A stretch of 64,000 nucleotides of DNA. Origin: Bradyrhizobium sp. S69 (GTDB lineage: Bacteria > Pseudomonadota > Alphaproteobacteria > Rhizobiales > Xanthobacteraceae). Position numbers and translations under genes: made by a program. This document shows positions 1 through 64,000 of the stretch, one piece after another. The stretch is taken from positions 62,001-126,000 of the forward strand of contig NZ_LMUK01000038.1 of the NCBI RefSeq assembly GCF_009766005.1, given 5' to 3'. The notes under the pieces were generated by a model, which was given only the letters and a program-made list of their open reading frames with translations, was not told the DNA's origin and ran no database searches. Within the stretch, counting starts at the first letter, position 1, and each line of letters begins with the position of its first letter.

Positions 1-500
1 AATCCTACCAGAGCGCCCCCCACGGCAGGTCCGCCGGCAAAGGCTACCGTACGCGCCAATTCGATCCGGGCGTTGGCGATCGGAAGGTGATGTGGACGAA
101 CAAGCGAAGGCACCAGGGAAGGCGCCGCCACGCTGTAAACGACGGTGCCACAAACTGCGACGAAGCCCAGCAGGGCGAGCAGCCACATGGACAAGGTGCC
201 CGACCAGACCAAAGACAAGATCGCGAGCAGCGATGCCGCGCGGAGTGCCTCTGCCGACGCCATGAGGGTCCGCCGTGATATCCGGTCGGCCATCAAGCCG
301 GCGGGGATCGCGAACAAAACAAAGGGCAGCGTTAGCGCGGTCTGCAGCAGACTGGTCTCGCTTACGCCTGCGCCCAGCAGAAGCACGGCCACGATCGGCG
401 CCGCCGCCAGCGCGATCTGTTCGGCGGACTGCGCCGCGAGATTAGACCAAGCAAGACGGTTGAAAGTGTCGGGTAAGAGGCGCTCGGGTGAAGCGGGCAT
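1..500 (-). CDS. MFS transporter, N-terminal part (gene runs off the window)
   Basis: From an ATG at 500 the minus-strand frame stays open to the window edge (166 codons). The product is strongly hydrophobic. It has membrane segments at roughly residues 28-48, 52-70, 88-105 and 107-125, and the loop ADRISRR after the second segment matches the GxxxDRxxRR-type loop of major facilitator transporters. The sequence begins MPASPERLLPDTFNRLAWSN with no cleavable signal peptide. It resembles the EntS-like branch of MFS exporters, but substrate and direction cannot be read from this fragment. No partner gene is visible because the C-terminal half is outside the window. Confidence 0.8.
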   Translation of the reverse strand, partial: MPASPERLLPDTFNRLAWSNLAAQSAEQIALAAAPIVAVLLLGAGVSETSLLQTALTLPFVLFAIPAGLMADRISRRTLMASAEALRAASLLAILSLVWSGTLSMWLLALLGFVAVCGTVVYSVAAPSLVPSLVRPHHLPIANARIELARTVAFAGGPAVGGALVG

Positions 501-600
501 GGTGTCTCCGTTAAGTCCCGAAATGCAACGCGCGATCCGCCCCGCGGTGCTCGGCGACGTGTCGCCCAGTCCTGCGAGGCGGCGCTGGCCAAGTGTGTGT

Positions 601-1068
601 TTAGGCCCGCTCGATCTTTGCTGCGTAGCAGCCGGGACGAGCGTAGTGCGCGTGAAGATAGGCGACGGCCGGATCGTTGAAGAATTTTTCGATCAACGGG
701 GGTAACTGATCGCCATCGACGACGTCCGCGGCCGCCAGTTCATGTTCGTGCGAAAACGCGCGAAGCGAAATCAGGCGTGTCTTCAGCAAATCAGGGATGA
801 CATCGACCTCGTTGCAGGATTGAACCGCTCCCTCACGAATGAATATCGCGTGACTGGCGCGGTAAGCTGTGTCCGCGGGCTGGTGCAGGTAATTCAGCAG
901 GATCGCGGTTTCGCCAGCCCGGACTTCGCGAAGCTCGATGCGGTCCGGGACTACGGAACCCTCGGCCAAGACTTTCCTGCGGGCACCGTGCTTCGCGAGT
1001 TCCTCGTCAGTCATGCCGTAAAGATGAGAAAATTGATCGGAATCCAACCCGGTGATCCGGAATGACAT
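601..1068 (-). CDS. DUF1203 domain protein
   Basis: The 155-residue product starts MSFRITGLDSDQFSHLYGMT and carries the conserved pattern of the DUF1203 family, including RAGETAILLNYLHQPADTAY in the middle and an R-x-Y/C-rich C-terminus. The function of this family is unknown. The ATG at 1068 was chosen because AAAAGGACG lies just upstream; the frame stays open 40 codons further with no ribosome binding site. It is cytoplasmic by appearance. About 170 bp upstream on the same strand lies one copy of the repeated GCAAGA/CGGAG element found before other small genes here, so it may belong to that putative regulon. Confidence 0.8.
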   Translation of the reverse strand: MSFRITGLDSDQFSHLYGMTDEELAKHGARRKVLAEGSVVPDRIELREVRAGETAILLNYLHQPADTAYRASHAIFIREGAVQSCNEVDVIPDLLKTRLISLRAFSHEHELAAADVVDGDQLPPLIEKFFNDPAVAYLHAHYARPGCYAAKIERA

Positions 1069-1234
1069 TTGCGTCGTCCTTTTGTCTATGGCGCTTGGCC
1101 CGATTCGAAATGGGCCAACCTCGGAGCTCTCGGAACGGATGGATCGTAGCCTGATCGCGCGGATGTGCCGTTGGGCGATCCTCTCCACCGTTCGTCTGAT
1201 ATGTACGAATTTTGCACTGCGCTCGACCGAGCCG

Positions 1235-1255
1235 AACTCCGAATCTTGTCATCGT
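1235..1255 (-). promoter_or_regulatory. Copy of the repeated CAAGA-N2-CGGAG element upstream of the DUF1203 gene
   Basis: Read on the minus strand this is ATGACAAGATTCGGAGTT, close to the copies at 15073 and 22405. CGGAG ends 168 bp before the DUF1203 start. The TCTA box seen 19-20 bp downstream in other copies is not present here. The rest of the 1069-1673 interval holds no gene I can support. It does contain a 7-bp inverted repeat (TTGGAAG and CTTCCAA, at about 1257-1277) next to the element. Confidence 0.5.
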
Positions 1256-1673
1256 ATTGGAAGTCGCTTGCTTCCAAATCGAAAAACGCGGGGTGAAACA
1301 TGCGAGCGGCTGCGCCGGAATTTGGGCCGTGAGCGGCGAGGGAACGGGAGCGTCCATTGATTGCGTTTTGCACCGATATGCGGTGCGGGAGCCCTGTAAT
1401 GACCACGCTCTATGGTCAAGCTCGAGTCTCCCGGCGCTCCGGATCACAACGTTTCGCCCGCAAAGGGCTCGATCAGCGAACCGGCGCGGATCCGGATCGG
1501 GAAGTTCTTTGCCGGGATCTGCGTTCTCGACGGGGACCGTCAGGTGCTCATCGAACTCGGATGGGTAAATGTGCGCAGCGCATTTAGCCAATCACTTTGG
1601 TCGGCGCTGCCATATCGCATCCCGCCTTCGGCCGCTAACGTCCTCGATGTCATCTCGCAGCAGGAGCGGTCGA

Positions 1674-2855
1674 ATGGATTTCGAATTGTCGAAAGAACAA
1701 AGGGAGATAAAGGCACGTGCATCCGCCTTTGTCGACGATGTGTGCCGCCCGCTCGAAGACATGTGGGGGATCGACGATTACGCCGTTCCTCACGATATAT
1801 TCATGGGTGTAGTAAGAAAATTCCGGGAATACGGCTTCCGCGGTCTTGCTGTACCGAAGGATGCGGGCGGTCAGGGGCTCGGTACCGTAGCAAAATGCCT
1901 GGTTTATGAAGAGATAGTCAGGTCGCCTGTGATGCACGGTCTCCTGACTTCATGGTCGGGATTCCTGGATCCTCATCCGGCTTTGCACTCGGCACCCGAA
2001 TGGCAGAAGGAGGCCTATCTCTACCCGATCCTGAAAGAGGATAAATTCTATCACATCAACATCTCAGAGCCGGGAGCGGGATCGGATGCTGCCGGCATCG
2101 AGACCACGGCCAGGCGCGACGGAAATAATTTCGTCATCAACGGCATCAAGCGTTGGGCGCCGCCGCCGAACCATCCCGGCATCGTGCCCAAGTACCTGCT
2201 GTGTTACGCGGTTACGGACTCGACCAAAGGCTACGAGGGTATCAGCCTATTCCTGGTAGACTATCCGAATCCAGGCGTTTCGGTATTGCGCGAGTACGAA
2301 ACGATGGCGCCCGGCACCTACTTGGGACGTAGCTGCGACTACGAATACAAGGACTGCAATGTGCCTGCGAAGAACATGCTTGGCGGCGAGGGCATGGGCT
2401 TTCGCTATTTGATGGATCAGCTCAACCGCAACCGCACCGTGATCGGCGCGCGTCTCACTGGAACCGCCACATGGGCGCAGAAGCAAGCAGTCAAGCGCGC
2501 GAAGGAGCGCGAGACTTTCGGAAAGCCGCTTGCCGACCGGCAGGCGATCCAATGGATGCTGGCAGAGTCGGAGATGGATCTCGAGCAGTCGCGTCTCATG
2601 GTGTACAAGACCGCCTGGATGCTCGATCGCGGGTTGGACGCCCGCAAGGAAGCGGCAATGGTGAAATGCTTCTCACCGCTTGCAGCTTGCCGGGTGATTG
2701 ATCGTGCCATTCAAATCCACGGGGGACTTGGTGTCCTTAAGGAAAACCGCTTCGGGCAGCTCTACTTTCAAAGCCGGATCGCGCAGGTGGCCGAGGGCAC
2801 TACCGAGATCATGAAAATGACCATAGCTCGCGAGGTTCTCAAGCAATATTCCTGA
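1674..2855 (+). CDS. Acyl-CoA dehydrogenase
   Basis: A 393-residue flavoprotein of the acyl-CoA dehydrogenase family, predicted to introduce an alpha,beta double bond in an acyl-CoA and pass electrons to ETF. It starts MDFELSKEQREIKARASAF. The middle holds the FAD/substrate region SEPGAGSDAAGIETTARRDG, and the C-terminal domain has RAIQIHGGLGVLKENRFGQL and AEGTTEIMKMTIAREVL. The ATG at 1674 follows CAGGAG. The frame is open 35 codons upstream, but that part is not family-like. It faces the ligase/binding-protein pair convergently, which suggests a shared carboxylic-acid degradation module. The acyl chain is not predictable. Confidence 0.93.
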   Translation: MDFELSKEQREIKARASAFVDDVCRPLEDMWGIDDYAVPHDIFMGVVRKFREYGFRGLAVPKDAGGQGLGTVAKCLVYEEIVRSPVMHGLLTSWSGFLDPHPALHSAPEWQKEAYLYPILKEDKFYHINISEPGAGSDAAGIETTARRDGNNFVINGIKRWAPPPNHPGIVPKYLLCYAVTDSTKGYEGISLFLVDYPNPGVSVLREYETMAPGTYLGRSCDYEYKDCNVPAKNMLGGEGMGFRYLMDQLNRNRTVIGARLTGTATWAQKQAVKRAKERETFGKPLADRQAIQWMLAESEMDLEQSRLMVYKTAWMLDRGLDARKEAAMVKCFSPLAACRVIDRAIQIHGGLGVLKENRFGQLYFQSRIAQVAEGTTEIMKMTIAREVLKQYS

Positions 2856-2958
2856 CAGTGTTCAACGAGGTTTTTCGGCCCTCGTGGAAGCCATCGCGAT
2901 ATGCTCGGCTGGAGCCCAGACATAACTCCGTTCGTCTGGCCCAGCAGCACGGAATCGG

Positions 2959-4167
2959 TCATTTTTCCGCGTCAATGACATCACCCACTGGCACCCATTT
3001 GGTACCGTCGAACTGCATGAGATGTTCCTGACTCATCGGCGTGTAACGGCTCGCGCTGGTATTGAACTTTATGCCGGGAAGCATGATCGAGAGTTCGAGA
3101 TCCTTGATACTTGCCGCCTGTTTCATCAGATTGTCGCGCGTGATGTCGTCGCCGCAGTTCTTCAGGACATGTTCGAAGGTTTGTGCCGTGGCGTAACCGA
3201 ATACGTAATACGTTTCCGTCGGATTCGCGTCAGGCATGTACTGTTTCATGAAGGCCATGTATTCCTTCATGCCGGGATCGTTTGCCCAGATCGGATCGTT
3301 AGGATCCTTTCGGAACGCAACCGTGATGACTCCCTTCGCGTTTTCCAAACCGGCCGGCACGAGCGTGCTGGCAATTGAACCTGCCGCGTCGCTCAGCAGA
3401 TGAAGGGCTCCCCATTTGACCTCGGCCATGCGTTTGATCGCCTGGGCTGTGAATTTCGGTGTCGAAATGTCGATCAGGACGTCAGCGCCGGTGGATTTTA
3501 ACACCAGAATCTGTGAATCGATTGTCGGGTCGGTCAGCTCGTAGCTGACTTCCTTCAGAATCATCGAGTTAGCTTTGTCGCCAAGGCCGTCGCGAAAGCC
3601 TTTCGCGTAGTCCCGGCCGAAGTCATCGTTCTGAAACAGGACCGCGATTTTGGCGTTGGGGCGTTCGGCCAGGATATACTTGGCATAGATCACACCTTTG
3701 GCGTGGTTGTTGGGTTGCCATCCCATCGACCATGGGTAGGTCTGCGGCTCCGCAATCCGATTGGCGCCCGTGCCGAGGAAAAGACCAGGTACCTTTTTGG
3801 CGTTAAGGTACTTCTGAATCGCAAAGTTGGTCGGTGAACCGAATGTCCCCACGATCGCCAATACCTCATCGCTTTCAACTAGGCGGCGCGTCTGCTCCAC
3901 GGCTTTCGGCGGGCTGTAGGCGTCATCGAGTGAAATCAGGTTGATCTTGCGTCCGTTCACGCCGCCCTCGGCATTGATTTTCTGGAAATAGGCGGACATG
4001 GCCCGACCGATAGCAGCGAAGCTGGAAGCGGCTCCACTGTACGGCATGGTCTGGCCTATCCTCACCTCGGTGTCGCTCACGCCCGGCCCGTAATCTTTGC
4101 TTTGAGCCGATCCGGCCGCCCCGCCAACGATTGCCAGCGTAAGGCCGGCCGCAAGCAAGATTCTCAT
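2959..4167 (-). CDS. Periplasmic amino-acid/aromatic-type ABC substrate-binding protein (orphan)
   Basis: A 402-residue LivK/HAAT-type (Peripla_BP_6) binding protein. Residues 1-22 form a signal peptide (MRILLAAGLTLAIVGGAAGS), followed by the mature start DYGPGVSDTEVRIGQTMPYSG. The motif INAEGGVNGRKINLISLDDA is typical of the family. The start at 4167 follows CAGGGG; an upstream ATG at 4203 overlaps the ligase stop codon but would place charged residues before the signal. It lies directly downstream of the acyl-CoA ligase gene on the same strand, with no permease or ATPase nearby. It may therefore feed a distant transporter. By context a carboxylic acid or aromatic acid ligand is more likely than leucine; this is inference. 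Confidence 0.9.
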   Translation of the reverse strand: MRILLAAGLTLAIVGGAAGSAQSKDYGPGVSDTEVRIGQTMPYSGAASSFAAIGRAMSAYFQKINAEGGVNGRKINLISLDDAYSPPKAVEQTRRLVESDEVLAIVGTFGSPTNFAIQKYLNAKKVPGLFLGTGANRIAEPQTYPWSMGWQPNNHAKGVIYAKYILAERPNAKIAVLFQNDDFGRDYAKGFRDGLGDKANSMILKEVSYELTDPTIDSQILVLKSTGADVLIDISTPKFTAQAIKRMAEVKWGALHLLSDAAGSIASTLVPAGLENAKGVITVAFRKDPNDPIWANDPGMKEYMAFMKQYMPDANPTETYYVFGYATAQTFEHVLKNCGDDITRDNLMKQAASIKDLELSIMLPGIKFNTSASRYTPMSQEHLMQFDGTKWVPVGDVIDAEK

Positions 4168-4199
4168 TTTTTTCCCCTGGGCTTTGGGTGGGTCCGGCG

Positions 4200-5726
4200 T
4201 CATGCTGAAGGAAGGTAACGCTGCTTCAGCACGTGCTTAAAAAGCTTGCCGTTATCCTGCCGTGGCATCTCGGTTTCGAAGTCGATCGACCGGGGGCACT
4301 TCACGCTTGAAAGTGTCTCCCGGCAGAACGCGGTAAGCTGCATTGCAAGATCGACCGACGCCTTTGAGGGGTCCTTGAGTTGGACGACCGCCTTCACTTC
4401 CTCGCCGTACTCCGGATTCGGAATCCCAAAGACCGCCACGTCCTCCACGTCCGGATGCACGGATAGCCGGTTCTCGATTTCGGCGGGGTAGATGTTGACG
4501 CCGCCCGAGATGATCATGTGAGACCTCCGGTCGGTCAAATATAGATAACCATCACCGTCGAGGTATCCGACGTCGCCGATGCTGGACCAACCCTTGTCGT
4601 TGCGCGAGCGTGCGGTCTTCTCCGGATCGTTGTGATAGACGAAGGTCGGGCCTTCGAAATAGACGTCGCCGATCTCACCCGATGCCAGTTCGTGTTTATC
4701 CTCATCGAGGATGTGCAGTTTGCCGACACAGGCGCGGCCGACCGAACCGCGATGAGTCATCCAATCCGGAGCGGAAATGCACGTGGCGCCATTGCGCTCC
4801 GAACCCGCGTAGTATTCCCAGAGGATTGGTCCCCACCAGGCGATCATGCTTTCCTTGATGTCCGGAGGACAGGGTGCCGCGGCGTGGATGGCACAAACAT
4901 GGGAGGAAAGGTCGTACGATCCCCGCGTTTCAGAGGGCAACCCGAGTAGGCGGAAGAACATCGTCGGCACCCACTGGCTGTGGGTCACTTTGTATTTCTG
5001 AATGGCTGCGAGCGCCGGCTCGGCAGCGAATTTCGGCAGCACGACCACTGTGCCGCCGGATTCCAGTGTTCGCATGGTGAAGCGCAACGGGGCGCCGTGA
5101 TACAGTGGAGCAGGCGAAAGATAGATGGTGTTTTCGCCGAACCCGAAATTTTCGCGAACCCAGTCGCCGGAAGCTTGTGCCTGCGCGATGTTCTGGAAGA
5201 GCGGTTGCTTGATCCCCTTCGGTTTCCCCGTGGTGCCGGACGAGTAGAAAAAATCTTTCCCGACGGGGCCGTCCGGAATCTCCAGATAGCGTTCGAATCT
5301 CTTCAATTCACGCTCGTAGTCCAGAGCCCCTGTTATTTCGCCCCGCAGCACGATCGACTTGCAACGCGCCGGGTTGTTGGCGGCGAGCGCTTCCACGACG
5401 CCGGCGAAGCGCGCTGCGACAAACAGAATCTTGGCTCCGCTGTCTCTGACGATGTAGGCCGCTTCCGCCGGCGTCAGGTGGGTGCTGACCGGCGTGTAAT
5501 ACACGCCATGGCGGCGGGCACCCCAGACCAGTTCGAAGAAGGCCAGGTCGTTGTCGAGCAGGATGGCAACCCCGTCGCCTTGGGTCAGCCCCATCCACAT
5601 GAGGAGTTGCGCCACCGAGTTGGCACGGTCGTCGAGCGCACGATATGTCATTGCCTCTTCGGTAAAGGCGATCAGGGACGCGGTCTTTTCGGGGTGGAGT
5701 TCCGCCCATTTGCGCAGTGTCGGCAT
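4200..5726 (-). CDS. AMP-dependent acyl-CoA synthetase/ligase
   Basis: A 508-residue member of the ANL superfamily that activates a carboxylic acid to its CoA thioester via an acyl-adenylate. The P-loop-like signature FFYSSGTTGKPKGIKQP, the A5-type motif YYAGSERNG, the hinge region GWSSIGDVGYLDGDGYLYLTDRR and the C-terminal RQDNGKLFK with its catalytic lysine are all present. The start at 5726 (MPTLRKWAELHPEKTAS) fits family length; the frame extends 23 codons further upstream. Its end is spaced or overlapped closely with the binding-protein gene, so the two are probably cotranscribed. Substrate is unknown; the neighbouring acyl-CoA dehydrogenase points to a saturated or arylalkanoic acid. 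Confidence 0.93.
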   Translation of the reverse strand: MPTLRKWAELHPEKTASLIAFTEEAMTYRALDDRANSVAQLLMWMGLTQGDGVAILLDNDLAFFELVWGARRHGVYYTPVSTHLTPAEAAYIVRDSGAKILFVAARFAGVVEALAANNPARCKSIVLRGEITGALDYERELKRFERYLEIPDGPVGKDFFYSSGTTGKPKGIKQPLFQNIAQAQASGDWVRENFGFGENTIYLSPAPLYHGAPLRFTMRTLESGGTVVVLPKFAAEPALAAIQKYKVTHSQWVPTMFFRLLGLPSETRGSYDLSSHVCAIHAAAPCPPDIKESMIAWWGPILWEYYAGSERNGATCISAPDWMTHRGSVGRACVGKLHILDEDKHELASGEIGDVYFEGPTFVYHNDPEKTARSRNDKGWSSIGDVGYLDGDGYLYLTDRRSHMIISGGVNIYPAEIENRLSVHPDVEDVAVFGIPNPEYGEEVKAVVQLKDPSKASVDLAMQLTAFCRETLSSVKCPRSIDFETEMPRQDNGKLFKHVLKQRYLPSA

Positions 5727-5854
5727 TTCGATCCCGTTGGAGCGCCGGGTTCGGACCCCAGCTGGGCAACGGATTATCGGGTCAGCCCTTGGCAATGAAT
5801 GACCGCACCTGACAAATTCATTGGCGGCGTCTCAGATGGCGTCAGGGTCCTGGA

Positions 5855-6925
5855 CTAGGCGACCGATTTGCGATTGGCCTGCCGGTATTCACCTGGAGCC
5901 GCTCCGGTCCAGCGGCGGAAAGCGCGATGGAACGTGCTAAGTTCCGAAAAACCGAGCGACAAACCGATGTCCTCTAGCGATAGCCGGGATTTTCGCAAAA
6001 GGTGGATCGCGACGTCCCGGCGCACACGGTCTTTGAGATCCTGAAAGCCGCAGTTGTCTTCGTCCTGGAGCCGCCGTCTCAGCGTCTGAGGCGTGACCGC
6101 CAGCATTGCCGCGACTTCCTCGAGGGATAGATGTTTCGTGAGGTTGCGGCGCAAGATGCCACGCACCCGCTCGGATACGCTGCTTTCGTCCCGATAGCGC
6201 ACCAAGAGAACGCTCGGCACCGATGCAAGAAAGCGAAGCAATCGTTCCTCGTCCGGAATGATCGGCAAATCCAGGACATCAGTTTCAAATCTTAATTCGG
6301 TTCGCAACTGATTGTAAAGAAGAGGTGCTTTGTACACCGGCTCCAATTCCGAACTGAACGGTTGTTCGGGAAACACGTAATGAACGGTGCTCAGCGGGAC
6401 AGTCCTGCCCACCAACCAGCACATCAGGCCGTAGATGAAGAAGATGATTGCGCCGTTGATCATCCGGCGCCGTTCCGCATCGGCCACGCGATCAGTCATC
6501 CAGATGCAGGCTTCCTGGTCGTCTTCGCGAAAGCGAACGGTGAAATCATCAACTACCAGATGGTAAAACTGACAGCCGGTACTGATGGCTTCCCGCAATG
6601 TGCCGCAGCGTACGAGAAGTTTGCACATGGTGCGGAAGGTTCCCGGACGAACGGGGCGGCCACAGAGAAGCCAGAACTCGTCGCGGGTAATCCGGGTCAG
6701 TACCACGATCAAACGCGCAAACTCTCGCTGCGACAGCCGTGAGTTCGGGTCTGACATTCTGGCAGGGTCGATGCCGGAACGCATCAATATCCGGTCGGTG
6801 TCTAATCCCGCTTGTCGCACACCGCTCATGACCAGTTTGACGTAACCGGCATCGATCACGGATCGCGCCATGCCAGTGCCCGAACCCGGTTGCTGCAAGT
6901 CTGTGTGGTATGCGGCCTTTGTCAT
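5855..6925 (-). CDS. AraC-family transcriptional regulator (ArgR/OruR-like)
   Basis: A 356-residue regulator. The N-terminal two thirds resemble the arabinose-binding-like effector domain of the OruR/VirS group (for example SVIDAGYVKLVMSGVRQAG and LTRITRDEFWLLCGRPVRPG). The C-terminal 90 residues form the double helix-turn-helix: SLEEVAAMLAVTPQTLRRRL, then DIGLSLGFSELSTFHRAFRRWTG. It sits upstream of the ligase and divergent from the quinone-oxidoreductase gene, so it is a candidate regulator of the 1.7-8 kb catabolic genes. The effector is not known. The interval between it and 7090 (about 165 bp) must hold both promoters. Confidence 0.9.
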   Translation of the reverse strand: MTKAAYHTDLQQPGSGTGMARSVIDAGYVKLVMSGVRQAGLDTDRILMRSGIDPARMSDPNSRLSQREFARLIVVLTRITRDEFWLLCGRPVRPGTFRTMCKLLVRCGTLREAISTGCQFYHLVVDDFTVRFREDDQEACIWMTDRVADAERRRMINGAIIFFIYGLMCWLVGRTVPLSTVHYVFPEQPFSSELEPVYKAPLLYNQLRTELRFETDVLDLPIIPDEERLLRFLASVPSVLLVRYRDESSVSERVRGILRRNLTKHLSLEEVAAMLAVTPQTLRRRLQDEDNCGFQDLKDRVRRDVAIHLLRKSRLSLEDIGLSLGFSELSTFHRAFRRWTGAAPGEYRQANRKSVA

Positions 6926-7089
6926 TGTGTCCTATTCTACGACGTTGGCCGACGCGCTACCAGAACCCGCCAGAGCTGAGGGGCCAATGGAATTGGTTGT
7001 TTCCGCCATATCCCGACGGCCGTGGAGGCCTGATGTTCGGTGAACGCCGGACACGATAGCGGGAGTTTTGCCCTGGAGACGAGAATGCG

Positions 7090-8085
7090 ATGCGCGCTCT
7101 GATAAGCAGGGAAGCCGGCGGTCCCGAGACGCTTCGCTTGGAGCAGATTCCCGATCCGGTAGCGGGGCCTGGCCAGCTCGCAATCTCGATCAAGGCCTGC
7201 GGCGTGAACTTTCCAGACCTCTTAATGATTCAAGACTTGTATCAGGTCAAGGCAGCGCGCCCGTTCTCGCCTGGTGCGGAGATAGCTGGTTTCGTAAGCG
7301 CCGTCGGGGAGGGGGTCGGGGATTTCGTGGTTGGAGATCGCGTCATCGGCCGCTGCGGCGTCGGCGGGATGGCTGAAGGCATCGCCCTCGACGCGTCAAA
7401 GTGTACGCGGATCCCGGGTACCATGCCGTTTCCGGATGCGGCCGCGTTCCAGTTCGCCTACGAGACCTCCTACTACGCACTCGTGACGCGCGGACGGCTC
7501 AAGTCAGACGAGACCGTGCTCGTGCTCGGCGCGTCCGGCGGCGTCGGGGTCGCCGCGACTCAGGTTGCCAAGGCCTTGGGTGCCCGGGTGATCGCCGCCG
7601 TCTCATCGGAAGAGAAGCTCGCATTTGCACGCATTCACGGGGCAGACGACGGTCTCATCTATCCCGCTTCGATTAGCCAGCCTCCCGACTCCCGGGAACT
7701 ATCGCGAGCGCTGAAGGCTGCAGTCGGCGCGGCTGGCGCCGACGTGATTGTCGACCCGGTCTGCGGAGCGTTAGCCGAACCGGCTTTGCGCTGCATCGCA
7801 GAGCGTGGTCGCTACCTCATTCTAGGATTTACCGCCGGGATCGCCGCGCTTCCGATGAATCTGCCGCTGCTCAAGTCGTGCGACATCCTAGGGATCAACT
7901 GGCGTACCTTCACGATGTCGCAGCCCGAAGAGAACCACTCCAATCGGGAAACGCTTTTACAAATGTATTCGCGAGGTAAAATCTCGCCCGTCATCACCGC
8001 GACTTTCCCGCTCAAGCGGGGCGGAGAGGCCATTGCGCGCCTTAAAGACCGCGGCGCCATGGGTAAGATAGTCGTCACCAATTAG
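7090..8085 (+). CDS. Zinc-independent quinone oxidoreductase/medium-chain dehydrogenase family protein
   Basis: A 331-residue medium-chain dehydrogenase/reductase of the NADPH:quinone oxidoreductase type. The N-terminal GroES-like half contains VNFPDLLMIQDLYQVK, and the Rossmann half contains VLVLGASGGVGVAATQVAKA (about residues 140-160). The zinc ligands of alcohol dehydrogenases are absent, as expected for this branch. In acyl-CoA clusters such proteins often reduce enoyl or activated double bonds, but no substrate can be assigned. It is transcribed away from the AraC gene. After its stop there is no further gene until 8557. Confidence 0.9.
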   Translation: MRALISREAGGPETLRLEQIPDPVAGPGQLAISIKACGVNFPDLLMIQDLYQVKAARPFSPGAEIAGFVSAVGEGVGDFVVGDRVIGRCGVGGMAEGIALDASKCTRIPGTMPFPDAAAFQFAYETSYYALVTRGRLKSDETVLVLGASGGVGVAATQVAKALGARVIAAVSSEEKLAFARIHGADDGLIYPASISQPPDSRELSRALKAAVGAAGADVIVDPVCGALAEPALRCIAERGRYLILGFTAGIAALPMNLPLLKSCDILGINWRTFTMSQPEENHSNRETLLQMYSRGKISPVITATFPLKRGGEAIARLKDRGAMGKIVVTN

Positions 8086-8556
8086 GCGGTTGTCCATTAG
8101 GTCGAAGACCACGCCGCCGCACAAACGAGAGCGACCTTGGCGCGGCTCTGGAAGAGGCCGGCGGCAATCAGGCACAGGGTGGCGGCCAAATTTGATGCCT
8201 GGGATCGCCGCGAGCGACGCGCTTGGGCGATCTGCACCGCGCTTCAATTCCCGCGGAACGTGAACCCTTTATGAAATAAAATTCTACTTTCGTGGCGTAT
8301 GCAGGATTGACTATGTATTATAATTCACTATGAGTTGCGTTATAATTCATAGCAGCGTGCGGCTCGCGGTGGATGCCGGGAACACGTCGGTGCCGACCAA
8401 TATCCCGGGAGGGAATGACACTTCGGTGCAACGGACTCGGGGCAGATCGCCGTAGCAGCGCGATCCAGTAGCGAAGCGTCGCCTTTGCGGCGGCATGGCG
8501 CCCATACCACCGCAAATTCCCACACATTATTTTCGCGATAGATCAGAGGCAGTCCC
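8086..8556 (+). promoter_or_regulatory. Leader/promoter region of the benzoate-CoA ligase gene with operator-like repeats
   Basis: This 471-bp gap holds no gene I can support. It is notable for an AT-rich patch in GC-rich DNA. At 8269-8282 lies TTATGAAATAAAAT, identical over 14 bp to a site before boxC (10188-10201). At 8318-8327 and 8340-8349 are two direct copies of TTATAATTCA, 22 bp apart (two helical turns). CTATGA (8328-8333) and TCATAG (8347-8352) form an inverted repeat around the second copy. One TGCA occurs at 8300. The leader from this patch to the ATG is about 200 nt. Function as operators is inference. Confidence 0.5.
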
Positions 8557-10074
8557 ATGTCCGTTTACAATGCGTGTGCCGAGCTACTTGATTCCAACGT
8601 CGAGCACGGACGGGGCGATAAGATTGCTTTCGTCGACGACGCCGGCTCCATCACTTACGCCGAGCTCCAGATTGCTACGCGGCGTTTCGCCAATCTCCTA
8701 AAATCACGCGGGGTACGACGAGAAGAGCGGATAGCGCTGATACTTTCAGACACGATCGATTATCCCATTGCCGTCCTGGGCGCTATTCGAGCCGGTGTTG
8801 TGCCGGTGCTGATCAACACGCTGCTTGCGTCCGAGCATTACAATTACATGCTAAACGACTCACGGGCCAAGGCCGTGTTCGTTTCGGCGTCGCTACTGGA
8901 AAACGTCGGGAGATGTCTGGACGGGCGCCAAAACATCCTTGTCAGCCGTGGCGCGGCGGCTGTGCACGAAGATCTCGCCACCGCCCTAGCCGCCGAGACT
9001 TGCGACTTCGAGACCGTGGAATGCCATCAAGACGAAGTCGCCTTTTGGCTCTATTCCTCCGGTTCAACGGGGGTGCCGAAAGGCACCAAGCACGTACACA
9101 AAAGTCTGGCGCTGACGGCCAAGTTATTTGCGCAAGGTGTGCTAGGCCTGCGTGAAGACGACGTGGTCCATTCGGCGGCAAAGCTCTTTTTCGCTTACGG
9201 TCTCGGAAATTCACTTTCCTTCCCGTTGTCGGTCGGCGCGACCACGATACTCAATCCGCTGCGCCCAACGCCTCAAACAGTATTCGGGATTCTCGAAAAA
9301 CATCAACCGACCGTCTTCTGCGGCGTTCCGACCCTCTATGCCGGGATGCTTCATGACGTAGAGCATGCAAACTCCGCGGGTTCGGTCCGCTTGCGCCTTT
9401 GCACCTCAGCCGGCGAAGCCCTGCCGGAACATATCGGTCAAACCTGGCAGGCCCGGTTCGCGGCGCCAATCATAGACGGGGTCGGTTCAACCGAGCTGCT
9501 CCATGTCTACCTTTCCAATGCGCCCGGCGACATCATCTATGGCACGTCGGGTCGCGCGGTCCCCGGTTATGAACTCCGTCTGCAGAACGAAAACGGCGTA
9601 CTGACACCAGACGGAGAAATCGGAGAACTCTATGTAAGAGGACCGACTTCAGCCGAAGGTTATTGGAATCAGCGGGACAAAAGCCGCGAGACCTTTCAGG
9701 GCGAGTGGACCAAAACCGGAGATAAATACGTCCGCGACGCCTCGGCCCGATACACATACTGCGGTCGAGCAGACGATATGTTCAAAGTAAGCGGAATCTG
9801 GGTCTCACCGTTCGAAGTCGAAGCGGTGTTGGCAAGTCACCCCTGCGTACTCGAAGCGGCGGTCGTGCCGCACGAGGACGAGGAAGGCTTGCTGAAGCCG
9901 AAAGCCTTCATCGTGCTGAAGGACGGCGTCGTGATCGATGGCTTCGAAGCAAGCATCAAGGATCACGTGAAGAAACATATCGGCATGTGGAAATATCCGC
10001 GTTGGATCAAGATCCTCGACGCGCTGCCGAAGACGGCCACCGGCAAAGTTCAACGCTTCAAGCTGCGGGCCTAA
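8557..10074 (+). CDS. bclA: Benzoate-CoA ligase
   Basis: A 505-residue ANL-family ligase of the benzoate-CoA ligase group, forming benzoyl-CoA from benzoate, ATP and CoA. Motifs are VAFWLYSSGSTGVPKGTKHV (about residues 160-180), the acyl-site segment GVGSTELLHVYLSNAPGDI, the hinge TGDKYVRDASARYTYCGRAD, and the C-terminal LPKTATGKVQRFKLR with the adenylation lysine. The head MSVYNACAELLDSNVE and the high overall similarity to BadA/BclA proteins set it apart from the generic ligase at 4200. It is the first gene of the benzoate cluster and shares an upstream 14-bp element with boxC. Hydroxy- or halobenzoates cannot be excluded as substrates. Confidence 0.92.
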   Translation: MSVYNACAELLDSNVEHGRGDKIAFVDDAGSITYAELQIATRRFANLLKSRGVRREERIALILSDTIDYPIAVLGAIRAGVVPVLINTLLASEHYNYMLNDSRAKAVFVSASLLENVGRCLDGRQNILVSRGAAAVHEDLATALAAETCDFETVECHQDEVAFWLYSSGSTGVPKGTKHVHKSLALTAKLFAQGVLGLREDDVVHSAAKLFFAYGLGNSLSFPLSVGATTILNPLRPTPQTVFGILEKHQPTVFCGVPTLYAGMLHDVEHANSAGSVRLRLCTSAGEALPEHIGQTWQARFAAPIIDGVGSTELLHVYLSNAPGDIIYGTSGRAVPGYELRLQNENGVLTPDGEIGELYVRGPTSAEGYWNQRDKSRETFQGEWTKTGDKYVRDASARYTYCGRADDMFKVSGIWVSPFEVEAVLASHPCVLEAAVVPHEDEEGLLKPKAFIVLKDGVVIDGFEASIKDHVKKHIGMWKYPRWIKILDALPKTATGKVQRFKLRA

Positions 10075-10186
10075 TACCCGTGCGAGCCGACCGGACGTCG
10101 TCTTCCGCTGATAAACGGGCTTTGCAGCTCACGGGATGCAAGATCGGGCGGGGGTGGCCCGAGAAAGCATTCACCAGCGCGCCGCC

Positions 10187-10256
10187 ATTATGAAATAAAA
10201 TGCACGATTTGGTCTTTCAAGCGCTGGACATGCAAGTAAACATGCATTATTGTGCA
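10187..10256 (+). promoter_or_regulatory. boxC promoter region with TGCA repeats (BoxR/BzdR-type operator)
   Basis: TGCA occurs at 10201, 10231, 10243 and 10253. The last two form TGCA-N6-TGCA, and 10201 and 10231 are 30 bp apart. Repeated TGCA is the recognised operator feature of BzdR/BoxR regulators of benzoyl-CoA pathways. The 14-bp element TTATGAAATAAAAT (10188-10201) overlaps the first TGCA and recurs before the ligase gene. The region ends about 30 bp before the boxC start. No BoxR-like gene (helix-turn-helix plus shikimate-kinase domain) is in the window. Confidence 0.6.
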
Positions 10257-10288
10257 TATAAGGCATCGACGAAGAAAACGAGGGCAAC

Positions 10289-11977
10289 ATGGCTACCGGA
10301 AACCGAAAACTCGCGAACAATGCGACCTTCATCGATTTCCAGACTGAGCCCTCGCGGTATAGGCACTGGAGGATCGATGTGGCTGGCGACGTCGCTACAT
10401 TGACTATGGATGTCGATGAGAACGGCGGCCTGTTTGAGGGTTACCAACTCAAGCTGAACTCGTACGATCTCGGGGTCGATATCGAACTCGCAGACGCGGT
10501 CCAGCGGCTGCGCTTTGAGCAGCCGGGCGTGAAAGTTGTTGTGCTGCGATCGGCAAAAAACCGCGTGTTTTGCGCCGGGGCCAATATCCGCATGCTCGCC
10601 GGATCCACCCACGCTCACAAGGTCAATTTCTGCAAGTTTACGAACGAGACCCGCAATGGCATCGAGGATTCAAACGAGAATTCCGGTCAACGCTTCATCA
10701 CCGTCGTCAACGGCACCGCTGCCGGCGGCGGGTATGAACTGGCGCTCGCGACCGACCACATCATAATGGCAGACGATGGCGCAGCGGCCGTGGCCTTACC
10801 TGAGGTGCCGCTGCTCGCTGTTCTTCCCGGAACTGGCGGCCTCACCCGCGTCGTCGACAAACGCAAGGTGCGGCGCGACCATGCGGATTACTTCTGCACG
10901 ATCGAGGAAGGCATCAAGGGGAAGCGCGCAGTGGATTGGCGACTCGTGGACGAGATCATCTCGAACACTAAGCTTGAGGAAACGGTCGCAGTTCGTGCAA
11001 AGGAGTTCGCCGCAAGTTCGAAAAGAGCGGGCGAGGGCAAAGGAATCGCGCTCGCGCCGCTCCAGCGCGAATTCACGGACGCCGGCATCCGATACGGTTT
11101 CGTCGGCGTCAATGTAAATCGCGACGACCGTATCGCGACCATCACCATCAGGGCGCCGGAAACCGAACCGCCGGCAGACATCAACGGCATTGTCGAACAG
11201 GGTGCCAGTTTCTGGCTGCTTCAAGTTGCACGCGAGCTCGACGACGCGATCCTGCATCTGCGCATCAACGAGACAGCGACAGCGATGCTCGTATTTAAGT
11301 CGACGGGTGACCCGCTGCGGGTGCTTGCCTATGATGCCTTTGTCCTCGCGCATGGATCGCATTGGCTTGTTAACGAGATCAGCCATTATTGGAAGCGTGT
11401 GCTTAAGCGCATAGACGTGACTTCGCGCACGCTGGTCGCATTGGTCGAGCCGGAGTCGTGTTTCGCAGGGTCACTGGCCGAGCTCGTGCTGGCCGCAGAC
11501 CGTTCCTACATGTTGATCGGCACAAAACAGGGCAACAATCATGCACCGGCGGAAATCGCTCTGAGTGCCTTGAATTTTGGTGCCTATCCGATGAGCCACG
11601 GCCTGACGCGGCTGCAGTCGCGCTTCCAAGCTGATCCGTCCAACGTAGAGACCGCGAAGTCCAGAATCGGGGAGCCGCTCGACGCAGCCGCTGCCGAAGA
11701 GCTAGGCCTCGTGACGTTTGCCCTTGACGACATCGACTGGGACGACGAGGTCCGCGTGTTTTGCGAGGAGCGAGCCAGCTTCTCACCCGACAGCCTTACC
11801 GGCATGGAAGCCAACCTCAGGTTCGTAGGCCCCGAAACCATGGAATCAAAAATCTTTTCAAGGCTTACCGCCTGGCAGAACTGGATATTCCAACGTCCCA
11901 ACGCGGTCGGTGAAGAAGGTGCCTTGCTCCGCTACGGAACCGGCATGAAGGCGGAATTCGACATGACGAGAATATAG
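10289..11977 (+). CDS. boxC: Benzoyl-CoA-dihydrodiol lyase BoxC (2,3-epoxybenzoyl-CoA hydrolase)
   Basis: A 562-residue double crotonase-fold enzyme that opens the ring of 2,3-epoxybenzoyl-CoA, giving 3,4-dehydroadipyl-CoA semialdehyde and formate. The first crotonase domain shows VNGTAAGGGYELALATDHII (about residues 138-158) and VFCAGANIRML; the second half repeats the fold in degenerate form (LVALVEPESCFAGSLAELVL). The head FIDFQTEPSRYRHWRIDVAG is typical of BoxC. GAGGGCAAC precedes the ATG. It is the first gene of boxCBA and cytoplasmic. The downstream aldehyde dehydrogenase (boxD) of classical clusters is not adjacent. Confidence 0.96.
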   Translation: MATGNRKLANNATFIDFQTEPSRYRHWRIDVAGDVATLTMDVDENGGLFEGYQLKLNSYDLGVDIELADAVQRLRFEQPGVKVVVLRSAKNRVFCAGANIRMLAGSTHAHKVNFCKFTNETRNGIEDSNENSGQRFITVVNGTAAGGGYELALATDHIIMADDGAAAVALPEVPLLAVLPGTGGLTRVVDKRKVRRDHADYFCTIEEGIKGKRAVDWRLVDEIISNTKLEETVAVRAKEFAASSKRAGEGKGIALAPLQREFTDAGIRYGFVGVNVNRDDRIATITIRAPETEPPADINGIVEQGASFWLLQVARELDDAILHLRINETATAMLVFKSTGDPLRVLAYDAFVLAHGSHWLVNEISHYWKRVLKRIDVTSRTLVALVEPESCFAGSLAELVLAADRSYMLIGTKQGNNHAPAEIALSALNFGAYPMSHGLTRLQSRFQADPSNVETAKSRIGEPLDAAAAEELGLVTFALDDIDWDDEVRVFCEERASFSPDSLTGMEANLRFVGPETMESKIFSRLTAWQNWIFQRPNAVGEEGALLRYGTGMKAEFDMTRI

Positions 11978-12076
11978 AGCCGACCAGGCATATGAAGAAA
12001 GCTTTCAACCCCGTCCGCTGATTTCCGTTGCCACCGCCGAAACATAAGTATTCGCCCAACACGGGAGGACAATTCC

Positions 12077-13522
12077 ATGAATTCGATGAACGTCGATTAC
12101 ACCACCAAGATCCCCAACAACGTGAATCTTGCCGAAGACCGCCAGGTGCTGAAGGCATTGGAGGGCTGGTATCCGGGCTACCTTGATTGGTGGAATGACA
12201 TGGGACCGGAAGGCTTTCAGGAATCGCTTGTGTATCTGCGCACGGCTATCAGCGTCGACCCGAAGGGTTGGGCCAAATTCGACTACGTACGCATGCCCGA
12301 ATATCGTTGGGGCATCCTCCTCGCACCGCAGCAGGAGCAGCGGAAGGTCAATTTCGGGCAGCATATGGGCGAAAATGCCTGGCAGGAAGTACCGGGAGAA
12401 TATCGCGCCATGCTGCGGCGTCTGGTCGTAATCCAGGGTGATACCGAGCCGGCATCCGTCGAACAGCAACGTTATCTTGGTAAGACCGCACCATCGCTCT
12501 ACGACATGCGTAACCTTTTTCAGGTCAACGTGGAGGAGGGCCGCCATCTCTGGGCAATGGTCTACCTGCTGCAGAAGTATTTCGGCCGCGACGGCCGCGA
12601 GGAAGCGGACGATCTGTTGCGCCGCCGTTCCGGAGACGCTGATGCACCGCGCATGTTGGGCGCTTTCAACGAGGCAACGCCGGATTGGTTGTCATTTTTC
12701 ATGTTCACGTTCTTCACGGACCGCGACGGCAAGATGCAGTTGGAGAGTCTGGCGCAATCCGGCTTCGACCCCCTCTCGCGCACCTGCAGGTTCATGCTGA
12801 CCGAGGAAGCGCACCACATGTTCGTCGGCGAAACGGGCGTTGGCCGCGTCCTGCAGCGCACTTGCGAGGCAATGAAGGCCGCCGGTATCGAGGACCCCAA
12901 CGCAATTGAGCAGATTAGGGCGCTCGGCGTTATTGACCTGCCTACGATGCAGAAGAAGATGAACCTGCATTACTCTTTGTCGCTGGATCTGTTCGGCTCG
13001 GAAGTGTCCACGAACGCCGCTAATTTTTACAATTCCGGATTGAAGGGGCGCTTTCAGGAGACCAAGATCAACGACGACCATCGCCTCGCCAACGATAAGT
13101 ACAAGGTCTTGAAGCTAGTTGATGGACGGATCACGTCCGTGGACGAGCCCGCGCTGACCGCGCTAAACATGCGTCTGCGCGATGATTACACCGAGGATTG
13201 CGGAAAGGGCGTCGAACGCTGGAACAAGATCATCGAGAAGGCTGGGGTCAGCTTTCGGCTGGAACTGCCGCATACTGCGTTTCATCGTCAGATAGGCGAA
13301 TTCGCAAACGTCCAGGCAACGCCAAAGGGCATAATCATCAGCGGCGCCGAATGGGAACGCAGCAAGAATCAATACGTACCCTCGGTGGAGGACGGCGATT
13401 TTATCGCATCCTTGATGGAGCCTGTCAGCGAACCAGGCACGTATGCCAACTGGATCTCCCCGCCCAAGATGGGGATCGATAACAAGCCCGGTGAATTCGA
13501 ATATGTGAAAATTGCGGCCTGA
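12077..13522 (+). CDS. boxB: Benzoyl-CoA 2,3-epoxidase, oxygenase subunit BoxB
   Basis: A 481-residue di-iron oxygenase that epoxidises benzoyl-CoA using electrons from BoxA. Iron-ligand motifs are visible: [20 protein letters not shown] (about residues 150-170) and [20 protein letters not shown] (about 240-260). The head [18 protein letters not shown] and the length match the family. The ATG at 12077 follows GGGAGGAC. The gap from boxC is 99 bp and the gap to boxA is about 113 bp, so all three are probably cotranscribed. Confidence 0.97.
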
Positions 13523-13635
13523 TCCGATCGCCTTCGGGCCTGGTAACATGGGAGGGGCTCAATAGCCGGCGCGACGGGTCCCTCCTGCAAGTCGACGTCC
13601 CAGGACCATCACCCCGTATGTTAGGGAATAGAACC

Positions 13636-14844
13636 ATGAACGGACCTGCAGAGATCACGACCTTCACAAAGCAGCACCTGATCGATCCTGAGATATGCAT
13701 CAGATGCAATACCTGCGAGGAGTCCTGCCCGATCGATGCGGTCACGCATGACAACAACAATTATGTCGTCAACGCGGAGATATGCAATCAATGCATGGAC
13801 TGTATTGCACCGTGTCCAACCGGCGCGATAGATAATTGGCGCGTTGTAGCGGCCCCATACTCGTTGGAGGAACAGTTTTCCTGGGAGGATCTGCCTGTCC
13901 AACAAGAATTCAGTACCGCTGCCACGAGCGCCGGGGTTGAGGCGCTGGAGGACGAAATCGGAGCGCTGCTTGCAGAGGCCCGCAAGGGACTCGGTGGCAA
14001 GGCCGTCGCGCCCCATTCGGCGAGCAAGCCTACGGTCAATCTTTACAATCGAGAAAAGACCGCGAAGGCGACGGTGACCGGCAATTTCCGGTTGACCAGC
14101 GCGGACTCAGACACAGACGTCCGCCACATCATTCTGGAGTTCGGCGATCAGCCGTTCCCCGTGCTGGAAGGCCAGAGCATAGGAATCATAGCCCCAGGCG
14201 CCGACGACAATGGCAAGCCACATCTGGTCCGCCTCTATTCGGTCGCAAGCGCGCGCGACGGCGAAAAGCCGAATGCAAGCAACTTGTCGCTCACCGTCAA
14301 GCGAGAAGCGACCGGTGTTTGTTCTAATTATCTATGCGACCTGCCTCGTGGCGCAAAAATCGAGGTGACCGGTCCGTTCGGCGCGACTTTCCTCATGCCA
14401 AACGATCCTAGCGCGAACATCGTGATGATCTGCACGGGCACCGGCTCGGCACCGTTCCGCGCCTTCACCGAGCGCCGCCGTCGCGCCATGCCGGAAGCCC
14501 CGGGACGATTGTTGTTGTTCTTCGGCGCCCGGCGACCGGAGGAACTTCCATACTTCGGTCCATTGCAGAAAGTACCTGAAACAATCCTCGGAAAGCATCT
14601 GTGCTATTCACGGGTGCCAGGCAAGCCGCGCGTCTATGTGCAGGACCGAATCCGCACCGAAGCCAGTCAGATGGCCGCGCTTCTGAGCGACTCCCGCACG
14701 CACGTTTATATCTGCGGGCTGAGGGGAATGGAATCGGGTGTCGATGAAGCGTTCGCCGACGCCTGCCGCAGTGCATCGGTCGATTGGGCCGCGCTGAAAC
14801 CCGAGATGCGCGAGAACGGCCGATATCACGTTGAAACATACTAA
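13636..14844 (+). CDS. boxA: Benzoyl-CoA 2,3-epoxidase, reductase subunit BoxA
   Basis: A 402-residue iron-sulfur flavoprotein supplying electrons from NADPH to BoxB. Two [4Fe-4S] ferredoxin motifs lie near the N-terminus ([12 protein letters not shown] and [12 protein letters not shown], about residues 18-60). A linker leads to a ferredoxin-NADP-reductase module with the FAD motif RLYSVAS and the nucleotide motif [14 protein letters not shown]. It ends GRYHVETY, typical of such reductases. I chose ATG 13636, preceded by TAGGGA; an ATG at 13618 in the same frame has no ribosome binding site. It is the last gene of boxCBA. Confidence 0.96.
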
Positions 14845-15072
14845 CACGCTAGGACGGTCGGCCTGGTCCGATCGGCCAGTGTCGCTTGACGGTCATTGTC
14901 CGAGAGCTCAGATTTTTCCGAAACGGCGCCAAACACGTCCGCGATAGCTGACATTTTTACTCTGAAATCCATAAAGGGTGCTGAACAGCCTCGGGTTGGC
15001 AATGGCAACCCAACGAGGGGCGCGATAAGTTCTCGCCCGAGGGGTAGCCTGATTTCCTGACGGGATAGTGCC

Positions 15073-15090
15073 ATGACAAGACCCGGAGTT
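15073..15090 (+). promoter_or_regulatory. Copy of the repeated CAAGA-N2-CGGAG element before a SnoaL-like pseudogene
   Basis: ATGACAAGACCCGGAGTT. CGGAG ends 87 bp before the lost start codon of the pseudogene at 15176. In the intact paralogue (element at 22405, start at 22507) the distance is 86 bp, so the whole upstream region is collinear. ATCGTCCGTT is shared between the two leaders. The rest of 14845-15175 shows no gene I can support. Confidence 0.55.
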
Positions 15091-15175
15091 CTGCCCTGCT
15101 TGAGAGCCCGCACGGTGGGCCTTCACGGCGGACGGTGATCGTCCGTTCGCCGCCTCGTTGGGGATACCGATCAAT

Positions 15176-15619
15176 ATCAGCAAGTCAGAAGGTAACAAGG
15201 CGCTCGTTGGTTGGGCGCTGGCTTACGGACTTTTGAGATAAGACACGTGCAACCTCGCCATCGCCAACGAGCTTGCTGCTCCCGAAAAACTTCACCAAGG
15301 CATGAGCCGCGCCATTCATGCCGATACCAAAGCTCCCTGACTGGCTTCCGGAAGGCGTTCCGCGATCTCGCGCTTCGAGGCGCAGCAGGCCTGATCGCTG
15401 AAGGCGACTACGTGGCCGGCCGATGAAAGAGCGGTCGGACGCACACCGGACCGGCATTCAACGAATTTTTGTGGTGCCACTGCCAGCCGCGACGGAACGG
15501 AAGATGTATTTCACCGGCACCACCTTGCTCCGCATCCCAAACGGCACGACCGCCAAAAAGATCTGCCTGGACAAAGGGCACACCCAGCCCCCAGCAACGG
15601 CCTCATCCGAGCCGTGTAA
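15176..15619 (+). pseudogene. Broken copy of the SnoaL-like ester cyclase gene at 22507
   Basis: The DNA aligns along its whole length with the intact gene at 22507-22956. Clear blocks include CTCGCCATCG, GGAAGATGTATTTCACCGGC and the tail CATCCGAGCCGTGTAA against CATTCGGGCAGCCTAA. The start codon has become ATC. There are early stops (for example after GACTTTTGAGATAA) and frame changes around 15290 and 15425, so no full product is possible. The total span is 444 bp against 450 bp in the intact copy. It is a decayed duplicate that kept its upstream element. Confidence 0.85.
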
Positions 15620-15833
15620 GTTACGAGACTATCCCGGATCGTTGCCGCGCGCCGATCCGTTCCGAACGACAGAACTCCTCGTCATTAAATCCGAAACTCA
15701 GAAAATCTCATGCGGCACGGCGCTCTGTTGCAATTTGCAGCCGTCGGGCCACGACGGAACTTCGATGTAGTACGTCGTCCGGGGCCGCGCACAAGTCGCC
15801 GACGGGTTGCGGCGGAATGGCCGGCTTCGATAC

Positions 15834-15876
15834 GAGGACAAGATCCGGAGTTTGATCCCGCCGCCTCGAGTCTACT
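15834..15876 (+). promoter_or_regulatory. Repeated CAAGA-N2-CGGAG element with TCTAC box upstream of the RND efflux genes
   Basis: GAGGACAAGATCCGGAGTT at 15834-15852 is followed exactly 20 bp after CGGAG by TCTACT (15871). The same 20-bp spacing to a TCTA box occurs at 22405 and 61307. The adaptor start is 88 bp downstream of CGGAG. I read this as a possible promoter or activator site. The remaining 15620-15833 interval has no recognisable gene. Confidence 0.55.
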
Positions 15877-15938
15877 TCCTATCCTCTCGATCATGCTCTT
15901 CAAAGAAAAGCGGCGGAGCACGGGACAAAGGGGAAAAC

Positions 15939-17159
15939 ATGAAGAACGTTCTTTCACGAAATGCCCGGATCGGTGCCGGCGGGGCGCTTATCATTCTCGC
16001 CGTCGCTGGAGCCGTGACGCTCGATTATCGCGGCGCAGGCGTAGGAACCAATGCGGCCAGTGCCGCGACAGCCGAAGCGGCCCCGTTGGCGGCTTCGGTG
16101 GCCATCGTCACTTCCCGCGACATGGTTTCGTCCGATGAGTTTTCAGGCCGCCTTGAGGCGGTAGAGCGAGTGGAAATCCGGTCCCGTGTCGCGGGCGCGA
16201 TCTTGGGGGTTCATTTCCGGGAGGGAGAACTCGTCCAGCAAAATGATCTTATGATCTCGATCGATCCATCACTCTATGCCGCCGACGTGGCAAAGGCGGA
16301 GGGTCAGGTCGCCGCGGCCAACGCCCGTCTCGTTCTGACGAAAAGCGATTTCGAACGCGGGCAGCAACTTACTGACTCACATACGATCTCGCAGCGCGAC
16401 TTTGACGGTCGTGTCAACGCGTACCGGGAGGCTGACGCTAACCTAAAGGTGGCGGAGGCCGCGCTTCAGACGGCGAAACTCAACTTGAGCTATACCGAGA
16501 TCCGGGCGCCTGTTGCCGGCAGGGTCGGAAAGCTGGAAATCACGATCGGCAACCTCATATCGGCTGGGCCCGGAGCGCCCGTATTGACCACGCTGGTTTC
16601 GGTCAATCCGATCTATGTAAGCTTCAATGCTGACGAGCACGTCGTCACCCGGGCGCTGAAGGCACTAAACGACGATTCCGCGCCCGACGACGTGGGCCGC
16701 ATCCCCGTCGAAATGCGGGTGGGAGGCGGCGACGGTGTGCTTCTCCGAGGCAAAATGCAGCTCATAGATAATCAAGTCGATGCCAATAGCGGAACGGTCC
16801 GGGTTAGGGCCGTTTTTGATAACGCGGATGGCCGCTTGATCCCGGGGCAGTTCGCCCGGGTTTCGATGGGACAACCCAAGGCTGAGCCGGTGCTGCTTAT
16901 AAGCGAGCGCGCGATAGGGACGGACCAGAACAAAAAATTTGTGATGGTCGTCGACCACGACAACAGGACGCAATACCGCGAAGTGGTTCTCGGTGGATCG
17001 GGCTCCGGAATGCGGGCGGTTACGGCCGGCCTCAAAGCGGGCGAGCGCATCGTCGTGCGCGGGTTACAGAAAATTCGTCCAGGCGTTCCGATCCAGCCAG
17101 AAATGGTCGCGATGTGCAGTTCGGACGTGGCGTCCGCGGCGGCCGCCGTACAGAGGTAG
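15939..17159 (+). CDS. RND efflux periplasmic adaptor (membrane fusion protein)
   Basis: A 406-residue HlyD/AcrA-type adaptor that links an inner-membrane RND pump to an outer-membrane channel. An N-terminal membrane anchor spans about residues 11-32 (ARIGAGGALIILAVAGAVTL). A barrel/lipoyl part follows (SGRLEAVERVEIRSRVAGAI, GVHFREGELVQQNDLMISID), then the hairpin coiled coil (about 100-170) and the second lipoyl half (LSYTEIRAPVAGRVGKLEIT). The ATG at 15939 follows AAAGGGGAAAAC; the frame is open upstream without family similarity. The permease gene follows after 112 bp. No outer-membrane factor gene is present. Confidence 0.94.
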   Translation: MKNVLSRNARIGAGGALIILAVAGAVTLDYRGAGVGTNAASAATAEAAPLAASVAIVTSRDMVSSDEFSGRLEAVERVEIRSRVAGAILGVHFREGELVQQNDLMISIDPSLYAADVAKAEGQVAAANARLVLTKSDFERGQQLTDSHTISQRDFDGRVNAYREADANLKVAEAALQTAKLNLSYTEIRAPVAGRVGKLEITIGNLISAGPGAPVLTTLVSVNPIYVSFNADEHVVTRALKALNDDSAPDDVGRIPVEMRVGGGDGVLLRGKMQLIDNQVDANSGTVRVRAVFDNADGRLIPGQFARVSMGQPKAEPVLLISERAIGTDQNKKFVMVVDHDNRTQYREVVLGGSGSGMRAVTAGLKAGERIVVRGLQKIRPGVPIQPEMVAMCSSDVASAAAAVQR

Positions 17160-17168
17160 TGCACAATG

Positions 17169-17189
17169 CGTCCCGACAGTGTCGGGACG
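17169..17189 (+). promoter_or_regulatory. Perfect 21-bp inverted repeat between the RND adaptor and permease genes
   Basis: Arms CGTCCCGACA and TGTCGGGACG flank a single G. It begins 10 bp after the adaptor stop codon and about 80 bp before the permease start. In RNA it would form a very stable hairpin with a short loop and no U-tract, so it could tune expression between the two genes or be a dyad operator. Confidence 0.5.
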
Positions 17190-17271
17190 TCTTCTGGAGT
17201 GCTCCCGGTCGGTGGTCTGTCGGTCCCGAACGAGCCAGTTACGCTCCCTCTTTGCTCAAATGGACTGTGAC

Positions 17272-20200
17272 ATGAATTTCTCGAGGTTCTTCATTGACAG
17301 GCCAATCTTCGCGGGGGTGCTTTCCGCGCTCATCTTCGTCGCGGGCCTGTTGTCGCTCCCTGCGCTTCCCATTTCGGAATACCCGGAGATAGTGCCGCCG
17401 ACCGTCGTAGTCCGCGCGCAATATCCGGGCGCCAACCCAAAGGTGATCGCTGAAACGGTCGCGACACCGATTGAGGAACAGATCAACGGGGTCGAGGACA
17501 TGCTCTACATGAGTAGTCAGGCGACTACGGACGGCCTAATGACGCTGAGCGTGACGTTTCGGCTCGGCACCGACCCGGACAAAGCGCAGCAATTGGTGCA
17601 AAACCGAGTCGCGCAGGCGATTGCGCGGTTGCCATCCGAAGTGCAGACTCTGGGCATCACTACAATTAAAGCCTCGCCCGATCTCACTATGGTGGTGCAC
17701 CTCACATCCCCCAATAGCAGGTATGATCTCAAGTATCTGCGCAACTATGCCGTGCTGAACGTCAAGGACCGCTTGGCGCGCGTTGAAGGCGTCGGCGACG
17801 TGCAGCTGTTCGGCTCTGGAGACTATTCGATGCGGATCTGGCTCGATCCGCAGAAAGTCGCTGAGCGTGGTCTTTCGCCGGGCGACATCGTAAAGGAAAT
17901 CCGCGCGCAGAACGTCCAGGCCGCAGCCGGCGTGGTCGGTGCGCCGCCGAATGAAACGGGACTTGACCTGCAGCTTTCCGTCAACGCGCAAGGGCGGCTG
18001 CAGACGGAGGAGGAATTCGGCGAGATCATCGTAAAAAAAGGCGCAAACGGCGAAATAGCGAGACTGCGGGATGTCGCCCGGATCGAACTGGGAGCGGCCG
18101 ACTACTCCTTGCGGTCTTTGCTCAACAATGTTGAGGCGGTCGCAATTCCTATCTCGCAGTCGCCCGGCTCCAATGCGATCGAGATATCGGACAACGTCCG
18201 CAAATTGATGGCCGAGCTTAAGCAGAATATGCCGGACGGAATGGACTACAGTATCGTATACGACACCACCCAGTTCGTCCGCGCCTCAATCGAGGCCGTG
18301 GTCCACACGCTGCTCGAAGCCGTGGTGCTGGTGGTGCTGGTCGTCATCCTCTTTTTGCAGACATGGCGGGCGTCAATCATTCCGCTCATCGCGGTCCCGG
18401 TGTCCATCGTCGGGACGTTCGCGGTGATGCGTCTTTTCGGCTTTTCGATCAATGCACTGACGCTGTTCGGACTTGTGCTGGCGATCGGCATCGTCGTCGA
18501 CGACGCAATCGTCGTCGTCGAGAATGTGGAGCGTAACATCGAGAGAGGGTTGGCGCCGAAAGAGGCCGTATATCAGGCGATGCGCGAAGTCACAGGTCCG
18601 ATCATAGCGATTGCGCTGGTATTGCTCGCCGTTTTCGTGCCGTTGGCTTTCATCACGGGCCTGACCGGACAGTTCTACAAGCAATTCGCATTGACGGTGG
18701 CGATTTCGACGGTGATCTCCGCGTTCAATTCGCTGACGTTGTCACCGGCACTGGCGGCGCTGTTGCTTAAGTCGCACGATGCACCTCGGGACGGGCTCAC
18801 TCGGGTCATGGACCGGTCACTCGGCTGGTTCTTTAGTCGCTTCAATCGCGTATTTAACCGAAGCTCCGACGTTTACAGCGGGGGCGTCCGAACCGTGATC
18901 TCGCGCCGCGCCGCGGCGATGGTAGCGTATGTCCTGCTGGTCGGCCTCGCCGCCGCCTTGTTCGAAACGGTTCCCGGAGGTTTCGTGCCGGGCCAGGACA
19001 AGCAGTATCTGGTCGGAATCGCCCAGTTGCCCGACGGCGCGACGCTGGATCGAACCGAGGAGGTCGTCCGACAGATGGGGGAAATTGCGTTGAAGGAGCC
19101 GGGGGTCGAAGCCGCGGTGCAGACGCCGGGTCTTTCAATCAACGGGTTCACCAATAGTTCGAATTCCGGGGTCGTTTTCGTGACGCTAAAGCCGTTCGCG
19201 GAACGCAGGGACAAAAACTTGAGCGGCGGCGGCATCGCTATGACGCTGAACGCCAAGTTCTCGAAGATCCAGGACGCAGTCATCGTCGTGTTCCCGCCAC
19301 CGCCGGTTTCGGGGCTAGGCACGATCGGCGGTTTCAAGTTGGAGATCGAGGATCGCGCCGGCCTCGGCTATGAGCGGCTGAATAACGCGACCAAGGCGTT
19401 CATCGCCAAGGCGTCCGCGGCGAACGAACTGGCTGGGCTATTCACCAGCTATCAGATCAACGTGCCGCAGCTCTATGCCGATATTGACCGCACCAAGGCA
19501 CGGCAATTGAACATTCCCGTCACGAGCGTGTTCGAAACGATGCAGATCTATCTCGGATCACTCTACGTTAACGACTTCAACAAGTTCGGCCGAACCTATT
19601 CGGTGAGGGTTCAGGCGGATACCAGATTCCGAACCCGCGCCGATGACATCGGCCGGTTCAAGGCGCGATCTGATACGGGAGAGATGGTCCCGCTGGCGGC
19701 ACTGCTCAAAATCAGGGAGAATGCGGGTCCCGAGCGCGCCATGCGCTACAACGGCTTTCTGTCTGCAGACGTTAACGGTGGTGCCGCGCCTGGTTACTCG
19801 ACCGGGCAAGCGCGAGCTGCCGTTGAGCGCATTGCGGCGGATACCCTACCGAAGGGCATTTCCTTCGAATGGACTGATCTAACTTATCAAGAAATCATCG
19901 CCGGTGATTCGTCCCTGGTCGTATTCCCGGTCGCGTTGCTGTTGGTCTTTCTCGTGTTAGCCGCCCAATACGAAAGCCTTACGCTGCCGCTGTCGATCGT
20001 CATGATTGTTCCAATGGGATTGCTGGCGGCGATGCTTGGGGTTTGGATCACGAAGGGCGATAACAACGTCTTCACCCAAATCGGATTAATCGTGTTAGTC
20101 GGACTTTCGGCAAAGAACGCGATCTTGATTGTAGAGTTTGCGCGCGAGCTCGAATTCGGTGGCCGCACTCCGGTAGAGGCGGCAATCGAGGCCAGCCGGC

Positions 20201-20442
20201 TACGATTGCGACCGATTCTGATGACGTCGATGGCCTTCATCATGGGAGTTGTCCCGTTGGTGATATCCACCGGCGCAGGCTCCGAAATGCGGCACGCGAT
20301 GGGCGTGGCGGTTTTCTCGGGCATGATCGGCGTCACAGCTTTCGGCATTTTCTTCACGCCGATGTTCTATGTGTTTCTCCGCGCGCTGACCGGCAACCGT
20401 CCGCTGACGCAACACGCGGAAACTGCGATCAGTCACGCGTGA
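17272..20442 (+). CDS. RND efflux permease (HAE1/AcrB type)
   Basis: A 1056-residue inner-membrane drug/proton antiporter. It starts MNFSRFFIDRPIFAGVLSAL with the first membrane helix. The porter domain follows, and then a membrane block at about 340-540 that contains GLVLAIGIVVDDAIVVVENV with the paired aspartates of the proton relay. A second porter half and a final membrane block (about 870-1040) include LVGLSAKNAILIVEFARELE. The length is standard. It is coupled with the adaptor upstream. Substrates cannot be inferred. The first ATG consistent with the family is at 17272, although the frame is open further upstream inside the adaptor gene. Confidence 0.96.
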   Translation: MNFSRFFIDRPIFAGVLSALIFVAGLLSLPALPISEYPEIVPPTVVVRAQYPGANPKVIAETVATPIEEQINGVEDMLYMSSQATTDGLMTLSVTFRLGTDPDKAQQLVQNRVAQAIARLPSEVQTLGITTIKASPDLTMVVHLTSPNSRYDLKYLRNYAVLNVKDRLARVEGVGDVQLFGSGDYSMRIWLDPQKVAERGLSPGDIVKEIRAQNVQAAAGVVGAPPNETGLDLQLSVNAQGRLQTEEEFGEIIVKKGANGEIARLRDVARIELGAADYSLRSLLNNVEAVAIPISQSPGSNAIEISDNVRKLMAELKQNMPDGMDYSIVYDTTQFVRASIEAVVHTLLEAVVLVVLVVILFLQTWRASIIPLIAVPVSIVGTFAVMRLFGFSINALTLFGLVLAIGIVVDDAIVVVENVERNIERGLAPKEAVYQAMREVTGPIIAIALVLLAVFVPLAFITGLTGQFYKQFALTVAISTVISAFNSLTLSPALAALLLKSHDAPRDGLTRVMDRSLGWFFSRFNRVFNRSSDVYSGGVRTVISRRAAAMVAYVLLVGLAAALFETVPGGFVPGQDKQYLVGIAQLPDGATLDRTEEVVRQMGEIALKEPGVEAAVQTPGLSINGFTNSSNSGVVFVTLKPFAERRDKNLSGGGIAMTLNAKFSKIQDAVIVVFPPPPVSGLGTIGGFKLEIEDRAGLGYERLNNATKAFIAKASAANELAGLFTSYQINVPQLYADIDRTKARQLNIPVTSVFETMQIYLGSLYVNDFNKFGRTYSVRVQADTRFRTRADDIGRFKARSDTGEMVPLAALLKIRENAGPERAMRYNGFLSADVNGGAAPGYSTGQARAAVERIAADTLPKGISFEWTDLTYQEIIAGDSSLVVFPVALLLVFLVLAAQYESLTLPLSIVMIVPMGLLAAMLGVWITKGDNNVFTQIGLIVLVGLSAKNAILIVEFARELEFGGRTPVEAAIEASRLRLRPILMTSMAFIMGVVPLVISTGAGSEMRHAMGVAVFSGMIGVTAFGIFFTPMFYVFLRALTGNRPLTQHAETAISHA

Positions 20443-20588
20443 GGCGGGGATGTGAGACTACCAGCGGGAAACCGGACAATCGACCTGCTGCCGCAGTACA
20501 GCCATTATGGCCTCTTGCTGCTTTCATTCCCGTTGGAGCTGCGAAACATATATGCGGCCTGCGGGCCGAACGCTGAAGAGGATCATCC

Positions 20589-21314
20589 ATGGTTTACGTG
20601 TCTTTCGCGAGATTCCTGCACGCCTTCGTCGCTGCGACTCTTTCGTCGCTTTCGACAGCCACATTGGCGAGGGACATAGGTTGGCACGACCGGATCGAAA
20701 GTCGGATCGAGGCGTTGGCACTGCTTCAATCACTGAATGCGGACCTGCTCAGTCACGACAGTGCCACTCTGACTCTCGACCGCTGGTGTCGCGCCCACCG
20801 TCTTGCCTCAAGCTCCCTAATTTTTGCCGACCTCCTCAGGAACGATACGAAGGCTGCAACCGAAGAACAGCGTGCGGTGCTCGGTGTGTCGCCCGACGTT
20901 CCAGTCAACTATCGCCATGTTCGCCTGCGTTGTGGAGATCGCGTTTTGTCGGAGGCTGAGAATTGGTACGTACCATCTCGTCTTACCCCGGAAATGAACC
21001 GCACCCTTGAGACTAGCGACATAGCCTTCGGACGTGCGGTGAAGGCCCTGCGGTTCCAGCGGCACACGCTGTCGGCGGAGCTGTTGTGGTCGCCCCTGCC
21101 GGAAGGGTGGGAGATAGGGGCGGCCCTGCCAATGGAATCGGACGCCCCTCTGCCAGTCCCGGATCACGTAATACGGCATCGTGCAGTGCTAGTCCTGCCG
21201 GATGGAACACCCTTCAGCGAAGTCATCGAGAACTATACGAGTGATGTACTCGCCATTCCCGAACCGCACCTCTCGCCCACGCAGGCGACGTCCCCGGTCA
21301 TTCCAGCAAAATAG
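20589..21314 (+). CDS. Secreted protein of unknown function (possible chorismate-lyase-like fold)
   Basis: A 241-residue protein with a signal peptide at about 1-27 (MVYVSFARFLHAFVAATLSS...TLARD). The mature part contains VRLRCGDRVLSEAENWYVPS, LTPEMNRTL, FGRAVKALRFQRHTLSAELL and VIRHRAVLVLPDGTPFSEVI. The order 'YVP - FG - R - RHRAVL..G.PFSEV' faintly recalls chorismate pyruvate-lyase/UTRA folds, but I do not recognise the family with certainty. GAGG precedes the ATG. It is probably periplasmic. It follows the RND genes after 146 bp, and the next gene (21392) also encodes a secreted protein. Confidence 0.75.
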   Translation: MVYVSFARFLHAFVAATLSSLSTATLARDIGWHDRIESRIEALALLQSLNADLLSHDSATLTLDRWCRAHRLASSSLIFADLLRNDTKAATEEQRAVLGVSPDVPVNYRHVRLRCGDRVLSEAENWYVPSRLTPEMNRTLETSDIAFGRAVKALRFQRHTLSAELLWSPLPEGWEIGAALPMESDAPLPVPDHVIRHRAVLVLPDGTPFSEVIENYTSDVLAIPEPHLSPTQATSPVIPAK

Positions 21315-21391
21315 ACGTTTGGCCGTGAACAATCCCCAAGCGTGAGCGCAGGACCGCGGCGTGCATAACATAACAGATATCGGATAATCAG

Positions 21392-21832
21392 ATGCAGGCG
21401 CCAAACCACACATCGATCGCATTGACGATCTTGGCGTTAGCCGGATTGTCTGGCGCCGCAATCGCGAAGACAGGCGGGTCTTCATTGCGGATCGATGTGC
21501 TTCCGCTGAAAGCCGGCATGTATGTCTCGTCAGGGCAGGATTGCCGCTTTCCCGCTAACGCCGGCATCCGTTGGTACGACGGCAAAGGGCTTAACGGTTC
21601 GGCCACCCATGACTGTCGAAGTAAGATCGTCAAGAGGCTAGGCGACGCCTACGTGATCGACCAAAATTGCATTGATGCGCCGTCCGTAGGCGGACCTAGG
21701 AGTTCCGAGCGGCAAATCATCACGGTCCGGAGCCCTCGGCGCTTCTCGCTCAAGATCGGGCGAGATAGCACTGAGTATGGCTATTGCGAACCAGGCGGAC
21801 ACCTCCCAGCGCCTGGCGAAGCCGCTCGCTGA
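21392..21832 (+). CDS. Small secreted protein of unknown function
   Basis: The product is 146 residues with a signal peptide at about 1-25 (SIALTILALAGLSGAAIAKT). The mature part has four cysteines (GQDCRFP, THDCRSKI, DQNCID, YGYCEPGG), which could form two disulfides in the periplasm. It includes the motif LPLKAGMYVSSGQDC. No domain is recognised. The ribosome binding site is weak, but the signal peptide and length support a real gene. Confidence 0.65.
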   Translation: MQAPNHTSIALTILALAGLSGAAIAKTGGSSLRIDVLPLKAGMYVSSGQDCRFPANAGIRWYDGKGLNGSATHDCRSKIVKRLGDAYVIDQNCIDAPSVGGPRSSERQIITVRSPRRFSLKIGRDSTEYGYCEPGGHLPAPGEAAR

Positions 21833-22021
21833 TCGCGCAACTTAGGGGAGGCGAGCCATTACAGATCACTTGGAGTGTTCGTCCACCGGGCATGTTCCGC
21901 GAGGTGACGCCGCTGAGAGCAGATCTAAGCTCTCCATCGCCCTTTCCGTTAGTGAAATCCTCGCCGTTAGCGGGACGGAGTATTTCTTGGACGCGCCGAT
22001 CAAAGGCAACCGCAAAAGAAA

Positions 22022-22240
22022 TCAGACATCAGACGAACGGATCTCAACCTTCCACTCGTTGTCCTGGTTCGCCATGATGTACGTTGAATCATATCCACCG
22101 ATGACCGACCCATCAGCGCGAAACCGAGTGTATGTCGCAGTCATATGGACCTTTGTCGGATCAGGCTGGACGGGGTTCGCTTATCCCATGTGCAGGCCTC
22201 ACCAGTCGCCTTCGGCGAGTTGGGAACGAAGCAGGATGTG
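22022..22240 (-). pseudogene. C-terminal fragment of an NTF2-like (SnoaL-fold) gene
   Basis: Read on the minus strand and ending at the stop at 22022-22024, one frame gives NPVQPDPTKVHMTATYTRFR, then ADGSVIGGYDSTYIMANQDN and EWKVEIRSSDV. This is the usual end of NTF2-fold proteins of the form 'T(R/Y)xRADGSxI..S.Y(I/V).xxQDxxWxVxxRSS'. Upstream the same frame contains stops (after LAEGDW and HMG) and no start, so only a relic remains. The interval 21833-22404 otherwise holds nothing I can support. Confidence 0.6.
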
Positions 22241-22404
22241 CCGGAGCCGCGATAAACGGCACCGTCGGCAGGTCGCGCGGCTTTTGCTGCCGAATCGAAT
22301 AATCTCAGTTTTGCGATTCCGACAACTCCCTAAATGACGCTAGTCGCATCGGTGGTCGTGACAATTTTGTGGTTCAGCTTCCCACCCACTCCGTCTTTGA
22401 TATG

Positions 22405-22446
22405 AAGACAAGATCCGGAGTTCGGCTCCGGGCTCCGTCATCTAGA
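22405..22446 (+). promoter_or_regulatory. Repeated CAAGA-N2-CGGAG element with TCTAG box before the SnoaL-like gene
   Basis: AAGACAAGATCCGGAGTT (22405-22422) is followed 20 bp after CGGAG by TCTAGA (22441). The start codon is 86 bp after CGGAG. An imperfect GGAG..CTCC dyad (CGGAGTTCGGCTCCG) surrounds the end of the element. Confidence 0.55.
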
Positions 22447-22506
22447 CCAATGCGCGCGGACCAACGGCAATCGTCCGTTTAGCACGGCATTAAAAAGGAA
22501 GACACC

Positions 22507-22956
22507 ATGAGCAAGGCAGAAGACAATAAGGCGATCGTGGGCCGTTGGTTCACCGATTTTTGGGGTAAGACCTGTAATCTCGCCATCGTCGATGAACTCG
22601 CCGCTCCCGACATGCTCCTGCAGTATTCGCTGCACGAGCCGCGCCGCGGCCACGCCGACATCAAAGCCTTCATGAAGGGATTTAGGGAAGCGTTTCCGGA
22701 TCTCATGTTCGAGGGCGCCGCGGACCTTATTGCGGAAGGAGACTACGTCGTCGGCCGTTGGAAGGGTGGCGGAACCCACACCGGTCCGGCGTTCAGCGAT
22801 TTCCTGATCGGCTCGCTGCCTGCGGCCACTGGACGGAAGATGTATTTCACCGGAACTACCGTACTTCGGATCGCGAACGGGAAGATTGCGGAAGAGATCG
22901 GTCTGGACGACGGTGTCACCGCGCTCCAGCAGCTTAAGCTCATTCGGGCAGCCTAA
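22507..22956 (+). CDS. SnoaL-like ester cyclase/NTF2-fold protein
   Basis: A 149-residue protein of the SnoaL-like polyketide cyclase family, a small cone-shaped alpha+beta fold found in cyclases, isomerases and stress proteins. Signatures are AIVGRWFTDFWGKTCNLAIV, LHEPRRGHADIKAFMKGFRE, AFPDLMFEGAADLIAEGDYV and VGRWKGGGTHTGPAFSDFL. It ends EEIGLDDGVTALQQLKLIRA. AAGGA precedes the ATG. The natural substrate of this branch is unknown. It has a broken duplicate at 15176, and its C-terminal 17 residues recur at the end of the hydrolase at 53694. Confidence 0.9.
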   Translation: MSKAEDNKAIVGRWFTDFWGKTCNLAIVDELAAPDMLLQYSLHEPRRGHADIKAFMKGFREAFPDLMFEGAADLIAEGDYVVGRWKGGGTHTGPAFSDFLIGSLPAATGRKMYFTGTTVLRIANGKIAEEIGLDDGVTALQQLKLIRAA

Positions 22957-23462
22957 CCGCCAGGCCGCTATTTCGCGTCGGTCCGAAAGTTCCGGAGACG
23001 ACCGCTAATCATGTCAACCAATGAGGCGCAGCGCACATTGTGCGATGCGCCTCATTTTTGCTGGGCAGTTGTAAAATCTCCCAAGCGGCAGATCTAACCG
23101 CGGTCGATGAGGCTCGCATTTCGAGATCTCGCATCGAGCCGCTGGTCCAACCTCCTCCGCCACTGTGAAGACCGAGCCGCTTTTCTTTTGATCGGTAAGC
23201 GCCGATGGGGCGATCGGATGCGCGGCTCTCGCCGCGGCGAAAGCCGATCGACACGCCCCGTGCGTCGCCCATTGGGTCACTTCTACCCAGGTTTCCAGAA
23301 TACGCGCTGCGACGTTGATTCGGAACTTGGTTCGGCTGCCAGCAGCGCGTGCGTGCCACATGCGGCCCTGACAGTGATCACGGTGTCATCGTGAGTTGGC
23401 TTTGCTGCTGACTCGTCACGACAGCATCGAGCTGCCGCGCTGTCTCTGTAATCTGCACTCAC
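22957..23462. other. Gap without recognisable gene
   Basis: The only open frames here are short, overlapping and on opposite strands (23009-23394), with compositions typical of chance frames in GC-rich DNA. I see no start with a ribosome binding site, no domain and no strong repeat. Confidence 0.5.
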
Positions 23463-23633
23463 TCAAGTGTGACAGCCGCATTGCGTTGAGGAGCTGCGCC
23501 CCTCCGCGGAAACGGCGGAGCTGTCCGACGTATCGTTACCGTACTGTCCGAAATGGCGCGCGGCCGAAAGCCGGAGCGTAAGATAGCCGTATCGAAGCGC
23601 TTCGGTCAGCGCCTGCTGCAAGATCATATCCAT
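23463..23633 (-). CDS. Small conserved ORF, duplicated at 55507 (unknown function)
   Basis: The 56-codon frame starts MDMILQQALTEALRYGYLTL and continues RLSAARHFGQ. The copy at 55507-55668 starts MDMIFQEALTEALRYSYAAV and continues RLSVARHFRQ. Similarity between the loci also runs upstream at DNA level (TTTGAAAG, GTGCGA, then TACGATGGATATGATC). The C-terminal halves differ. A GTG four codons upstream is conserved in both and could be the start. No domain is recognised. It could be a short helical protein or a shared remnant of a longer gene. Confidence 0.4.
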   Translation of the reverse strand: MDMILQQALTEALRYGYLTLRLSAARHFGQYGNDTSDSSAVSAEGRSSSTQCGCHT

Positions 23634-23863
23634 CGTAGTCACCAATTCGCGTTTTCTGTCGCGACTATCGATGTTCACCGACGGAGTCGCACCCCAAAGA
23701 TTGCTTTCAAATCGAAATTAGCCCTTATGAGCTTCTATTGCCGAAACACAACGGTTCGAGCAGATGAAGATCGGGCCGGCCGGAGCAGCCGCAGTTCATT
23801 AAAACGGAGCGCCTTTACGGCAACGCGGATCGGATGCGCGCCACCGGTCGCCATGTAAATTTC

Positions 23864-23885
23864 TTTTGAAAGCAAGAATCGGAGC
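23864..23885 (+). promoter_or_regulatory. Repeated GCAAGA-N2-CGGAG element before the flavin-reductase-like gene
   Basis: TTTTGAAAGCAAGAATCGGA followed by GC. CGGAG ends 54 bp before the ATG at 23939. A CATACT sequence lies 22 bp after CGGAG. This is one of the best matches to the consensus. The preceding interval 23634-23863 has no supported gene. Confidence 0.55.
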
Positions 23886-23938
23886 GTCGGCCACTTCCTT
23901 CCAAGCCATACTCGCATGACATTCGCAGGAGAAGCCAG

Positions 23939-24592
23939 ATGCACGTGAACGCCAAACCAACCATTCTCTACTTCGGAACGCCGGTCGCGCTTCTGAGCAC
24001 AATGAACGAAGACGGGACCGCAAACTTGGCTCCGATGTCGTCGGTGTTCTGGCTCAGTTGGCGATGCATGATCGGACTCGAGTCGATTTCGAAGAGCACG
24101 GAAAACCTGCGGCGAACCGGAGAAATGGTGATCAACCTACCTTCGGTAGAGCAGGTAGGAGCTGTCGATCGTTTGGCCAAACTTACTGGCACCGACCCCG
24201 TCCCCGAAAGCAAAATGCCGCGCGGCTTCAAATTTGAAAAGAACAAGTTCGAGGTGGCAGGTCTTACGCCGGTACCCTCTCAGATAGTCGCGCCTCCTCG
24301 CGTTCTCGAATGCCCCGTTCAACTCGAAGCGACGCTCGAAGCGGAACGCAGCCTCGATGTTGGTGGGCCGATGGAGGGCTTTCTCATCACGTTCGAGATG
24401 CGGATCCGAAACATCCATATCGAGGAGTCCATTCTAATGGACGGGAATAAAAACCGGGTTGATCCGAACAAGTGGCGCCCGCTGATCTTCAATTTCCAGC
24501 AGTTTTACGGGCTGGGACCCCAAGTGCACCCTTCGACTCTTGGCCAGATTCCCGAGGATCTCTATCGAACGCCCGACATGGCGGACGCATAG
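23939..24592 (+). CDS. Flavin reductase-like, FMN-binding split-barrel protein
   Basis: A 217-residue protein of the flavin reductase/DIM6 family, which binds FMN and usually supplies reduced flavin or reduces small substrates with NAD(P)H. Signatures are ILYFGTPVALLSTMNEDGTA, NLAPMSSVFWLSWRCMIGLE, SKSTENLRRTGEMVINLPS and the C-terminal FNFQQFYGLGPQVHPSTLGQ. AGGAG precedes the ATG. The gene stands alone between a repeated upstream element and the convergent HxlR gene. No partner monooxygenase is adjacent. Confidence 0.9.
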   Translation: MHVNAKPTILYFGTPVALLSTMNEDGTANLAPMSSVFWLSWRCMIGLESISKSTENLRRTGEMVINLPSVEQVGAVDRLAKLTGTDPVPESKMPRGFKFEKNKFEVAGLTPVPSQIVAPPRVLECPVQLEATLEAERSLDVGGPMEGFLITFEMRIRNIHIEESILMDGNKNRVDPNKWRPLIFNFQQFYGLGPQVHPSTLGQIPEDLYRTPDMADA

Positions 24593-24691
24593 TATCCGCC
24601 GGCGTTGGCTCGAAAAGCCCGAGCGGAGGGTCTTACCCCTCCGCTCGTCGGAAGGCGGGGCTTCGACGAAGCAGACAGTCGCCGGCGGGTA

Positions 24692-25078
24692 TCAGCGCGA
24701 TCCTCGCGAACCGGAGTCGTAGCGTTTCTGAGCAATCAGAACCTTTTCGATATGGGTTTCTGCCCACACACGCAGGCCGTCCAACATGGCGGAGAGCGTT
24801 CTGCCGAGCGGTGTAATCGAATATTCCACCGTAACCGGTACCGTGGGGATTGCCTTGCGCCCCACCAATCCATCTCGCTCAAGCTTTTTCAATGTCTGGG
24901 AGAGCATCTTTTGAGAGATGCCCTCGATCTGCTTCCTCAGCCTGTTGAACCTAATCGGCTCTTCTTGAAGAAGCCCGAGGATCAGGACTGCCCACTTGTC
25001 CGCGATTCGATCCAGCACAACCCGCGTTGGACAAGCAGCAGCGTACGCGTTCGATCCTTTAGTTGTCGTCGATTTCAA
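24692..25078 (-). CDS. HxlR-family transcriptional regulator
   Basis: A 128-residue winged-helix regulator. It has the family core CPTRVVLDRIADKWAVLILG, GLLQEEPIRFNRLRKQIEGI, SQKMLSQTLKKLERDGLV and VEYSITPLGRTLSAMLDGL. The cysteine at about position 16 is the usual redox or aldehyde sensor residue of the group. It is divergent from the NAD(P)H-binding oxidoreductase gene across a 103-bp interval with three 19-bp-spaced direct repeats, so it very probably controls that gene and itself. Confidence 0.94.
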   Translation of the reverse strand: MKSTTTKGSNAYAAACPTRVVLDRIADKWAVLILGLLQEEPIRFNRLRKQIEGISQKMLSQTLKKLERDGLVGRKAIPTVPVTVEYSITPLGRTLSAMLDGLRVWAETHIEKVLIAQKRYDSGSRGSR

Positions 25079-25106
25079 GAGGCGGTCTCCTGCGGGTTAC
25101 CAGCTC

Positions 25107-25152
25107 ACACTAAGGTGCCTTCTTCACACTTAGATGTCGTTGACATACTTAG
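25107..25152 (+). promoter_or_regulatory. Triple direct repeat, candidate HxlR operator
   Basis: ACACTAAG at 25107, ACACTTAG at 25126 and ATACTTAG at 25145 are spaced exactly 19 bp apart in the divergent promoter between the HxlR gene (start 25078) and the oxidoreductase gene (start 25182). The third copy is part of a near-palindrome ATACTTAGTAT. A role as the regulator's binding sites is inferred from position. Confidence 0.6.
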
Positions 25153-25181
25153 TATCGAATTGAAACCTAAGGAATGGACAA

Positions 25182-25790
25182 ATGAAAATCGCGCTAATCG
25201 GAGCTACTGGCAACGCAGGCTCCCGGATTCTTGCGGAGCTTGCTCGGCGAGGGCATGCCGTCACTGCCATCGCTCGCAATCCAGAAAAAGTACCCACACT
25301 TCCCGGCGTTACCGCCAAGAAAGCCGACGCCGGTGACGTGACCGGAATGGCGGCCGCACTTAGCGGGCACGACGCCGTCATCAGTTCGGTTCATTTCACG
25401 GCCAGCGACCCGAACAAGCTGATCGCGGCCGTGACCAAATCTGGCGCAGGACGATATTTGGTCGTCGGCGGCGCCGGCAGTCTTGAAGTCGCTCCGGGCG
25501 TGAAGCTTGTGGATACTCCGCAATTCCCCGAGCTTTACAAGTCGGAAGCACTGGCTGGCGGAGTGTTCCTCGACCTGCTGCGGAAGGATACGAGCCTCAA
25601 TTGGACCTATCTGTCGCCATCGGCGATGTTCGTCCCGGGGGAACGGACCGGCCACTTCCGGCTCGGCCGGGACAAATTGCTGACCAATGAAAAGGGAAGC
25701 AGTATTTCCATGGAAGACTATGCCGTGGCGATGGCGGATGAAATCGAAAAGCCCGCGCATCCCCGCCAGCGCTTTACCGTCGGGTACTAA
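25182..25790 (+). CDS. NAD(P)H-binding oxidoreductase (NmrA/SDR-like)
   Basis: A 202-residue atypical short-chain dehydrogenase. The N-terminal Rossmann motif is KIALIGATGNAGSRILAELA, followed by RGHAVTAIARNPEK. The middle has YLVVGGAGSLEVAPGVKLVD and WTYLSPSAMFVPGERTGHFR, which are typical of the NAD(P)H-binding family that includes YwnB-like proteins. It is likely cytoplasmic and HxlR-controlled, an arrangement common for electrophile or quinone responses. AAGGA precedes the ATG. Confidence 0.92.
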   Translation: MKIALIGATGNAGSRILAELARRGHAVTAIARNPEKVPTLPGVTAKKADAGDVTGMAAALSGHDAVISSVHFTASDPNKLIAAVTKSGAGRYLVVGGAGSLEVAPGVKLVDTPQFPELYKSEALAGGVFLDLLRKDTSLNWTYLSPSAMFVPGERTGHFRLGRDKLLTNEKGSSISMEDYAVAMADEIEKPAHPRQRFTVGY

Positions 25791-26164
25791 CGCAAGCAGA
25801 TCTGCCTCGGTGCCGGCGGCTAGTTCCGTGCGACACCGAGGCAAGCACTAGGTAAAGCGATAACCGCCGGTCATCCCACGGGCCTTCACTAATCTTGACG
25901 CTCGTACTGCTCCGTACCGAACGTATCGAAACGCAATCCCCAGGTTATCTAGCCGCCCGCCTGTTGGGTGGTGGCGCAGCCCGCCAAGAATCGTAATGAA
26001 AAACGACAAGAAAAATAGTTGCCTGCTAAGAAAGAAAAATAGTTGACTGAGAAGAAAAAATAAGGGAACGCTGCGTCAGCGAGCCCGGCCAGTAAGAGTC
26101 CGGCCGCCACGAACACAAAAAACGTACCGGCCGGCATGACCGGGCCATCGAGGGGAAACGATAA
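25791..26164 (+). promoter_or_regulatory. Upstream region of the aldehyde dehydrogenase gene with a 24-bp direct repeat
   Basis: This 374-bp gap contains an unusually A-rich stretch. AAGAAAAATAGTTG occurs twice, at 26008-26021 and 26032-26045, with a period of 24 bp. A third partial copy follows (GAAGAAAAAATAAGG). It could be a regulator binding array or an UP-like element. No supported gene lies here; a hydrophobic 62-codon frame on the minus strand is a translation of this A-rich repeat. Confidence 0.4.
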
Positions 26165-27607
26165 ATGCGCGCAGAGCTCGATCTTGCGGTGGACGAACGC
26201 TGGCTATCACCAGCGAAAAATTCGGTGGCTGTGGCGGAGCCCGGCAATGGGAAGTCGCTGTTCTCGCTACGAATGGCGGATGCAGCCGACGTGGCAGATG
26301 CTACGCGACGCGCGCGTGCGGCGCAGGCCGGATGGTTTGCATTGCCGTATGACGAACGCGCGCGGGTGCTTCGCAAGGCCGCCGATCTTATGGAGGCGAA
26401 TGCCGACCTATACCTGCAATGGATCGTACGTGAGACGGGATCGGTTCCGGCCAAGGCCGGATTTGAGATTACCCTGGTCGTAAAGGCATTCCGGGAGGCT
26501 GCGGCTATGCCATCACAGCCGCAGGGTTTGATTCTGCCGTCAGATCCAGGCAAGATCAGCTTCTGCAGACGTATGCCTTTGGGCGTCGTAGCGGTGATAT
26601 CCCCCTTCAATTTTCCCATGTATCTCGGACTGCGCGCCGTCGCCCCTGCTTTGGCCGTAGGCAATGCGGTTATCTTGAAGCCCGATCCTCGCACCACGGT
26701 GAGCGGTGGATTGCTGCTCGCGCGACTCCTTGCCGCGGCTGGTCTGCCACCGGATGTCCTGCTCGTACTACCGGGAGGAGCGGAGGCCGGAGAGGCCCTT
26801 TGCACGGACCCCAATGTTGCGATGGTCCAGTTCACCGGATCGACGGCCGTGGGCCGTAAGATAGGGGCACTCGCAGGCGGCAATCTGAAGAAATTGTCGC
26901 TCGAACTGGGCGGCAAGAATTCGCTGATCATTCTCGACGATGCTGATCCCGACTTGGCCGCCTCCAATGCCGCATGGTCTGCATATCTGCATCAGGGCCA
27001 GATCTGCATGTCCAGCGGCCGCATTCTCGTGCAGGAGTCGATTTTCGCCGCCGTCGCAGAGAGGCTCGCGAAAAAAGCGACAGCGCTTCCCGTGGGTGAT
27101 CCGTCGACCGGAGAAGTAGCGCTTGGCCCCATCATCAGCGCCGGCCAGGCCGACCACGCGAGGGGTATCGTCGAGGATTCGGTAGCCGCCGGCGCAACTC
27201 TGTTGGCGGGTGGCACCGTAGACGGATTGTTCTTTAGGCCGACGGTGCTCGCGGGCGTAACCCCGGACATGCGCGCGTTTCGCGAAGAAATTTTTGGGCC
27301 GGTCGCGGTGCTTACTTCCTTCAAGACAGACGACGACGCCGTAGCGTTGGCCAACGACACCGATTACGGCCTATCGGCGGCCGTCATTTCCGCCTCGGTA
27401 GGCCGAGCGATGAGTCTCGGTGCGAGACTACGCACCGGCCTGCTCCATATCAACGATCAGACGGTGGCCGACGAAGTCGTGAATCCGTTTGGCGGCCGCG
27501 GGCAGTCTGGCAATGGCACCAGCATCGGAGGTCCGGCGAACTGGGATGAATTCTCCCAATGGCAATGGGTGACGGTGCGCGACAAGGCTCCGCAATATCC
27601 GTTCTAA
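26165..27607 (+). CDS. Aldehyde dehydrogenase, benzaldehyde/vanillin dehydrogenase-like
   Basis: A 480-residue NAD(P)-dependent aldehyde dehydrogenase. It has the cofactor region PFNFPMYLGLRAVAPALAVG, the glycine motif FTGSTAVGRKIGALAGGNLK, the general-base glutamate in KLSLELGGKNSLIILDDADP and the nucleophilic cysteine in HQGQICMSSGRILVQES. The closest known types are benzaldehyde or vanillin dehydrogenases (XylC/Vdh group), which fits the benzoate pathway elsewhere in the window. It is followed after 44 bp by the GMC oxidoreductase gene, so an alcohol-to-acid pair is likely. Confidence 0.92.
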   Translation: MRAELDLAVDERWLSPAKNSVAVAEPGNGKSLFSLRMADAADVADATRRARAAQAGWFALPYDERARVLRKAADLMEANADLYLQWIVRETGSVPAKAGFEITLVVKAFREAAAMPSQPQGLILPSDPGKISFCRRMPLGVVAVISPFNFPMYLGLRAVAPALAVGNAVILKPDPRTTVSGGLLLARLLAAAGLPPDVLLVLPGGAEAGEALCTDPNVAMVQFTGSTAVGRKIGALAGGNLKKLSLELGGKNSLIILDDADPDLAASNAAWSAYLHQGQICMSSGRILVQESIFAAVAERLAKKATALPVGDPSTGEVALGPIISAGQADHARGIVEDSVAAGATLLAGGTVDGLFFRPTVLAGVTPDMRAFREEIFGPVAVLTSFKTDDDAVALANDTDYGLSAAVISASVGRAMSLGARLRTGLLHINDQTVADEVVNPFGGRGQSGNGTSIGGPANWDEFSQWQWVTVRDKAPQYPF

Positions 27608-27651
27608 ACTTTAATCGCGCTCAGACGCGTTATGCCCTCGAGGAGGATTAA

Positions 27652-29400
27652 ATGATAGTCGATAATGGCCACCGCGAGGCGCCGCAGCAGCTCGCCATGC
27701 AGGACAAGGTCGAGAGGGCGGAGCGAGCGCTTCTCCATGGACGTATCGGGCGCCGCGACTTCATGCGAGTTGCGCTTTCCGCGGGAGTTTCGGTTGGCAC
27801 CGCGACAGGGCTCGCGGGATTTGCCCAGCGCGCGCGGGCGAACCAGATTGCAAATGCGACCAACCTCAAACGGCAATATGACTACATCGTCTGTGGCTCC
27901 GGCTCATCGGGTTCCGTGGTAGCGCGCCGTTTGGCGGAAAACCCCGACGCGAGCGTTCTCATGCTCGAGGCGGGCGGCAACGACGACGTGCCAAGCGTCA
28001 CAAATCCATCGGCGTGGTTCACCAATCTCGGTACCGCCTTGGATTGGGGCTTTAAGGGAGAGCCGAATCCGAACCTCAACAATCGCAGCATTCCGCTGTC
28101 GATGGGTAAGGTGTTGGGCGGCGGCTCCTCTATCAATGTGATGGTCTGGTCGCGGGGTCATAAAAACGATTGGGATTATTTCGCCGCGGAAGCCGGAGAC
28201 GACGCTTGGAACTACAACTCGGTCCTCAACATCTACAAACGGATCGAAGACTGGCACGGCGCACCCGATAGCGCGCGTCGCGGCACCGGAGGCCTCGTCT
28301 ACGTGCAGCCGGCACCGAATCCCATCGCGATCGCGCCGGCGATGCTCGAGGGAGCCAGGTCCGTGGGCATTCCCACATTCGCGGACCAGAACGGATCGAT
28401 GATGGAGGGTGAGGGCGGTGCCGCCCTCGCAAACGTCCGGATCCGCGACGGTCAGCGGCAATCGGTCTTCCGCACCTATGCCTATCCGCTGATGGACCGG
28501 CCTAACCTTACCGTGCTTACCGGGGCGCTGGTCACAAAAGTCGCGTTCAACGGAAAGCGCGCGACCGGCGTCGAAATCGAATATGACGGCAAGCTGATGC
28601 GCATCGCCGCGGGTCGCGAGGTAATTCTCTCTACCGGCGCGATCAACACGCCGAAGATATTGATGCAGTCCGGTATAGGCGATGCCGCCCATCTCAAGAG
28701 CCACGACATTCCGGTCACCCAGGATCTCCCCGGCGTCGGGAAAAATTTCCAGGATCATTTCATGGTCGCCGGCTGTGTGTGGGAATATTCGGATCCCATC
28801 GCGTTCAAAAATAACGCGGCAGAGGCGACATTCTTCTGGAAGAGCGATTCAAGCCTCGATACGCCGGACCTGCAGCCTTTTCAGATCGAGGTACCTTACA
28901 CAAGCCCCGAAACGCAGTCCAAATATAACCCGCCGGCAACTTGCTGGTCCATCTCGCCGGCGGTCGTACGGCCCAAAAGTTGTGGCGAAATCTCGTTGAG
29001 CGGAGCCAATCCGGGCGATCCCGTCCGTATCAACGCCAATACTTTATCCGATCCGGCCGACATGACCGCAATCTTGCGCTGCGTTGAATTGTGCCGCGAG
29101 ATCGGTAATTCGGTGCCGATGCGGCCTTTCATAAAGCGCGAAGTTATGCCCGGTGGGCTGCAAGGCGATATGCTCAAGAACTTCGTGCGCGACGCGACCG
29201 TGACCTACTGGCACCAGAGCTGCACAGCCAAGATGGGGCGGGACAAAATGTCGGTCGTGGACGCAAAACTGAAAGTCTACGGTGTCGATGGGCTGCGTAT
29301 CGCGGACGCGTCGATCATGCCGCGCGTCACCACAGGCAACACCATGGCCGGATGCGTCGTGATAGGCGAGCGCATGGGGGAAATCTTGAACTCGAAGTGA
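27652..29400 (+). CDS. Tat-exported GMC-family FAD oxidoreductase
   Basis: A 582-residue glucose-methanol-choline oxidoreductase. A twin-arginine signal lies at about residues 33-65 (GRRDFMRVALSAGVSVGTAT). The FAD-binding motif YIVCGSGSSGSVVARRLAEN, GMC signature 1 around MGKVLGGGSSINVMVWSRGH and signature 2 around STGAINTPKILMQSGIGDA are present. The active-site region is YWHQSCTAKMG, and the end is RIADASIMPRVTTGNTMAGC. It is probably periplasmic and oxidises an alcohol; with the adjacent aldehyde dehydrogenase, an aromatic or alkyl alcohol is plausible. GAGGAGG precedes the ATG. Confidence 0.93.
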   Translation: MIVDNGHREAPQQLAMQDKVERAERALLHGRIGRRDFMRVALSAGVSVGTATGLAGFAQRARANQIANATNLKRQYDYIVCGSGSSGSVVARRLAENPDASVLMLEAGGNDDVPSVTNPSAWFTNLGTALDWGFKGEPNPNLNNRSIPLSMGKVLGGGSSINVMVWSRGHKNDWDYFAAEAGDDAWNYNSVLNIYKRIEDWHGAPDSARRGTGGLVYVQPAPNPIAIAPAMLEGARSVGIPTFADQNGSMMEGEGGAALANVRIRDGQRQSVFRTYAYPLMDRPNLTVLTGALVTKVAFNGKRATGVEIEYDGKLMRIAAGREVILSTGAINTPKILMQSGIGDAAHLKSHDIPVTQDLPGVGKNFQDHFMVAGCVWEYSDPIAFKNNAAEATFFWKSDSSLDTPDLQPFQIEVPYTSPETQSKYNPPATCWSISPAVVRPKSCGEISLSGANPGDPVRINANTLSDPADMTAILRCVELCREIGNSVPMRPFIKREVMPGGLQGDMLKNFVRDATVTYWHQSCTAKMGRDKMSVVDAKLKVYGVDGLRIADASIMPRVTTGNTMAGCVVIGERMGEILNSK

Positions 29401-29543
29401 GAACCGAAAATGTCTGCTGGCCGGCTATCCCCTGGGGCGATCTTCGAGCGATTGCCGCATGGAGGGAGTCCGAGGGCAAGCCACGATCTGCTCCCGATAG
29501 AGGCTGGCCGCCAAATAAGCGTGCAAATCAAATATTCCTAAAG

Positions 29544-29558
29544 AGAACAAATTGTTCT
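29544..29558 (+). promoter_or_regulatory. Perfect palindrome AGAACAA-A-TTGTTCT upstream of the first amidase gene
   Basis: The 15-bp dyad lies 184 bp before the amidase start, in an AT-rich patch within the 342-bp gap after the GMC gene. It has the size and symmetry of a dimeric repressor site. The rest of 29401-29742 has no supported gene. Confidence 0.45.
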
Positions 29559-29742
29559 TGTCAGTAATATAACTGTCGGTTAGCGTTCACGCCGCGAGTG
29601 AGCCCCATGCTGAACATCGATAAATACATTCGGCAAAACAAATATCTCTCTCCTCCGACCAGGGCTCGCGGGTCGGTCTGAAGAAGCGAGTGCGAAAAAG
29701 CACCGCAACAATCGATTGTGCAATCACATATGGAGAACGACC

Positions 29743-31209
29743 ATGAGTAGAGATGGGATGGAGAAGAGATCGTCAGGCCCGCTATGGCAGTGGTCCGCGA
29801 CGCAGATGGCCCACGGCGTCAAGACCCGGCAGGTCTCGGCGCGAGAAGTCGCCGAGAGCTGCATCGCGCGGATTGAAGAGGTCAACCCCAAGATCAATGC
29901 GCTCGTCGAGTTTTCTCCGCGTGAAGCGCGCGAGATGGCCGACAATGCCGACAAGGCGGTCGCAGCCGGAGGCCCACTGGGGATTCTCCACGGCGTCCCG
30001 GTATCGATCAAAATCAACACGGACCAGATCGGGCATCCGACGTCCGACGGCGTCGTGGCGTGGAAAGAAAACACCGCTGCGCAAGATTCCCCGCACGCAG
30101 CCGCCCTTCGACGCGCCGGCGCGGTGTTCCTGGGTCGGAGCAACTCTCCCGCCATTTCGTATCGCTGGTTTACGGACAACGAGCTTCACGGCCAGTCGCT
30201 TAATCCTTGGGACCCGACCCGCACGCCCGGCGGATCCAGTGGCGGCGCCGCGGCCGCCGTTGCAACGGGCATGATGCCGATCGGACAGGGGAACGACATC
30301 GCGGGATCGATCAGATATCCAGCGTACGGTTGCGGTATAGTCGGCATACGTCCCACCGTGGGCCGAGTATCCGGCACCTACGGCGCCCCGGACGGAAGCG
30401 GTCCTTTGTGCCAACAGATGATCCTTGTTCAAGGTCCCATGGCCCGTAATATACCCGATCTTCGGATCGCCCTCGCTGCGATGAGCGAATTTGACCCGCG
30501 TGACCCCGTCTTCGCACCAGCGCCGCTGGAAGGGCCCCCCCTCAAAAGGCCTATCAAAGTTGGCTTGGTGCGCGACGCCGGCATCCACAAGCCGGTTGCC
30601 GCCGTCGACTCCGCGCTTGACGATGCCGCTCGCTGGCTCGGGGAGGCGGGGTACATCGTCGAGGAGGTCTCACTCCCGCTTTTCAACGAGGCAATGCGCC
30701 TTTGGTGGTTCCTCTGCATGGAGGAATTCCGAACGATCTACCCGCTCGTCAAGGAAATCGGCGGCGTCATGGTCAACAAGGCGGCTGCAAACTACTATAA
30801 AGTGGCCGAGGCTTGGTGGGGGCCGGCTCCTACCCTGACCGACTACATCACCGGTTATGGTCGACGTGCTGCACTGATCCGGCAATTGCAGACATTCATG
30901 GAGGACTATCCCATCCTGCTTCTGCCAACATCGGCCGAAATGATCCATGAGCATGACAAGGACATCGTCAATGTCGAAAGCTGCCGCAAGGTGATGTCGA
31001 GCAACTGGTCGATGAATGCGATCCCCATCCTGGGTCACCCGGCGCTTTCGGTGCCGACGGGTAACGTCGGCGGCCTTCCGGTCGGCGTCCAGCTAGTCGG
31101 CCGAAGATTCCGGGAGGATACGATCTTCGACGCGGCGGAGATCATCGAAGCGCGATTCAGCAACGGGACGCCGATCAATCCGAGGTCGAGTGTCGGAGTG
31201 CCGGCCTAA
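29743..31209 (+). CDS. Amidase (amidase-signature family)
   Basis: A 488-residue amide hydrolase with the Ser-cisSer-Lys triad of the family. The lysine is in [14 protein letters not shown], the cis-serine in the glycine/serine-rich [15 protein letters not shown], and the nucleophile in [17 protein letters not shown]. It ends with the family-typical [20 protein letters not shown]. The ATG at 29743 follows TGGAGA. It follows the aldehyde-dehydrogenase and GMC genes on the same strand and resembles the second amidase at 42783, placed after the ABC importer. Substrate unknown; a carboxamide imported by that transporter is a reasonable guess. Confidence 0.93.
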
Positions 31210-31281
31210 GGCCTTCGGCGCCTCCGCACCGACGAAAGCTACGATCGGCCCGGGGCCGCCGCACCGCCGCTACCACAACTC

Positions 31282-31306
31282 GCCTACGGCACAACGTGCC
31301 GTAGGC
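31282..31306 (+). terminator. Strong hairpin downstream of the amidase gene
   Basis: GCCTACGGCAC and GTGCCGTAGGC form a perfect 11-bp stem with an AAC loop, 72 bp after the amidase stop. There is no U-tract, so Rho-independent termination is uncertain. It may instead protect the mRNA end. It also falls within the degenerate minus-strand SnoaL remnant. Confidence 0.45.
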
Positions 31307-31670
31307 TTCGCAGAACATCGAGTTCTCGTTGTTCGCGGCCTCCGGGTCGGTTGTCCGAATGCTCGCCAGGCTTGCCGCGCTTGAACATGTCGATGACCCG
31401 CGATGCCCCGATCGTCGGGGCGGGCTCCGCGAGCGAATGCACCGCGACCTATATCGCCATCAGCGATGATGTGCCTGATGCCGTAATGATATTCGCGGTA
31501 CTTCTTCATAAAGCCCGTCAATCCGGCTGGCTCACCTTCCACGCCGTCGGCGACTAGCAGATTGCGCTGCGTATAGGGCGGCGCGGCGTGCTTGTTGAAA
31601 GCTTCGTCCCGCCTTTTGTTTGAAAGCCATATCGAGAAATTCAGCGGAAACGGCGGCTTGAGGAGCCCTC
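31290..31670 (-). pseudogene. Frameshifted SnoaL/NTF2-like gene remnant
   Basis: On the minus strand, pieces in different frames can be joined into a SnoaL-like protein: SAEFLDMAFKQK, then AFNKHAAPPYTQRNLLVADG (second frame), VEGEPAGLTGFMKKYREYHY, GIRHIIADGD, and after another shift VIDMFKRGKPGEHSDN and PEAANNENSMF. This order matches NTF2-like proteins that end 'EHWD..PE.AAN.N.MF'. At least two frameshifts break it, and no complete frame exists. It lies antisense to and downstream of the amidase gene. Confidence 0.7.
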
Positions 31671-31915
31671 GAAAGCTTGGCGGCTGGTAGAGCGCGTTCC
31701 TCGACAGAATTGCATTTGAGAGCGTCGGGAACTTCTCGAAATCCTCTCTTTAGCCCCGCGCAGGCGGCCTTCCATTCGGAGGCTAAAGAGCAAAGAGGCA
31801 CATCCAGAAAACCAGGGAAGCTGAAGGAAGCCGGAATGCTCGGAAATCGCCGCACGGCGCATGCAGAAGAGCACCGCAACGCAGAATCTTAAGCGCTACT
31901 GGAGGCCCAGCCGGA

Positions 31916-32350
31916 ATGGCGAGCCCCATGAAGGAAAATAACGCAATGCAGCTCTCTCTTCCGGATGCGGCGCCGCTGGCTGCAGCCGCAATCGCACGGT
32001 GGATGTTGGCGTTCAACGCTCGGAACATCGACGAAATCGTTTCCCTTTATGCACCAGATGCCTCCATTCACGGCACCACTTACGGCGTTCTCGCGATCGG
32101 GAGCGATGCGATACACTCCTACTTCGGTGGTGCCTTCCGAAGCGGTGTCTCAGTGAAGCTAACAAGCACCGGGGTGACCATCCGCTCGGGCGATATTCTA
32201 CTTTCGGCCGGCCACTATGAGTTCAGCGGCACGGGATCAGACGGGACGGCGTACGTAACCCCTGCGCGGTTTACGTTTGTTCTCGGCAAAATGAGCGACG
32301 TTTGGCTCATCGTGCATCATCACTCCTCGACGGCGAGCGCTTCGCGATGA
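31916..32350 (+). CDS. NTF2-like protein (SgcJ/EcaC-type)
   Basis: The product is 144 residues of NTF2 fold. AAIARWMLAFNARNIDEIVS, LYAPDASIHGTTYGVLAIGS, FTFVLGKMSDVWLIVHHHSS and the terminal SS match the SgcJ/EcaC family, whose members bind small ligands or act as cyclase-like accessory proteins. Alternative starts at 31928 and 31946 exist; I kept the first because TGGAGG lies 10 bp upstream. It stands between the broken SnoaL copy and the glxBCD-glnT operon. Function unknown. Confidence 0.8.
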   Translation: MASPMKENNAMQLSLPDAAPLAAAAIARWMLAFNARNIDEIVSLYAPDASIHGTTYGVLAIGSDAIHSYFGGAFRSGVSVKLTSTGVTIRSGDILLSAGHYEFSGTGSDGTAYVTPARFTFVLGKMSDVWLIVHHHSSTASASR

Positions 32351-32524
32351 TGAGCAGTCCAAGTTTCCACGCCGGTTGGGCCTAGCGCAGAGTATGTCCA
32401 AGCGAGGTGACCGCAATTCACGAGACAGGTGCCTGAGTCGAGATCGGCGTGTCATTCACCATGCTCAAAATGTCGGCAAGTTTCAGTATGCCAACTATTG
32501 ACAGCATTGTGACCTGCAGATACT

Positions 32525-32549
32525 TCTCAAGATATAATGTTTCTTGAGA
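32525..32549 (+). promoter_or_regulatory. Inverted repeat enclosing a TATAAT box before glxB
   Basis: Arms TCTCAAGA and TCTTGAGA (8 bp, perfect) are separated by 9 bp that contain TATAAT (32533-32538). The second arm runs into the ribosome binding site GAGAGG of glxB (start 32558). A TTGTGA 19 bp upstream could serve as a -35. The arrangement suggests a dimeric regulator bound across the -10 region. Confidence 0.6.
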
Positions 32550-32557
32550 GGAAAATT

Positions 32558-33457
32558 ATGTGTGGCATTGCTGGTCTCTTTCTTAAGACCCCTTCGCTAG
32601 AGGCGCAGCTCGGTTCGATGATGAGCGGCATGCTGGCGGTTCTGTCGGAACGCGGCCCCGACAGCGCCGGCTTCGCCATCTATGGCAGTGGCACGCGCGA
32701 CCTGGTCAAGCTAACGTTGAGGCTTCTCCCGGTGCCTGATATCGAGGCTGCAGTCATTTCCGCCGCCCGAACACTCGATCTCAAAATTCCCTCGTTTCAT
32801 GCCAACCATGCCGTCATCTCGGTACCGCAGGGGAGGTTGCAAGCCGTCAAAGACTTCATTCGCGAGTCGACCATCCTGCAAGGGACTGAAATCGTCGGGA
32901 GCGGCACCCGCATGGAATTGTACAAGGACGTGGGACTCCCGGCCGCAGTGGCAAAGCGGTTCGGCCTCGAGCACATGTCGGGTACGCATGCCATCGGTCA
33001 CACTCGCATGGCGACTGAATCGGCAGTCACGACGAAAGGAGCCCATCCCTTCTCAACGGGGCTCGACCAATGCCTCGTCCACAACGGCTCGCTGTCCAAT
33101 CACAACGGAGTTAGGCGCGGGCTGCAACGCGAGGGATTGTCTTTCGAGACCGACAACGATTCCGAGGTCGCGGCCGGTTATCTGACTTGGCGGATACGTG
33201 AGGGAGCCTCTCTGGAGGACGCCCTCAAGCTCAGCCTGAAGGATCTCGACGGCTTCTATACCTTCGTCGTCGCTACCGAGTCAGGCTTTGCGGTTCTTCG
33301 CGACCCAGTGGCATGCAAGCCAGCGCTCGTGGCTGAGACCGAGCATTACGTTGCCTTCGGAACGGAATATCGCGCACTTGCAAATCTGCCCGGCATCGCC
33401 GCCGCGAAGGTTTTCGAGCCCGAACCCGCAACCGTATATGCGTGGAAGAGAAACTGA
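32558..33457 (+). CDS. glxB: Class II glutamine amidotransferase-like protein GlxB (MgsA)
   Basis: The product is 299 residues. It begins MCGIAGLFLKTPSLEAQL, so that removal of Met exposes the N-terminal nucleophile cysteine of class II amidotransferases. Other family segments are ERGPDSAGFAIYG, THAIGHTRMATESAVTTKGA, HPFSTGLDQCLVHNGSLSNH and VRRGLQREGLSFETDNDSEV. It corresponds to the amidotransferase domain of glutamate synthase split off as its own gene, as in glxBCD of Sinorhizobium and mgsABC of N-methylglutamate synthase. Its stop overlaps the glxC start (TGATG). A preceding ATG at 32537 lies inside the dyad and is less likely. Confidence 0.92.
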   Translation: MCGIAGLFLKTPSLEAQLGSMMSGMLAVLSERGPDSAGFAIYGSGTRDLVKLTLRLLPVPDIEAAVISAARTLDLKIPSFHANHAVISVPQGRLQAVKDFIRESTILQGTEIVGSGTRMELYKDVGLPAAVAKRFGLEHMSGTHAIGHTRMATESAVTTKGAHPFSTGLDQCLVHNGSLSNHNGVRRGLQREGLSFETDNDSEVAAGYLTWRIREGASLEDALKLSLKDLDGFYTFVVATESGFAVLRDPVACKPALVAETEHYVAFGTEYRALANLPGIAAAKVFEPEPATVYAWKRN

Positions 33458-34143
33458 TGCCGACCGTGGATCTGGCCGAGACGAAACTGCGGGATCTCAA
33501 CTCGGCCCTGCACAAGCTCCCGCACGATACCAATGAAACACGGTGGATCGTAGCCAATCCGGGCGGCAAGCACGCCATAGCCTGCGGCGTTAGCCTGCCT
33601 ATCACCGTCGAGATCGAAGGACATGTCGGATACTATTGCGCAGGAATGAATAGCGCCGCGACAGTCGTTATCCGAGGTAATGCCGGCGTTGGCGTCGCCG
33701 AAAACATGATGTCGGGACAGGTCCGGGTGACGGGTGACGCAAGCCAGGCCGCAGGTGCGACCGGCAACGGCGGCCTCCTGGTCATCGAGGGCAACGCCTC
33801 GGCGCGATGCGGCATATCGATGAAAGGCATCGACATCGTGGTGAAGGGGTCGATCGGAGCAATGAGCGCATTCATGGCGCAGTCCGGGAACTTGGTCGTG
33901 CTGGGCGATGCAGGCGAAGCGTTGGGGGACTCGATATACGAGGCGCGGTTATTTGTACGCGGCTCGGTGGCAAGCCTCGGAGCGGATTGCATCGAGAAAC
34001 AGATGAACCAGCAAGACCGCGCAGAGCTCAACGCCGTCCTGGCGAGAGCGGAAATCTCCGGCGTTTCCGCCGACGATTTCAAGCTCTACGGATCCGCACG
34101 CCGCCTCTATCATTTTCATGTCGACAACGCTGACGCCTACTGA
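33457..34143 (+). CDS. glxC: GXGXG-domain protein GlxC (MgsB)
   Basis: A 228-residue protein equal to the C-terminal beta-helix (GXGXG) domain of the glutamate synthase large subunit. Repeated motifs are visible: IRGNAGVGVAENMMSGQVRV, GATGNGGLLVIEGNASARCG, KGIDIVVKGSIGAMSAFMAQ and LVVLGDAGEALGDSIYEARL. It is the structural subunit of the three-gene synthase. The start overlaps the glxB stop by one base, indicating translational coupling. glxD follows after 14 bp. Confidence 0.92.
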   Translation: MPTVDLAETKLRDLNSALHKLPHDTNETRWIVANPGGKHAIACGVSLPITVEIEGHVGYYCAGMNSAATVVIRGNAGVGVAENMMSGQVRVTGDASQAAGATGNGGLLVIEGNASARCGISMKGIDIVVKGSIGAMSAFMAQSGNLVVLGDAGEALGDSIYEARLFVRGSVASLGADCIEKQMNQQDRAELNAVLARAEISGVSADDFKLYGSARRLYHFHVDNADAY

Positions 34144-34157
34144 TCGGAGCCGCCTCA

Positions 34158-35498
34158 ATGTCCGCGCAAGATCCAACGGCATCCGCCTCCCAACGCACGT
34201 TGCCGCGCTATTCGGCAACGTTTGATCCGCATGCCATCTCCGAAATTCGGCGAGCGGCTGCCACCGGAATTTACGACATCCGGGGCGGCGGCGCGAAACG
34301 AAAAGTGCCGCATTTCGACGACCTGCTGTTTCTGGGGGCATCAATCTCCCGCTATCCGCTCGAAGGATACAGAGAGAAATGCGGAACGGGCGTGATGCTG
34401 GGAACGCGTTTCGCCAAATCCCCGATCGAACTCAAGATTCCCGTTACGATCGCCGGTATGAGCTTCGGCGCGCTATCCGGTCCCGCAAAGGAGGCGCTAG
34501 GCCGCGGTGCCTCGGCCAGCGGAACGTCCACGACGACCGGCGATGGCGGCATGACGGCGGAGGAGCGCTCGCACTCAAGAACACTCGTGTATCAATATCT
34601 GCCGTCGCGCTACGGAATGAACCCCGAGGACCTGCGAAAGGCCGACGCCATCGAAGTCGTGATCGGACAGGGTGCAAAACCGGGCGGCGGCGGCATGCTG
34701 CTGGGGCAGAAGATTTCCGCGCGCGTCGCGAAGATGCGCAATCTTCCGGAAGGGATCGACCAGCGTTCGGCATGCCGGCATCCGGATTGGACCGGACCTG
34801 ACGATCTCGAGATCAAGATCGAGGAACTGCGCGAGCTCACCGATTGGGAAAAACCGATATACGTAAAGGTCGGAGCCAGCAGGCCATACTACGACACGGC
34901 GCTCGCCGCGAAGGCAGGCGCAGATGTGGTGGTCCTCGACGGAATGCAAGGCGGCACCGCCGCGACCCAGGATGTGTTCATAGAAAATGTCGGGCTTCCT
35001 ATCCTTGCGGCAATCCGGCCTGCCGTGCAGGCGCTACAGGACCTTGGGCTGCACCGCAAAGTGCAGTTGATCGTATCCGGCGGAATCCGCACGGGCGCCG
35101 ACGTCGCCAAGGCCCTGGCATTAGGTGCGGATGCGGTCGCGATCGGTACAGCGGCGCTCATCGCGCTGGGCGACAACGATCCGAATCTTGAGGAAGAATA
35201 CCGCAAGCTGGGCACGACGGCTGGAGCTTATGACGATTGGCACGAAGGACGGGATCCGGCGGGCATCACCACGCAGGATCCCGTGCTCGCAGCACGTTTG
35301 GATCCGGTGAAGGCCGGCCGCCGTCTTGCTAACTATCTCGCGGTTCTGACGCTGGAATGCCAGACGATCGCAAGAGCGTGCGGCAAGAGTCATGTGCACA
35401 ACCTCGAACCGGAAGACCTCGTCGCGTTGACGGTCGAAGCGGCCGCCATGGCTGGCGTACCGCTCGCCGGCACGAACTGGATCCCGGGAAAATTTTGA
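34158..35498 (+). CDS. glxD: FMN-binding glutamate-synthase-like protein GlxD (MgsC)
   Basis: A 446-residue protein matching the FMN/synthase domain of the glutamate synthase large subunit. Signatures are IPVTIAGMSFGALSGPAKEA, KPGGGGMLLGQKISARVAKM, VVVLDGMQGGTAATQDVFIE and IVSGGIRTGADVAKALALGA. The short cysteine cluster that holds the [3Fe-4S] centre in classical glutamate synthase is not seen: after TAALIALG the sequence runs DNDPNLEEEYRKLGTTAGAY without cysteine. In N-methylglutamate synthase this subunit makes N-methylglutamate from glutamate or its methylamide and methylamine. Third gene of the operon. Confidence 0.92.
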   Translation: MSAQDPTASASQRTLPRYSATFDPHAISEIRRAAATGIYDIRGGGAKRKVPHFDDLLFLGASISRYPLEGYREKCGTGVMLGTRFAKSPIELKIPVTIAGMSFGALSGPAKEALGRGASASGTSTTTGDGGMTAEERSHSRTLVYQYLPSRYGMNPEDLRKADAIEVVIGQGAKPGGGGMLLGQKISARVAKMRNLPEGIDQRSACRHPDWTGPDDLEIKIEELRELTDWEKPIYVKVGASRPYYDTALAAKAGADVVVLDGMQGGTAATQDVFIENVGLPILAAIRPAVQALQDLGLHRKVQLIVSGGIRTGADVAKALALGADAVAIGTAALIALGDNDPNLEEEYRKLGTTAGAYDDWHEGRDPAGITTQDPVLAARLDPVKAGRRLANYLAVLTLECQTIARACGKSHVHNLEPEDLVALTVEAAAMAGVPLAGTNWIPGKF

Positions 35499-35528
35499 AG
35501 CCGGAATTGCCGAGGCAAAGGAAACCCG

Positions 35529-36827
35529 ATGACAGTCGATCTTGAGGACGTGGCCAAGCAGAAAGGCATCAAATACTTCCTGGTCTCGTATACGGACCTG
35601 TTCGGGGTGCAGCGCGCCAAGCTGGTGCCGGCCGCCGCTATAAACGGAATGGCCAAAAATGGCGCCGGCTTTGCGGGTTTCGCAACTTGGCTGGATCTGT
35701 CGCCGGCAGACGCCGACATGTTCGCGGTGCCAGATCCGCAAAGCCTGGTGCAATTGCCTTGGAAGCCCGAGGTTGGCTGGCTTGCGGCGGATTTGCACAT
35801 GGATGGCGCGGAAATCGCCCAGGGGCCGCGCAACCTGCTGAAAAAGCTCAAAGGGGAGGCTCTGCGAAAAGGACTGCAGATCAAGACCGGTGTTGAGTGC
35901 GAATTCTTTCTTACCACTCCCGACGGTCTCGCTGTTTGCGACGGAGCAGACCGGCAGGCCAAGCCCTGCTATGACCAGTCGGCATTGATGCGGCAGTACG
36001 ATATCATCGCGGAAATGTCGGACGCGATGCTTGCGCTGGGCTGGAAACCCTACCAAAGCGACCATGAGGACGCGAACGGCCAATTCGAGATGAACTGGGA
36101 CTACGACGACACGCTGGTGACCGCTGACCGCCATTCGTTCTTCAAGTATATGGCCAAGTCCGTGGCTGAGAAGCACGGCTTGCGCGCGACGTTCATGCCG
36201 AAGCCTTTCCTCGATCTGACCGGATCGGGATGCCATGCCCACGTATCCCTGTGGCAAGAGGGAAAGAATCTGTTCGAGAGCGAGACCGGCGAATTGGGGA
36301 TCTCCGAACTAGGATATAATTTTATCGGGGGCATCATCCACTCCGCTGACGCTTTATGCGCGCTCTTCAATCCGACAGTGAATTCCTACAAGCGTATCAA
36401 TGCGCCCAGGACGACGTCGGGTGCGACGTGGGCACCTAATACCGTGACTTATACCGGAAACAACCGCACCCACATGATTCGCATCCCAGATGCCGGCCGG
36501 TTTGAAGTTCGGCTCGCGGACGCCGCGGCGAACCCATATCTCCTGCAGGCGGGAATCATAGCGGCCGGCCTTGATGGCATTGAAAGCAAACGAGATCCCG
36601 GCAAAAGGCTGGACATCAACATGTACACGGAAGGACACACCGTAAAAGATGCGAAGCGCCTGCCGCTAAACATGCTTGATGCACTCCGAGCCCTGGATAT
36701 GAGTTCGACCATGCGAGAGCGGTTGGGAGAATTTGTTCCTGCTTTTCTGAAACTGAAGCACGATGAATGGAACAGTTACTGCCGCCACTTGACGCAGTGG
36801 GAGCGGGACGCGACGCTGGATTGCTAA
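35529..36827 (+). CDS. glnT: Glutamine synthetase-like protein GlnT (gamma-glutamylmethylamide synthetase type)
   Basis: The product is 432 residues. It starts MTVDLEDVAKQKGIKYFLVS and has the ATP/metal motifs of the glutamine synthetase fold: GVECEFFLT, DHEDANGQFEMNWDYDD, KHGLRATFMPKPFLDLTGSG, CHAHVSLW, PTVNSYKRINAPRTTSGATW and NRTHMIRIPDAGRFEVRLAD. It belongs to the GlnT/GlnIII-like branch that includes GmaS, which ligates methylamine to glutamate. Its place directly after glxBCD is the usual order for these genes. GmaS activity rather than glutamine synthesis is inferred from context with soxBDAG nearby. Confidence 0.9.
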   Translation: MTVDLEDVAKQKGIKYFLVSYTDLFGVQRAKLVPAAAINGMAKNGAGFAGFATWLDLSPADADMFAVPDPQSLVQLPWKPEVGWLAADLHMDGAEIAQGPRNLLKKLKGEALRKGLQIKTGVECEFFLTTPDGLAVCDGADRQAKPCYDQSALMRQYDIIAEMSDAMLALGWKPYQSDHEDANGQFEMNWDYDDTLVTADRHSFFKYMAKSVAEKHGLRATFMPKPFLDLTGSGCHAHVSLWQEGKNLFESETGELGISELGYNFIGGIIHSADALCALFNPTVNSYKRINAPRTTSGATWAPNTVTYTGNNRTHMIRIPDAGRFEVRLADAAANPYLLQAGIIAAGLDGIESKRDPGKRLDINMYTEGHTVKDAKRLPLNMLDALRALDMSSTMRERLGEFVPAFLKLKHDEWNSYCRHLTQWERDATLDC

Positions 36828-36982
36828 CCTAGTTCGCGCATCAGATCCGGGATCGAGCCACGTAGGCCCCATGAGCAAAGTATTTCTTAAGAATTGGAAA
36901 ATCTAACGAACCAAAGCTAAACTTGCGTCCAGGCGGCATGCGCTATGCATGATTTCCAACATTCGTCGCAGGAGAAGCGCCA

Positions 36983-37747
36983 GTGTCGCTCAGGGATGTG
37001 TCCTCCGTTGACTTTCAGCTATTCGGCGACATCGTCGCTCGATTCGGCGATCCCGGGTCATTTGGAGAATTACACCCGGAAACCCTGACTGACATAGCGC
37101 GGCTCTTGCGCGCCGATTACGCGGCATCCTATGTATGGTGCGGGAAGAGCGGCACTTCCAGCGGAGGTGTCGCCTGGAATATGGAATCCGACCACGTCAA
37201 CAGATACGAAAATTGGTTTCAATACCGGGATCCAATGACGCGCGAGCTCCGCCAACGCTGCCACGCGACGCCGGTGGACGCGGTCATTTCGTCTGACGCG
37301 CTGTCTCGTACCGAATTCTTCAACGATTTTCTCGCACGCGACGGGCTGCATCATGGAATGAGCATGTTCGTCGTCGACGGCGCGCGGGACGTAAGGGATT
37401 TTCGGATATGGCGCGCAAAGGGCAAAGCCGAATTCAGTCCGCGAGACATCGCGCTCCTTGACGCGCTGGAGCCGTTTGCTCGGCGTTCGTTGCGGCGAAG
37501 CGGGAGGGCCGCCACTAATCTCACCCCCCGAGAAGCGGAAGTAGCAAATCTCGTCGCCCGGGGATGCACCGACAGGGACATTGGCCGCGTCTTGAAAATA
37601 TCTTTTGCCACGGTGCGAACCCACATCAACAACGCGATGCAAAAGCACGGGTATGCAAATAGAGCAGAGCTCGCCGCGCTGGTGGCACGCTGCGCTGCGC
37701 TGTCTGCCGGAGGCGCAACGGCTCCCGCACTGCACGGCGGTCCGTAG
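36983..37747 (+). CDS. LuxR-type transcriptional regulator
   Basis: A 254-residue regulator with a GTG start (36983) after AGGAG. Residues about 20-160 resemble a LuxR autoinducer/ligand-binding-like domain (AASYVWCGKSGTSSGGVAWN, NWFQYRDPMTRELRQRCHAT). Residues about 180-235 form the LuxR helix-turn-helix (LTPREAEVANLVARGCTDRD, ISFATVRTHINNAMQKHGYA). No luxI-type synthase is in the window, so it would be a solo regulator. It sits between glnT and the ABC importer operon and could control either. Confidence 0.92.
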   Translation: MSLRDVSSVDFQLFGDIVARFGDPGSFGELHPETLTDIARLLRADYAASYVWCGKSGTSSGGVAWNMESDHVNRYENWFQYRDPMTRELRQRCHATPVDAVISSDALSRTEFFNDFLARDGLHHGMSMFVVDGARDVRDFRIWRAKGKAEFSPRDIALLDALEPFARRSLRRSGRAATNLTPREAEVANLVARGCTDRDIGRVLKISFATVRTHINNAMQKHGYANRAELAALVARCAALSAGGATAPALHGGP

Positions 37748-38287
37748 AGCACGTCCTGACGGTCCAGGCAACAAATGCGAACTCGCCTGTGTCTGCCGTG
37801 CGGATCATTCCAGGGTCAGTTGCGAAACAGCCTTTCATAGAGGGTGGTACCACCGCAGCTTGAAGGACCACCTGGTCGCGGTAACCCGAGGCGAGCGTCG
37901 ATCCATCTGGAGTCTGCAATTATCCGCCAAGACCGTTAAGCCGGAGCCCCTGCGCCTGTCCGGATGCTCAGCGTGCATGTATCCGCCTCAACATTTGTGT
38001 CGATGGCGTGACGTCGCTTCCAGCGGCTAGGGTCCCGAGTGCCGGCGCAAGTCTAACTGAACATCCCGCAGGGGCGCGCGCGAGAGCAGCAGGATGCATA
38101 CAGATGAAGAGAACCCGCATGCGGGAGTTCACCTCGGCATTGGTTGTCGCTCTTGGCCGCTACCGCGATGACGCTGTCTGGGACTTGCGTGGTGCCCGAC
38201 GAACTAAATCGGGCAAGCTGAAAGGCACCGCTCGGGGTCGCCCGGGGGTAGCCGCCTATTAGGTTTAACGGAATGGGAGGATAGACA
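37748..38287. other. 540-bp gap before the ABC importer operon
   Basis: No gene is supported. The open frame at 38008-38262 has no ribosome binding site or family resemblance. A perfect 12-bp palindrome GGTGGTACCACC lies at 37843-37854 and could be a LuxR-type site. The promoter of the importer operon is expected here. Confidence 0.45.
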
Positions 38288-39484
38288 ATGCGAAAACCAA
38301 TGGTGCCTACGCGAAGGCAATTTCTCGGCTACTCGTCCAGCGCGCTTGTTGGTCTTGCCGCGTTCCCGTCAAGCCGAGCGAAGGCGGATGCTGCGGAGTT
38401 CAAGGTTGGGATGTTTCTTCCGCAAGGCGGACCGGCTTCGATATTCCTGGCAGGAGGCCGCGCTTGTGCAGAACTTGCTGTCGATGAAGTGAATGCCGGC
38501 GGCGGGATAAGCGGACGCAAGGTCCGTCTGGTGTTTGCAGACGGGGGGGTGGCGCCTGCCGAGGCCGCCAAAAGCGCCATCCGCCTCATTCTCGACGAGC
38601 GCGTCGAGATCATCACAGGTTCCCACGATGGCGGCGTACGTGAGGCGCTGGTCTCCGCAATAAAGGGCAAGGTGCCTTATGTGTTCAGTCCGGTGACCGA
38701 AAACGGAAATTGCTCCGCCAATACGTACTATTTGGGCGAAACCGCGCAACAGCAGAACGAAATCATATTCGACGCGCTGGTGAAACCCCGCAACTTGAAG
38801 AGCTTCTACCTGGTCGGTAACGACTATAGCTGGCCGCGTGCCGTCAATGAAAACAGCAAGAAGTTCATCGCCGAATCGGGCGGAAAAATCGTCGGGGAGG
38901 AATACGTCCCCTTCGGTACGCCCAACAGGTTCGAGGAGATCGTCACCCGCATCAAATCGGTGAATCCCGACGTCATTCTTATAACTCTCGTCGGTGGCGA
39001 CAACGTCACGTTCAACCGCACGTTCGGAGCTTTCGGCACCGACGGTCGGATACTACGCGTGGGGTATCTCCTGGAAGAGCAGACACTTGCCGGAATAGGA
39101 GCGGACGGAAGCCGCAATCTATTTTCCGCCCTTGGTTACTTTTCGACCGCGCCGGGGGGCGCCGGTGATCAATTCAAGCAGGCGTTCTCGGCCAAATTTG
39201 GCGAGACGTCCCCACAGCTCTTTGCACAGGTCGGAACGATCGGAGTCGATTCCTACGCTGCCGTCCATTTTGCGAGGGCACTCATAGCCAAGGCCGGCAG
39301 TACGAAGGCCCGCGATTGCATGGCAGCCTCTGAAGGTCTGAGCTTCACGACCGCAACCGGGCCCGCCGTCATGATGCACCGGTACGTAAACCGGACAATG
39401 TACCTCGCCGAATGCAAGGGAACGACATTCTCGGTGGTCGCTACCAAGGAAGGCGTTCGGAACGAAAGCTCATGCAAGACCTGA
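38288..39484 (+). CDS. HAAT-family ABC importer, periplasmic binding protein
   Basis: A 398-residue LivK/AmiC-like binding protein with a twin-arginine-type signal (PTRRQFLGYSSSALVGLAAF, about residues 8-27, cleavage after AKA). Family motifs are FKVGMFLPQGGPASIFLAGG, VDEVNAGGGISGRKVRLVFA and GSHDGGVREALVSAIKGKVP. It is the first gene of a five-gene transport/amidase operon and overlaps the permease start. The aligned amidases suggest an amide, urea-like or N-substituted amino acid ligand; the ligand is not determined by sequence. Confidence 0.93.
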   Translation: MRKPMVPTRRQFLGYSSSALVGLAAFPSSRAKADAAEFKVGMFLPQGGPASIFLAGGRACAELAVDEVNAGGGISGRKVRLVFADGGVAPAEAAKSAIRLILDERVEIITGSHDGGVREALVSAIKGKVPYVFSPVTENGNCSANTYYLGETAQQQNEIIFDALVKPRNLKSFYLVGNDYSWPRAVNENSKKFIAESGGKIVGEEYVPFGTPNRFEEIVTRIKSVNPDVILITLVGGDNVTFNRTFGAFGTDGRILRVGYLLEEQTLAGIGADGSRNLFSALGYFSTAPGGAGDQFKQAFSAKFGETSPQLFAQVGTIGVDSYAAVHFARALIAKAGSTKARDCMAASEGLSFTTATGPAVMMHRYVNRTMYLAECKGTTFSVVATKEGVRNESSCKT

Positions 39485-40326
39485 TTGCCGCCCAAACCAT
39501 AAATTTGATCTACGCGGTGACGTTGCTTGCAGTGCTCTCCCTCGGACTGGCGGTCATCTTTGGGTTGCTCGGGGTGCTCAATCTGGCGCATGGCGAGTTC
39601 ATCATGCTCGGCGCCTATTGCGCGGTCGTTGTTCGCCAGAATGGGTGGCCATTCCTCACAGCTATCCCTCTCGCAATCCTCGTGTGCGGATCGATCGGGT
39701 ATGTGATCGAAGTCTTGATTATGCGGCGACTGTACCGGCGTACGTTCGACACGCTTGTGGCGACCTGGGGACTTAGTCTCCTGCTTCGCAAAAGCGCGGA
39801 GGCCGTTTTCGGGCTCACCTACCGCAGCGTCGAGACGCCTCTGCCGGGCACGATCGATGTATTCGGCGTTCCCTATCCGGCATACCGTCTCGCCGTGATC
39901 GGCCTGGGCGCAACCGCCATATTCGTGTTGGCGATTTGGTACGGCAACAGTCGGACCGGCCTCCGCATCAGGGCGATGACCGGGAACCCGGAACTTGCGC
40001 AGTCGCTTGGCTTGTCAGTGAAGCGATTGGCCGCCGGAACGTTCGTCACCGGGACATGCCTCGCCGCTCTTAGCGGCGTCATGATTGCGCCGCTGGTGCC
40101 CGTCTTCCCGTACATGGGGTTGGATTACGTGTTGCGCACCTTCTTCGTAATCGTCGTCGGAGGACTCGGAAGCGTGATCGGCCTTGTTTATGGTGCGTTG
40201 GCGATAGGCGGACTTGACAGTGCGGTCTCCGCCTTCAGCAACGGAACATACGGATATCTGTCGGTGATCGTGTTAGCGATTGCATTCCTTTGGCTTCGGC
40301 CACGGGGGATCCATGTCCGCGGCTAA
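39472..40326 (+). CDS. HAAT-family ABC importer, permease (LivH-like)
   Basis: The product is 284 residues with about eight membrane helices. LAVIFGLLGVLNLAHGEFIM is the hallmark N-terminal segment of LivH. It also has GLRIRAMTGNPELAQSLGLS (coupling region) and VIVVGGLGSVIGLVYGALAI. The ATG at 39472 lies within the last codons of the binding-protein gene, and the stop overlaps the next gene, so all are translationally coupled. Confidence 0.94.
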   Translation: MQDLIAAQTINLIYAVTLLAVLSLGLAVIFGLLGVLNLAHGEFIMLGAYCAVVVRQNGWPFLTAIPLAILVCGSIGYVIEVLIMRRLYRRTFDTLVATWGLSLLLRKSAEAVFGLTYRSVETPLPGTIDVFGVPYPAYRLAVIGLGATAIFVLAIWYGNSRTGLRIRAMTGNPELAQSLGLSVKRLAAGTFVTGTCLAALSGVMIAPLVPVFPYMGLDYVLRTFFVIVVGGLGSVIGLVYGALAIGGLDSAVSAFSNGTYGYLSVIVLAIAFLWLRPRGIHVRG

Positions 40327-42040
40327 AGCTGGCATCATGGTCGTACTCGCCGTTCCGTTCGCATTCGGCGAATACGCCTTGTATCAAATGTCACTCTACT
40401 TCCTGTACGCCGTCGCGGCTGTCGGCGTCGGGTTGTGCTGGGGGCAGGTCGGGGTTCTTCCACTCGGGCACGCGCTGTTCTTCGGCATCGCCGCCTATCT
40501 CGCCGGATTCGTCCTGATCGCGGGAGACAATGCGCCCTGGCTTTTGCTGTTGCTTCCGCTCGCCGCGCTCGTAGCGGGAATCATCGCTTTCGCTATCGGC
40601 ATCCTCGTTTTCCGGAGAGTGGGCGAAAGCGGTCCATATTTTTCGATGATCACGCTGGCCCTTTCCCTTCTAGCATTCCAGGTCACAACGAACTGGGCGT
40701 CCTTGACGGGGGGATTTGACGGCCTAAAAGACATTCCTTCGCTGCCTGGCCTCGACAGCACAATGGCAAACTACGCTGCCTCGGCCGCCGCGCTAGTCGC
40801 CGTGCTTGCAGGCGGCCATTGGCTCATGGCTTCTCCGCTCGGGGTGTTGTGGCGTGCCATCGCGCAGAATGAGCGTCGCGTCGCCTTATTTGGATTCAAT
40901 ACGAATCTGCTCAAGGCCGTCGCCTTCGGAATCAGCGGCCTTTTCGCCGGCATTGGCGGGACGATCTACGCAAGCCAGCAAGGTTTCGTCACGCCGCAGG
41001 TCGTCGGCTTCGGTCTTTCTGCTGAATTAGTGATCTGGGCCGCCGTCGGCGGCCGAGGTTCGCTCGTCGGCCCGGTGATCGGCACGCTACTCATCGGAAC
41101 TCTGACATCCGAGCTCCGCGACACATTTCGTTTTTGGGAGGTCCTGACCGCCGTATCCTTCATAGTTGTTGTTCTCTTCTTTCCCAGCGGGCTAGTCGGC
41201 CTAATGGATCCGGTCGTGCGTTGGTTGGATGGAAAACCCAAAGTCAGAGATGATATCGAAGCGCCTGTCTCTGTCCGCAACGGCGCTCCGCCCCGACGAT
41301 TGAAAATCGACCAGGTGACTGTTAGGGCCGGTGAAGTCCTGATCCTGGACCGGCTCAACTTGGACCTGGGGTCAAAGGGAATCTCTTGCATCATCGGGCC
41401 GAACGGCGCCGGCAAGACATCGACCTTCAACGTCGTCTCGGGCGAGATGCGGGCCTCGCAGGGCGTCGTGACCTATGGCGATCTAGTTTTGACACGGATG
41501 GCTGCGCACAGGATCGCCGCCACAGCCGGCATCGGTCGCAAGCTTCAATTTCCGAGCGTGTTTCCCGATCTTTCAATAGCAGAAAATCTTGCCATTGCGC
41601 TCTGGAGCGGCCGGGCGTCCGCTTCAGATCTGCTCCGCCCGTGGGTCCGGCGCTGGACAAGCCCGCTACTTCGCCAGTTGAGGCTCCGCTATGCATTTCT
41701 CTCTTCCGGAGCCCGCAAGGCGTCCGAATTGTCGCATGGCGAGCGGCAAATCCTCGAACTTTCAATGGCAATTTTGACAGAACCAAGGATCCTGCTTCTT
41801 GACGAACCTTGTGCCGGTCTTTCGCCCGACGAGACTTCGACCGTCATCGATGTCATCCGATGGGCGAGCGAAGCGACAGGTTGCGCCGTTGTGATCATAG
41901 AGCACGACATGAGCCTTGTGCTGAAGTTGGCCGACGCCGTGTACGTATTGCACAACGGCACGCTACTGGCACGAGGGTCGGTAAAGGAAATTCAGGCGAA
42001 CGAAGACGTCAGATCGATTTATGCTGGAAACCGAAAATGA
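40313..42040 (+). CDS. HAAT-family ABC importer, fused permease-ATPase (LivM-LivG)
   Basis: A 575-residue fusion. Residues about 1-300 are a LivM-type permease (GVGLCWGQVGVLPLGHALFF, WRAIAQNERRVALFGFNTNL, IWAAVGGRGSLVGPVIGTLL). After a linker at about 300-325, residues 325-575 are a LivG-type ATPase with Walker A IGPNGAGKTSTFNVVSGEMR, signature LSHGERQILELSMAI, Walker B ILLLDEPCAGLSPDETSTVI and the H-loop IEHDMSL. Such fusions occur in this transporter family. The next ATPase starts at its stop (ATGA overlap). Confidence 0.94.
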   Translation: MSAAKAGIMVVLAVPFAFGEYALYQMSLYFLYAVAAVGVGLCWGQVGVLPLGHALFFGIAAYLAGFVLIAGDNAPWLLLLLPLAALVAGIIAFAIGILVFRRVGESGPYFSMITLALSLLAFQVTTNWASLTGGFDGLKDIPSLPGLDSTMANYAASAAALVAVLAGGHWLMASPLGVLWRAIAQNERRVALFGFNTNLLKAVAFGISGLFAGIGGTIYASQQGFVTPQVVGFGLSAELVIWAAVGGRGSLVGPVIGTLLIGTLTSELRDTFRFWEVLTAVSFIVVVLFFPSGLVGLMDPVVRWLDGKPKVRDDIEAPVSVRNGAPPRRLKIDQVTVRAGEVLILDRLNLDLGSKGISCIIGPNGAGKTSTFNVVSGEMRASQGVVTYGDLVLTRMAAHRIAATAGIGRKLQFPSVFPDLSIAENLAIALWSGRASASDLLRPWVRRWTSPLLRQLRLRYAFLSSGARKASELSHGERQILELSMAILTEPRILLLDEPCAGLSPDETSTVIDVIRWASEATGCAVVIIEHDMSLVLKLADAVYVLHNGTLLARGSVKEIQANEDVRSIYAGNRK

Positions 42041-42732
42041 GCAACGCGCGCCTCGCATTCGTAGATCTTACGGGCGGCTACGGCGGCGCTATCGTCGTCC
42101 GCGGAATTAGCGGCAACGTCCGGGCCGGCGAAGTCCTCTGCGTCCTGGGACGTAACGGCGTCGGTAAGAGCACTCTGGTAAAGTTGCTTATGGGGCATTT
42201 GCGCTGTTGGAGCGGTGAGATATTACATACCGGCACGGCGATCCAGCACCTCGAATGCTCGGCACGCAGCCGATACGGCATCAGCTACTGCCCGCAGGAA
42301 CGGACGGTGTTCGACGACTTGTCGGTACGCAACAATCTCACGCTCATGGGCGACAACCGGGATTTGGGACGCTTTGAAGCGTATTTCGCAAGATTCCCGA
42401 TTCTCAAGAGGCGTCTCAAGCAGCAAGCGGGTTCGCTTTCCGGCGGCGAGAAGAAGATCCTCTCGTTTTCGCGCGCGCTTAGCGAAGGAAAAGGCGTTAC
42501 ATTGCTCGACGAACCGAGCGAGGGCGTCCAGTGGGAGAACATCCTCCACATGGCCGCGCTCATCAATGACAGCAAGCGCGCAGGCGCATCAATGGTCATT
42601 GTCGAACAGAATCTAGAATTCGCGGAAACGATCGCGGATCGGTACCTCGTTCTCGATCAAGGCCGCGTTGTGCTTGAGGGCACGCGACGCGACCTGAACC
42701 GCGAAGATTTGCTCTCCCATCTGCACGTATAG
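42037..42732 (+). CDS. HAAT-family ABC importer, ATPase (LivF-like)
   Basis: A 231-residue LivF-type ATPase. It has Walker A VLGRNGVGKSTLVKLLMGHL, Q-loop region SYCPQERTVFDDLSVRNNLT, signature GSLSGGEKKILSFSRALSEG, Walker B VTLLDEPSEGVQWENILHMA and H-region IVEQNLEFAETIADRYLVLD. The usual LivF histidine switch is glutamine-asparagine here (EQN), as commonly seen in this subfamily. The ATG overlaps the preceding stop. It completes a four-gene importer. Confidence 0.93.
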   Translation: MSNARLAFVDLTGGYGGAIVVRGISGNVRAGEVLCVLGRNGVGKSTLVKLLMGHLRCWSGEILHTGTAIQHLECSARSRYGISYCPQERTVFDDLSVRNNLTLMGDNRDLGRFEAYFARFPILKRRLKQQAGSLSGGEKKILSFSRALSEGKGVTLLDEPSEGVQWENILHMAALINDSKRAGASMVIVEQNLEFAETIADRYLVLDQGRVVLEGTRRDLNREDLLSHLHV

Positions 42733-42782
42733 GTATCGCCGGTAGTGGTGAAAGTCTCGCTATAAAAAAGGAGGATGCGAAA

Positions 42783-44204
42783 ATGTCGACATTTAGGGAA
42801 TACAGGAACTACGACGCAATGGGGTTGGCCTCCCTCATGAAGAAGGGCGAAGTTTCGCGCACGGAGGTGCTGGAGACCGCCATCGGTCTTCTGGAGGAAC
42901 TCAATCCGAAGCTGAATGCGGTCGTTTATAAGGAATACGATCGCGCGAGATCCGCGACCGCGTCGGCGGAAGGTCCGCTTGCCGGCGTTCCGTTCCTTAT
43001 GAAAGATACCAACGACCTTAAAGGCGCTCCGACCGGGTGGGGGTCCAAACTTTATCAGAAGCTCGTGGCCGAGATGACCGACACGTTGACGAAAAGACAT
43101 CAGGACGCCGGCTTGGTGATCTTCGGCAAGACAAATGTTCCGGAGTTTGCCTTGGTCGGAACTACAGAGCCCCTTGTCACCGGTCCGTCGCGCAATCCTT
43201 TCGACACCAACCTGACACCGGGAGGTTCGTCCGGTGGTTCAGCCGCAGCCGTGGCCGCCCGAATTGTTCCCGCCGCGGGTGCCAGCGACGGCGGCGGCTC
43301 GATAAGGTGTCCAGCCTCGGCATGCGGTGTATTCGGCCTAAAGCCAACGCGTGCCCGCAACCCGTCCGGTCCCGTCGTGGGCGAGGGATGGCAGAGCCTG
43401 CTGCAGCAGCACGTCGTCACCCGAAGCGTACGCGATAGTGCCGCCATACTCGACGCCACACATGGTCCCGAACTGGGTGATCCGTACGGACTTGCCGCGC
43501 CGGCAAGACCCTTTCTGGAAGAAGTGGGTAGCGACCCCGGATCCTTAAAGATCGCGCTCATGACGGACTACGCAAACGGGCCACCCACCGATCGGATATG
43601 CGCGGTCGCCGCGCAGGACGCCGCCAGATTGTGCGAGTCTCACGGCCATAACGTCGAAGTGGCGGCTCTTCCGATTGCGGTGGAAGATATGTTCAGGTTG
43701 CTAGGAACGGTCTGCTCTGTCTGGGTCCGTAGCATGCTCAAGCGGCGCGGGGCCCAAATTGGCCGCGAGGTGACGGAATCGGACGTGGAGCCGATGACAT
43801 GGGAGATGTACAATCTCGCCGACAAGATAACCTCGACGGAGTACTACGATACGATCGAGGCTATCCATCAAACGGGGCGTAGAGTGGCTGCATTCTTCGA
43901 AAAATATGACGCCCTCATCACGCCCGGTCTGGCGAAGTTGCCAGTCCCCTTGGGCAACATCAACACGTCGCTCAGTCTCGCGGAAGCCGGCGGAGCATTG
44001 GCCAACTTCTGTCCGTTTACGACGACTTTCAACGTGACCGGACAGCCCGCCGCGTCAATACCGCTTTCATGGACGCCGGAAGGCCTGCCTGTCGGCGTAC
44101 AGCTTGTGACCCGTTTCGGCGACGAGGCCACGCTGTTGAGGCTCGCATCCCAGCTCGAGAAGAGCGCACCGTGGGAGTCGCGATACGCCGGCATCAGGGT
44201 TTAG
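42783..44204 (+). CDS. Amidase (amidase-signature family), importer-linked
   Basis: A 473-residue amidase. The catalytic lysine is in GVPFLMKDTNDLKGAPTGWG, the cis-serine in GGSSGGSAAAVAARI and the nucleophile in GASDGGGSIRCPASACGVFG. The C-terminus has TGQPAASIPLSWTPEGLPVG. A strong AAAGGAGG precedes the ATG, 50 bp after the ATPase gene, so it is probably the last gene of the importer operon and hydrolyses the imported compound. It differs from the amidase at 29743 in length and in the active-site flank (DGGGSIR against DIAGSIR). Confidence 0.94.
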   Translation: MSTFREYRNYDAMGLASLMKKGEVSRTEVLETAIGLLEELNPKLNAVVYKEYDRARSATASAEGPLAGVPFLMKDTNDLKGAPTGWGSKLYQKLVAEMTDTLTKRHQDAGLVIFGKTNVPEFALVGTTEPLVTGPSRNPFDTNLTPGGSSGGSAAAVAARIVPAAGASDGGGSIRCPASACGVFGLKPTRARNPSGPVVGEGWQSLLQQHVVTRSVRDSAAILDATHGPELGDPYGLAAPARPFLEEVGSDPGSLKIALMTDYANGPPTDRICAVAAQDAARLCESHGHNVEVAALPIAVEDMFRLLGTVCSVWVRSMLKRRGAQIGREVTESDVEPMTWEMYNLADKITSTEYYDTIEAIHQTGRRVAAFFEKYDALITPGLAKLPVPLGNINTSLSLAEAGGALANFCPFTTTFNVTGQPAASIPLSWTPEGLPVGVQLVTRFGDEATLLRLASQLEKSAPWESRYAGIRV

Positions 44205-44281
44205 CCGGCGTCAAGGTGCACGATACGCTTCCGGGTGCCCCTTGCGGTCGCCCGGGTGCGGGGTCCGCAGCCGCGGCCAGG

Positions 44282-44947
44282 TCATTCTCGCCGCGGGTAG
44301 ATGATGACGGAAAGGTACGTCATGGGGGCTTTGATGAGCTCTTCGGGACCGTGGCGACCTGCCGCGTCGAAGAAGAGCGCATCGCCCGGCTCCAAAAGAT
44401 AGCTGCGGTCGGCGTGCCTGTATCTGACCTTGCCGCTCAGCATATAAATGAACTCTACGCCGGCATGCCGGAAGTCAGTGTAGGGTTCGGCATCGCCCTT
44501 GAGCGTGATCAGGTACGGTTCGACTGTCACCTCGCCGCCGAGGGAATGACCCAGGAGATCGTAAAGGTGACCTGCCTTCGTGCCGCGGCGTTCGATTCTG
44601 ACTCCCGTACCCGCTTTCACGAACGAGCAGTCGCGCTGCTCGCCCGTCTCGTGAAACAGGCGCGTGATAGGCACGTTTAGCGCCTTCGCTAAGGATGATA
44701 AAGTTGCCAGTGACGGCGAGATGGAGCCGGTCTCGATCTTTGAGAGCATGCCGGTCGAGATGCCGGATGCAGCGCCAAGTTCCGCAACGGTGAGGTCGAA
44801 GCTCTTGCGAAGCCTGCGCACCTCAGCGCCGATCTCCGATTCCAGTGTCGGTGGGATTTCCTTCGGCGCGAGCGAACCGGTTAGAAGCTCGGACCCCCTC
44901 GTGCGCTTGCTACCGGGCTTGCCGCGCTGGGGAACACTTTTCTTCAA
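44282..44947 (-). CDS. XRE-family regulator with C-terminal cupin domain
   Basis: The product is 221 residues. A lambda-repressor-like helix-turn-helix lies at about 38-95 (VRRLRKSFDLTVAELGAASG, ISTGMLSKIETGSISPSLAT). A cupin effector domain follows at about 145-215 (DFRHAGVEFIYMLSGKVRYR, LLEPGDALFFDAAGRHGPEE). This class often controls amine, putrescine or amino-acid catabolism. It appears to use a TTG start at 44947; no ATG occurs before the helix-turn-helix. It is convergent with the amidase gene and lies downstream of folD on the same strand after a 313-bp gap. Confidence 0.9.
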   Translation of the reverse strand: MKKSVPQRGKPGSKRTRGSELLTGSLAPKEIPPTLESEIGAEVRRLRKSFDLTVAELGAASGISTGMLSKIETGSISPSLATLSSLAKALNVPITRLFHETGEQRDCSFVKAGTGVRIERRGTKAGHLYDLLGHSLGGEVTVEPYLITLKGDAEPYTDFRHAGVEFIYMLSGKVRYRHADRSYLLEPGDALFFDAAGRHGPEELIKAPMTYLSVIIYPRRE

Positions 44948-45035
44948 AATCGTTTCTCTGTCCTGGGTGGGCCTGGGGCAAGTCTAGGCCTGGCAGCGGC
45001 GCCTGACGAGGATATCCGCTCGAATCATGCGGAAT

Positions 45036-45051
45036 CCTAACAAAAATTAGG
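45036..45051 (+). promoter_or_regulatory. CCTAA-N6-TTAGG dyad upstream of the XRE-cupin gene
   Basis: The inverted repeat lies 89 bp before the TTG start of the regulator and could be its autoregulatory site. The remaining part of 44948-45260 has no supported gene. It includes an imperfect hairpin (CGATTTTGGC with GCCAAAAATCG, about 45100-45135). Confidence 0.4.
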
Positions 45052-45260
45052 CGGCGTAGTCCTTGAAACGGGCTTTTGGGCAACGGGAATACCTACCAGG
45101 GCGATTTTGGCGGTGGCAATGGCAGCCAAAAATCGCAGAAAGGCCCACTCATCTGCGGGCGGGGCGGCTTCGCGGATGCTTCGAAATCGCCCTTTGGAGG
45201 AGCCGCCCGGTGCAAGTTGCTGTGCCCAGAGATTAAGTCCAGGCCCGCGAAGCGGCTCTG

Positions 45261-46130
45261 CTAGAAGCCCCCTCGACGTACTCGGGCGGCCTCAACGGTA
45301 TTCTTCAGGAGACACGCTATAGTCATCGGCCCGACGCCGCCCGGAACCGGCGTGATCGCTTGCGCGACCTCGATGGCTTCGGCGAACGCAACGTCGCCGA
45401 CCAGCCGGGATTTTCCGGTCTCATCGGTCACACGATTTATGCCGACGTCGATGACGATAGCGCCCGGCTTGATCCACGTTCCGCGGATCATTTCCGGCCG
45501 GCCGACCGCCGCGACGAGGATATCTGCGGCCCGGGCGATTGCCGGGAGATCCCTGCTCTTCGAATGCGCGATGGTGACGGTGCAGCCTTCCTTGAGCAGC
45601 AATTGGGCCACCGGCTTCCCGACGATATTCGAACGCCCTACGACTACGGCGTTCAGCCCGGACATATCGGAACGTACGGCCCTCAGCAGCATCAGGGATC
45701 CGAGTGGTGTGCAGGGGACGATGCCTCCCGCTCCTATAGTCGTGAGGCCGACGTTAATGGGATGGAAGCCGTCCACATCCTTCGCGGGATCGATGGCGCG
45801 TATCACCTTGTCGGCGTCAATCTGTGCCGGCAGCGGCAATTGCACCAGAATGCCGTCGACAGATTGATTCGTGTTAAGTTTATCTACCACTGCGAGCAGA
45901 TCGGCTTCCGTCGTATCGGCGGCAAGGCGATATTCGAACGACTCCATGCCGACTTCCACGGTCTGCTTGGCCTTGGAGCGGACGTATACCTGGCTCGCCG
46001 GGTCGTCGCCCACCAGCACGACGGCGAGCCCGGGCCTGATGCCCTTGGAGACAAGTTTTGCGACGTCGTGAGCGAGAGCCGCCCTTAGTTGGGAAGCGAG
46101 CGCCTTACCGTCGATGATTTGCGCCGTCAT
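45261..46130 (-). CDS. folD: Methylenetetrahydrofolate dehydrogenase/cyclohydrolase FolD
   Basis: A 289-residue bifunctional enzyme converting methylene-THF to formyl-THF with NADP. It has the catalytic lysine region [20 protein letters not shown], the motif [27 protein letters not shown], the nucleotide fold [20 protein letters not shown] and the end [20 protein letters not shown]. As the last gene of the soxBDAG-purU-folD operon it is placed to process the methylene-THF made from N-methyl groups. It is probably a second, pathway-specific folD; a housekeeping copy would be elsewhere. Confidence 0.96.
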
Positions 46131-46133
46131 GTG

Positions 46134-46988
46134 TCAATCCCTGAAGACGACGGTCTTATGCGCGTTCGCGAATGCGCGCCCGTCCAGATGAAAGGAAACG
46201 GCGCGCGAAAGCACGCGGCGTTCGATGTCCCGACCCCTGCGTATGAGATCCTCAGGGCTGTCCTGATGGCTGATGCGCTCGACGTCCTGCTCGATGATCG
46301 GGCCTTCATCGAGGTCCGCCGTAACATAGTGTGCCGTGGCGCCGATCAGTTTGACCCCACGCGCATGCGCCTGGTGATACGGCCTTGCCCCCTTGAAGCC
46401 GGGAAGGAAGCTGTGGTGGATGTTGATGCAGCGGCCGGATAGAAATGTCGCCAGATCATCCGACAGAATCTGCATATAACGCGCGAGTACGACGAGATCG
46501 GCATTCGTGACCGCGACGATCTTCTTGATCTGCGCTTCCTGCTGTGGCTTGGTCCCCGCGGTGACCGGCAGATGGTGAAACGGTATCGCGTCGAAATCCG
46601 CGGAAAACGTCTCACGCGGATGGTTCGAAACGATGCCTACGACATCCATCCTCAGTTCGCCGATGCGCCAGCGGTAGAGCAGATCGACCAGACAATGGTC
46701 GGATTTCGACGCCAAAAGCAGTACTTTTTGGCGTTCGTATCGGGGTCGTATTTTCCATTTCATCCCGTAATGGTCGCCGATCGGCGTGAAACCCTTGATG
46801 ATATTTCCGATTTCATTCTCGTCATGGAGATTGAACACGATACGCGCGAAGAAGTGGTTGGTCTCCGTGTCGTCGTATTGGTGGGCCTCGCGTATATTGC
46901 CGCCATGGGCGAACAATTCGGCCGTAACCCGTGCGACGATCCCGGGTTGGTTTGGACAGGACAACGTCAAAAGATACGGTTCGGACAT
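46134..46988 (-). CDS. purU: Formyltetrahydrofolate deformylase PurU
   Basis: A 284-residue enzyme releasing formate from 10-formyl-THF. The N-terminal ACT domain is [20 protein letters not shown]. The C-terminal formyltransferase-like domain has [60 protein letters not shown] and [20 protein letters not shown], with the catalytic Asn-His-Asp region intact. The ATG at 46988 follows GAGG; a TTG 15 bp upstream is possible. Three bases separate it from folD. Confidence 0.96.
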
Positions 46989-47024
46989 CGGTGCCTCGGG
47001 CAAAGGTTGGAGAAAGCGGATGCG

Positions 47025-47525
47025 TCAGGATGCGGCGGCTAATTCGAACCAATGACGAATGTTCGACGCAAAGCTTCGGAAAGTTGCGATCTCGAACGTC
47101 GGAACATCGTCAAGCTGCCAGAGCACGACGCCGATGTGTTCGATCACCGTAGTTGCGGCGGATCCACTCCTGAAAACGGCCGGATGCAAATCGATGAATA
47201 CGCCGCGCTGAAGCGTTTCGCGGGCGCCGGAGCCTGCAATCCGTAATACGACATAGCTTCCCGACTGATCCGAGACCGAGGCCAATCCGTTGAGCTTGTT
47301 CGCAAGTTGCGTGACCCAATCCGCCTCCGGTGTTTCAGCAAGCGCAAGCCAGGTTCCGGGGCCCGTGCCGATCAGAGCCAGACGTGCGTCGGCCGCGCGC
47401 TCAGGTCCATCCGGAGGCAGGAAGCCAAGAACTGCGCCGATGACCGCCGGCTGGATGCCTTTACGGGCCATGATCGTAGCCATTCCCAGGCCCGGACGCT
47501 CGGTCAACCTATAATCACTATCCAC
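47025..47525 (-). CDS. soxG: Sarcosine oxidase gamma-type subunit SoxG (MgdD)
   Basis: The product is 166 residues. It matches the gamma subunit of heterotetrameric sarcosine oxidase/N-methylglutamate dehydrogenase: YRLTERPGLGMATIMARKGI, TGPGTWLALAETPEADWVTQ, VSDQSGSYVVLRIAGSGARE and LQRGVFIDLHPAVF. I chose GTG at 47525, which overlaps the soxA stop by eight bases and follows AAGGAG. The frame continues upstream inside soxA without family similarity. purU follows after 36 bp. Confidence 0.9.
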   Translation of the reverse strand: MDSDYRLTERPGLGMATIMARKGIQPAVIGAVLGFLPPDGPERAADARLALIGTGPGTWLALAETPEADWVTQLANKLNGLASVSDQSGSYVVLRIAGSGARETLQRGVFIDLHPAVFRSGSAATTVIEHIGVVLWQLDDVPTFEIATFRSFASNIRHWFELAAAS

Positions 47526-50475
47526 GGACGCGCACTCCTTCAGGATCGACGAACACCGGGTCGCAGATTTCGGCAGCGAAATCGGGTCCGCGAACGGGGT
47601 CATGAACTGTGACGAGTTCACCATGGCGTGCCGCTCCGCCCTGAAGCAGAGCGAGCCCGATCCATTGGCCGCGTGAGGGTGAGTATGCCGCCGAGGTGAT
47701 GTAGCCTTGATCATTGGCGGCCAAAGGGTCACGGCCCTGTGGCAGGAGGTGCGCGCCAGCCCTCAGACGGGCGCCGCCCAACGGGCGGACACCTACTAGC
47801 GATGGGCGATTGGTGTCTGACAATGCCGGACGTTCCGCCATCGCGCGCCCGATGTAGTCCTTTTTCTTCGACATCATCCGACCCATTGCCAGGTCGGCGG
47901 CGGTGGTCTGACCGTTGATTTCGTTTCCGGCCGGATGTCCCTTCTCGATGCGCATCACGCCCAGCGCTTCGGTGCCGTATGGAACGGCGTGGAATGCGTC
48001 ACCGGCCGTGAAAAGCGCGCGGACAAGCATTTCGCCGTGCGACGCCGGCACGCTGATCTCGTAGGCGAGCTCGCCGGAAAACGAGAGGCGGGAAAGCCGC
48101 GCGGGCAAATTGCGCCAACGAAGTTCGATGGCGGCCATGAAGGCGAAACTGTCGTTCGAAAGATCGAGATCGGGCAGGAGCATCTGCAGCAGCGGACGCG
48201 AAAGGGGGCCGGCGACGGAATAGGTCGACCATTGTTCGGTGACCGAAGTGGCTTGAACGTCGAGTTCCGGCCACAGCACCTGCCTTGCATAGTCGATGTG
48301 CTGCATGATTTTTGCTGCATTCAGCGTGGTGGTCGTGACGTAGAAACGGTCCTCCCCGAGCCTGGCAGTCGTACCGTCATCCATCACGAATCCGTCTTCG
48401 CGCAGCATGACTCCGTACCGGGCTCGGCCGACCGGCAGAGTCGAAAACATGTTGATGTAAAGTCGGTCGAGGAGAATTCCGGCGTCCGGGCCATGGACAT
48501 CGATCTTTCCCAAGGTGGAGACGTCGCATATGCCGACACCGCTGCGCGTCATCGACACTTCGCGGCTGACCGTCTGGAGCCAGTCTCGCTCTCCTGGGTG
48601 CGCGAACCATTGGGCCCGCTTCCAAAGGCCGGCGTCGACAAAGGTCGCGCCGCGTTCCCTGGCCCACTCGTGGCTGGCAGTTCGACGCTCCGGGCGGAAG
48701 GCTGTGTTTTGATGGTGTCCGGCGAGGGCGCCTATTGCGACCGGCAGATACGGCGGCCTCGACATTATCGTGCCGGCCTCCGCGATCGACTTGCCGGTGG
48801 CGGCTGCGAGCACGGCGTGGCCGTTCAATTGGCTCGTCTTGCCCTGATCCGTCGCCATACCGAGCGTGGTGTAGCGCTTCAAATGTTCGATCGAAACGAA
48901 ACCTTCCCGCGCCGCGAGGCTGACGTCGGCATCGGTCACGTCATTCTGGAAGTCGACGAAGGCTTTTGAGCGGTGTCCGCGCGAGTACCAGGGAGGCGAC
49001 GATGCGGAAGGTTCATCGCCGGCCAAGGGCGCAGGCGCCACCGCCGAGGTCCGGCCCAACTCGCGCAAGGTCTCCTCCGCCGCCCGAACGCCGTCCGCAA
49101 GGGATCCGGAGAGTGAGAAATGGCCTGCCGCAGCGCCTGTGGCTTTCATTCCCGGAGGAGCGGTATTGAGGACGAAACTGTGTACCAGATCGGACCACAC
49201 TGGGCGGTCGCCGAGATTGCTGCCGAGACCGATGGAAGGATTCCAGCCGCCCGACATGAGCACCAGATCCGCGGAGATGCGTCGCCGGCTGCCGTCCTTT
49301 AAAAGAACGTCGACTGACCTGACAGTCCGGCCGTGTACGTCAGTCAGGGCGGCCCCGCTCAGGATCTCTATTCCGGCCTGCCGGAGGCGGGCCGCCGCGG
49401 GCGGTTGGGAATCGGTCCGTGGGTCGACGACGGCCGCGAGTTGAACGCCTGCGGACATCAGATCCTCAGCTGCGCTCCAACCGCTGTCTGTCGTGGTGAA
49501 AACTACTGCCCGACGGCCCGGAACAGCGGCAAAACGGTTCACGTAGGTTGCAGCGGCTGACGCAGTCATGACTCCGGGCTTATCGTTGCCGCCAAACACG
49601 AGCGGTCTCTCGATGGCGCCGGTTGCCAGAATCGTGCGGCCAGCGATGATTTTCCAGAATCTTTGCCGGGACTTGCCGGGCGGGATGTTGCCGAGATGGT
49701 CGGAAACCTGCTCCAACGCGCCGTATTCGCAGCCGTCGTAGGCACCGAATATCTGCGTGCGGCTGAGCAACGTTACGTTTGGCGTAGCCCGCAATTCGGC
49801 GACCGTATCGTCGACCCATTTTCCCGCGGCAGCTTCGTTGATAACGTGCCGCTCCGAGCAAAGGCGTCCGCCCAGCACCCAGTCTCCGTCGGCTATGATG
49901 ACCCGCAAACCGGCACGTGCGGCCGTAACCGCCGCGATCAGTCCGGACGGTCCGGCGCCGATAACAAGCAGATCGCAGAATCCATGCGCGCGCTCATAGC
50001 TGTCCGGATCGGGCTCCATTGAGAGCTGACCGAGGCCGGCGGCGCGGCGGATAATCGGTTCGTAGAGCTTCTCCCAGTATTTTGCCGGCCACATGAAGGT
50101 CTTGTAGTAGAAGCCGGCCACCAGGATCGGCGCAAAGACCTGATTCAACGCCATTACATCGACCGAGAGGGTTGGCCATCGATTTTGGCTCTTAGCTTCG
50201 AGTCCTTCGAAGAGCTGCACCGTGGTGGCACGGGTGTTCGGCTCGGCGCGGGCGCCTGAGCGGAGCGTGACGAGCGCATTCGGCTCCTCGCTGCCGGCAG
50301 TCAGGATTCCCCGAGGACGGTGATACTTGAAAGAGCGGCCGACCAACTTGACGCCATTCGCGATTAGCGCCGAAGCCAGTGTGTCGCCGGCAAAACCCGC
50401 GTGCTTCATTCCGTCGAATGTAAAGTTCAGCGGTTGAGCGCGGTCGATCAGACCGCCGAAGGAAAGACGGCTCAT
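47518..50475 (-). CDS. soxA: Sarcosine oxidase alpha-type subunit SoxA (MgdC)
   Basis: The product is 985 residues. It has an N-terminal 2Fe-2S-like (Fer2_4) domain (FTFDGMKHAGFAGDTLASAL, RPRGILTAGSEEPNALVTL). An NAD-binding pyridine-nucleotide oxidoreductase domain follows (LLVIGAGPSGLIAAVTAARA). The aminomethyltransferase-like folate-binding domain occupies about residues 600-980 (WAHPGERDWLQTVSREVSMT, GVGICDVSTLGKIDVHGPDA). This is the standard domain order and length. It binds THF and passes the N-methyl carbon to it. It overlaps soxD by 4 bp and soxG by 8 bp. Confidence 0.95.
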   Translation of the reverse strand: MSRLSFGGLIDRAQPLNFTFDGMKHAGFAGDTLASALIANGVKLVGRSFKYHRPRGILTAGSEEPNALVTLRSGARAEPNTRATTVQLFEGLEAKSQNRWPTLSVDVMALNQVFAPILVAGFYYKTFMWPAKYWEKLYEPIIRRAAGLGQLSMEPDPDSYERAHGFCDLLVIGAGPSGLIAAVTAARAGLRVIIADGDWVLGGRLCSERHVINEAAAGKWVDDTVAELRATPNVTLLSRTQIFGAYDGCEYGALEQVSDHLGNIPPGKSRQRFWKIIAGRTILATGAIERPLVFGGNDKPGVMTASAAATYVNRFAAVPGRRAVVFTTTDSGWSAAEDLMSAGVQLAAVVDPRTDSQPPAAARLRQAGIEILSGAALTDVHGRTVRSVDVLLKDGSRRRISADLVLMSGGWNPSIGLGSNLGDRPVWSDLVHSFVLNTAPPGMKATGAAAGHFSLSGSLADGVRAAEETLRELGRTSAVAPAPLAGDEPSASSPPWYSRGHRSKAFVDFQNDVTDADVSLAAREGFVSIEHLKRYTTLGMATDQGKTSQLNGHAVLAAATGKSIAEAGTIMSRPPYLPVAIGALAGHHQNTAFRPERRTASHEWARERGATFVDAGLWKRAQWFAHPGERDWLQTVSREVSMTRSGVGICDVSTLGKIDVHGPDAGILLDRLYINMFSTLPVGRARYGVMLREDGFVMDDGTTARLGEDRFYVTTTTLNAAKIMQHIDYARQVLWPELDVQATSVTEQWSTYSVAGPLSRPLLQMLLPDLDLSNDSFAFMAAIELRWRNLPARLSRLSFSGELAYEISVPASHGEMLVRALFTAGDAFHAVPYGTEALGVMRIEKGHPAGNEINGQTTAADLAMGRMMSKKKDYIGRAMAERPALSDTNRPSLVGVRPLGGARLRAGAHLLPQGRDPLAANDQGYITSAAYSPSRGQWIGLALLQGGAARHGELVTVHDPVRGPDFAAEICDPVFVDPEGVRVRG

Positions 50476-50723
50476 CGGGAGTCCTCCCGGGCGAGCACGG
50501 CTGCCGATATGCGGTGCGTTCGCGTGTCCCGCGTCACGGTGATCCAGTTGCGGCAGCCCTGGGCGTGATACCAGTGCTCCCGCATCGGGCCCGGGACATT
50601 GTCGCGAAGATAGACGTAGTCGTACATGCCCTCCTCTGAAGAAGGCCGGGTCGGGGCGGCATCGCCGCGGTATACGAACTCACGGGAGTCGCGTTGGCCG
50701 CAGTACGGGCAGGGTAAACGCAT
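50472..50723 (-). CDS. soxD: Sarcosine oxidase delta-type subunit SoxD (MgdB)
   Basis: A short 83-residue subunit starting MRLPCPYCGQRDSREFVYRG with the CPYCG zinc motif, then YDYVYLRDNVPGPMREHWYH and AQGCRNWITVTRDTRTHRI. These are the conserved parts of the zinc-binding delta subunit. The ATG at 50723 follows GAGGA, 10 bp after the soxB stop. A longer open frame reaching 50909 is the alternate frame of soxB. Confidence 0.93.
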   Translation of the reverse strand: MRLPCPYCGQRDSREFVYRGDAAPTRPSSEEGMYDYVYLRDNVPGPMREHWYHAQGCRNWITVTRDTRTHRISAAVLAREDSR

Positions 50724-50733
50724 CTTACCGTCC

Positions 50734-51987
50734 TCAGTGCAGATTAGGTTGGGCGCCTTGCCCTTTTTCGTCGATGATGCGGCCGGTGGCGAACCGGTCC
50801 AGCCGGTAAGCAACTGCCGTCTCCTCAGGCCGATCGGTTGCCAGCAAATGCGCGAAAGCGAGGCCCGATGCCGGCGTTGCCTTGAAGCCGCCGTAGCACC
50901 AACCCGCATTCAGATAGAGGCCCTCAATGGGCGAACGGTCGATGATCGGCGATCCATCCATCGACATGTCCACGATGCCGCCCCAGCTTCGCAGCAGGCG
51001 GGCTCTTCCGATCATCGGCATGATTGCCATGCCGCCTTCGCAGACGTCTTCGACGGTAGGAAGATTGCCGCGGCTCGCGTAGCTGTTGTAGCCGTCGATG
51101 TCGCCGCCGAAAACGAGACCGCCTTTGTCGGATTGGCTGATATAAAAGTGGCCGGCGCCGAATGTGATGACGCCCGGGATGATGGGCTTCAGCGCTTCCG
51201 ATACGAAGGCCTGGAGCACATGGCTTTCGATGGGAAGCCGGAGCCCCGCCATCGCGGCCACGCGCGACGAGTTGCCGGCCACCGCCACTCCAACCTTTTT
51301 GGCGCGAATGCTCCCGCGCGTTGTTTCCACGCCCACGACGGTACCGTCCGCGGTACGCATGAAACCGGTAAGTTCGCAGTTTTGAATGATGTCGACTCCG
51401 AGGTCGGAGGCGGCTCGGGCGTAGCCCCAGACGACGGCATCGTGTCTTGCCGTCCCGCCTCGGCGCTGTAGCAGCCCCCCCATGACTGGAAAACGTGCAT
51501 TGTCGAAATTCAAGTAAGGCGCCATGTTCCGGACGTGGGCAGTATCTAGAAGTTCGGCATCAACGCCGTGCAGGCGCATTGCGTTTCCGCGGCGTGCGAA
51601 CGCGTCGCGCTGCCCATCCGAATGATAGAGGTTCAGAACGCCGCGCTGGCTGACCATCGCATTGTAGTTCAGGTCCTGTTCCAGACCTTCCCACAACTTC
51701 ATGGAGCGTTCGTAGAACGCGGTATTGCCCTCAAGTCCGTAGTTCGAACGGATGATCGTCGTGTTGCGACCGGCGTTGCCGCCACCGATCCACGATTTTT
51801 CAATTACCGCAACATTGGTGATGCCGTGTACCTTGGCCAGATAGTACGCCGTCGCCAGACCGTGTCCGCCGCCGCCGACGATGACCACATCATATGCATC
51901 CCGGGGAACGGCATCGCGCCATGTCCGTTGCCAGCGCCCGTGGCCGGAAAACGCGTTCGCGACTAGTCCGAAGATCGAAAAGCGCAT
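50734..51987 (-). CDS. soxB: Sarcosine oxidase beta-type subunit SoxB (MgdA)
   Basis: A 417-residue FAD enzyme catalysing oxidative N-demethylation. It has the nucleotide motif DVVIVGGGGHGLATAYYLAK, then IEKSWIGGGNAGRNTTIIRS (near the flavin-binding arginine region), VWGYARAASDLGVDIIQNCE and LRSWGGIVDMSMDGSPIIDR. It is the first gene of the operon and divergent from the GlxA-type regulator. Sarcosine and N-methylglutamate enzymes are close homologues. The nearby glxBCD-glnT genes favour N-methylglutamate, but sequence alone does not settle it. Confidence 0.94.
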   Translation of the reverse strand: MRFSIFGLVANAFSGHGRWQRTWRDAVPRDAYDVVIVGGGGHGLATAYYLAKVHGITNVAVIEKSWIGGGNAGRNTTIIRSNYGLEGNTAFYERSMKLWEGLEQDLNYNAMVSQRGVLNLYHSDGQRDAFARRGNAMRLHGVDAELLDTAHVRNMAPYLNFDNARFPVMGGLLQRRGGTARHDAVVWGYARAASDLGVDIIQNCELTGFMRTADGTVVGVETTRGSIRAKKVGVAVAGNSSRVAAMAGLRLPIESHVLQAFVSEALKPIIPGVITFGAGHFYISQSDKGGLVFGGDIDGYNSYASRGNLPTVEDVCEGGMAIMPMIGRARLLRSWGGIVDMSMDGSPIIDRSPIEGLYLNAGWCYGGFKATPASGLAFAHLLATDRPEETAVAYRLDRFATGRIIDEKGQGAQPNLH

Positions 51988-52069
51988 GGTTTCATCGGCG
52001 AAATGTTGTTGATCTGGAGGAAACTTACGACATAAAAGGGGTCATGATTTGACGCAGGACGACGTTTTT

Positions 52070-53131
52070 ATGCCTCAGAACGACATTGATGACGAAGCGG
52101 CGCCCAAGATGCTTGGACTTCTGCTGATCGATGGGTTTGCGCTAATGTCTTACGCTTCCGTGATCGAACCTTTCCGCGCGGCGAACACCCTCGCCGGCCG
52201 GGAGTTGTATCGCTGGACCCATATTTCTGTCGACGGACGGCAGGTACGTGCGTCGACGGGCGCCGGCATGCTCGCCGACCAAGCGGTCGGCGAGCCGATT
52301 TTCTGCGATACCCTGTTCGTGTTTGCTGCAGGGGATCCGACAGCGTTCTCCGATCCGAAGACGTTCGCTTGGCTTAGGCGTCTGGCTCGCGCGAACGTGC
52401 GGCTCGCCGGCGTTTCGGGCGGACCCTTTCTGCTGGCGCGAGCCGGGCTCCTGACAGGCTATCGGGCGACGATTCATTGGGACCATCGGTCCGCTTTCCT
52501 GGAAGCTTTCCCGACGTCCGACCTCGAGCCCGGGCTCTACGTGATCGACAGGCGCCGGCTCACTTGCGCGGGGGGGACTGCGGGACTCGATCTGGCCATC
52601 GAGCTGATAGAGCGCGAACACGGCCACGAACTCGCCTTGCAGGTCGGTGAATGGTTCATTCGGACCGAACCTCGTCCGGGGGCCAAATCACAGCGTCTGA
52701 GTTTGCGCGAGCGCGTGGGGATCGGCAATGATCGGGTCATCAGAGTTCTAGCCGAAATGGAAGCTAGTCTCGAACAGCCGACCGGAATGCGCAAACTGGC
52801 CCAAGTCGCCGGCGTCTCTGTGCGCCAGCTCGAACGTCTTTTCGCCGCGCATCTGCGCGAAACCGTTGGAGAATGCTATCTCAGGATCAGGCTTGAGAAG
52901 GCCGCAGAGCTTCTGCGGAAGACCGGATTGTCGGTTACCGCGATCGGGCTCGCCTGCGGTTTTCAAAGCAGCAGCCACTTCTCCCGTAGCTACAAGTCGA
53001 GATACGAAATGACACCGAGTTCGGATCGGATCCGGGCCGCACTGCAACCGCGCAAACTGAATCGCTCGGATGCGTCGCACCAGGCCGATAAGGTAAGGCG
53101 GCGACATCCTGGAATTTCACGCGTTGTTTGA
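52070..53131 (+). CDS. GlxA-family AraC regulator (DJ-1/PfpI domain plus AraC helix-turn-helix)
   Basis: The product is 353 residues. The N-terminal class-I-amidotransferase-like sensor (about 15-190) has LGLLLIDGFALMSYASVIEP and LAGVSGGPFLLARAGLLTGY. The AraC domain (about 240-335) has GMRKLAQVAGVSVRQLERLF and TAIGLACGFQSSSHFSRSYK. GbdR, CdhR and SouR, which sense betaine, carnitine and sarcosine, share this architecture. It is divergent from soxB, so it is the likely activator of that operon. A TTG at 52049 with AAAGGGG upstream is an alternative start. Its 3' third is duplicated at 55982. Confidence 0.93.
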   Translation: MPQNDIDDEAAPKMLGLLLIDGFALMSYASVIEPFRAANTLAGRELYRWTHISVDGRQVRASTGAGMLADQAVGEPIFCDTLFVFAAGDPTAFSDPKTFAWLRRLARANVRLAGVSGGPFLLARAGLLTGYRATIHWDHRSAFLEAFPTSDLEPGLYVIDRRRLTCAGGTAGLDLAIELIEREHGHELALQVGEWFIRTEPRPGAKSQRLSLRERVGIGNDRVIRVLAEMEASLEQPTGMRKLAQVAGVSVRQLERLFAAHLRETVGECYLRIRLEKAAELLRKTGLSVTAIGLACGFQSSSHFSRSYKSRYEMTPSSDRIRAALQPRKLNRSDASHQADKVRRRHPGISRVV

Positions 53132-53693
53132 TCATCGCCTACTGCTCGCTTCAATCGCGCCCCCGAGTCTGGTTGCGCGTTCGCTTCCTTTGCATTTAGC
53201 ACCAATTAGGCGTCGACGAGCTTTGCTAGGCGGATCAATCCACATTCGGTAAATGGCCAGCATTTGATGGCTTATCTTTCGGTTTCGCCCCGTTTACAGA
53301 GCCGCCGATCGTGCGGACGCTCCGGCCGCCGAAGCAGGCGCTCCTTCGCGAAATGAGCCCGCCGATGATGCTGACCATCGATACGATCGGTTCCGATCAG
53401 ATCGGCGCTTCCGCCGAGATTTGGGCTCCAGTAAGAGGAGTGGGACGCTGACAAGCGCGGGCTGGTCAAGCGCGAAATCCCCTTCCTAAGATTCACTTCC
53501 TCGGTCGCTTCTTCCAACGGGGCCAATCTTCGACGGCTGCCAACCTGGCAGGCTCGCGAAGCCGTCAGCTCTTCTTGCTTTCGAATTCGAAGAATATCGG
53601 CGTCGGCCGGAACGTGGACTTCTGCGAAGGGTTTGCACCACGAGCTGCAGCAAGCGCCTCTTGGCAGCCAAGCTCGTGAAAAGGAATGCCCAA
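53132..53693. other. Gap with tail of a segmental duplication and a decayed repeat element
   Basis: Bases 53132 to about 53195 still align with the sequence after the duplicated AraC fragment (about 56460-56515). Around 53575-53610, on both strands, are degraded forms of the repeated element (minus strand TTCGAAAGCAAGAAGAGCTG; plus strand GAAGAATATCGGCGTCGGCC). The plus-strand form lies about 90 bp before the hydrolase start. No complete gene is supported. Confidence 0.45.
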
Positions 53694-54731
53694 ATGCCTA
53701 AGACTCGTCAAGAGTCGACTTTCTCTTCGGGCGGCGAGACGTGCGCCGCCTGGCTGTATCCCGTCCTGAGCGATCCTGGCCCTCGCCCAATCATTGTCAT
53801 GGCCCACGGATTGACTGGCACGCGCCGCGACCGGCTTAATTCTTTCGCTGAGCGTTTCGCGGCCGGTGGCATTACTGCTCTTGTATTCGACCACCGCGGC
53901 TTCGGAGACAGCACCGGTGAGCCGGATCTGTTTGATCCTGCTCGGCAGCTCGAAGACTGGCGGAGCGCCATCGCGTTCGCCCGATCCCTCCCCAACATCG
54001 ATCGCGGCCGCGTGGCGACATTCGGATCGTCTCTCGGGGGTGGTAACGCGCTTGCGGCGGCGGCCGAAGATCCTCTAATAGCCGCCGCCATCAGCCAGGT
54101 TCCTTTCTTGGACATGAGCCAAGCATTTGCTAACACTCGCGAGGTTGCGGAGAAGATGCATGCGGTAGCAGCTGAACGCGGGTTTCTGCCGGCCGTTGGG
54201 CAGCCAAACGAGGCTGCGTTCATCAACGCACCCGGCGCTGAAGCTGGCTGGCGTCGCGTCGTCGCAATCGGCGACGAATCGCGTTGGCGAAACCGAGTGT
54301 CGGCTGCCTGGCTGCTGGAATCTCCGTATCACGTGATCCAGCATGCAGACAGTCTTCACTGCCCATGGCTGGTGTGCGTCGCCGGGAATGACCAAGTCGC
54401 CACGCCTGCTCTCGCGATCGACGCCGCGCGGCGAGCCCCGAAAGGCGAGCTCTGCATATATCCCGACATCGACCATTTCGATATCTACGACGGCCCGCCA
54501 CATGAGGCAGTCGTAGCGGACGAACTCGCGTTCCTTTCCCGGCACCTGCTCGGGCGAACGATCCACGGGATTCCCAAAGCGGGATCTGTGTTCTCTCGAG
54601 TTTACGTCCCTCCGAAGAGTGCAGCACAAAATGGGGACGGCCACTCAGAGAAGGTTTCCCAGGCAACGTCGGTTGCACCAGACGATGGCGTCACGGCTCT
54701 TACGCAGCTCGGACTAATCAAGGCTGTCTGA
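53694..54731 (+). CDS. Alpha/beta hydrolase with an unusual C-terminal extension
   Basis: The product is 345 residues. The core fold has VMAHGLTGTRRDRLNSFAER (oxyanion region), ALVFDHRGFGDSTGEPD, the nucleophile elbow VATFGSSLGGGNALAAA, the acid in CVAGNDQVATPALAIDAA and the histidine in YPDIDHFDIYDGPPHEAV. The family fold ends near residue 300 (ELAFLSRHLLG). The remaining 45 residues end PDDGVTALTQLGLIKAV, which matches the end of the SnoaL-like protein at 22507 (LDDGVTALQQLKLIRAA) at 12 of 17 positions. This suggests a fusion to a relic SnoaL tail. AAAGGAA precedes the ATG. Confidence 0.9.
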   Translation: MPKTRQESTFSSGGETCAAWLYPVLSDPGPRPIIVMAHGLTGTRRDRLNSFAERFAAGGITALVFDHRGFGDSTGEPDLFDPARQLEDWRSAIAFARSLPNIDRGRVATFGSSLGGGNALAAAAEDPLIAAAISQVPFLDMSQAFANTREVAEKMHAVAAERGFLPAVGQPNEAAFINAPGAEAGWRRVVAIGDESRWRNRVSAAWLLESPYHVIQHADSLHCPWLVCVAGNDQVATPALAIDAARRAPKGELCIYPDIDHFDIYDGPPHEAVVADELAFLSRHLLGRTIHGIPKAGSVFSRVYVPPKSAAQNGDGHSEKVSQATSVAPDDGVTALTQLGLIKAV

Positions 54732-54777
54732 TCGGCGATCGAATCCCTCAGGCGGGCTTCGTCCCGCGAACTTCAGA

Positions 54778-54812
54778 AGAGGCCCGCTAGGTGCGGGCCT
54801 CTCCTTTTCCGG
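54778..54812 (+). terminator. Rho-independent terminator after the alpha/beta hydrolase gene
   Basis: AGAGGCCCGC and GCGGGCCTCT form a 10-bp GC-rich stem with a TAGGT loop, followed by CCTTTTCC. It lies 46 bp after the stop codon. A smaller hairpin (GCGGG CTTCGT CCCGC) precedes it. Confidence 0.8.
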
Positions 54813-54860
54813 ACTTGGCCCTTCGGTAGTTTGACGTAAGGGCTCTACATCAATCCTGGC

Positions 54861-54881
54861 TTCAAAAGCGCAAATCGGAGG
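54861..54881 (+). promoter_or_regulatory. Variant copy of the repeated element before a cytidylyltransferase-like pseudogene
   Basis: TTCAAAAGCGCAAATCGGAG has the flanks of the consensus with the middle changed. CGGAG ends 67 bp before the pseudogene ATG at 54948. In the intact paralogue the distance is 71 bp. Confidence 0.45.
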
Positions 54882-54947
54882 CCCAGACCGGGTCGATGCG
54901 TAACTTCATTCATAGTGACGCGCACCGACGAACAGGAACATACCGAA

Positions 54948-55343
54948 ATGCCCCGCATAGGATATGCACTCGGCGCTTTCAATTTATTCCGCATCGCCCA
55001 CCTTCAATCTGAATCTGCTCCGGCAGGCGAAACACCGCTGTGACGATTTGATCGCGGGAGTTGTCTCAGATGGACGCTTATCGCCCGCAGGGGTATTGAT
55101 CCCATGATTCCGCTCGAAGAGCGGCTTGAAGTCGTGCCCAGCATACGTTTCGTTGATGCCGCATTGCCGGCATTGACCCACGGTAAACTCGGAATCTGGC
55201 GCGAGCTACGGTTCGATATCGCGTTCAAGGGCGATGACTGGCGCGGGACCGAGAAGGAAAATCGGCTGGAGCGCGACTTCGCGGGCGTGGGCGCTGAGAT
55301 CGTGTATTCCCTATACACAATCGCGCCCGCTACAGCCGCTTGA
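54948..55343 (+). pseudogene. Broken copy of the cytidylyltransferase-like gene at 61397
   Basis: The first frame gives MPRIGYALGAFNLFRIAHLQ, then hits a stop at about 55043. A second frame resumes MIPLEERLEVVPSIRFVDAA, LPALTHGKLGIWRELRFDIA, FKGDDWRGTEKENRLERDFA and ends early. These align in order with the intact protein at 61397 (MTRIGYASGAFDLFHVGHLN ... FKGDDWRGTEKGDRLEREFA). The HVGH nucleotide-binding motif has become RIAH, there is a frameshift near 55010, and the C-terminal STSSTALRK motif is lost. Confidence 0.85.
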
Positions 55344-55506
55344 TTTGAGCGGAAATGTAATCGCCGATTGAGAAATCGCCGCAATGAGAAAGCTCGTCGT
55401 CACGATTCGACCATAATGAATTGCGGTCGGGGCGCGCCGAATTGCGGAGGATGCAGACTCCGCCACCGGTCCAGATTCAGTCCCACATGTACCGAAAGGC
55501 ATCGCG

Positions 55507-55668
55507 TCAAAGACGCGTCGTTGTGCAAGACGGCAGTTCGCCCGGACAGGAGGAGGACGGACGTGAGCCGTCCTCCTCCTGTCTGAAATGACGCGCTACG
55601 GAAAGTCGAACCGCGGCGTAGCTGTATCGCAGCGCTTCGGTCAGCGCCTCTTGAAAGATCATATCCAT
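55507..55668 (-). CDS. Small conserved ORF, second copy (see 23463)
   Basis: The 53-codon frame starts MDMIFQEALTEALRYSYAAV and continues RLSVARHFRQEEDG. It shares its N-terminal 28 residues, and the DNA upstream, with the copy at 23463. After residue 30 the two diverge. No domain is recognised. The second copy of the GAAAG.AAT-type flank lies upstream at about 55720-55745 on the minus strand. Confidence 0.4.
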   Translation of the reverse strand: MDMIFQEALTEALRYSYAAVRLSVARHFRQEEDGSRPSSSCPGELPSCTTTRL

Positions 55669-55937
55669 CGTATTCACCCATTCTCTTTCCGGCGTGAATA
55701 TCGATTTTCTGCGGCCGACTCGCACTCTCGAAATTACTTTCAAATTGAAAAGGACATAAATCGCCATTGTTCTCATCGGGCGTAGCTGGGGCGGATATCA
55801 CCCTCGGTTAACATTAGGCTCACTTTCCGATCGAGTCGCGACCGTTACTTGTCCGCTCCGTCTACTGCTTATTTTCTGTGGGGAGCGCTCCATGCGTCGC
55901 TTCAACTCTACGTCTTCAAATCCAAAGGGACCTCTTA

Positions 55938-55957
55938 TTGGAAGCAAGAACCGGAGT
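55938..55957 (+). promoter_or_regulatory. Repeated GCAAGA-N2-CGGAG element before the AraC fragment
   Basis: TTGGAAGCAAGAACCGGAGT, a good match to the consensus. The AraC-domain duplicate begins 25 bp further on. No TCTA box is seen at 19-20 bp. Confidence 0.5.
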
Positions 55958-55981
55958 GCGGGCGGGTCCGAACACGGCCAC

Positions 55982-56478
55982 AAACTGCGCCTTCCAGGTC
56001 GGTAAATGGTTCGTTCGGACCGAATCTCTGCGACCGCGTGGGGGGCGGCAACGACCGGGTCATCAGAGTTCTGGCGAAAATGGAAGCAAGTCTCGGACGG
56101 CCGATCGGAGTGCGCAAACTGGCCCAAGTCGCCGGCGTCTCTGTGCGCCAGTTCAAACATCTTTTTGCCGCGCATCTGCGCGAGGCCGTTGGAGAATGCT
56201 ACCTCAGGATCAGGCCTGAGAAGGCCGCAGAGCTTCTGCGAACGACTAGATTGCTGGTTACCGCGAACGGGTTTGGCTGCGGTTTTCGGAGCAGCAGCCA
56301 CTTCGCCCGTAGTGACAAGTCGAGATACAGATTGGCACCGAGTTCGGACCGGACCCGGGCCGCGCTGCAACCGCGCGAAATGGATCGCTCGGATGCATCG
56401 CACCACGCCGATAAGGTAAGGCGGCGACGCCCTGGAATTTCAAGCATTCTTTTATGGACCGCCTACGGCTCGCTTTGA
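55982..56478 (+). pseudogene. Truncated duplicate of the GlxA-type regulator (AraC domain only)
   Basis: Bases 55982-56515 align with about 52632-53195, with one internal deletion of about 36 bp near 56030. The frame is open and encodes VIRVLAKMEASLGRPIGVRK, LAQVAGVSVRQFKHLFAAHL and the second helix-turn-helix as ANGFGCGFRSSSHFARSDKS. The DJ-1 sensor domain is absent, and no convincing start exists, apart from a possible GTG near 56038. The changes I-to-N and YK-to-DK in the second motif would weaken DNA binding. It is most likely a relic; a free-standing DNA-binding domain is a less likely alternative. Confidence 0.75.
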
Positions 56479-56730
56479 TCGCGCACCCGGGCCCGGACGC
56501 GCGTGCACTTCCTTTTTAGCGGCTCGCCGTGACCGCCTCTATCGGCTTGCACCCGTGGCGAGCGACGTTCCGCCCTACCGCCGAAGGGAGCGAAACCGTG
56601 TGGGATTTCCGGTAAGCCGCTTGTAGAGTTAGTCCCTTCGGCAACTGGCGATGTCCGACTTGTAATACGTTGCGGATCCGGGAAGGCTTTCGCGCCGGGT
56701 CCGAAAGGTGCCTCTGCGAGCTGATTGCGT

Positions 56731-57018
56731 TCAAACGCCGGGGAATGCCCAAATATTCATGGTGGCGATGCCCTCACGCAGCTTTTTTATAGGCACATAG
56801 TCCGGAGAGTTCCAGAAGGCGTGGATGGACTCTATCGTTGGAAATTCCAACATAATCACCGATCGTGTATCATGCTCGCCTTCGAGCAGCTCCACCTTTG
56901 CGTCTCTGGCCGCTAACTTTCCGCCGAACTTAGTAACGAACGGAACGATCGCCTCGCGGTACTTCTGAAATTGAGGTTCGTCCTCGACAGTGCCTTGAAC
57001 AACAAGATATGCAGACAT
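56731..57018 (-). CDS. DUF1330 domain protein
   Basis: A 95-residue dimeric alpha+beta barrel type protein. It starts MSAYLVVQGTVEDEPQFQKY and contains GGKLAARDAKVELLEGEHDT and EFPTIESIHAFWNSPDYVPI, the DUF1330 signature. Function unknown. It stands alone, divergent from the truncated haemoglobin gene. The ribosome binding site is GAACGAGGATCGG. The upstream 56516-56730 stretch shows nothing recognisable. Confidence 0.92.
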   Translation of the reverse strand: MSAYLVVQGTVEDEPQFQKYREAIVPFVTKFGGKLAARDAKVELLEGEHDTRSVIMLEFPTIESIHAFWNSPDYVPIKKLREGIATMNIWAFPGV

Positions 57019-57490
57019 AACCGATCCTCGTTCCGTTCCTCACTGCGGCTGGTGAGTGCTGTAAGCGTAATGGTCCCGCGGTCCGCCGTCCGCGCTCCCG
57101 ATATAGGCCTCGGGTCAACCGCAACGGTTGACGGTGCCGACGACGTCCGATCTAAGCTTGCATGCAGACCTTTTCGGGGTCCGTTGATATCTTTCAAACG
57201 TGCCAAATTTGGACTTATGCACCGCCGCCTCCTACCTTTTCCGGCAGGGAAGCGTCTCGCCTGCTGCGACCGAACGAGATTCGACGACTTGCCTTCCCAG
57301 GCCGGCAACACATGTGACAGCTTATCGCGACACGATGATCATCGGACGACGCTTTCATTTGAGAAACGGCAGCATTAGTTTGGCTCGGGCGCGAGATATG
57401 TCTCGCGACGGATGGTCCGCTGATGCAATATGAATTAAACGTCTTCTGACAAACCGGCTGTTTTAAATGACATCCACCAGCGGATAACTG
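57019..57490. other. Divergent intergenic region between DUF1330 and haemoglobin genes
   Basis: No gene is supported in this 472-bp interval. Open frames here are short and overlapping. It must hold both promoters. No FNR/NNR-type dyad (TTGAT-N4-ATCAA) was found. Confidence 0.4.
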
Positions 57491-57904
57491 ATGCACAACC
57501 CGCAAGCCATCGATCATTTCGAAATTGATGACCAGTCGATCGCACTGCTCGTCAGAACCTTCTACGGAAGAGCGCGTCAGGACGAACTCATCGGGCCGAT
57601 TTTTAACCGCACCGTGAGGGACTGGGAGCACCATATCGGTAAAATCACAGACTTCTGGTCGTCCGTGATGCTCCGCACGAGCCGCTACGATGGGCGCCCG
57701 ATGCGTCCGCACCTCATGATGTCTCTTGAAGGAGAACATTTCGATAGATGGCTCCTGATTTTCGCGGACACTGCGCGCGAACTCTATTCGACGGAGGTAG
57801 CCAACGCGTTCATCTCGATGTCCCGTCGAATTGCCGACAGCTTCGAGATGGCGATCGGAACGCAGCGGGGCGAAGTTCGAATGCCGAGACACAGCAAGCC
57901 TTGA
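57491..57904 (+). CDS. Group III truncated haemoglobin
   Basis: A 137-residue 2-over-2 globin. Its features are LLVRTFYGRARQDELIGPIF, NRTVRDWEHHIGKITDFWSS (the distal/B-E region), VMLRTSRYDGRPMRPHLMMS and LEGEHFDRWLLIFADTAREL with the proximal histidine region. Group III truncated haemoglobins bind oxygen or NO and are linked to microaerobic or redox stress. It is a single gene, convergent with the FAH-like gene downstream. Confidence 0.93.
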   Translation: MHNPQAIDHFEIDDQSIALLVRTFYGRARQDELIGPIFNRTVRDWEHHIGKITDFWSSVMLRTSRYDGRPMRPHLMMSLEGEHFDRWLLIFADTARELYSTEVANAFISMSRRIADSFEMAIGTQRGEVRMPRHSKP

Positions 57905-57924
57905 ACAGAGCGCTGACCGTCCGC

Positions 57925-58404
57925 TCAAAGCGCGTTTCGGGGAAATGCGACGACGGTACCTGCATCCGCGACACGCACGCGGTCTGGTTCAGTGGTCGGT
58001 GGACTTTGCTGGGTAGCGGAAAACCGCTCAATCATTGCCGTGCGGCCGGTCGGATCGAGAGACTTGGAAGTCCGCGATTCCGAGATTTCCATCGCTGCAA
58101 TGCCGCCGCTGCCGCCGGGCATCACGCGCGCGTCCTCCCAAGACCGCATTACGAGGCTTGTATGATCCGGGGACTTGAGCGCAAAGTTAGCCAGTTTCCG
58201 GAGACCGACGCTGACACGAGGCCAGTGTTCGATCAGCGGAGCCCAGCTCCCTCCGTCTTTCAGGATACCGTTCACGATCCCGTTTGAGATCGGATCTACA
58301 GGGAGCAGGGCGCTCACGCTCGCGACGATGTCGAGAACGTGCGCGCCAGCCGGAAGATCGACAACCAAGCCGGTACGATTTTCTCCAAATCGGACGAATT
58401 TCAT
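57925..58404 (-). CDS. Fumarylacetoacetate-hydrolase-like N-terminal domain protein (short)
   Basis: A 159-residue product starting MKFVRFGENRTGLVVDLPAG and continuing GAHVLDIVASVSALLPVDPI, GGSWAPLIEHWPRVSVGLRK and LANFALKSPDHTSLVMRSWE. This resembles the N-terminal domain of FAH-family hydrolases/isomerases, but the catalytic C-terminal FAH domain (about 200 residues) is missing. It could be a stand-alone regulator-like domain or a truncated gene. GTAGGAG precedes the ATG. A copy of the repeated element lies 61 bp upstream, so it is probably transcribed. Confidence 0.65.
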   Translation of the reverse strand: MKFVRFGENRTGLVVDLPAGAHVLDIVASVSALLPVDPISNGIVNGILKDGGSWAPLIEHWPRVSVGLRKLANFALKSPDHTSLVMRSWEDARVMPGGSGGIAAMEISESRTSKSLDPTGRTAMIERFSATQQSPPTTEPDRVRVADAGTVVAFPRNAL

Positions 58405-58440
58405 TGCGCTCTCCTACTGTGACCGTGGCGATTAGTGCAG

Positions 58441-58485
58441 GATAGAAGGCCGCCTCGCAAAACAACTCCGCTTCTTGCTCTTGAA
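58441..58485 (-). promoter_or_regulatory. Repeated GCAAGA-N2-CGGAG element with TCTAT box before the FAH-like gene
   Basis: On the minus strand, TTCAAGAGCAAGAAGCGGAG (58485-58466) is followed after 19 bp by TCTATC. The start codon at 58404 is 61 bp after CGGAG. The flanking 58486-58912 stretch has no gene I can support. Confidence 0.55.
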
Positions 58486-58912
58486 TTGGAGATTACGGAA
58501 TCCGCCTGCTGTCTTCGGCGCGAGTCGAGTGGGACATCAACACCCCGTCAAGGAAGGCGAAAACGACCGAGCTGCGGCTGCGCTGCTGAATCGTTCGGGG
58601 GCTAGGCGGAGACGGCGCCGGCCTGGAGCTTCAGGCATTCTTTGATAGGCCGCCGACGCACCCACCGCCTCAGCAAGCGATTGGCGCGCCGCGTTGCCTT
58701 CACAATGGAAAAAAGGCGCTTGTGCACCCCCGCCGTGTGCGTGACGTCTCGACTATACGGCTCAGGATTGGCGCGGCGCGTTCGATTGCCGCTCTCCGCA
58801 AGTAGCGCAGGAAGGTCGCAGCTTTGAAGGACATCGTGGCGGCTTGGGGTGGGGGCTTCCGAGCCGTCGTTACCTTGCCGACCGGCGCGCGGGCCGCCGT
58901 GTGCGCCCACGA

Positions 58913-60208
58913 TTATCGCGCGGAAGCAGCCTTGTTCAGCTCGGTTGGCCTTTTGCGAATGGTCAACACCGCTACCGAAGCAATCAGACAAGCGACGCCG
59001 GCGGCAGCGAAGGCCGGTAGATAGGTGAGAAGTTCGTCGCGCGACACTCCCGCGCCGAGAGCTGCGGTTGCAGAACCCAACTGATGAGCCAGGAAAACCC
59101 ATCCGAAGACGATCGGTCCGCTTTCCCGACCGAATGTCTGGCCGGCCATCCTGACCGTGGGCGGCACCGTGGCAATCCAGTCCAATCCGTAGAACACAGC
59201 GAAAATGCCTAGTCCGTAAAGGGAGAAGTTCGTGTAGGGCAGCGCGAGAAGACTTAGGCCGCGCAGACCATAGTACCAAAAAAGAAGCGCACGGTTGTCG
59301 TAGCGGTCCGATAGCCATCCAGACAGAATGGTTCCAGCGAAGTCGAACGCGCCCATGAGCGCCAGGATCCCCGAAGCGGCCACGGTCGCGACCCCAAAAT
59401 CGTGGCAGAGCGGAATGAAATGGTTTTGCACCAGGCCGCTGGTTGAAAGACCGCAGACAAAGAAAGTGCCCGCAAGAATCCAAAATGTACGATTCCCAAC
59501 CGCGAGACGTAGCGCTGAAAAACTAACCTTCAAGGCGCTGGCATCGGATCGCCGCGAAGGCGCAGGCACGACCACTGTATCACCGTAAGAAGGAAGGTCG
59601 ACGTCACCGGGGTGATCGCGCACCACCAGCATCACCAGAAGCATGCATGCGAGACATAGAAGGCCCGCCGGGAGCATTGCAAATCGCCAACCCATGTGGT
59701 CCGCCAGCACCGCGGCCACGGGCAGGAAAAGTAACTGCCCGGTTGCGCTGCTCGCACTCAGGATGCCGATGACAAGGCCCCGACGATTCGTGAACCACCG
59801 TGTCGCGACGGTCGCTCCCAACACATTGGCGGTCACCCCGGTGGCTAGTCCGACCATCACGCCCCACGTCAACCACAATTGCCAAAGCGAGGTCATGCAA
59901 GAGGCCAGCAGCAGTCCGGCGACGATGAGTCCAAGCGCCGTCGCCACGACAGGACGCACGCCGTAGCGCTGAAGCAGGGCAGCCGCGAACGGCGCAACCG
60001 TTCCGTACAGGAGGACGCGCAGCGCGAGCGCTCCTGATATGGCGCCCAAGTCCCATCCGAATTCGGTCTTTAAAGGAAGCATCAGGACCCCGACCATCCC
60101 CATGGCTGCCGACGTCGAGAGCATCGTCAGGAAGATGACGCTGACCACCGCCCATCCGTAATGAATGTCGAGTCGCGCGAACGCGCGTGGCAGGAAGACG
60201 GAATGCAT
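58913..60208 (-). CDS. MFS transporter (oxalate/formate-antiporter-like or monocarboxylate type)
   Basis: A 431-residue, 12-helix major facilitator protein. It starts MHSVFLPRAFARLDIHYGWA with the first helix from about residue 16. The loop motif LQRYGVRPVVATALGLIVAG follows helix 2, WFTNRRGLVIGILSASSATG is the helix-4/5 signature of the OFA/MCT-like group, and GWLSDRYDNRALLFWYYGLR is the second-half loop. It is encoded downstream of the MarR gene on the same strand (56-bp gap), so it is probably MarR-controlled uptake or efflux of a carboxylic acid. Confidence 0.93.
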   Translation of the reverse strand: MHSVFLPRAFARLDIHYGWAVVSVIFLTMLSTSAAMGMVGVLMLPLKTEFGWDLGAISGALALRVLLYGTVAPFAAALLQRYGVRPVVATALGLIVAGLLLASCMTSLWQLWLTWGVMVGLATGVTANVLGATVATRWFTNRRGLVIGILSASSATGQLLFLPVAAVLADHMGWRFAMLPAGLLCLACMLLVMLVVRDHPGDVDLPSYGDTVVVPAPSRRSDASALKVSFSALRLAVGNRTFWILAGTFFVCGLSTSGLVQNHFIPLCHDFGVATVAASGILALMGAFDFAGTILSGWLSDRYDNRALLFWYYGLRGLSLLALPYTNFSLYGLGIFAVFYGLDWIATVPPTVRMAGQTFGRESGPIVFGWVFLAHQLGSATAALGAGVSRDELLTYLPAFAAAGVACLIASVAVLTIRKRPTELNKAASAR

Positions 60209-60264
60209 GAGGCGACCTTGGCTCGGTTATCGGGGGTGAAGAGGGCGGCTGATCCGCCGGTCGG

Positions 60265-60684
60265 TCAGGGTCCCGCCCTGACATGATTCAACTGCGACAG
60301 GATGGTGAAGATCGAATCTTGCTCCCTGCCGATTTTCGATTTCATCCTTGCTTGAGTCTCCACCCAGAGCGGAAGCGCCTTCTTGAGCGCCGCTTTACCT
60401 GCCGGCGTCAGTCGCACGACCTTTCTGCGCTCGTCGGCACTTCCCTCGAAGCAGACAAGCCCTTCGCGCTCCAGGACTTTGAGATTGCGGCTTAGCGAAC
60501 TTCTGTCCAACTCGACGATCTCAGCCAGTTCGGTGATCGTCGGCAAGCCCGCGTTCGACAGGCGCCGAAGCACCCGGAACATCGTGATCTTCAGGCCGGA
60601 AGGCGCAAGTGCCCGATCGTATATTTCGGTCATGGCGTGCGCCGCCTGACGTATGCCCGTGCACAGGCAGTTGTCTATTTCCAT
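60265..60684 (-). CDS. MarR-family transcriptional regulator
   Basis: A 139-residue winged-helix repressor. It contains GLKITMFRVLRRLSNAGLPT, ITELAEIVELDRSSLSRNLK, VLEREGLVCFEGSADERRKV and VRLTPAGKAALKKALPLWVE, the MarR core with the DxRxx wing. The ATG at 60684 is only 5 bp from the palindrome at 60689, consistent with autorepression. It is divergent from the tautomerase gene and upstream of the MFS gene, so it likely controls both. Confidence 0.94.
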   Translation of the reverse strand: MEIDNCLCTGIRQAAHAMTEIYDRALAPSGLKITMFRVLRRLSNAGLPTITELAEIVELDRSSLSRNLKVLEREGLVCFEGSADERRKVVRLTPAGKAALKKALPLWVETQARMKSKIGREQDSIFTILSQLNHVRAGP

Positions 60685-60688
60685 ATTG

Positions 60689-60702
60689 CGTGTATATACA
60701 CG
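60689..60702 (+). promoter_or_regulatory. Perfect palindrome CGTGTATATACACG, probable MarR operator
   Basis: The 14-bp dyad sits between the divergent MarR (start 60684) and tautomerase (start 60748) genes. Its AT core could also serve as a -10 region. MarR proteins typically bind dyads in exactly this place. Confidence 0.7.
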
Positions 60703-60747
60703 AAAGGAGGTCGGGTCAAGATCTCGCTCAAACAGGGAGATGAAGAC

Positions 60748-61191
60748 ATGCCTACATATCATTGCACCGTTCCCACAGGCCTCCTCGACGCCGATCGAAA
60801 ATCGCTGATCGCGAGCGAGATTACGCGCATCCACAACGAGGTCACCGGTGCCGCCTCGTTTTTCGCACAGGTCATCTTCACGGAGGTGACGAAGGGAAAC
60901 CATTTCATGGGAGGGGTGCCGTTGAACGGCGACCAACTCTTCGTTCATGGCTTCATACGGTCGGGGCGAAGCGTCCTTGACCGCACAAAGTTGGTTACCG
61001 AGTTGGCCTCGACCTTGGCTCTGCATTCGGGTCTCGAGAAACGCTTGGTTTGGGTATATGTCTCGGAAATTCCCGCACGCCAGATGGCGGAATATGGGCA
61101 CGTCCTTCCGGAACCCGGCGACGAACAAACCTGGCTCAAAGAGTTGCCCGGGGCGGATCGCGCCTACATGCAGTCGATTGGCAAGTCCTGA
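60748..61191 (+). CDS. Tautomerase-superfamily protein (cis-CaaD-like)
   Basis: A 147-residue protein that after Met removal begins with Pro1 (MPTYHCTVPTGLLDADRKSL), the catalytic base of tautomerases. It contains THE-like segments ITRIHNEVTGAASFFAQVIF, LFVHGFIRSGRSVLDRTKLV and WVYVSEIPARQMAEYGHVLP. The length matches the cis-3-chloroacrylic acid dehalogenase/malonate-semialdehyde-related branch, fused from two short repeats. It may isomerise or dehalogenate a small unsaturated acid, consistent with the MFS carrier and MarR neighbour. The ATG at 60748 follows AGGGAGATGAAG. Confidence 0.88.
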   Translation: MPTYHCTVPTGLLDADRKSLIASEITRIHNEVTGAASFFAQVIFTEVTKGNHFMGGVPLNGDQLFVHGFIRSGRSVLDRTKLVTELASTLALHSGLEKRLVWVYVSEIPARQMAEYGHVLPEPGDEQTWLKELPGADRAYMQSIGKS

Positions 61192-61306
61192 AATCATCGC
61201 GCGTGAGGCTCACGCCCCAAGGCGGGACACCTCTGGTGATTTTATACCCGCCGAGTTTCACCGCTGGTCTGCGCGCGACAACCGCATCCAGGAGTCAAAG
61301 GTTGAT

Positions 61307-61351
61307 TCCGGCGCAAGAAGCGGAGCGCGGCATCCATGGCGGCGCTCTACC
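61307..61351 (+). promoter_or_regulatory. Repeated GCAAGA-N2-CGGAG element with TCTAC box before the cytidylyltransferase-like gene
   Basis: TCCGGCGCAAGAAGCGGAGC (61307-61326) is followed exactly 20 bp after CGGAG by TCTACC (61346). The ATG at 61397 is 71 bp after CGGAG. Confidence 0.55.
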
Positions 61352-61396
61352 GTCCGTTCGAACGAGAGATAGTGCAACGAACGGTCGGAGAACATT

Positions 61397-61885
61397 ATGA
61401 CCCGAATTGGATACGCCAGCGGCGCCTTCGATCTCTTTCATGTCGGTCACTTGAACATTTTGAGGGCAGCCAAAAGCCGGTGCGATTTCCTGATAGCGGG
61501 CGTCGTCGCCGACGACGTGCTCTGGATCCACAAAGGCGTGATACCCGTTGTTCCTTTGGCTGAGCGACTGGAGATTGTCCGAAACGTCCGCTTTGTGGAC
61601 CAAGCCGTACCTGCTTTCGTGAACGACAAGTTGTCGATCTGGCATGATCTGAGATTCGACGTATTCTTCAAGGGCGACGATTGGCGCGGTACCGAAAAGG
61701 GAGATCGCCTTGAGCGTGAGTTCGCCGCCGTGGGAGTTGAGGTCGTCTATTTCCCATACACCAGATCGACTTCCAGCACCGCGCTGCGCAAAACCCTCGC
61801 CAACATCGACCGCATCGCCGCGGTGAACTTATTGCACTGCGGACGCTCCGGAGGCGCTGTCGTCGGCTGCGGCGAGGCCGCCTAA
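61397..61885 (+). CDS. Cytidylyltransferase-like nucleotidyltransferase (TagD/RfaE2 type)
   Basis: The product is 162 residues. GYASGAFDLFHVGHLNILRA holds the HxGH nucleotide-binding motif (residues 15-18). FKGDDWRGTEKGDRLEREFA is the central loop, and STSSTALRKTLANID corresponds to the ISSTxLR motif at the end. The family includes glycerol-3-phosphate and sugar-phosphate cytidylyltransferases, which make a CDP- or ADP-activated precursor. The extra tail (about residues 135-162) is not conserved. A broken duplicate lies at 54948. The true substrate is unknown; no polyol or teichoic-type genes are adjacent. Confidence 0.88.
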   Translation: MTRIGYASGAFDLFHVGHLNILRAAKSRCDFLIAGVVADDVLWIHKGVIPVVPLAERLEIVRNVRFVDQAVPAFVNDKLSIWHDLRFDVFFKGDDWRGTEKGDRLEREFAAVGVEVVYFPYTRSTSSTALRKTLANIDRIAAVNLLHCGRSGGAVVGCGEAA

Positions 61886-62006
61886 CGGGGTCTGGATTGT
61901 CGCGGCGACCCGGAAAACGGGTGGTTTCTGCCGCCCAGGAGAGCGAGAACTCCAGCACTCAAGGCCTTACGGGGTCTCGGACGGTCCGCCCGCCCACAAT
62001 CTTGGA

Positions 62007-62028
62007 TTCGAAAGCAAGACCCGGAGTG
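62007..62028 (+). promoter_or_regulatory. Repeated GCAAGA-N2-CGGAG element before ada
   Basis: TTCGAAAGCAAGACCCGGAG then TG; this copy matches the consensus at every position. CGGAG ends 59 bp before the ATG. A TCTTCA lies 24 bp downstream. It is not the classical Ada box (AAAGCGCAA-type). Confidence 0.55.
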
Positions 62029-62085
62029 TCCAGAAGGCGTCCCGGCGGCATCTTCACACGAACGATCCATACGAAGGCGAACGCC

Positions 62086-63186
62086 ATGATGACCACCGTT
62101 GACGTTAGAAACAGCAATCCCGCACAGTCCGTCGCGGACGATCCGCGCTGGGCAAGTGTAGTGGCGCGCGACCGGACCGCCGACGGTAAATTTTGGTATT
62201 CCGTCGTCACCACGGGAATCTATTGTCGTCCGTCCTGCCCCTCCCGGGTGGCCAATCCCAAAAACGTCCAAATTCACGACACGCTCAAAGCCGCGAAAGC
62301 GACCGGCTTCCGGCCGTGCAAGCGCTGCAATCCGGAAGGCCCGTCGGTTGATTCCGACAACGCTGCGATCGTAGCGAAGGCCTGCGGGCTCATCGATCGG
62401 GCCGAGGAGGAGCCGTCCCTCACCGACCTTGCAAAAGCGGTCGGTCTGAGTCCGGGCTACTTCCATCGTGTCTTCAAATCGGTCACGGGGGTTACGCCCA
62501 AGGACTACGCTGGCGCGCGACGGGCGACGCGCGTACGGGCCGGCTTGGGCAACGGCAGTAGCGTGACCGAAGCGATGTACGACGCCGGTTTCAATTCAAG
62601 CGGCCGATTTTACGAGAAATCCAACGAGATACTTGGGATGACGCCGTCACAGTATCGTTCCGGCGGCGTTGATGAAGAAATAAGATTCGCCGTGGGAGAA
62701 TCCTCGCTCGGCGCGATATTGGTTGCTTCAAGCAAGAAGGGGGTTGCGTCGATCTTGATCGGAGACGATCCGAACGAGCTGGTCGAGGATCTTCAGGACC
62801 GTTTCCCGAAGGCGCACCTGGTCGGGGGCGACAAGGACTACGAGTCGCTCGTCGCCCGGGTAGTCGGATTTGTAGAGGCGCCGGGTCTCGGACTCGATCT
62901 TCCGCTCGACGTCCGCGGCACCGCGTTCCAGCAGAGGGTCTGGCACGCTCTGCGGGAGATACCGGTCGGACAGACGGTCTCGTACGCCGTAATTGCGCGA
63001 AAGATCGGTTCGCCCAAGGCCGTTCGCGCGGTGGCTGGCGCTTGTGCGGCAAACAATCTTGCCGTGGCGATCCCATGCCATCGGGTGGTGCGGAATGACG
63101 GCGCCCTCTCGGGCTACGCGTGGGGCGTCGAACGCAAGCGCGCCCTGATCGACCGCGAGGCGCAGTCCGCGGCAGCCGGTGCGTGA
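62086..63186 (+). CDS. ada: Ada: methylphosphotriester/O6-methylguanine-DNA methyltransferase and regulator
   Basis: The product is 366 residues. The N-terminal zinc domain, with the methyl-acceptor cysteine, has WYSVVTTGIYCRPSCPSRVA and ATGFRPCKRCNPEG. The AraC-like middle part has LTDLAKAVGLSPGYFHRVFK. The C-terminal methyltransferase has RGTAFQQRVWHALREIPVGQ and the active-site AIPCHRVVRNDG. All three modules are complete. It is self-activating after alkylation in known systems. Whether it responds to alkylation here or to the upstream repeated element is open. Start: ATG 62086, or 62089. Confidence 0.96.
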   Translation: MMTTVDVRNSNPAQSVADDPRWASVVARDRTADGKFWYSVVTTGIYCRPSCPSRVANPKNVQIHDTLKAAKATGFRPCKRCNPEGPSVDSDNAAIVAKACGLIDRAEEEPSLTDLAKAVGLSPGYFHRVFKSVTGVTPKDYAGARRATRVRAGLGNGSSVTEAMYDAGFNSSGRFYEKSNEILGMTPSQYRSGGVDEEIRFAVGESSLGAILVASSKKGVASILIGDDPNELVEDLQDRFPKAHLVGGDKDYESLVARVVGFVEAPGLGLDLPLDVRGTAFQQRVWHALREIPVGQTVSYAVIARKIGSPKAVRAVAGACAANNLAVAIPCHRVVRNDGALSGYAWGVERKRALIDREAQSAAAGA

Positions 63187-63449
63187 CAACGCCGAGTGCC
63201 GCCGTGATCTTGCCGACGTGGGATGAGTTTTACCGAGCCGTGCGCCGGTCCGTGCTCGGCCGCTGATTCCGGGACCCAACTCTGTGGGTCTGCGTTGGTA
63301 TCCTCGTCGTCCGTGGGTGCAACAGCGGATGCGAACTCCAAATCCCGTGTGTCGAAAGCGACCGTAAGCCTGCTTCGCGAAATGCATGCTCCCGAAGCGG
63401 CCTGACTACGAATCTGCCTCAATAGAAAAAGTAGCAGCCGGAGACCGAG

Positions 63450-63471
63450 TTCAAAAGCAAGAATCGGAGTT
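63450..63471 (+). promoter_or_regulatory. Repeated GCAAGA-N2-CGGAG element before the secreted protein gene at 63602
   Basis: TTCAAAAGCAAGAATCGGAG then TT. At 19 bp after CGGAG lies GCTACG, similar to the TCTAC box in other copies. The ATG at 63602 is 132 bp downstream. The 63187-63449 interval holds no supported gene. Confidence 0.5.
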
Positions 63472-63601
63472 CCCGCTTTTTGAGGAACGCTACGTTGCGG
63501 ACGGCGCCACTGAGGACTGTTTGTCGATCTTGCCACCGCGACGCCAGATTTCCACGATCGGAGATCACCGTGGGCGACTGTTCAATCAGGCAGGGAACTT
63601 T

Positions 63602-64000
63602 ATGCTGGGCTTTGTCCGTTTCGCAATCCTCGCCGCAATCATTGTCCGCGCGTCGGCAGCGGGCGCCTTGGAGGATGGGAACGTGCTTTCAAAAATGCCC
63701 AATGGATACAAAGTCGGCTTTGAAGAAGCGAGCGACATGGGCTCAATCCTCGAACTGGTGCCTGAGGGAGAGACAGTCACACAATGGACGGAGATGTTGA
63801 CCGTGCAGATCCTGCGCAACAAGCATGGGCTGACCCTGTCGGAATATCGCAAGGGTGTCGAGAAGATCTGGGCCCTCATTTGTCCGGGCAGTTCGTCTGA
63901 GACTGTCGAACAGGGATTCGAACAACTCCACCCCACGCTCACCTGGTCCCAAACATGTCCTCTCAACAGGAAGACCGGAAAGCCGGAGATGACCTGGTTC
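63602..64000 (+). CDS. Secreted protein of unknown function (3' end outside the window)
   Basis: From ATG 63602 the frame is open to the window edge (133 codons). A signal peptide spans about residues 1-23 (MLGFVRFAILAAIIVRASAA). The mature part reads EDGNVLSKMPNGYKVGFEEA, MGSILELVPEGETVTQWTEM, LTVQILRNKHGLTLSEYRKG and HPTLTWSQTCPLNRKTGKPE, with two cysteines visible. This pattern recalls small secreted proteins with 'P.GE.v..WtemlTvQi', but I do not know a function. AGGCAGGGAAC precedes the start. Confidence 0.75.
   Translation, partial: MLGFVRFAILAAIIVRASAAGALEDGNVLSKMPNGYKVGFEEASDMGSILELVPEGETVTQWTEMLTVQILRNKHGLTLSEYRKGVEKIWALICPGSSSETVEQGFEQLHPTLTWSQTCPLNRKTGKPEMTWF

Follow-up and report, generated by a model that had tools for sequence, protein, structure and literature searches.

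In gene fusion by deletion, neighbors lying on one strand come to share one reading frame once the intervening DNA is lost. The two known protein families closest to the case described here are the PF12146 alpha/beta hydrolases (with solved members such as PDB ID: 7qjm, GrgF in PDB ID: 6lzh, and monoglyceride lipase in PDB ID: 6eic) and the SnoaL-like polyketide cyclases of PF07366 (e.g., PDB ID: 8ysb, PDB ID: 3f9s, and IdmH in PDB ID: 6hnn). Literature searches on gene fusion and on SnoaL and hydrolase proteins in Bradyrhizobium brought up no fusion of the two. In Bradyrhizobium sp. S69, a 64-kb stretch of DNA, positions 62001-126000 of contig C45 (hereafter the window), contains a hydrolase gene that ends in the tail of a SnoaL-like gene. 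We consider it quite probable that this is an in-frame partial gene fusion formed at a place where a resident SnoaL gene decayed.

The open reading frame lies where the initial annotation described it, at 53661-54731 on the forward strand, and encodes 356 amino acids when counted from the TTG codon given in the open reading frame list. This TTG at 53661 is a mechanical choice; the likely start is the ATG at 53694, which agrees with the starts of the orthologs and is preceded by AAGGA on its 5' side. The predicted chimeric protein (53694-54731, forward strand) is then 345 residues long, with the stop codon at 54729-54731; its composition of an alpha/beta hydrolase and a SnoaL-derived C-terminus follows from the Pfam match, the orthologue alignment, and codon-position differences. 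Three segments can be delineated, all on the forward strand: the hydrolase part common to the orthologs, including about 21 residues past the last helix of the fold (53694-54614, from the orthologue 3'-end profile and alignment), a 22-codon linker that contains the junction and lies outside both profile matches (54615-54680), and the last 16 codons and the stop of a TQLG-subtype SnoaL gene (54681-54731, from an nhmmer match, comparison of SnoaL C-termini, and a tail search in 265 genomes).

The hydrolase part matches Hydrolase_4 (PF12146) with 65.5 bits against a curated cut-off of 27 (E 5.7e-18), and 7qjm is its best match in Foldseek. The nucleophile elbow G111-S-S113-L-G is present; in an 18-row alignment Ser113 and Asp233 are invariant and His261 occurs in at least 90% of the rows, and we take these three residues to be the catalytic triad, as in the family. 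Compared with eight of the nine orthologs from the genus (the frameshifted L060 being left out), the gene shows 170-181 differences at third positions in 304 codons, 49-63 at first positions, and 42-48 at second positions; the count at third positions is thus about 3-4 times that at first or second positions, with one comparison giving 2.7 times. Judged by its sequence, the hydrolase is an intact enzyme evolving under constraint. It scores 137.3 bits with the model of the acyl-homoserine lactonase UilS (NCBIfam NF047920), below the equivalog cut-off of 400. A horizontal copy carried on a plasmid was also considered and rejected: identity to the hydrolase stays under 60% in all 37 matched plasmid records, and the alignment ends at query residue 305 or earlier in the 15 plasmid matches listed. 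The AlphaFold model, whose pLDDT averages 74 over the whole chain and falls below 50 at residues 310-345, contains an alpha/beta hydrolase core; the last helix of the fold ends at residue 286 (numbered from the ATG).

The hydrolase is present at E 1e-60 or better in only 10 of 265 genus genomes, and it is 69-73% identical to eight other genus members. The SnoaL tail occurs in none of the nine other genus orthologs, which end earlier and differently, and no SnoaL match was found 3' of the hydrolase in any of them at E 0.01. Fourteen homologous loci were also translated, four of them from the same genus genomes and ten from outside the genus (L026-L035, among which L029 and L033 were judged from partial frames that include the C-terminus); none encodes the SnoaL peptide. 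Wider homologs (L036-L040) were too weak and partial to be used. The ortholog of genome G265 (L060) is frameshifted at about residue 229, so its C-terminal end was read from the shifted frame.

These comparisons bear directly on the idea that the extension is an ordinary family feature and that all such hydrolases carry the SnoaL tail. Most genus orthologs do have about 20-40 extra residues after the fold; however, the tail shared within the genus is unrelated to the SnoaL peptide, which is missing from all nine genus orthologs and all ten homologs outside the genus. For the genomes searched, the idea is refuted, and we assign it a negligible probability. It does explain part of what had been taken for foreign sequence. 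A profile of the orthologue 3' ends, built without L058 and L060, matches 54414-54614 (E 6.8e-39), so that about 21 residues beyond the fold, up to base 54614, are shared with genus orthologs. Much of the 45-residue extension noted initially is therefore an ordinary genus-level hydrolase tail, while its end, 54681-54731, is indeed SnoaL-derived.

The SnoaL origin of this end is evident at the DNA level. A profile of SnoaL 3' ends of one subtype (nhmmer; built from the 38 of 70 SnoaL loci with a readable 3' end) matches 54680-54810 with 49.9 bits (E 5e-15), whereas the best score in 30 random 64-kb windows generated from the dinucleotide statistics of the window was 10.7 bits, which rules out chance similarity. 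Three matches in the window exceed the inclusion threshold: this one, the gene at 22507, and a pseudogene near 15.4 kb. The left edge of the match is abrupt and falls at 54681, on the DDG codons. To the right, as expected for a fusion formed by the decay of a neighbor, the DNA homology crosses from coding sequence over the stop codon into the flank, through TGATCGGC and into the GAGGCCCGC/GCGGGCCTC hairpin; a merely protein-level resemblance is thereby ruled out. When 54640-54850 was searched against the 265 genus genomes, the three strongest foreign matches (E 1.2e-7, 7.7e-7, and 9.3e-6) all started at query base 42, i.e., at 54681, on the 3' ends of SnoaL genes; the best of them, in one genome, covers 44 nt at 86% identity. 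The tail search in the 265 genomes listed 101 matches, of which 98 lie on SnoaL genes (the one in G305 being frameshifted), two on truncated SnoaL fragments, and one on the hydrolase itself. At E 0.01, Pfam detects no SnoaL domain (PF07366) in the hydrolase, which has no more than the last 16 codons of such a gene. The two truncated fragments are SnoaL 3' ends that have lost their 5' part, of about 52 codons in G270 (about 5148-5303 of L152) and 63 codons in G195 (about 4822-5010 of L153), in open frames of 85 and 82 residues, respectively; loss of the 5' part of SnoaL genes thus recurs.

The initial annotation related the tail to the SnoaL-like gene at 22507. The likeness that it reported is real: by hand count, PDDGVTALTQLGLIKAV and LDDGVTALQQLKLIRAA are identical at 12 of 17 residues, and GACGATGGCGTCAC and GACGACGGTGTCAC at 12 of 14 nucleotides. 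This gene (22507-22956, forward strand, intact) is nevertheless of another subtype, ending in QQLKLIRAA, and could be dismissed as the source, since its paralog at C45:150585 matches better (36 of 42 nt) and the TQLG-subtype SnoaL genes of other genus genomes better still. The search of the whole 7.5-Mb genome found three intact SnoaL genes of this kind, namely 22507, C45:150585 (QQLGLIKLAA), and a more distant one on C48 (LQLGLIRTP), and no TQLG-type gene elsewhere. The hydrolase tail reads TQLGLIKAV. Because the tails in the own genome differ from the TQLG subtype, the 22507 gene is a cousin of the donor rather than the donor. By sequence, the donor type is the TQLG subtype (LDDGVTALTQLGL[IL]KAA), which is common in the genus: many other genomes of the genus contain genes with the ending TQLGL(I/L)KAA or a close variant. 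The closest donor-type gene, at L111, contains the identical peptide DDGVTALTQLGLIKA, and the 16 tail codons keep 15 of 16 residues of its product. The pseudogene at 15171-15577 (forward strand, several stops, E 3.6e-61 to the subtype profile), located downstream of a ferredoxin-like gene, is not the donor either.

Gene order downstream of the tail indicates where the fragment came from. A nucleotidyltransferase-like gene (CTP_transf_like) at 54930-55340 on the forward strand is decayed and frameshifted, with its former ATG at 54948; over 307-392 bp it is 66-67% identical to the gene that lies 3' of SnoaL in four relatives. The neighbors of SnoaL genes were compared at 33 loci (L111-L143, with L081-L110 left aside). 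A nucleotidyltransferase-like gene follows the TQLG-type SnoaL gene on the same strand at four of them (L111, L117, L120, and L123) and stands on the other side of SnoaL at L135 and L136. At 20 of the 33 loci, the 1.5 kb fetched downstream of SnoaL contains, on the same strand, an Ada-type gene with at least 68% identity to the one at 61897, and at two of these the nucleotidyltransferase gene lies between them. From the DDG codon to the nucleotidyltransferase start there are 267 nt here and 257, 258, 258, and 275 nt in the four relatives, so that the remnant lies at the conserved spacing, as expected of a fragment in its ancestral place in the gene order. The SnoaL fragment therefore appears, on the strength of this sequence comparison, to be at its original site and to derive from a gene that stood here. 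Several points count against such decay in place: the linker DNA matches neither parent significantly, the presumed parental order was found in no genome, the SnoaL genes adjacent to the hydrolase in relatives are of another subtype and lie upstream rather than downstream (with none nearby in two of nine), and SnoaL stands directly before the nucleotidyltransferase in only 4 of the 33 loci compared.

The fragment could instead be a copy, either because a SnoaL 3' end recombined together with the next gene onto the hydrolase or because the hydrolase transposed into a SnoaL gene. Divergence of the hydrolase (69-73% identity) and its patchy occurrence (10 of 265 genomes) suggest acquisition, and other repeats are present in the region (55969-56515 with 52615-53191; 55579-55750 with 23544-23717). 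An intact nucleotidyltransferase-like gene (61397-61885) and an Ada-type gene (61897-63186) also lie 6.7 kb downstream (together 61397-63186, forward strand); these are the kinds of gene that follow TQLG-type SnoaL genes in relatives. On the other hand, the sequence upstream of the hydrolase showed no 5' part of a SnoaL gene, and no donor copy was found in the genome; we regard a copy as unlikely compared with decay in place. An assembly artefact joining two loci is conceivable for a draft of 62 contigs; however, the SnoaL part keeps a collinear order with the next gene, and no second copy of it, from which a misjoin could have come, was found in the genome. Such an error is extremely improbable.

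The exact breakpoint is not seen, since neither parent matches the linker DNA significantly. Compared with the 3' flanks of the orthologs, 54615-54680 does not score above shuffled sequences in seven of seven cases; compared with the 90 nt that precede the DDG codon in SnoaL genes, it does not in 33 of 38. For the remaining five SnoaL genes, no more than 5 of 100 shuffles scored as high; about two such genes would be expected, and the signal is weak at best. At the protein level, alignments of some orthologs extend to residues 316-331 of 345, over part of the linker, those of G038 and G152 only by reading through their own stops. Because these variable tails align over it, part of the linker may be an old hydrolase tail or flank. 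That the junction is open and in frame is not evidence of selection, since by a rough estimate (1/3 for the frame, about 0.35 for 22 stop-free codons) this arises by chance about 1 time in 10.

Beyond the stop codon, the hydrolase has acquired a terminator-like hairpin (GAGGCCCGC/GCGGGCCTC, 54779-54801, forward strand), which lies within the SnoaL profile match and comes from the 3' flank of the SnoaL gene. Inspected by eye and allowing base changes, a similar hairpin occurs 16-42 nt past the stop in 25 of the 38 TQLG-type SnoaL genes, the other 13 having none or a different one. The pattern GAGGYCCGC-loop-GCGGGCCTC is found at two places in the whole 7.5-Mb genome, and a reversed-pattern control at none. 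As a signal the structure is inconspicuous: its T-run is short and the terminator scan did not call it, a consensus scan around the gene returned no promoters and three terminator-like sites (shuffled mean 2.5), and the folding of the 99-nt 3' flank as a whole is not unusual (z -1.23). The case for the hairpin is thus one of sequence homology.

In the relatives, SnoaL and hydrolase genes do have a relationship. At seven of nine orthologous loci (L052, L053, L055, L056, L058, L059, and L060), the hydrolase is preceded on its own strand by a SnoaL gene at a distance of about 130-140 bp; none was found near the hydrolase in the other two fetched regions. Where the frames are readable, these upstream genes belong to another subtype, ending in QQLNILRAA; the one at L058 (genome G305) is frameshifted. 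The arrangement suggests a two-gene operon, and the two genes tend to be partners. The fusion may be a late by-product of this neighborhood, but no genome was found with the presumed parental order of hydrolase followed by TQLG-type SnoaL. The initial annotation suggested a recombination between two genes of the same putative regulon; no homolog of the AraC-type gene at 52049 was found at E 1e-10 around the nine orthologs (14-15 kb each, one 10 kb). In the window, the 3' part of the AraC/GlxA-type regulator gene recurs in decayed form at 55969-56515; this copy is 81.5% identical to 52615-53191 and includes about 60 bp of downstream flank. A 174-bp dispersed repeat (55579-55750 and 23544-23717, 77% identical) overlaps short minus-strand ORFs with similar peptides (MDMI.Q.ALTEALRY...RLS.ARHF).

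Such a partnership might lend the tail a use: the C-terminal helix of SnoaL could have been kept for binding SnoaL proteins or for being recognized like one. The adjacency in seven of nine relatives is in keeping with this, as are the 15 of 16 residues shared with the subtype member at L111, and in the SnoaL model the segment forms a short C-terminal helix (residues 136-142), which is only indicative, as the model is of low confidence (mean pLDDT 52). Within the hydrolase, however, the same segment is predicted to be disordered (pLDDT about 30, in a part of the alignment with almost no other sequence), the tail is found in one genome only, and an open in-frame junction is not a rare accident. 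The retained residues are no proof of use either, because all of the silent differences may be older than the fusion. A useful tail is accordingly very unlikely. Its most specific form, in which the helix acts as a docking tag and the hydrolase replaces the C-terminal arm in SnoaL oligomers (with the 22507 gene product or a paralog encoded about 24.6 kb past the window end as partners), is just as doubtful; if true, the tag would restore, between the proteins, a partnership that exists in relatives as a SnoaL-hydrolase gene pair.

Decay of a resident gene, our preferred reading, would have proceeded as follows. The site would once have had a TQLG-subtype SnoaL gene immediately 5' of the nucleotidyltransferase-like gene, an order still present in relatives. 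A deletion, or an equivalent illegitimate recombination, would then have taken all of this SnoaL gene except the last 16 codons, setting the 3' end of the hydrolase beside the SnoaL remnant in the same frame. With the remnant so joined, the hydrolase frame would continue over about 22 codons of linker and 16 of SnoaL and then use the stop codon and 3' hairpin of SnoaL. We infer that the hydrolase is still active and tolerates the peptide as a passenger, for which no function is needed. The fusion is a clear fossil of gene loss, probably an accidental one.

What happened at this locus is genome decay, genuine and clean but of an ordinary kind, and no new system is indicated. It is an unusually readable case of a bacterial protein gaining a C-terminal tail, as the fragment is in place and its former neighbor is still recognizable. 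It is also a caution: where unrelated proteins are identical over a short C-terminal stretch, that stretch can be gene debris instead of a functional motif. For finding the function of these enzymes, the SnoaL-hydrolase gene pair may help more than the fusion.

Compared with the solved PF12146 alpha/beta hydrolases, the fused protein shares the whole fold and the catalytic pattern, but its identity to the best-matching ones is about 25% or less. From the SnoaL-like polyketide cyclases it has only the C-terminal segment of the family, 16 residues, together with the 3' flank; the rest of the SnoaL domain is absent, and the fused hydrolase is not a SnoaL protein. Unlike in the usual fusion by deletion, the second gene is reduced to its last 16 codons and adds no second domain; what the hydrolase gene gains is a peptide tail with a stop codon and a 3' hairpin.
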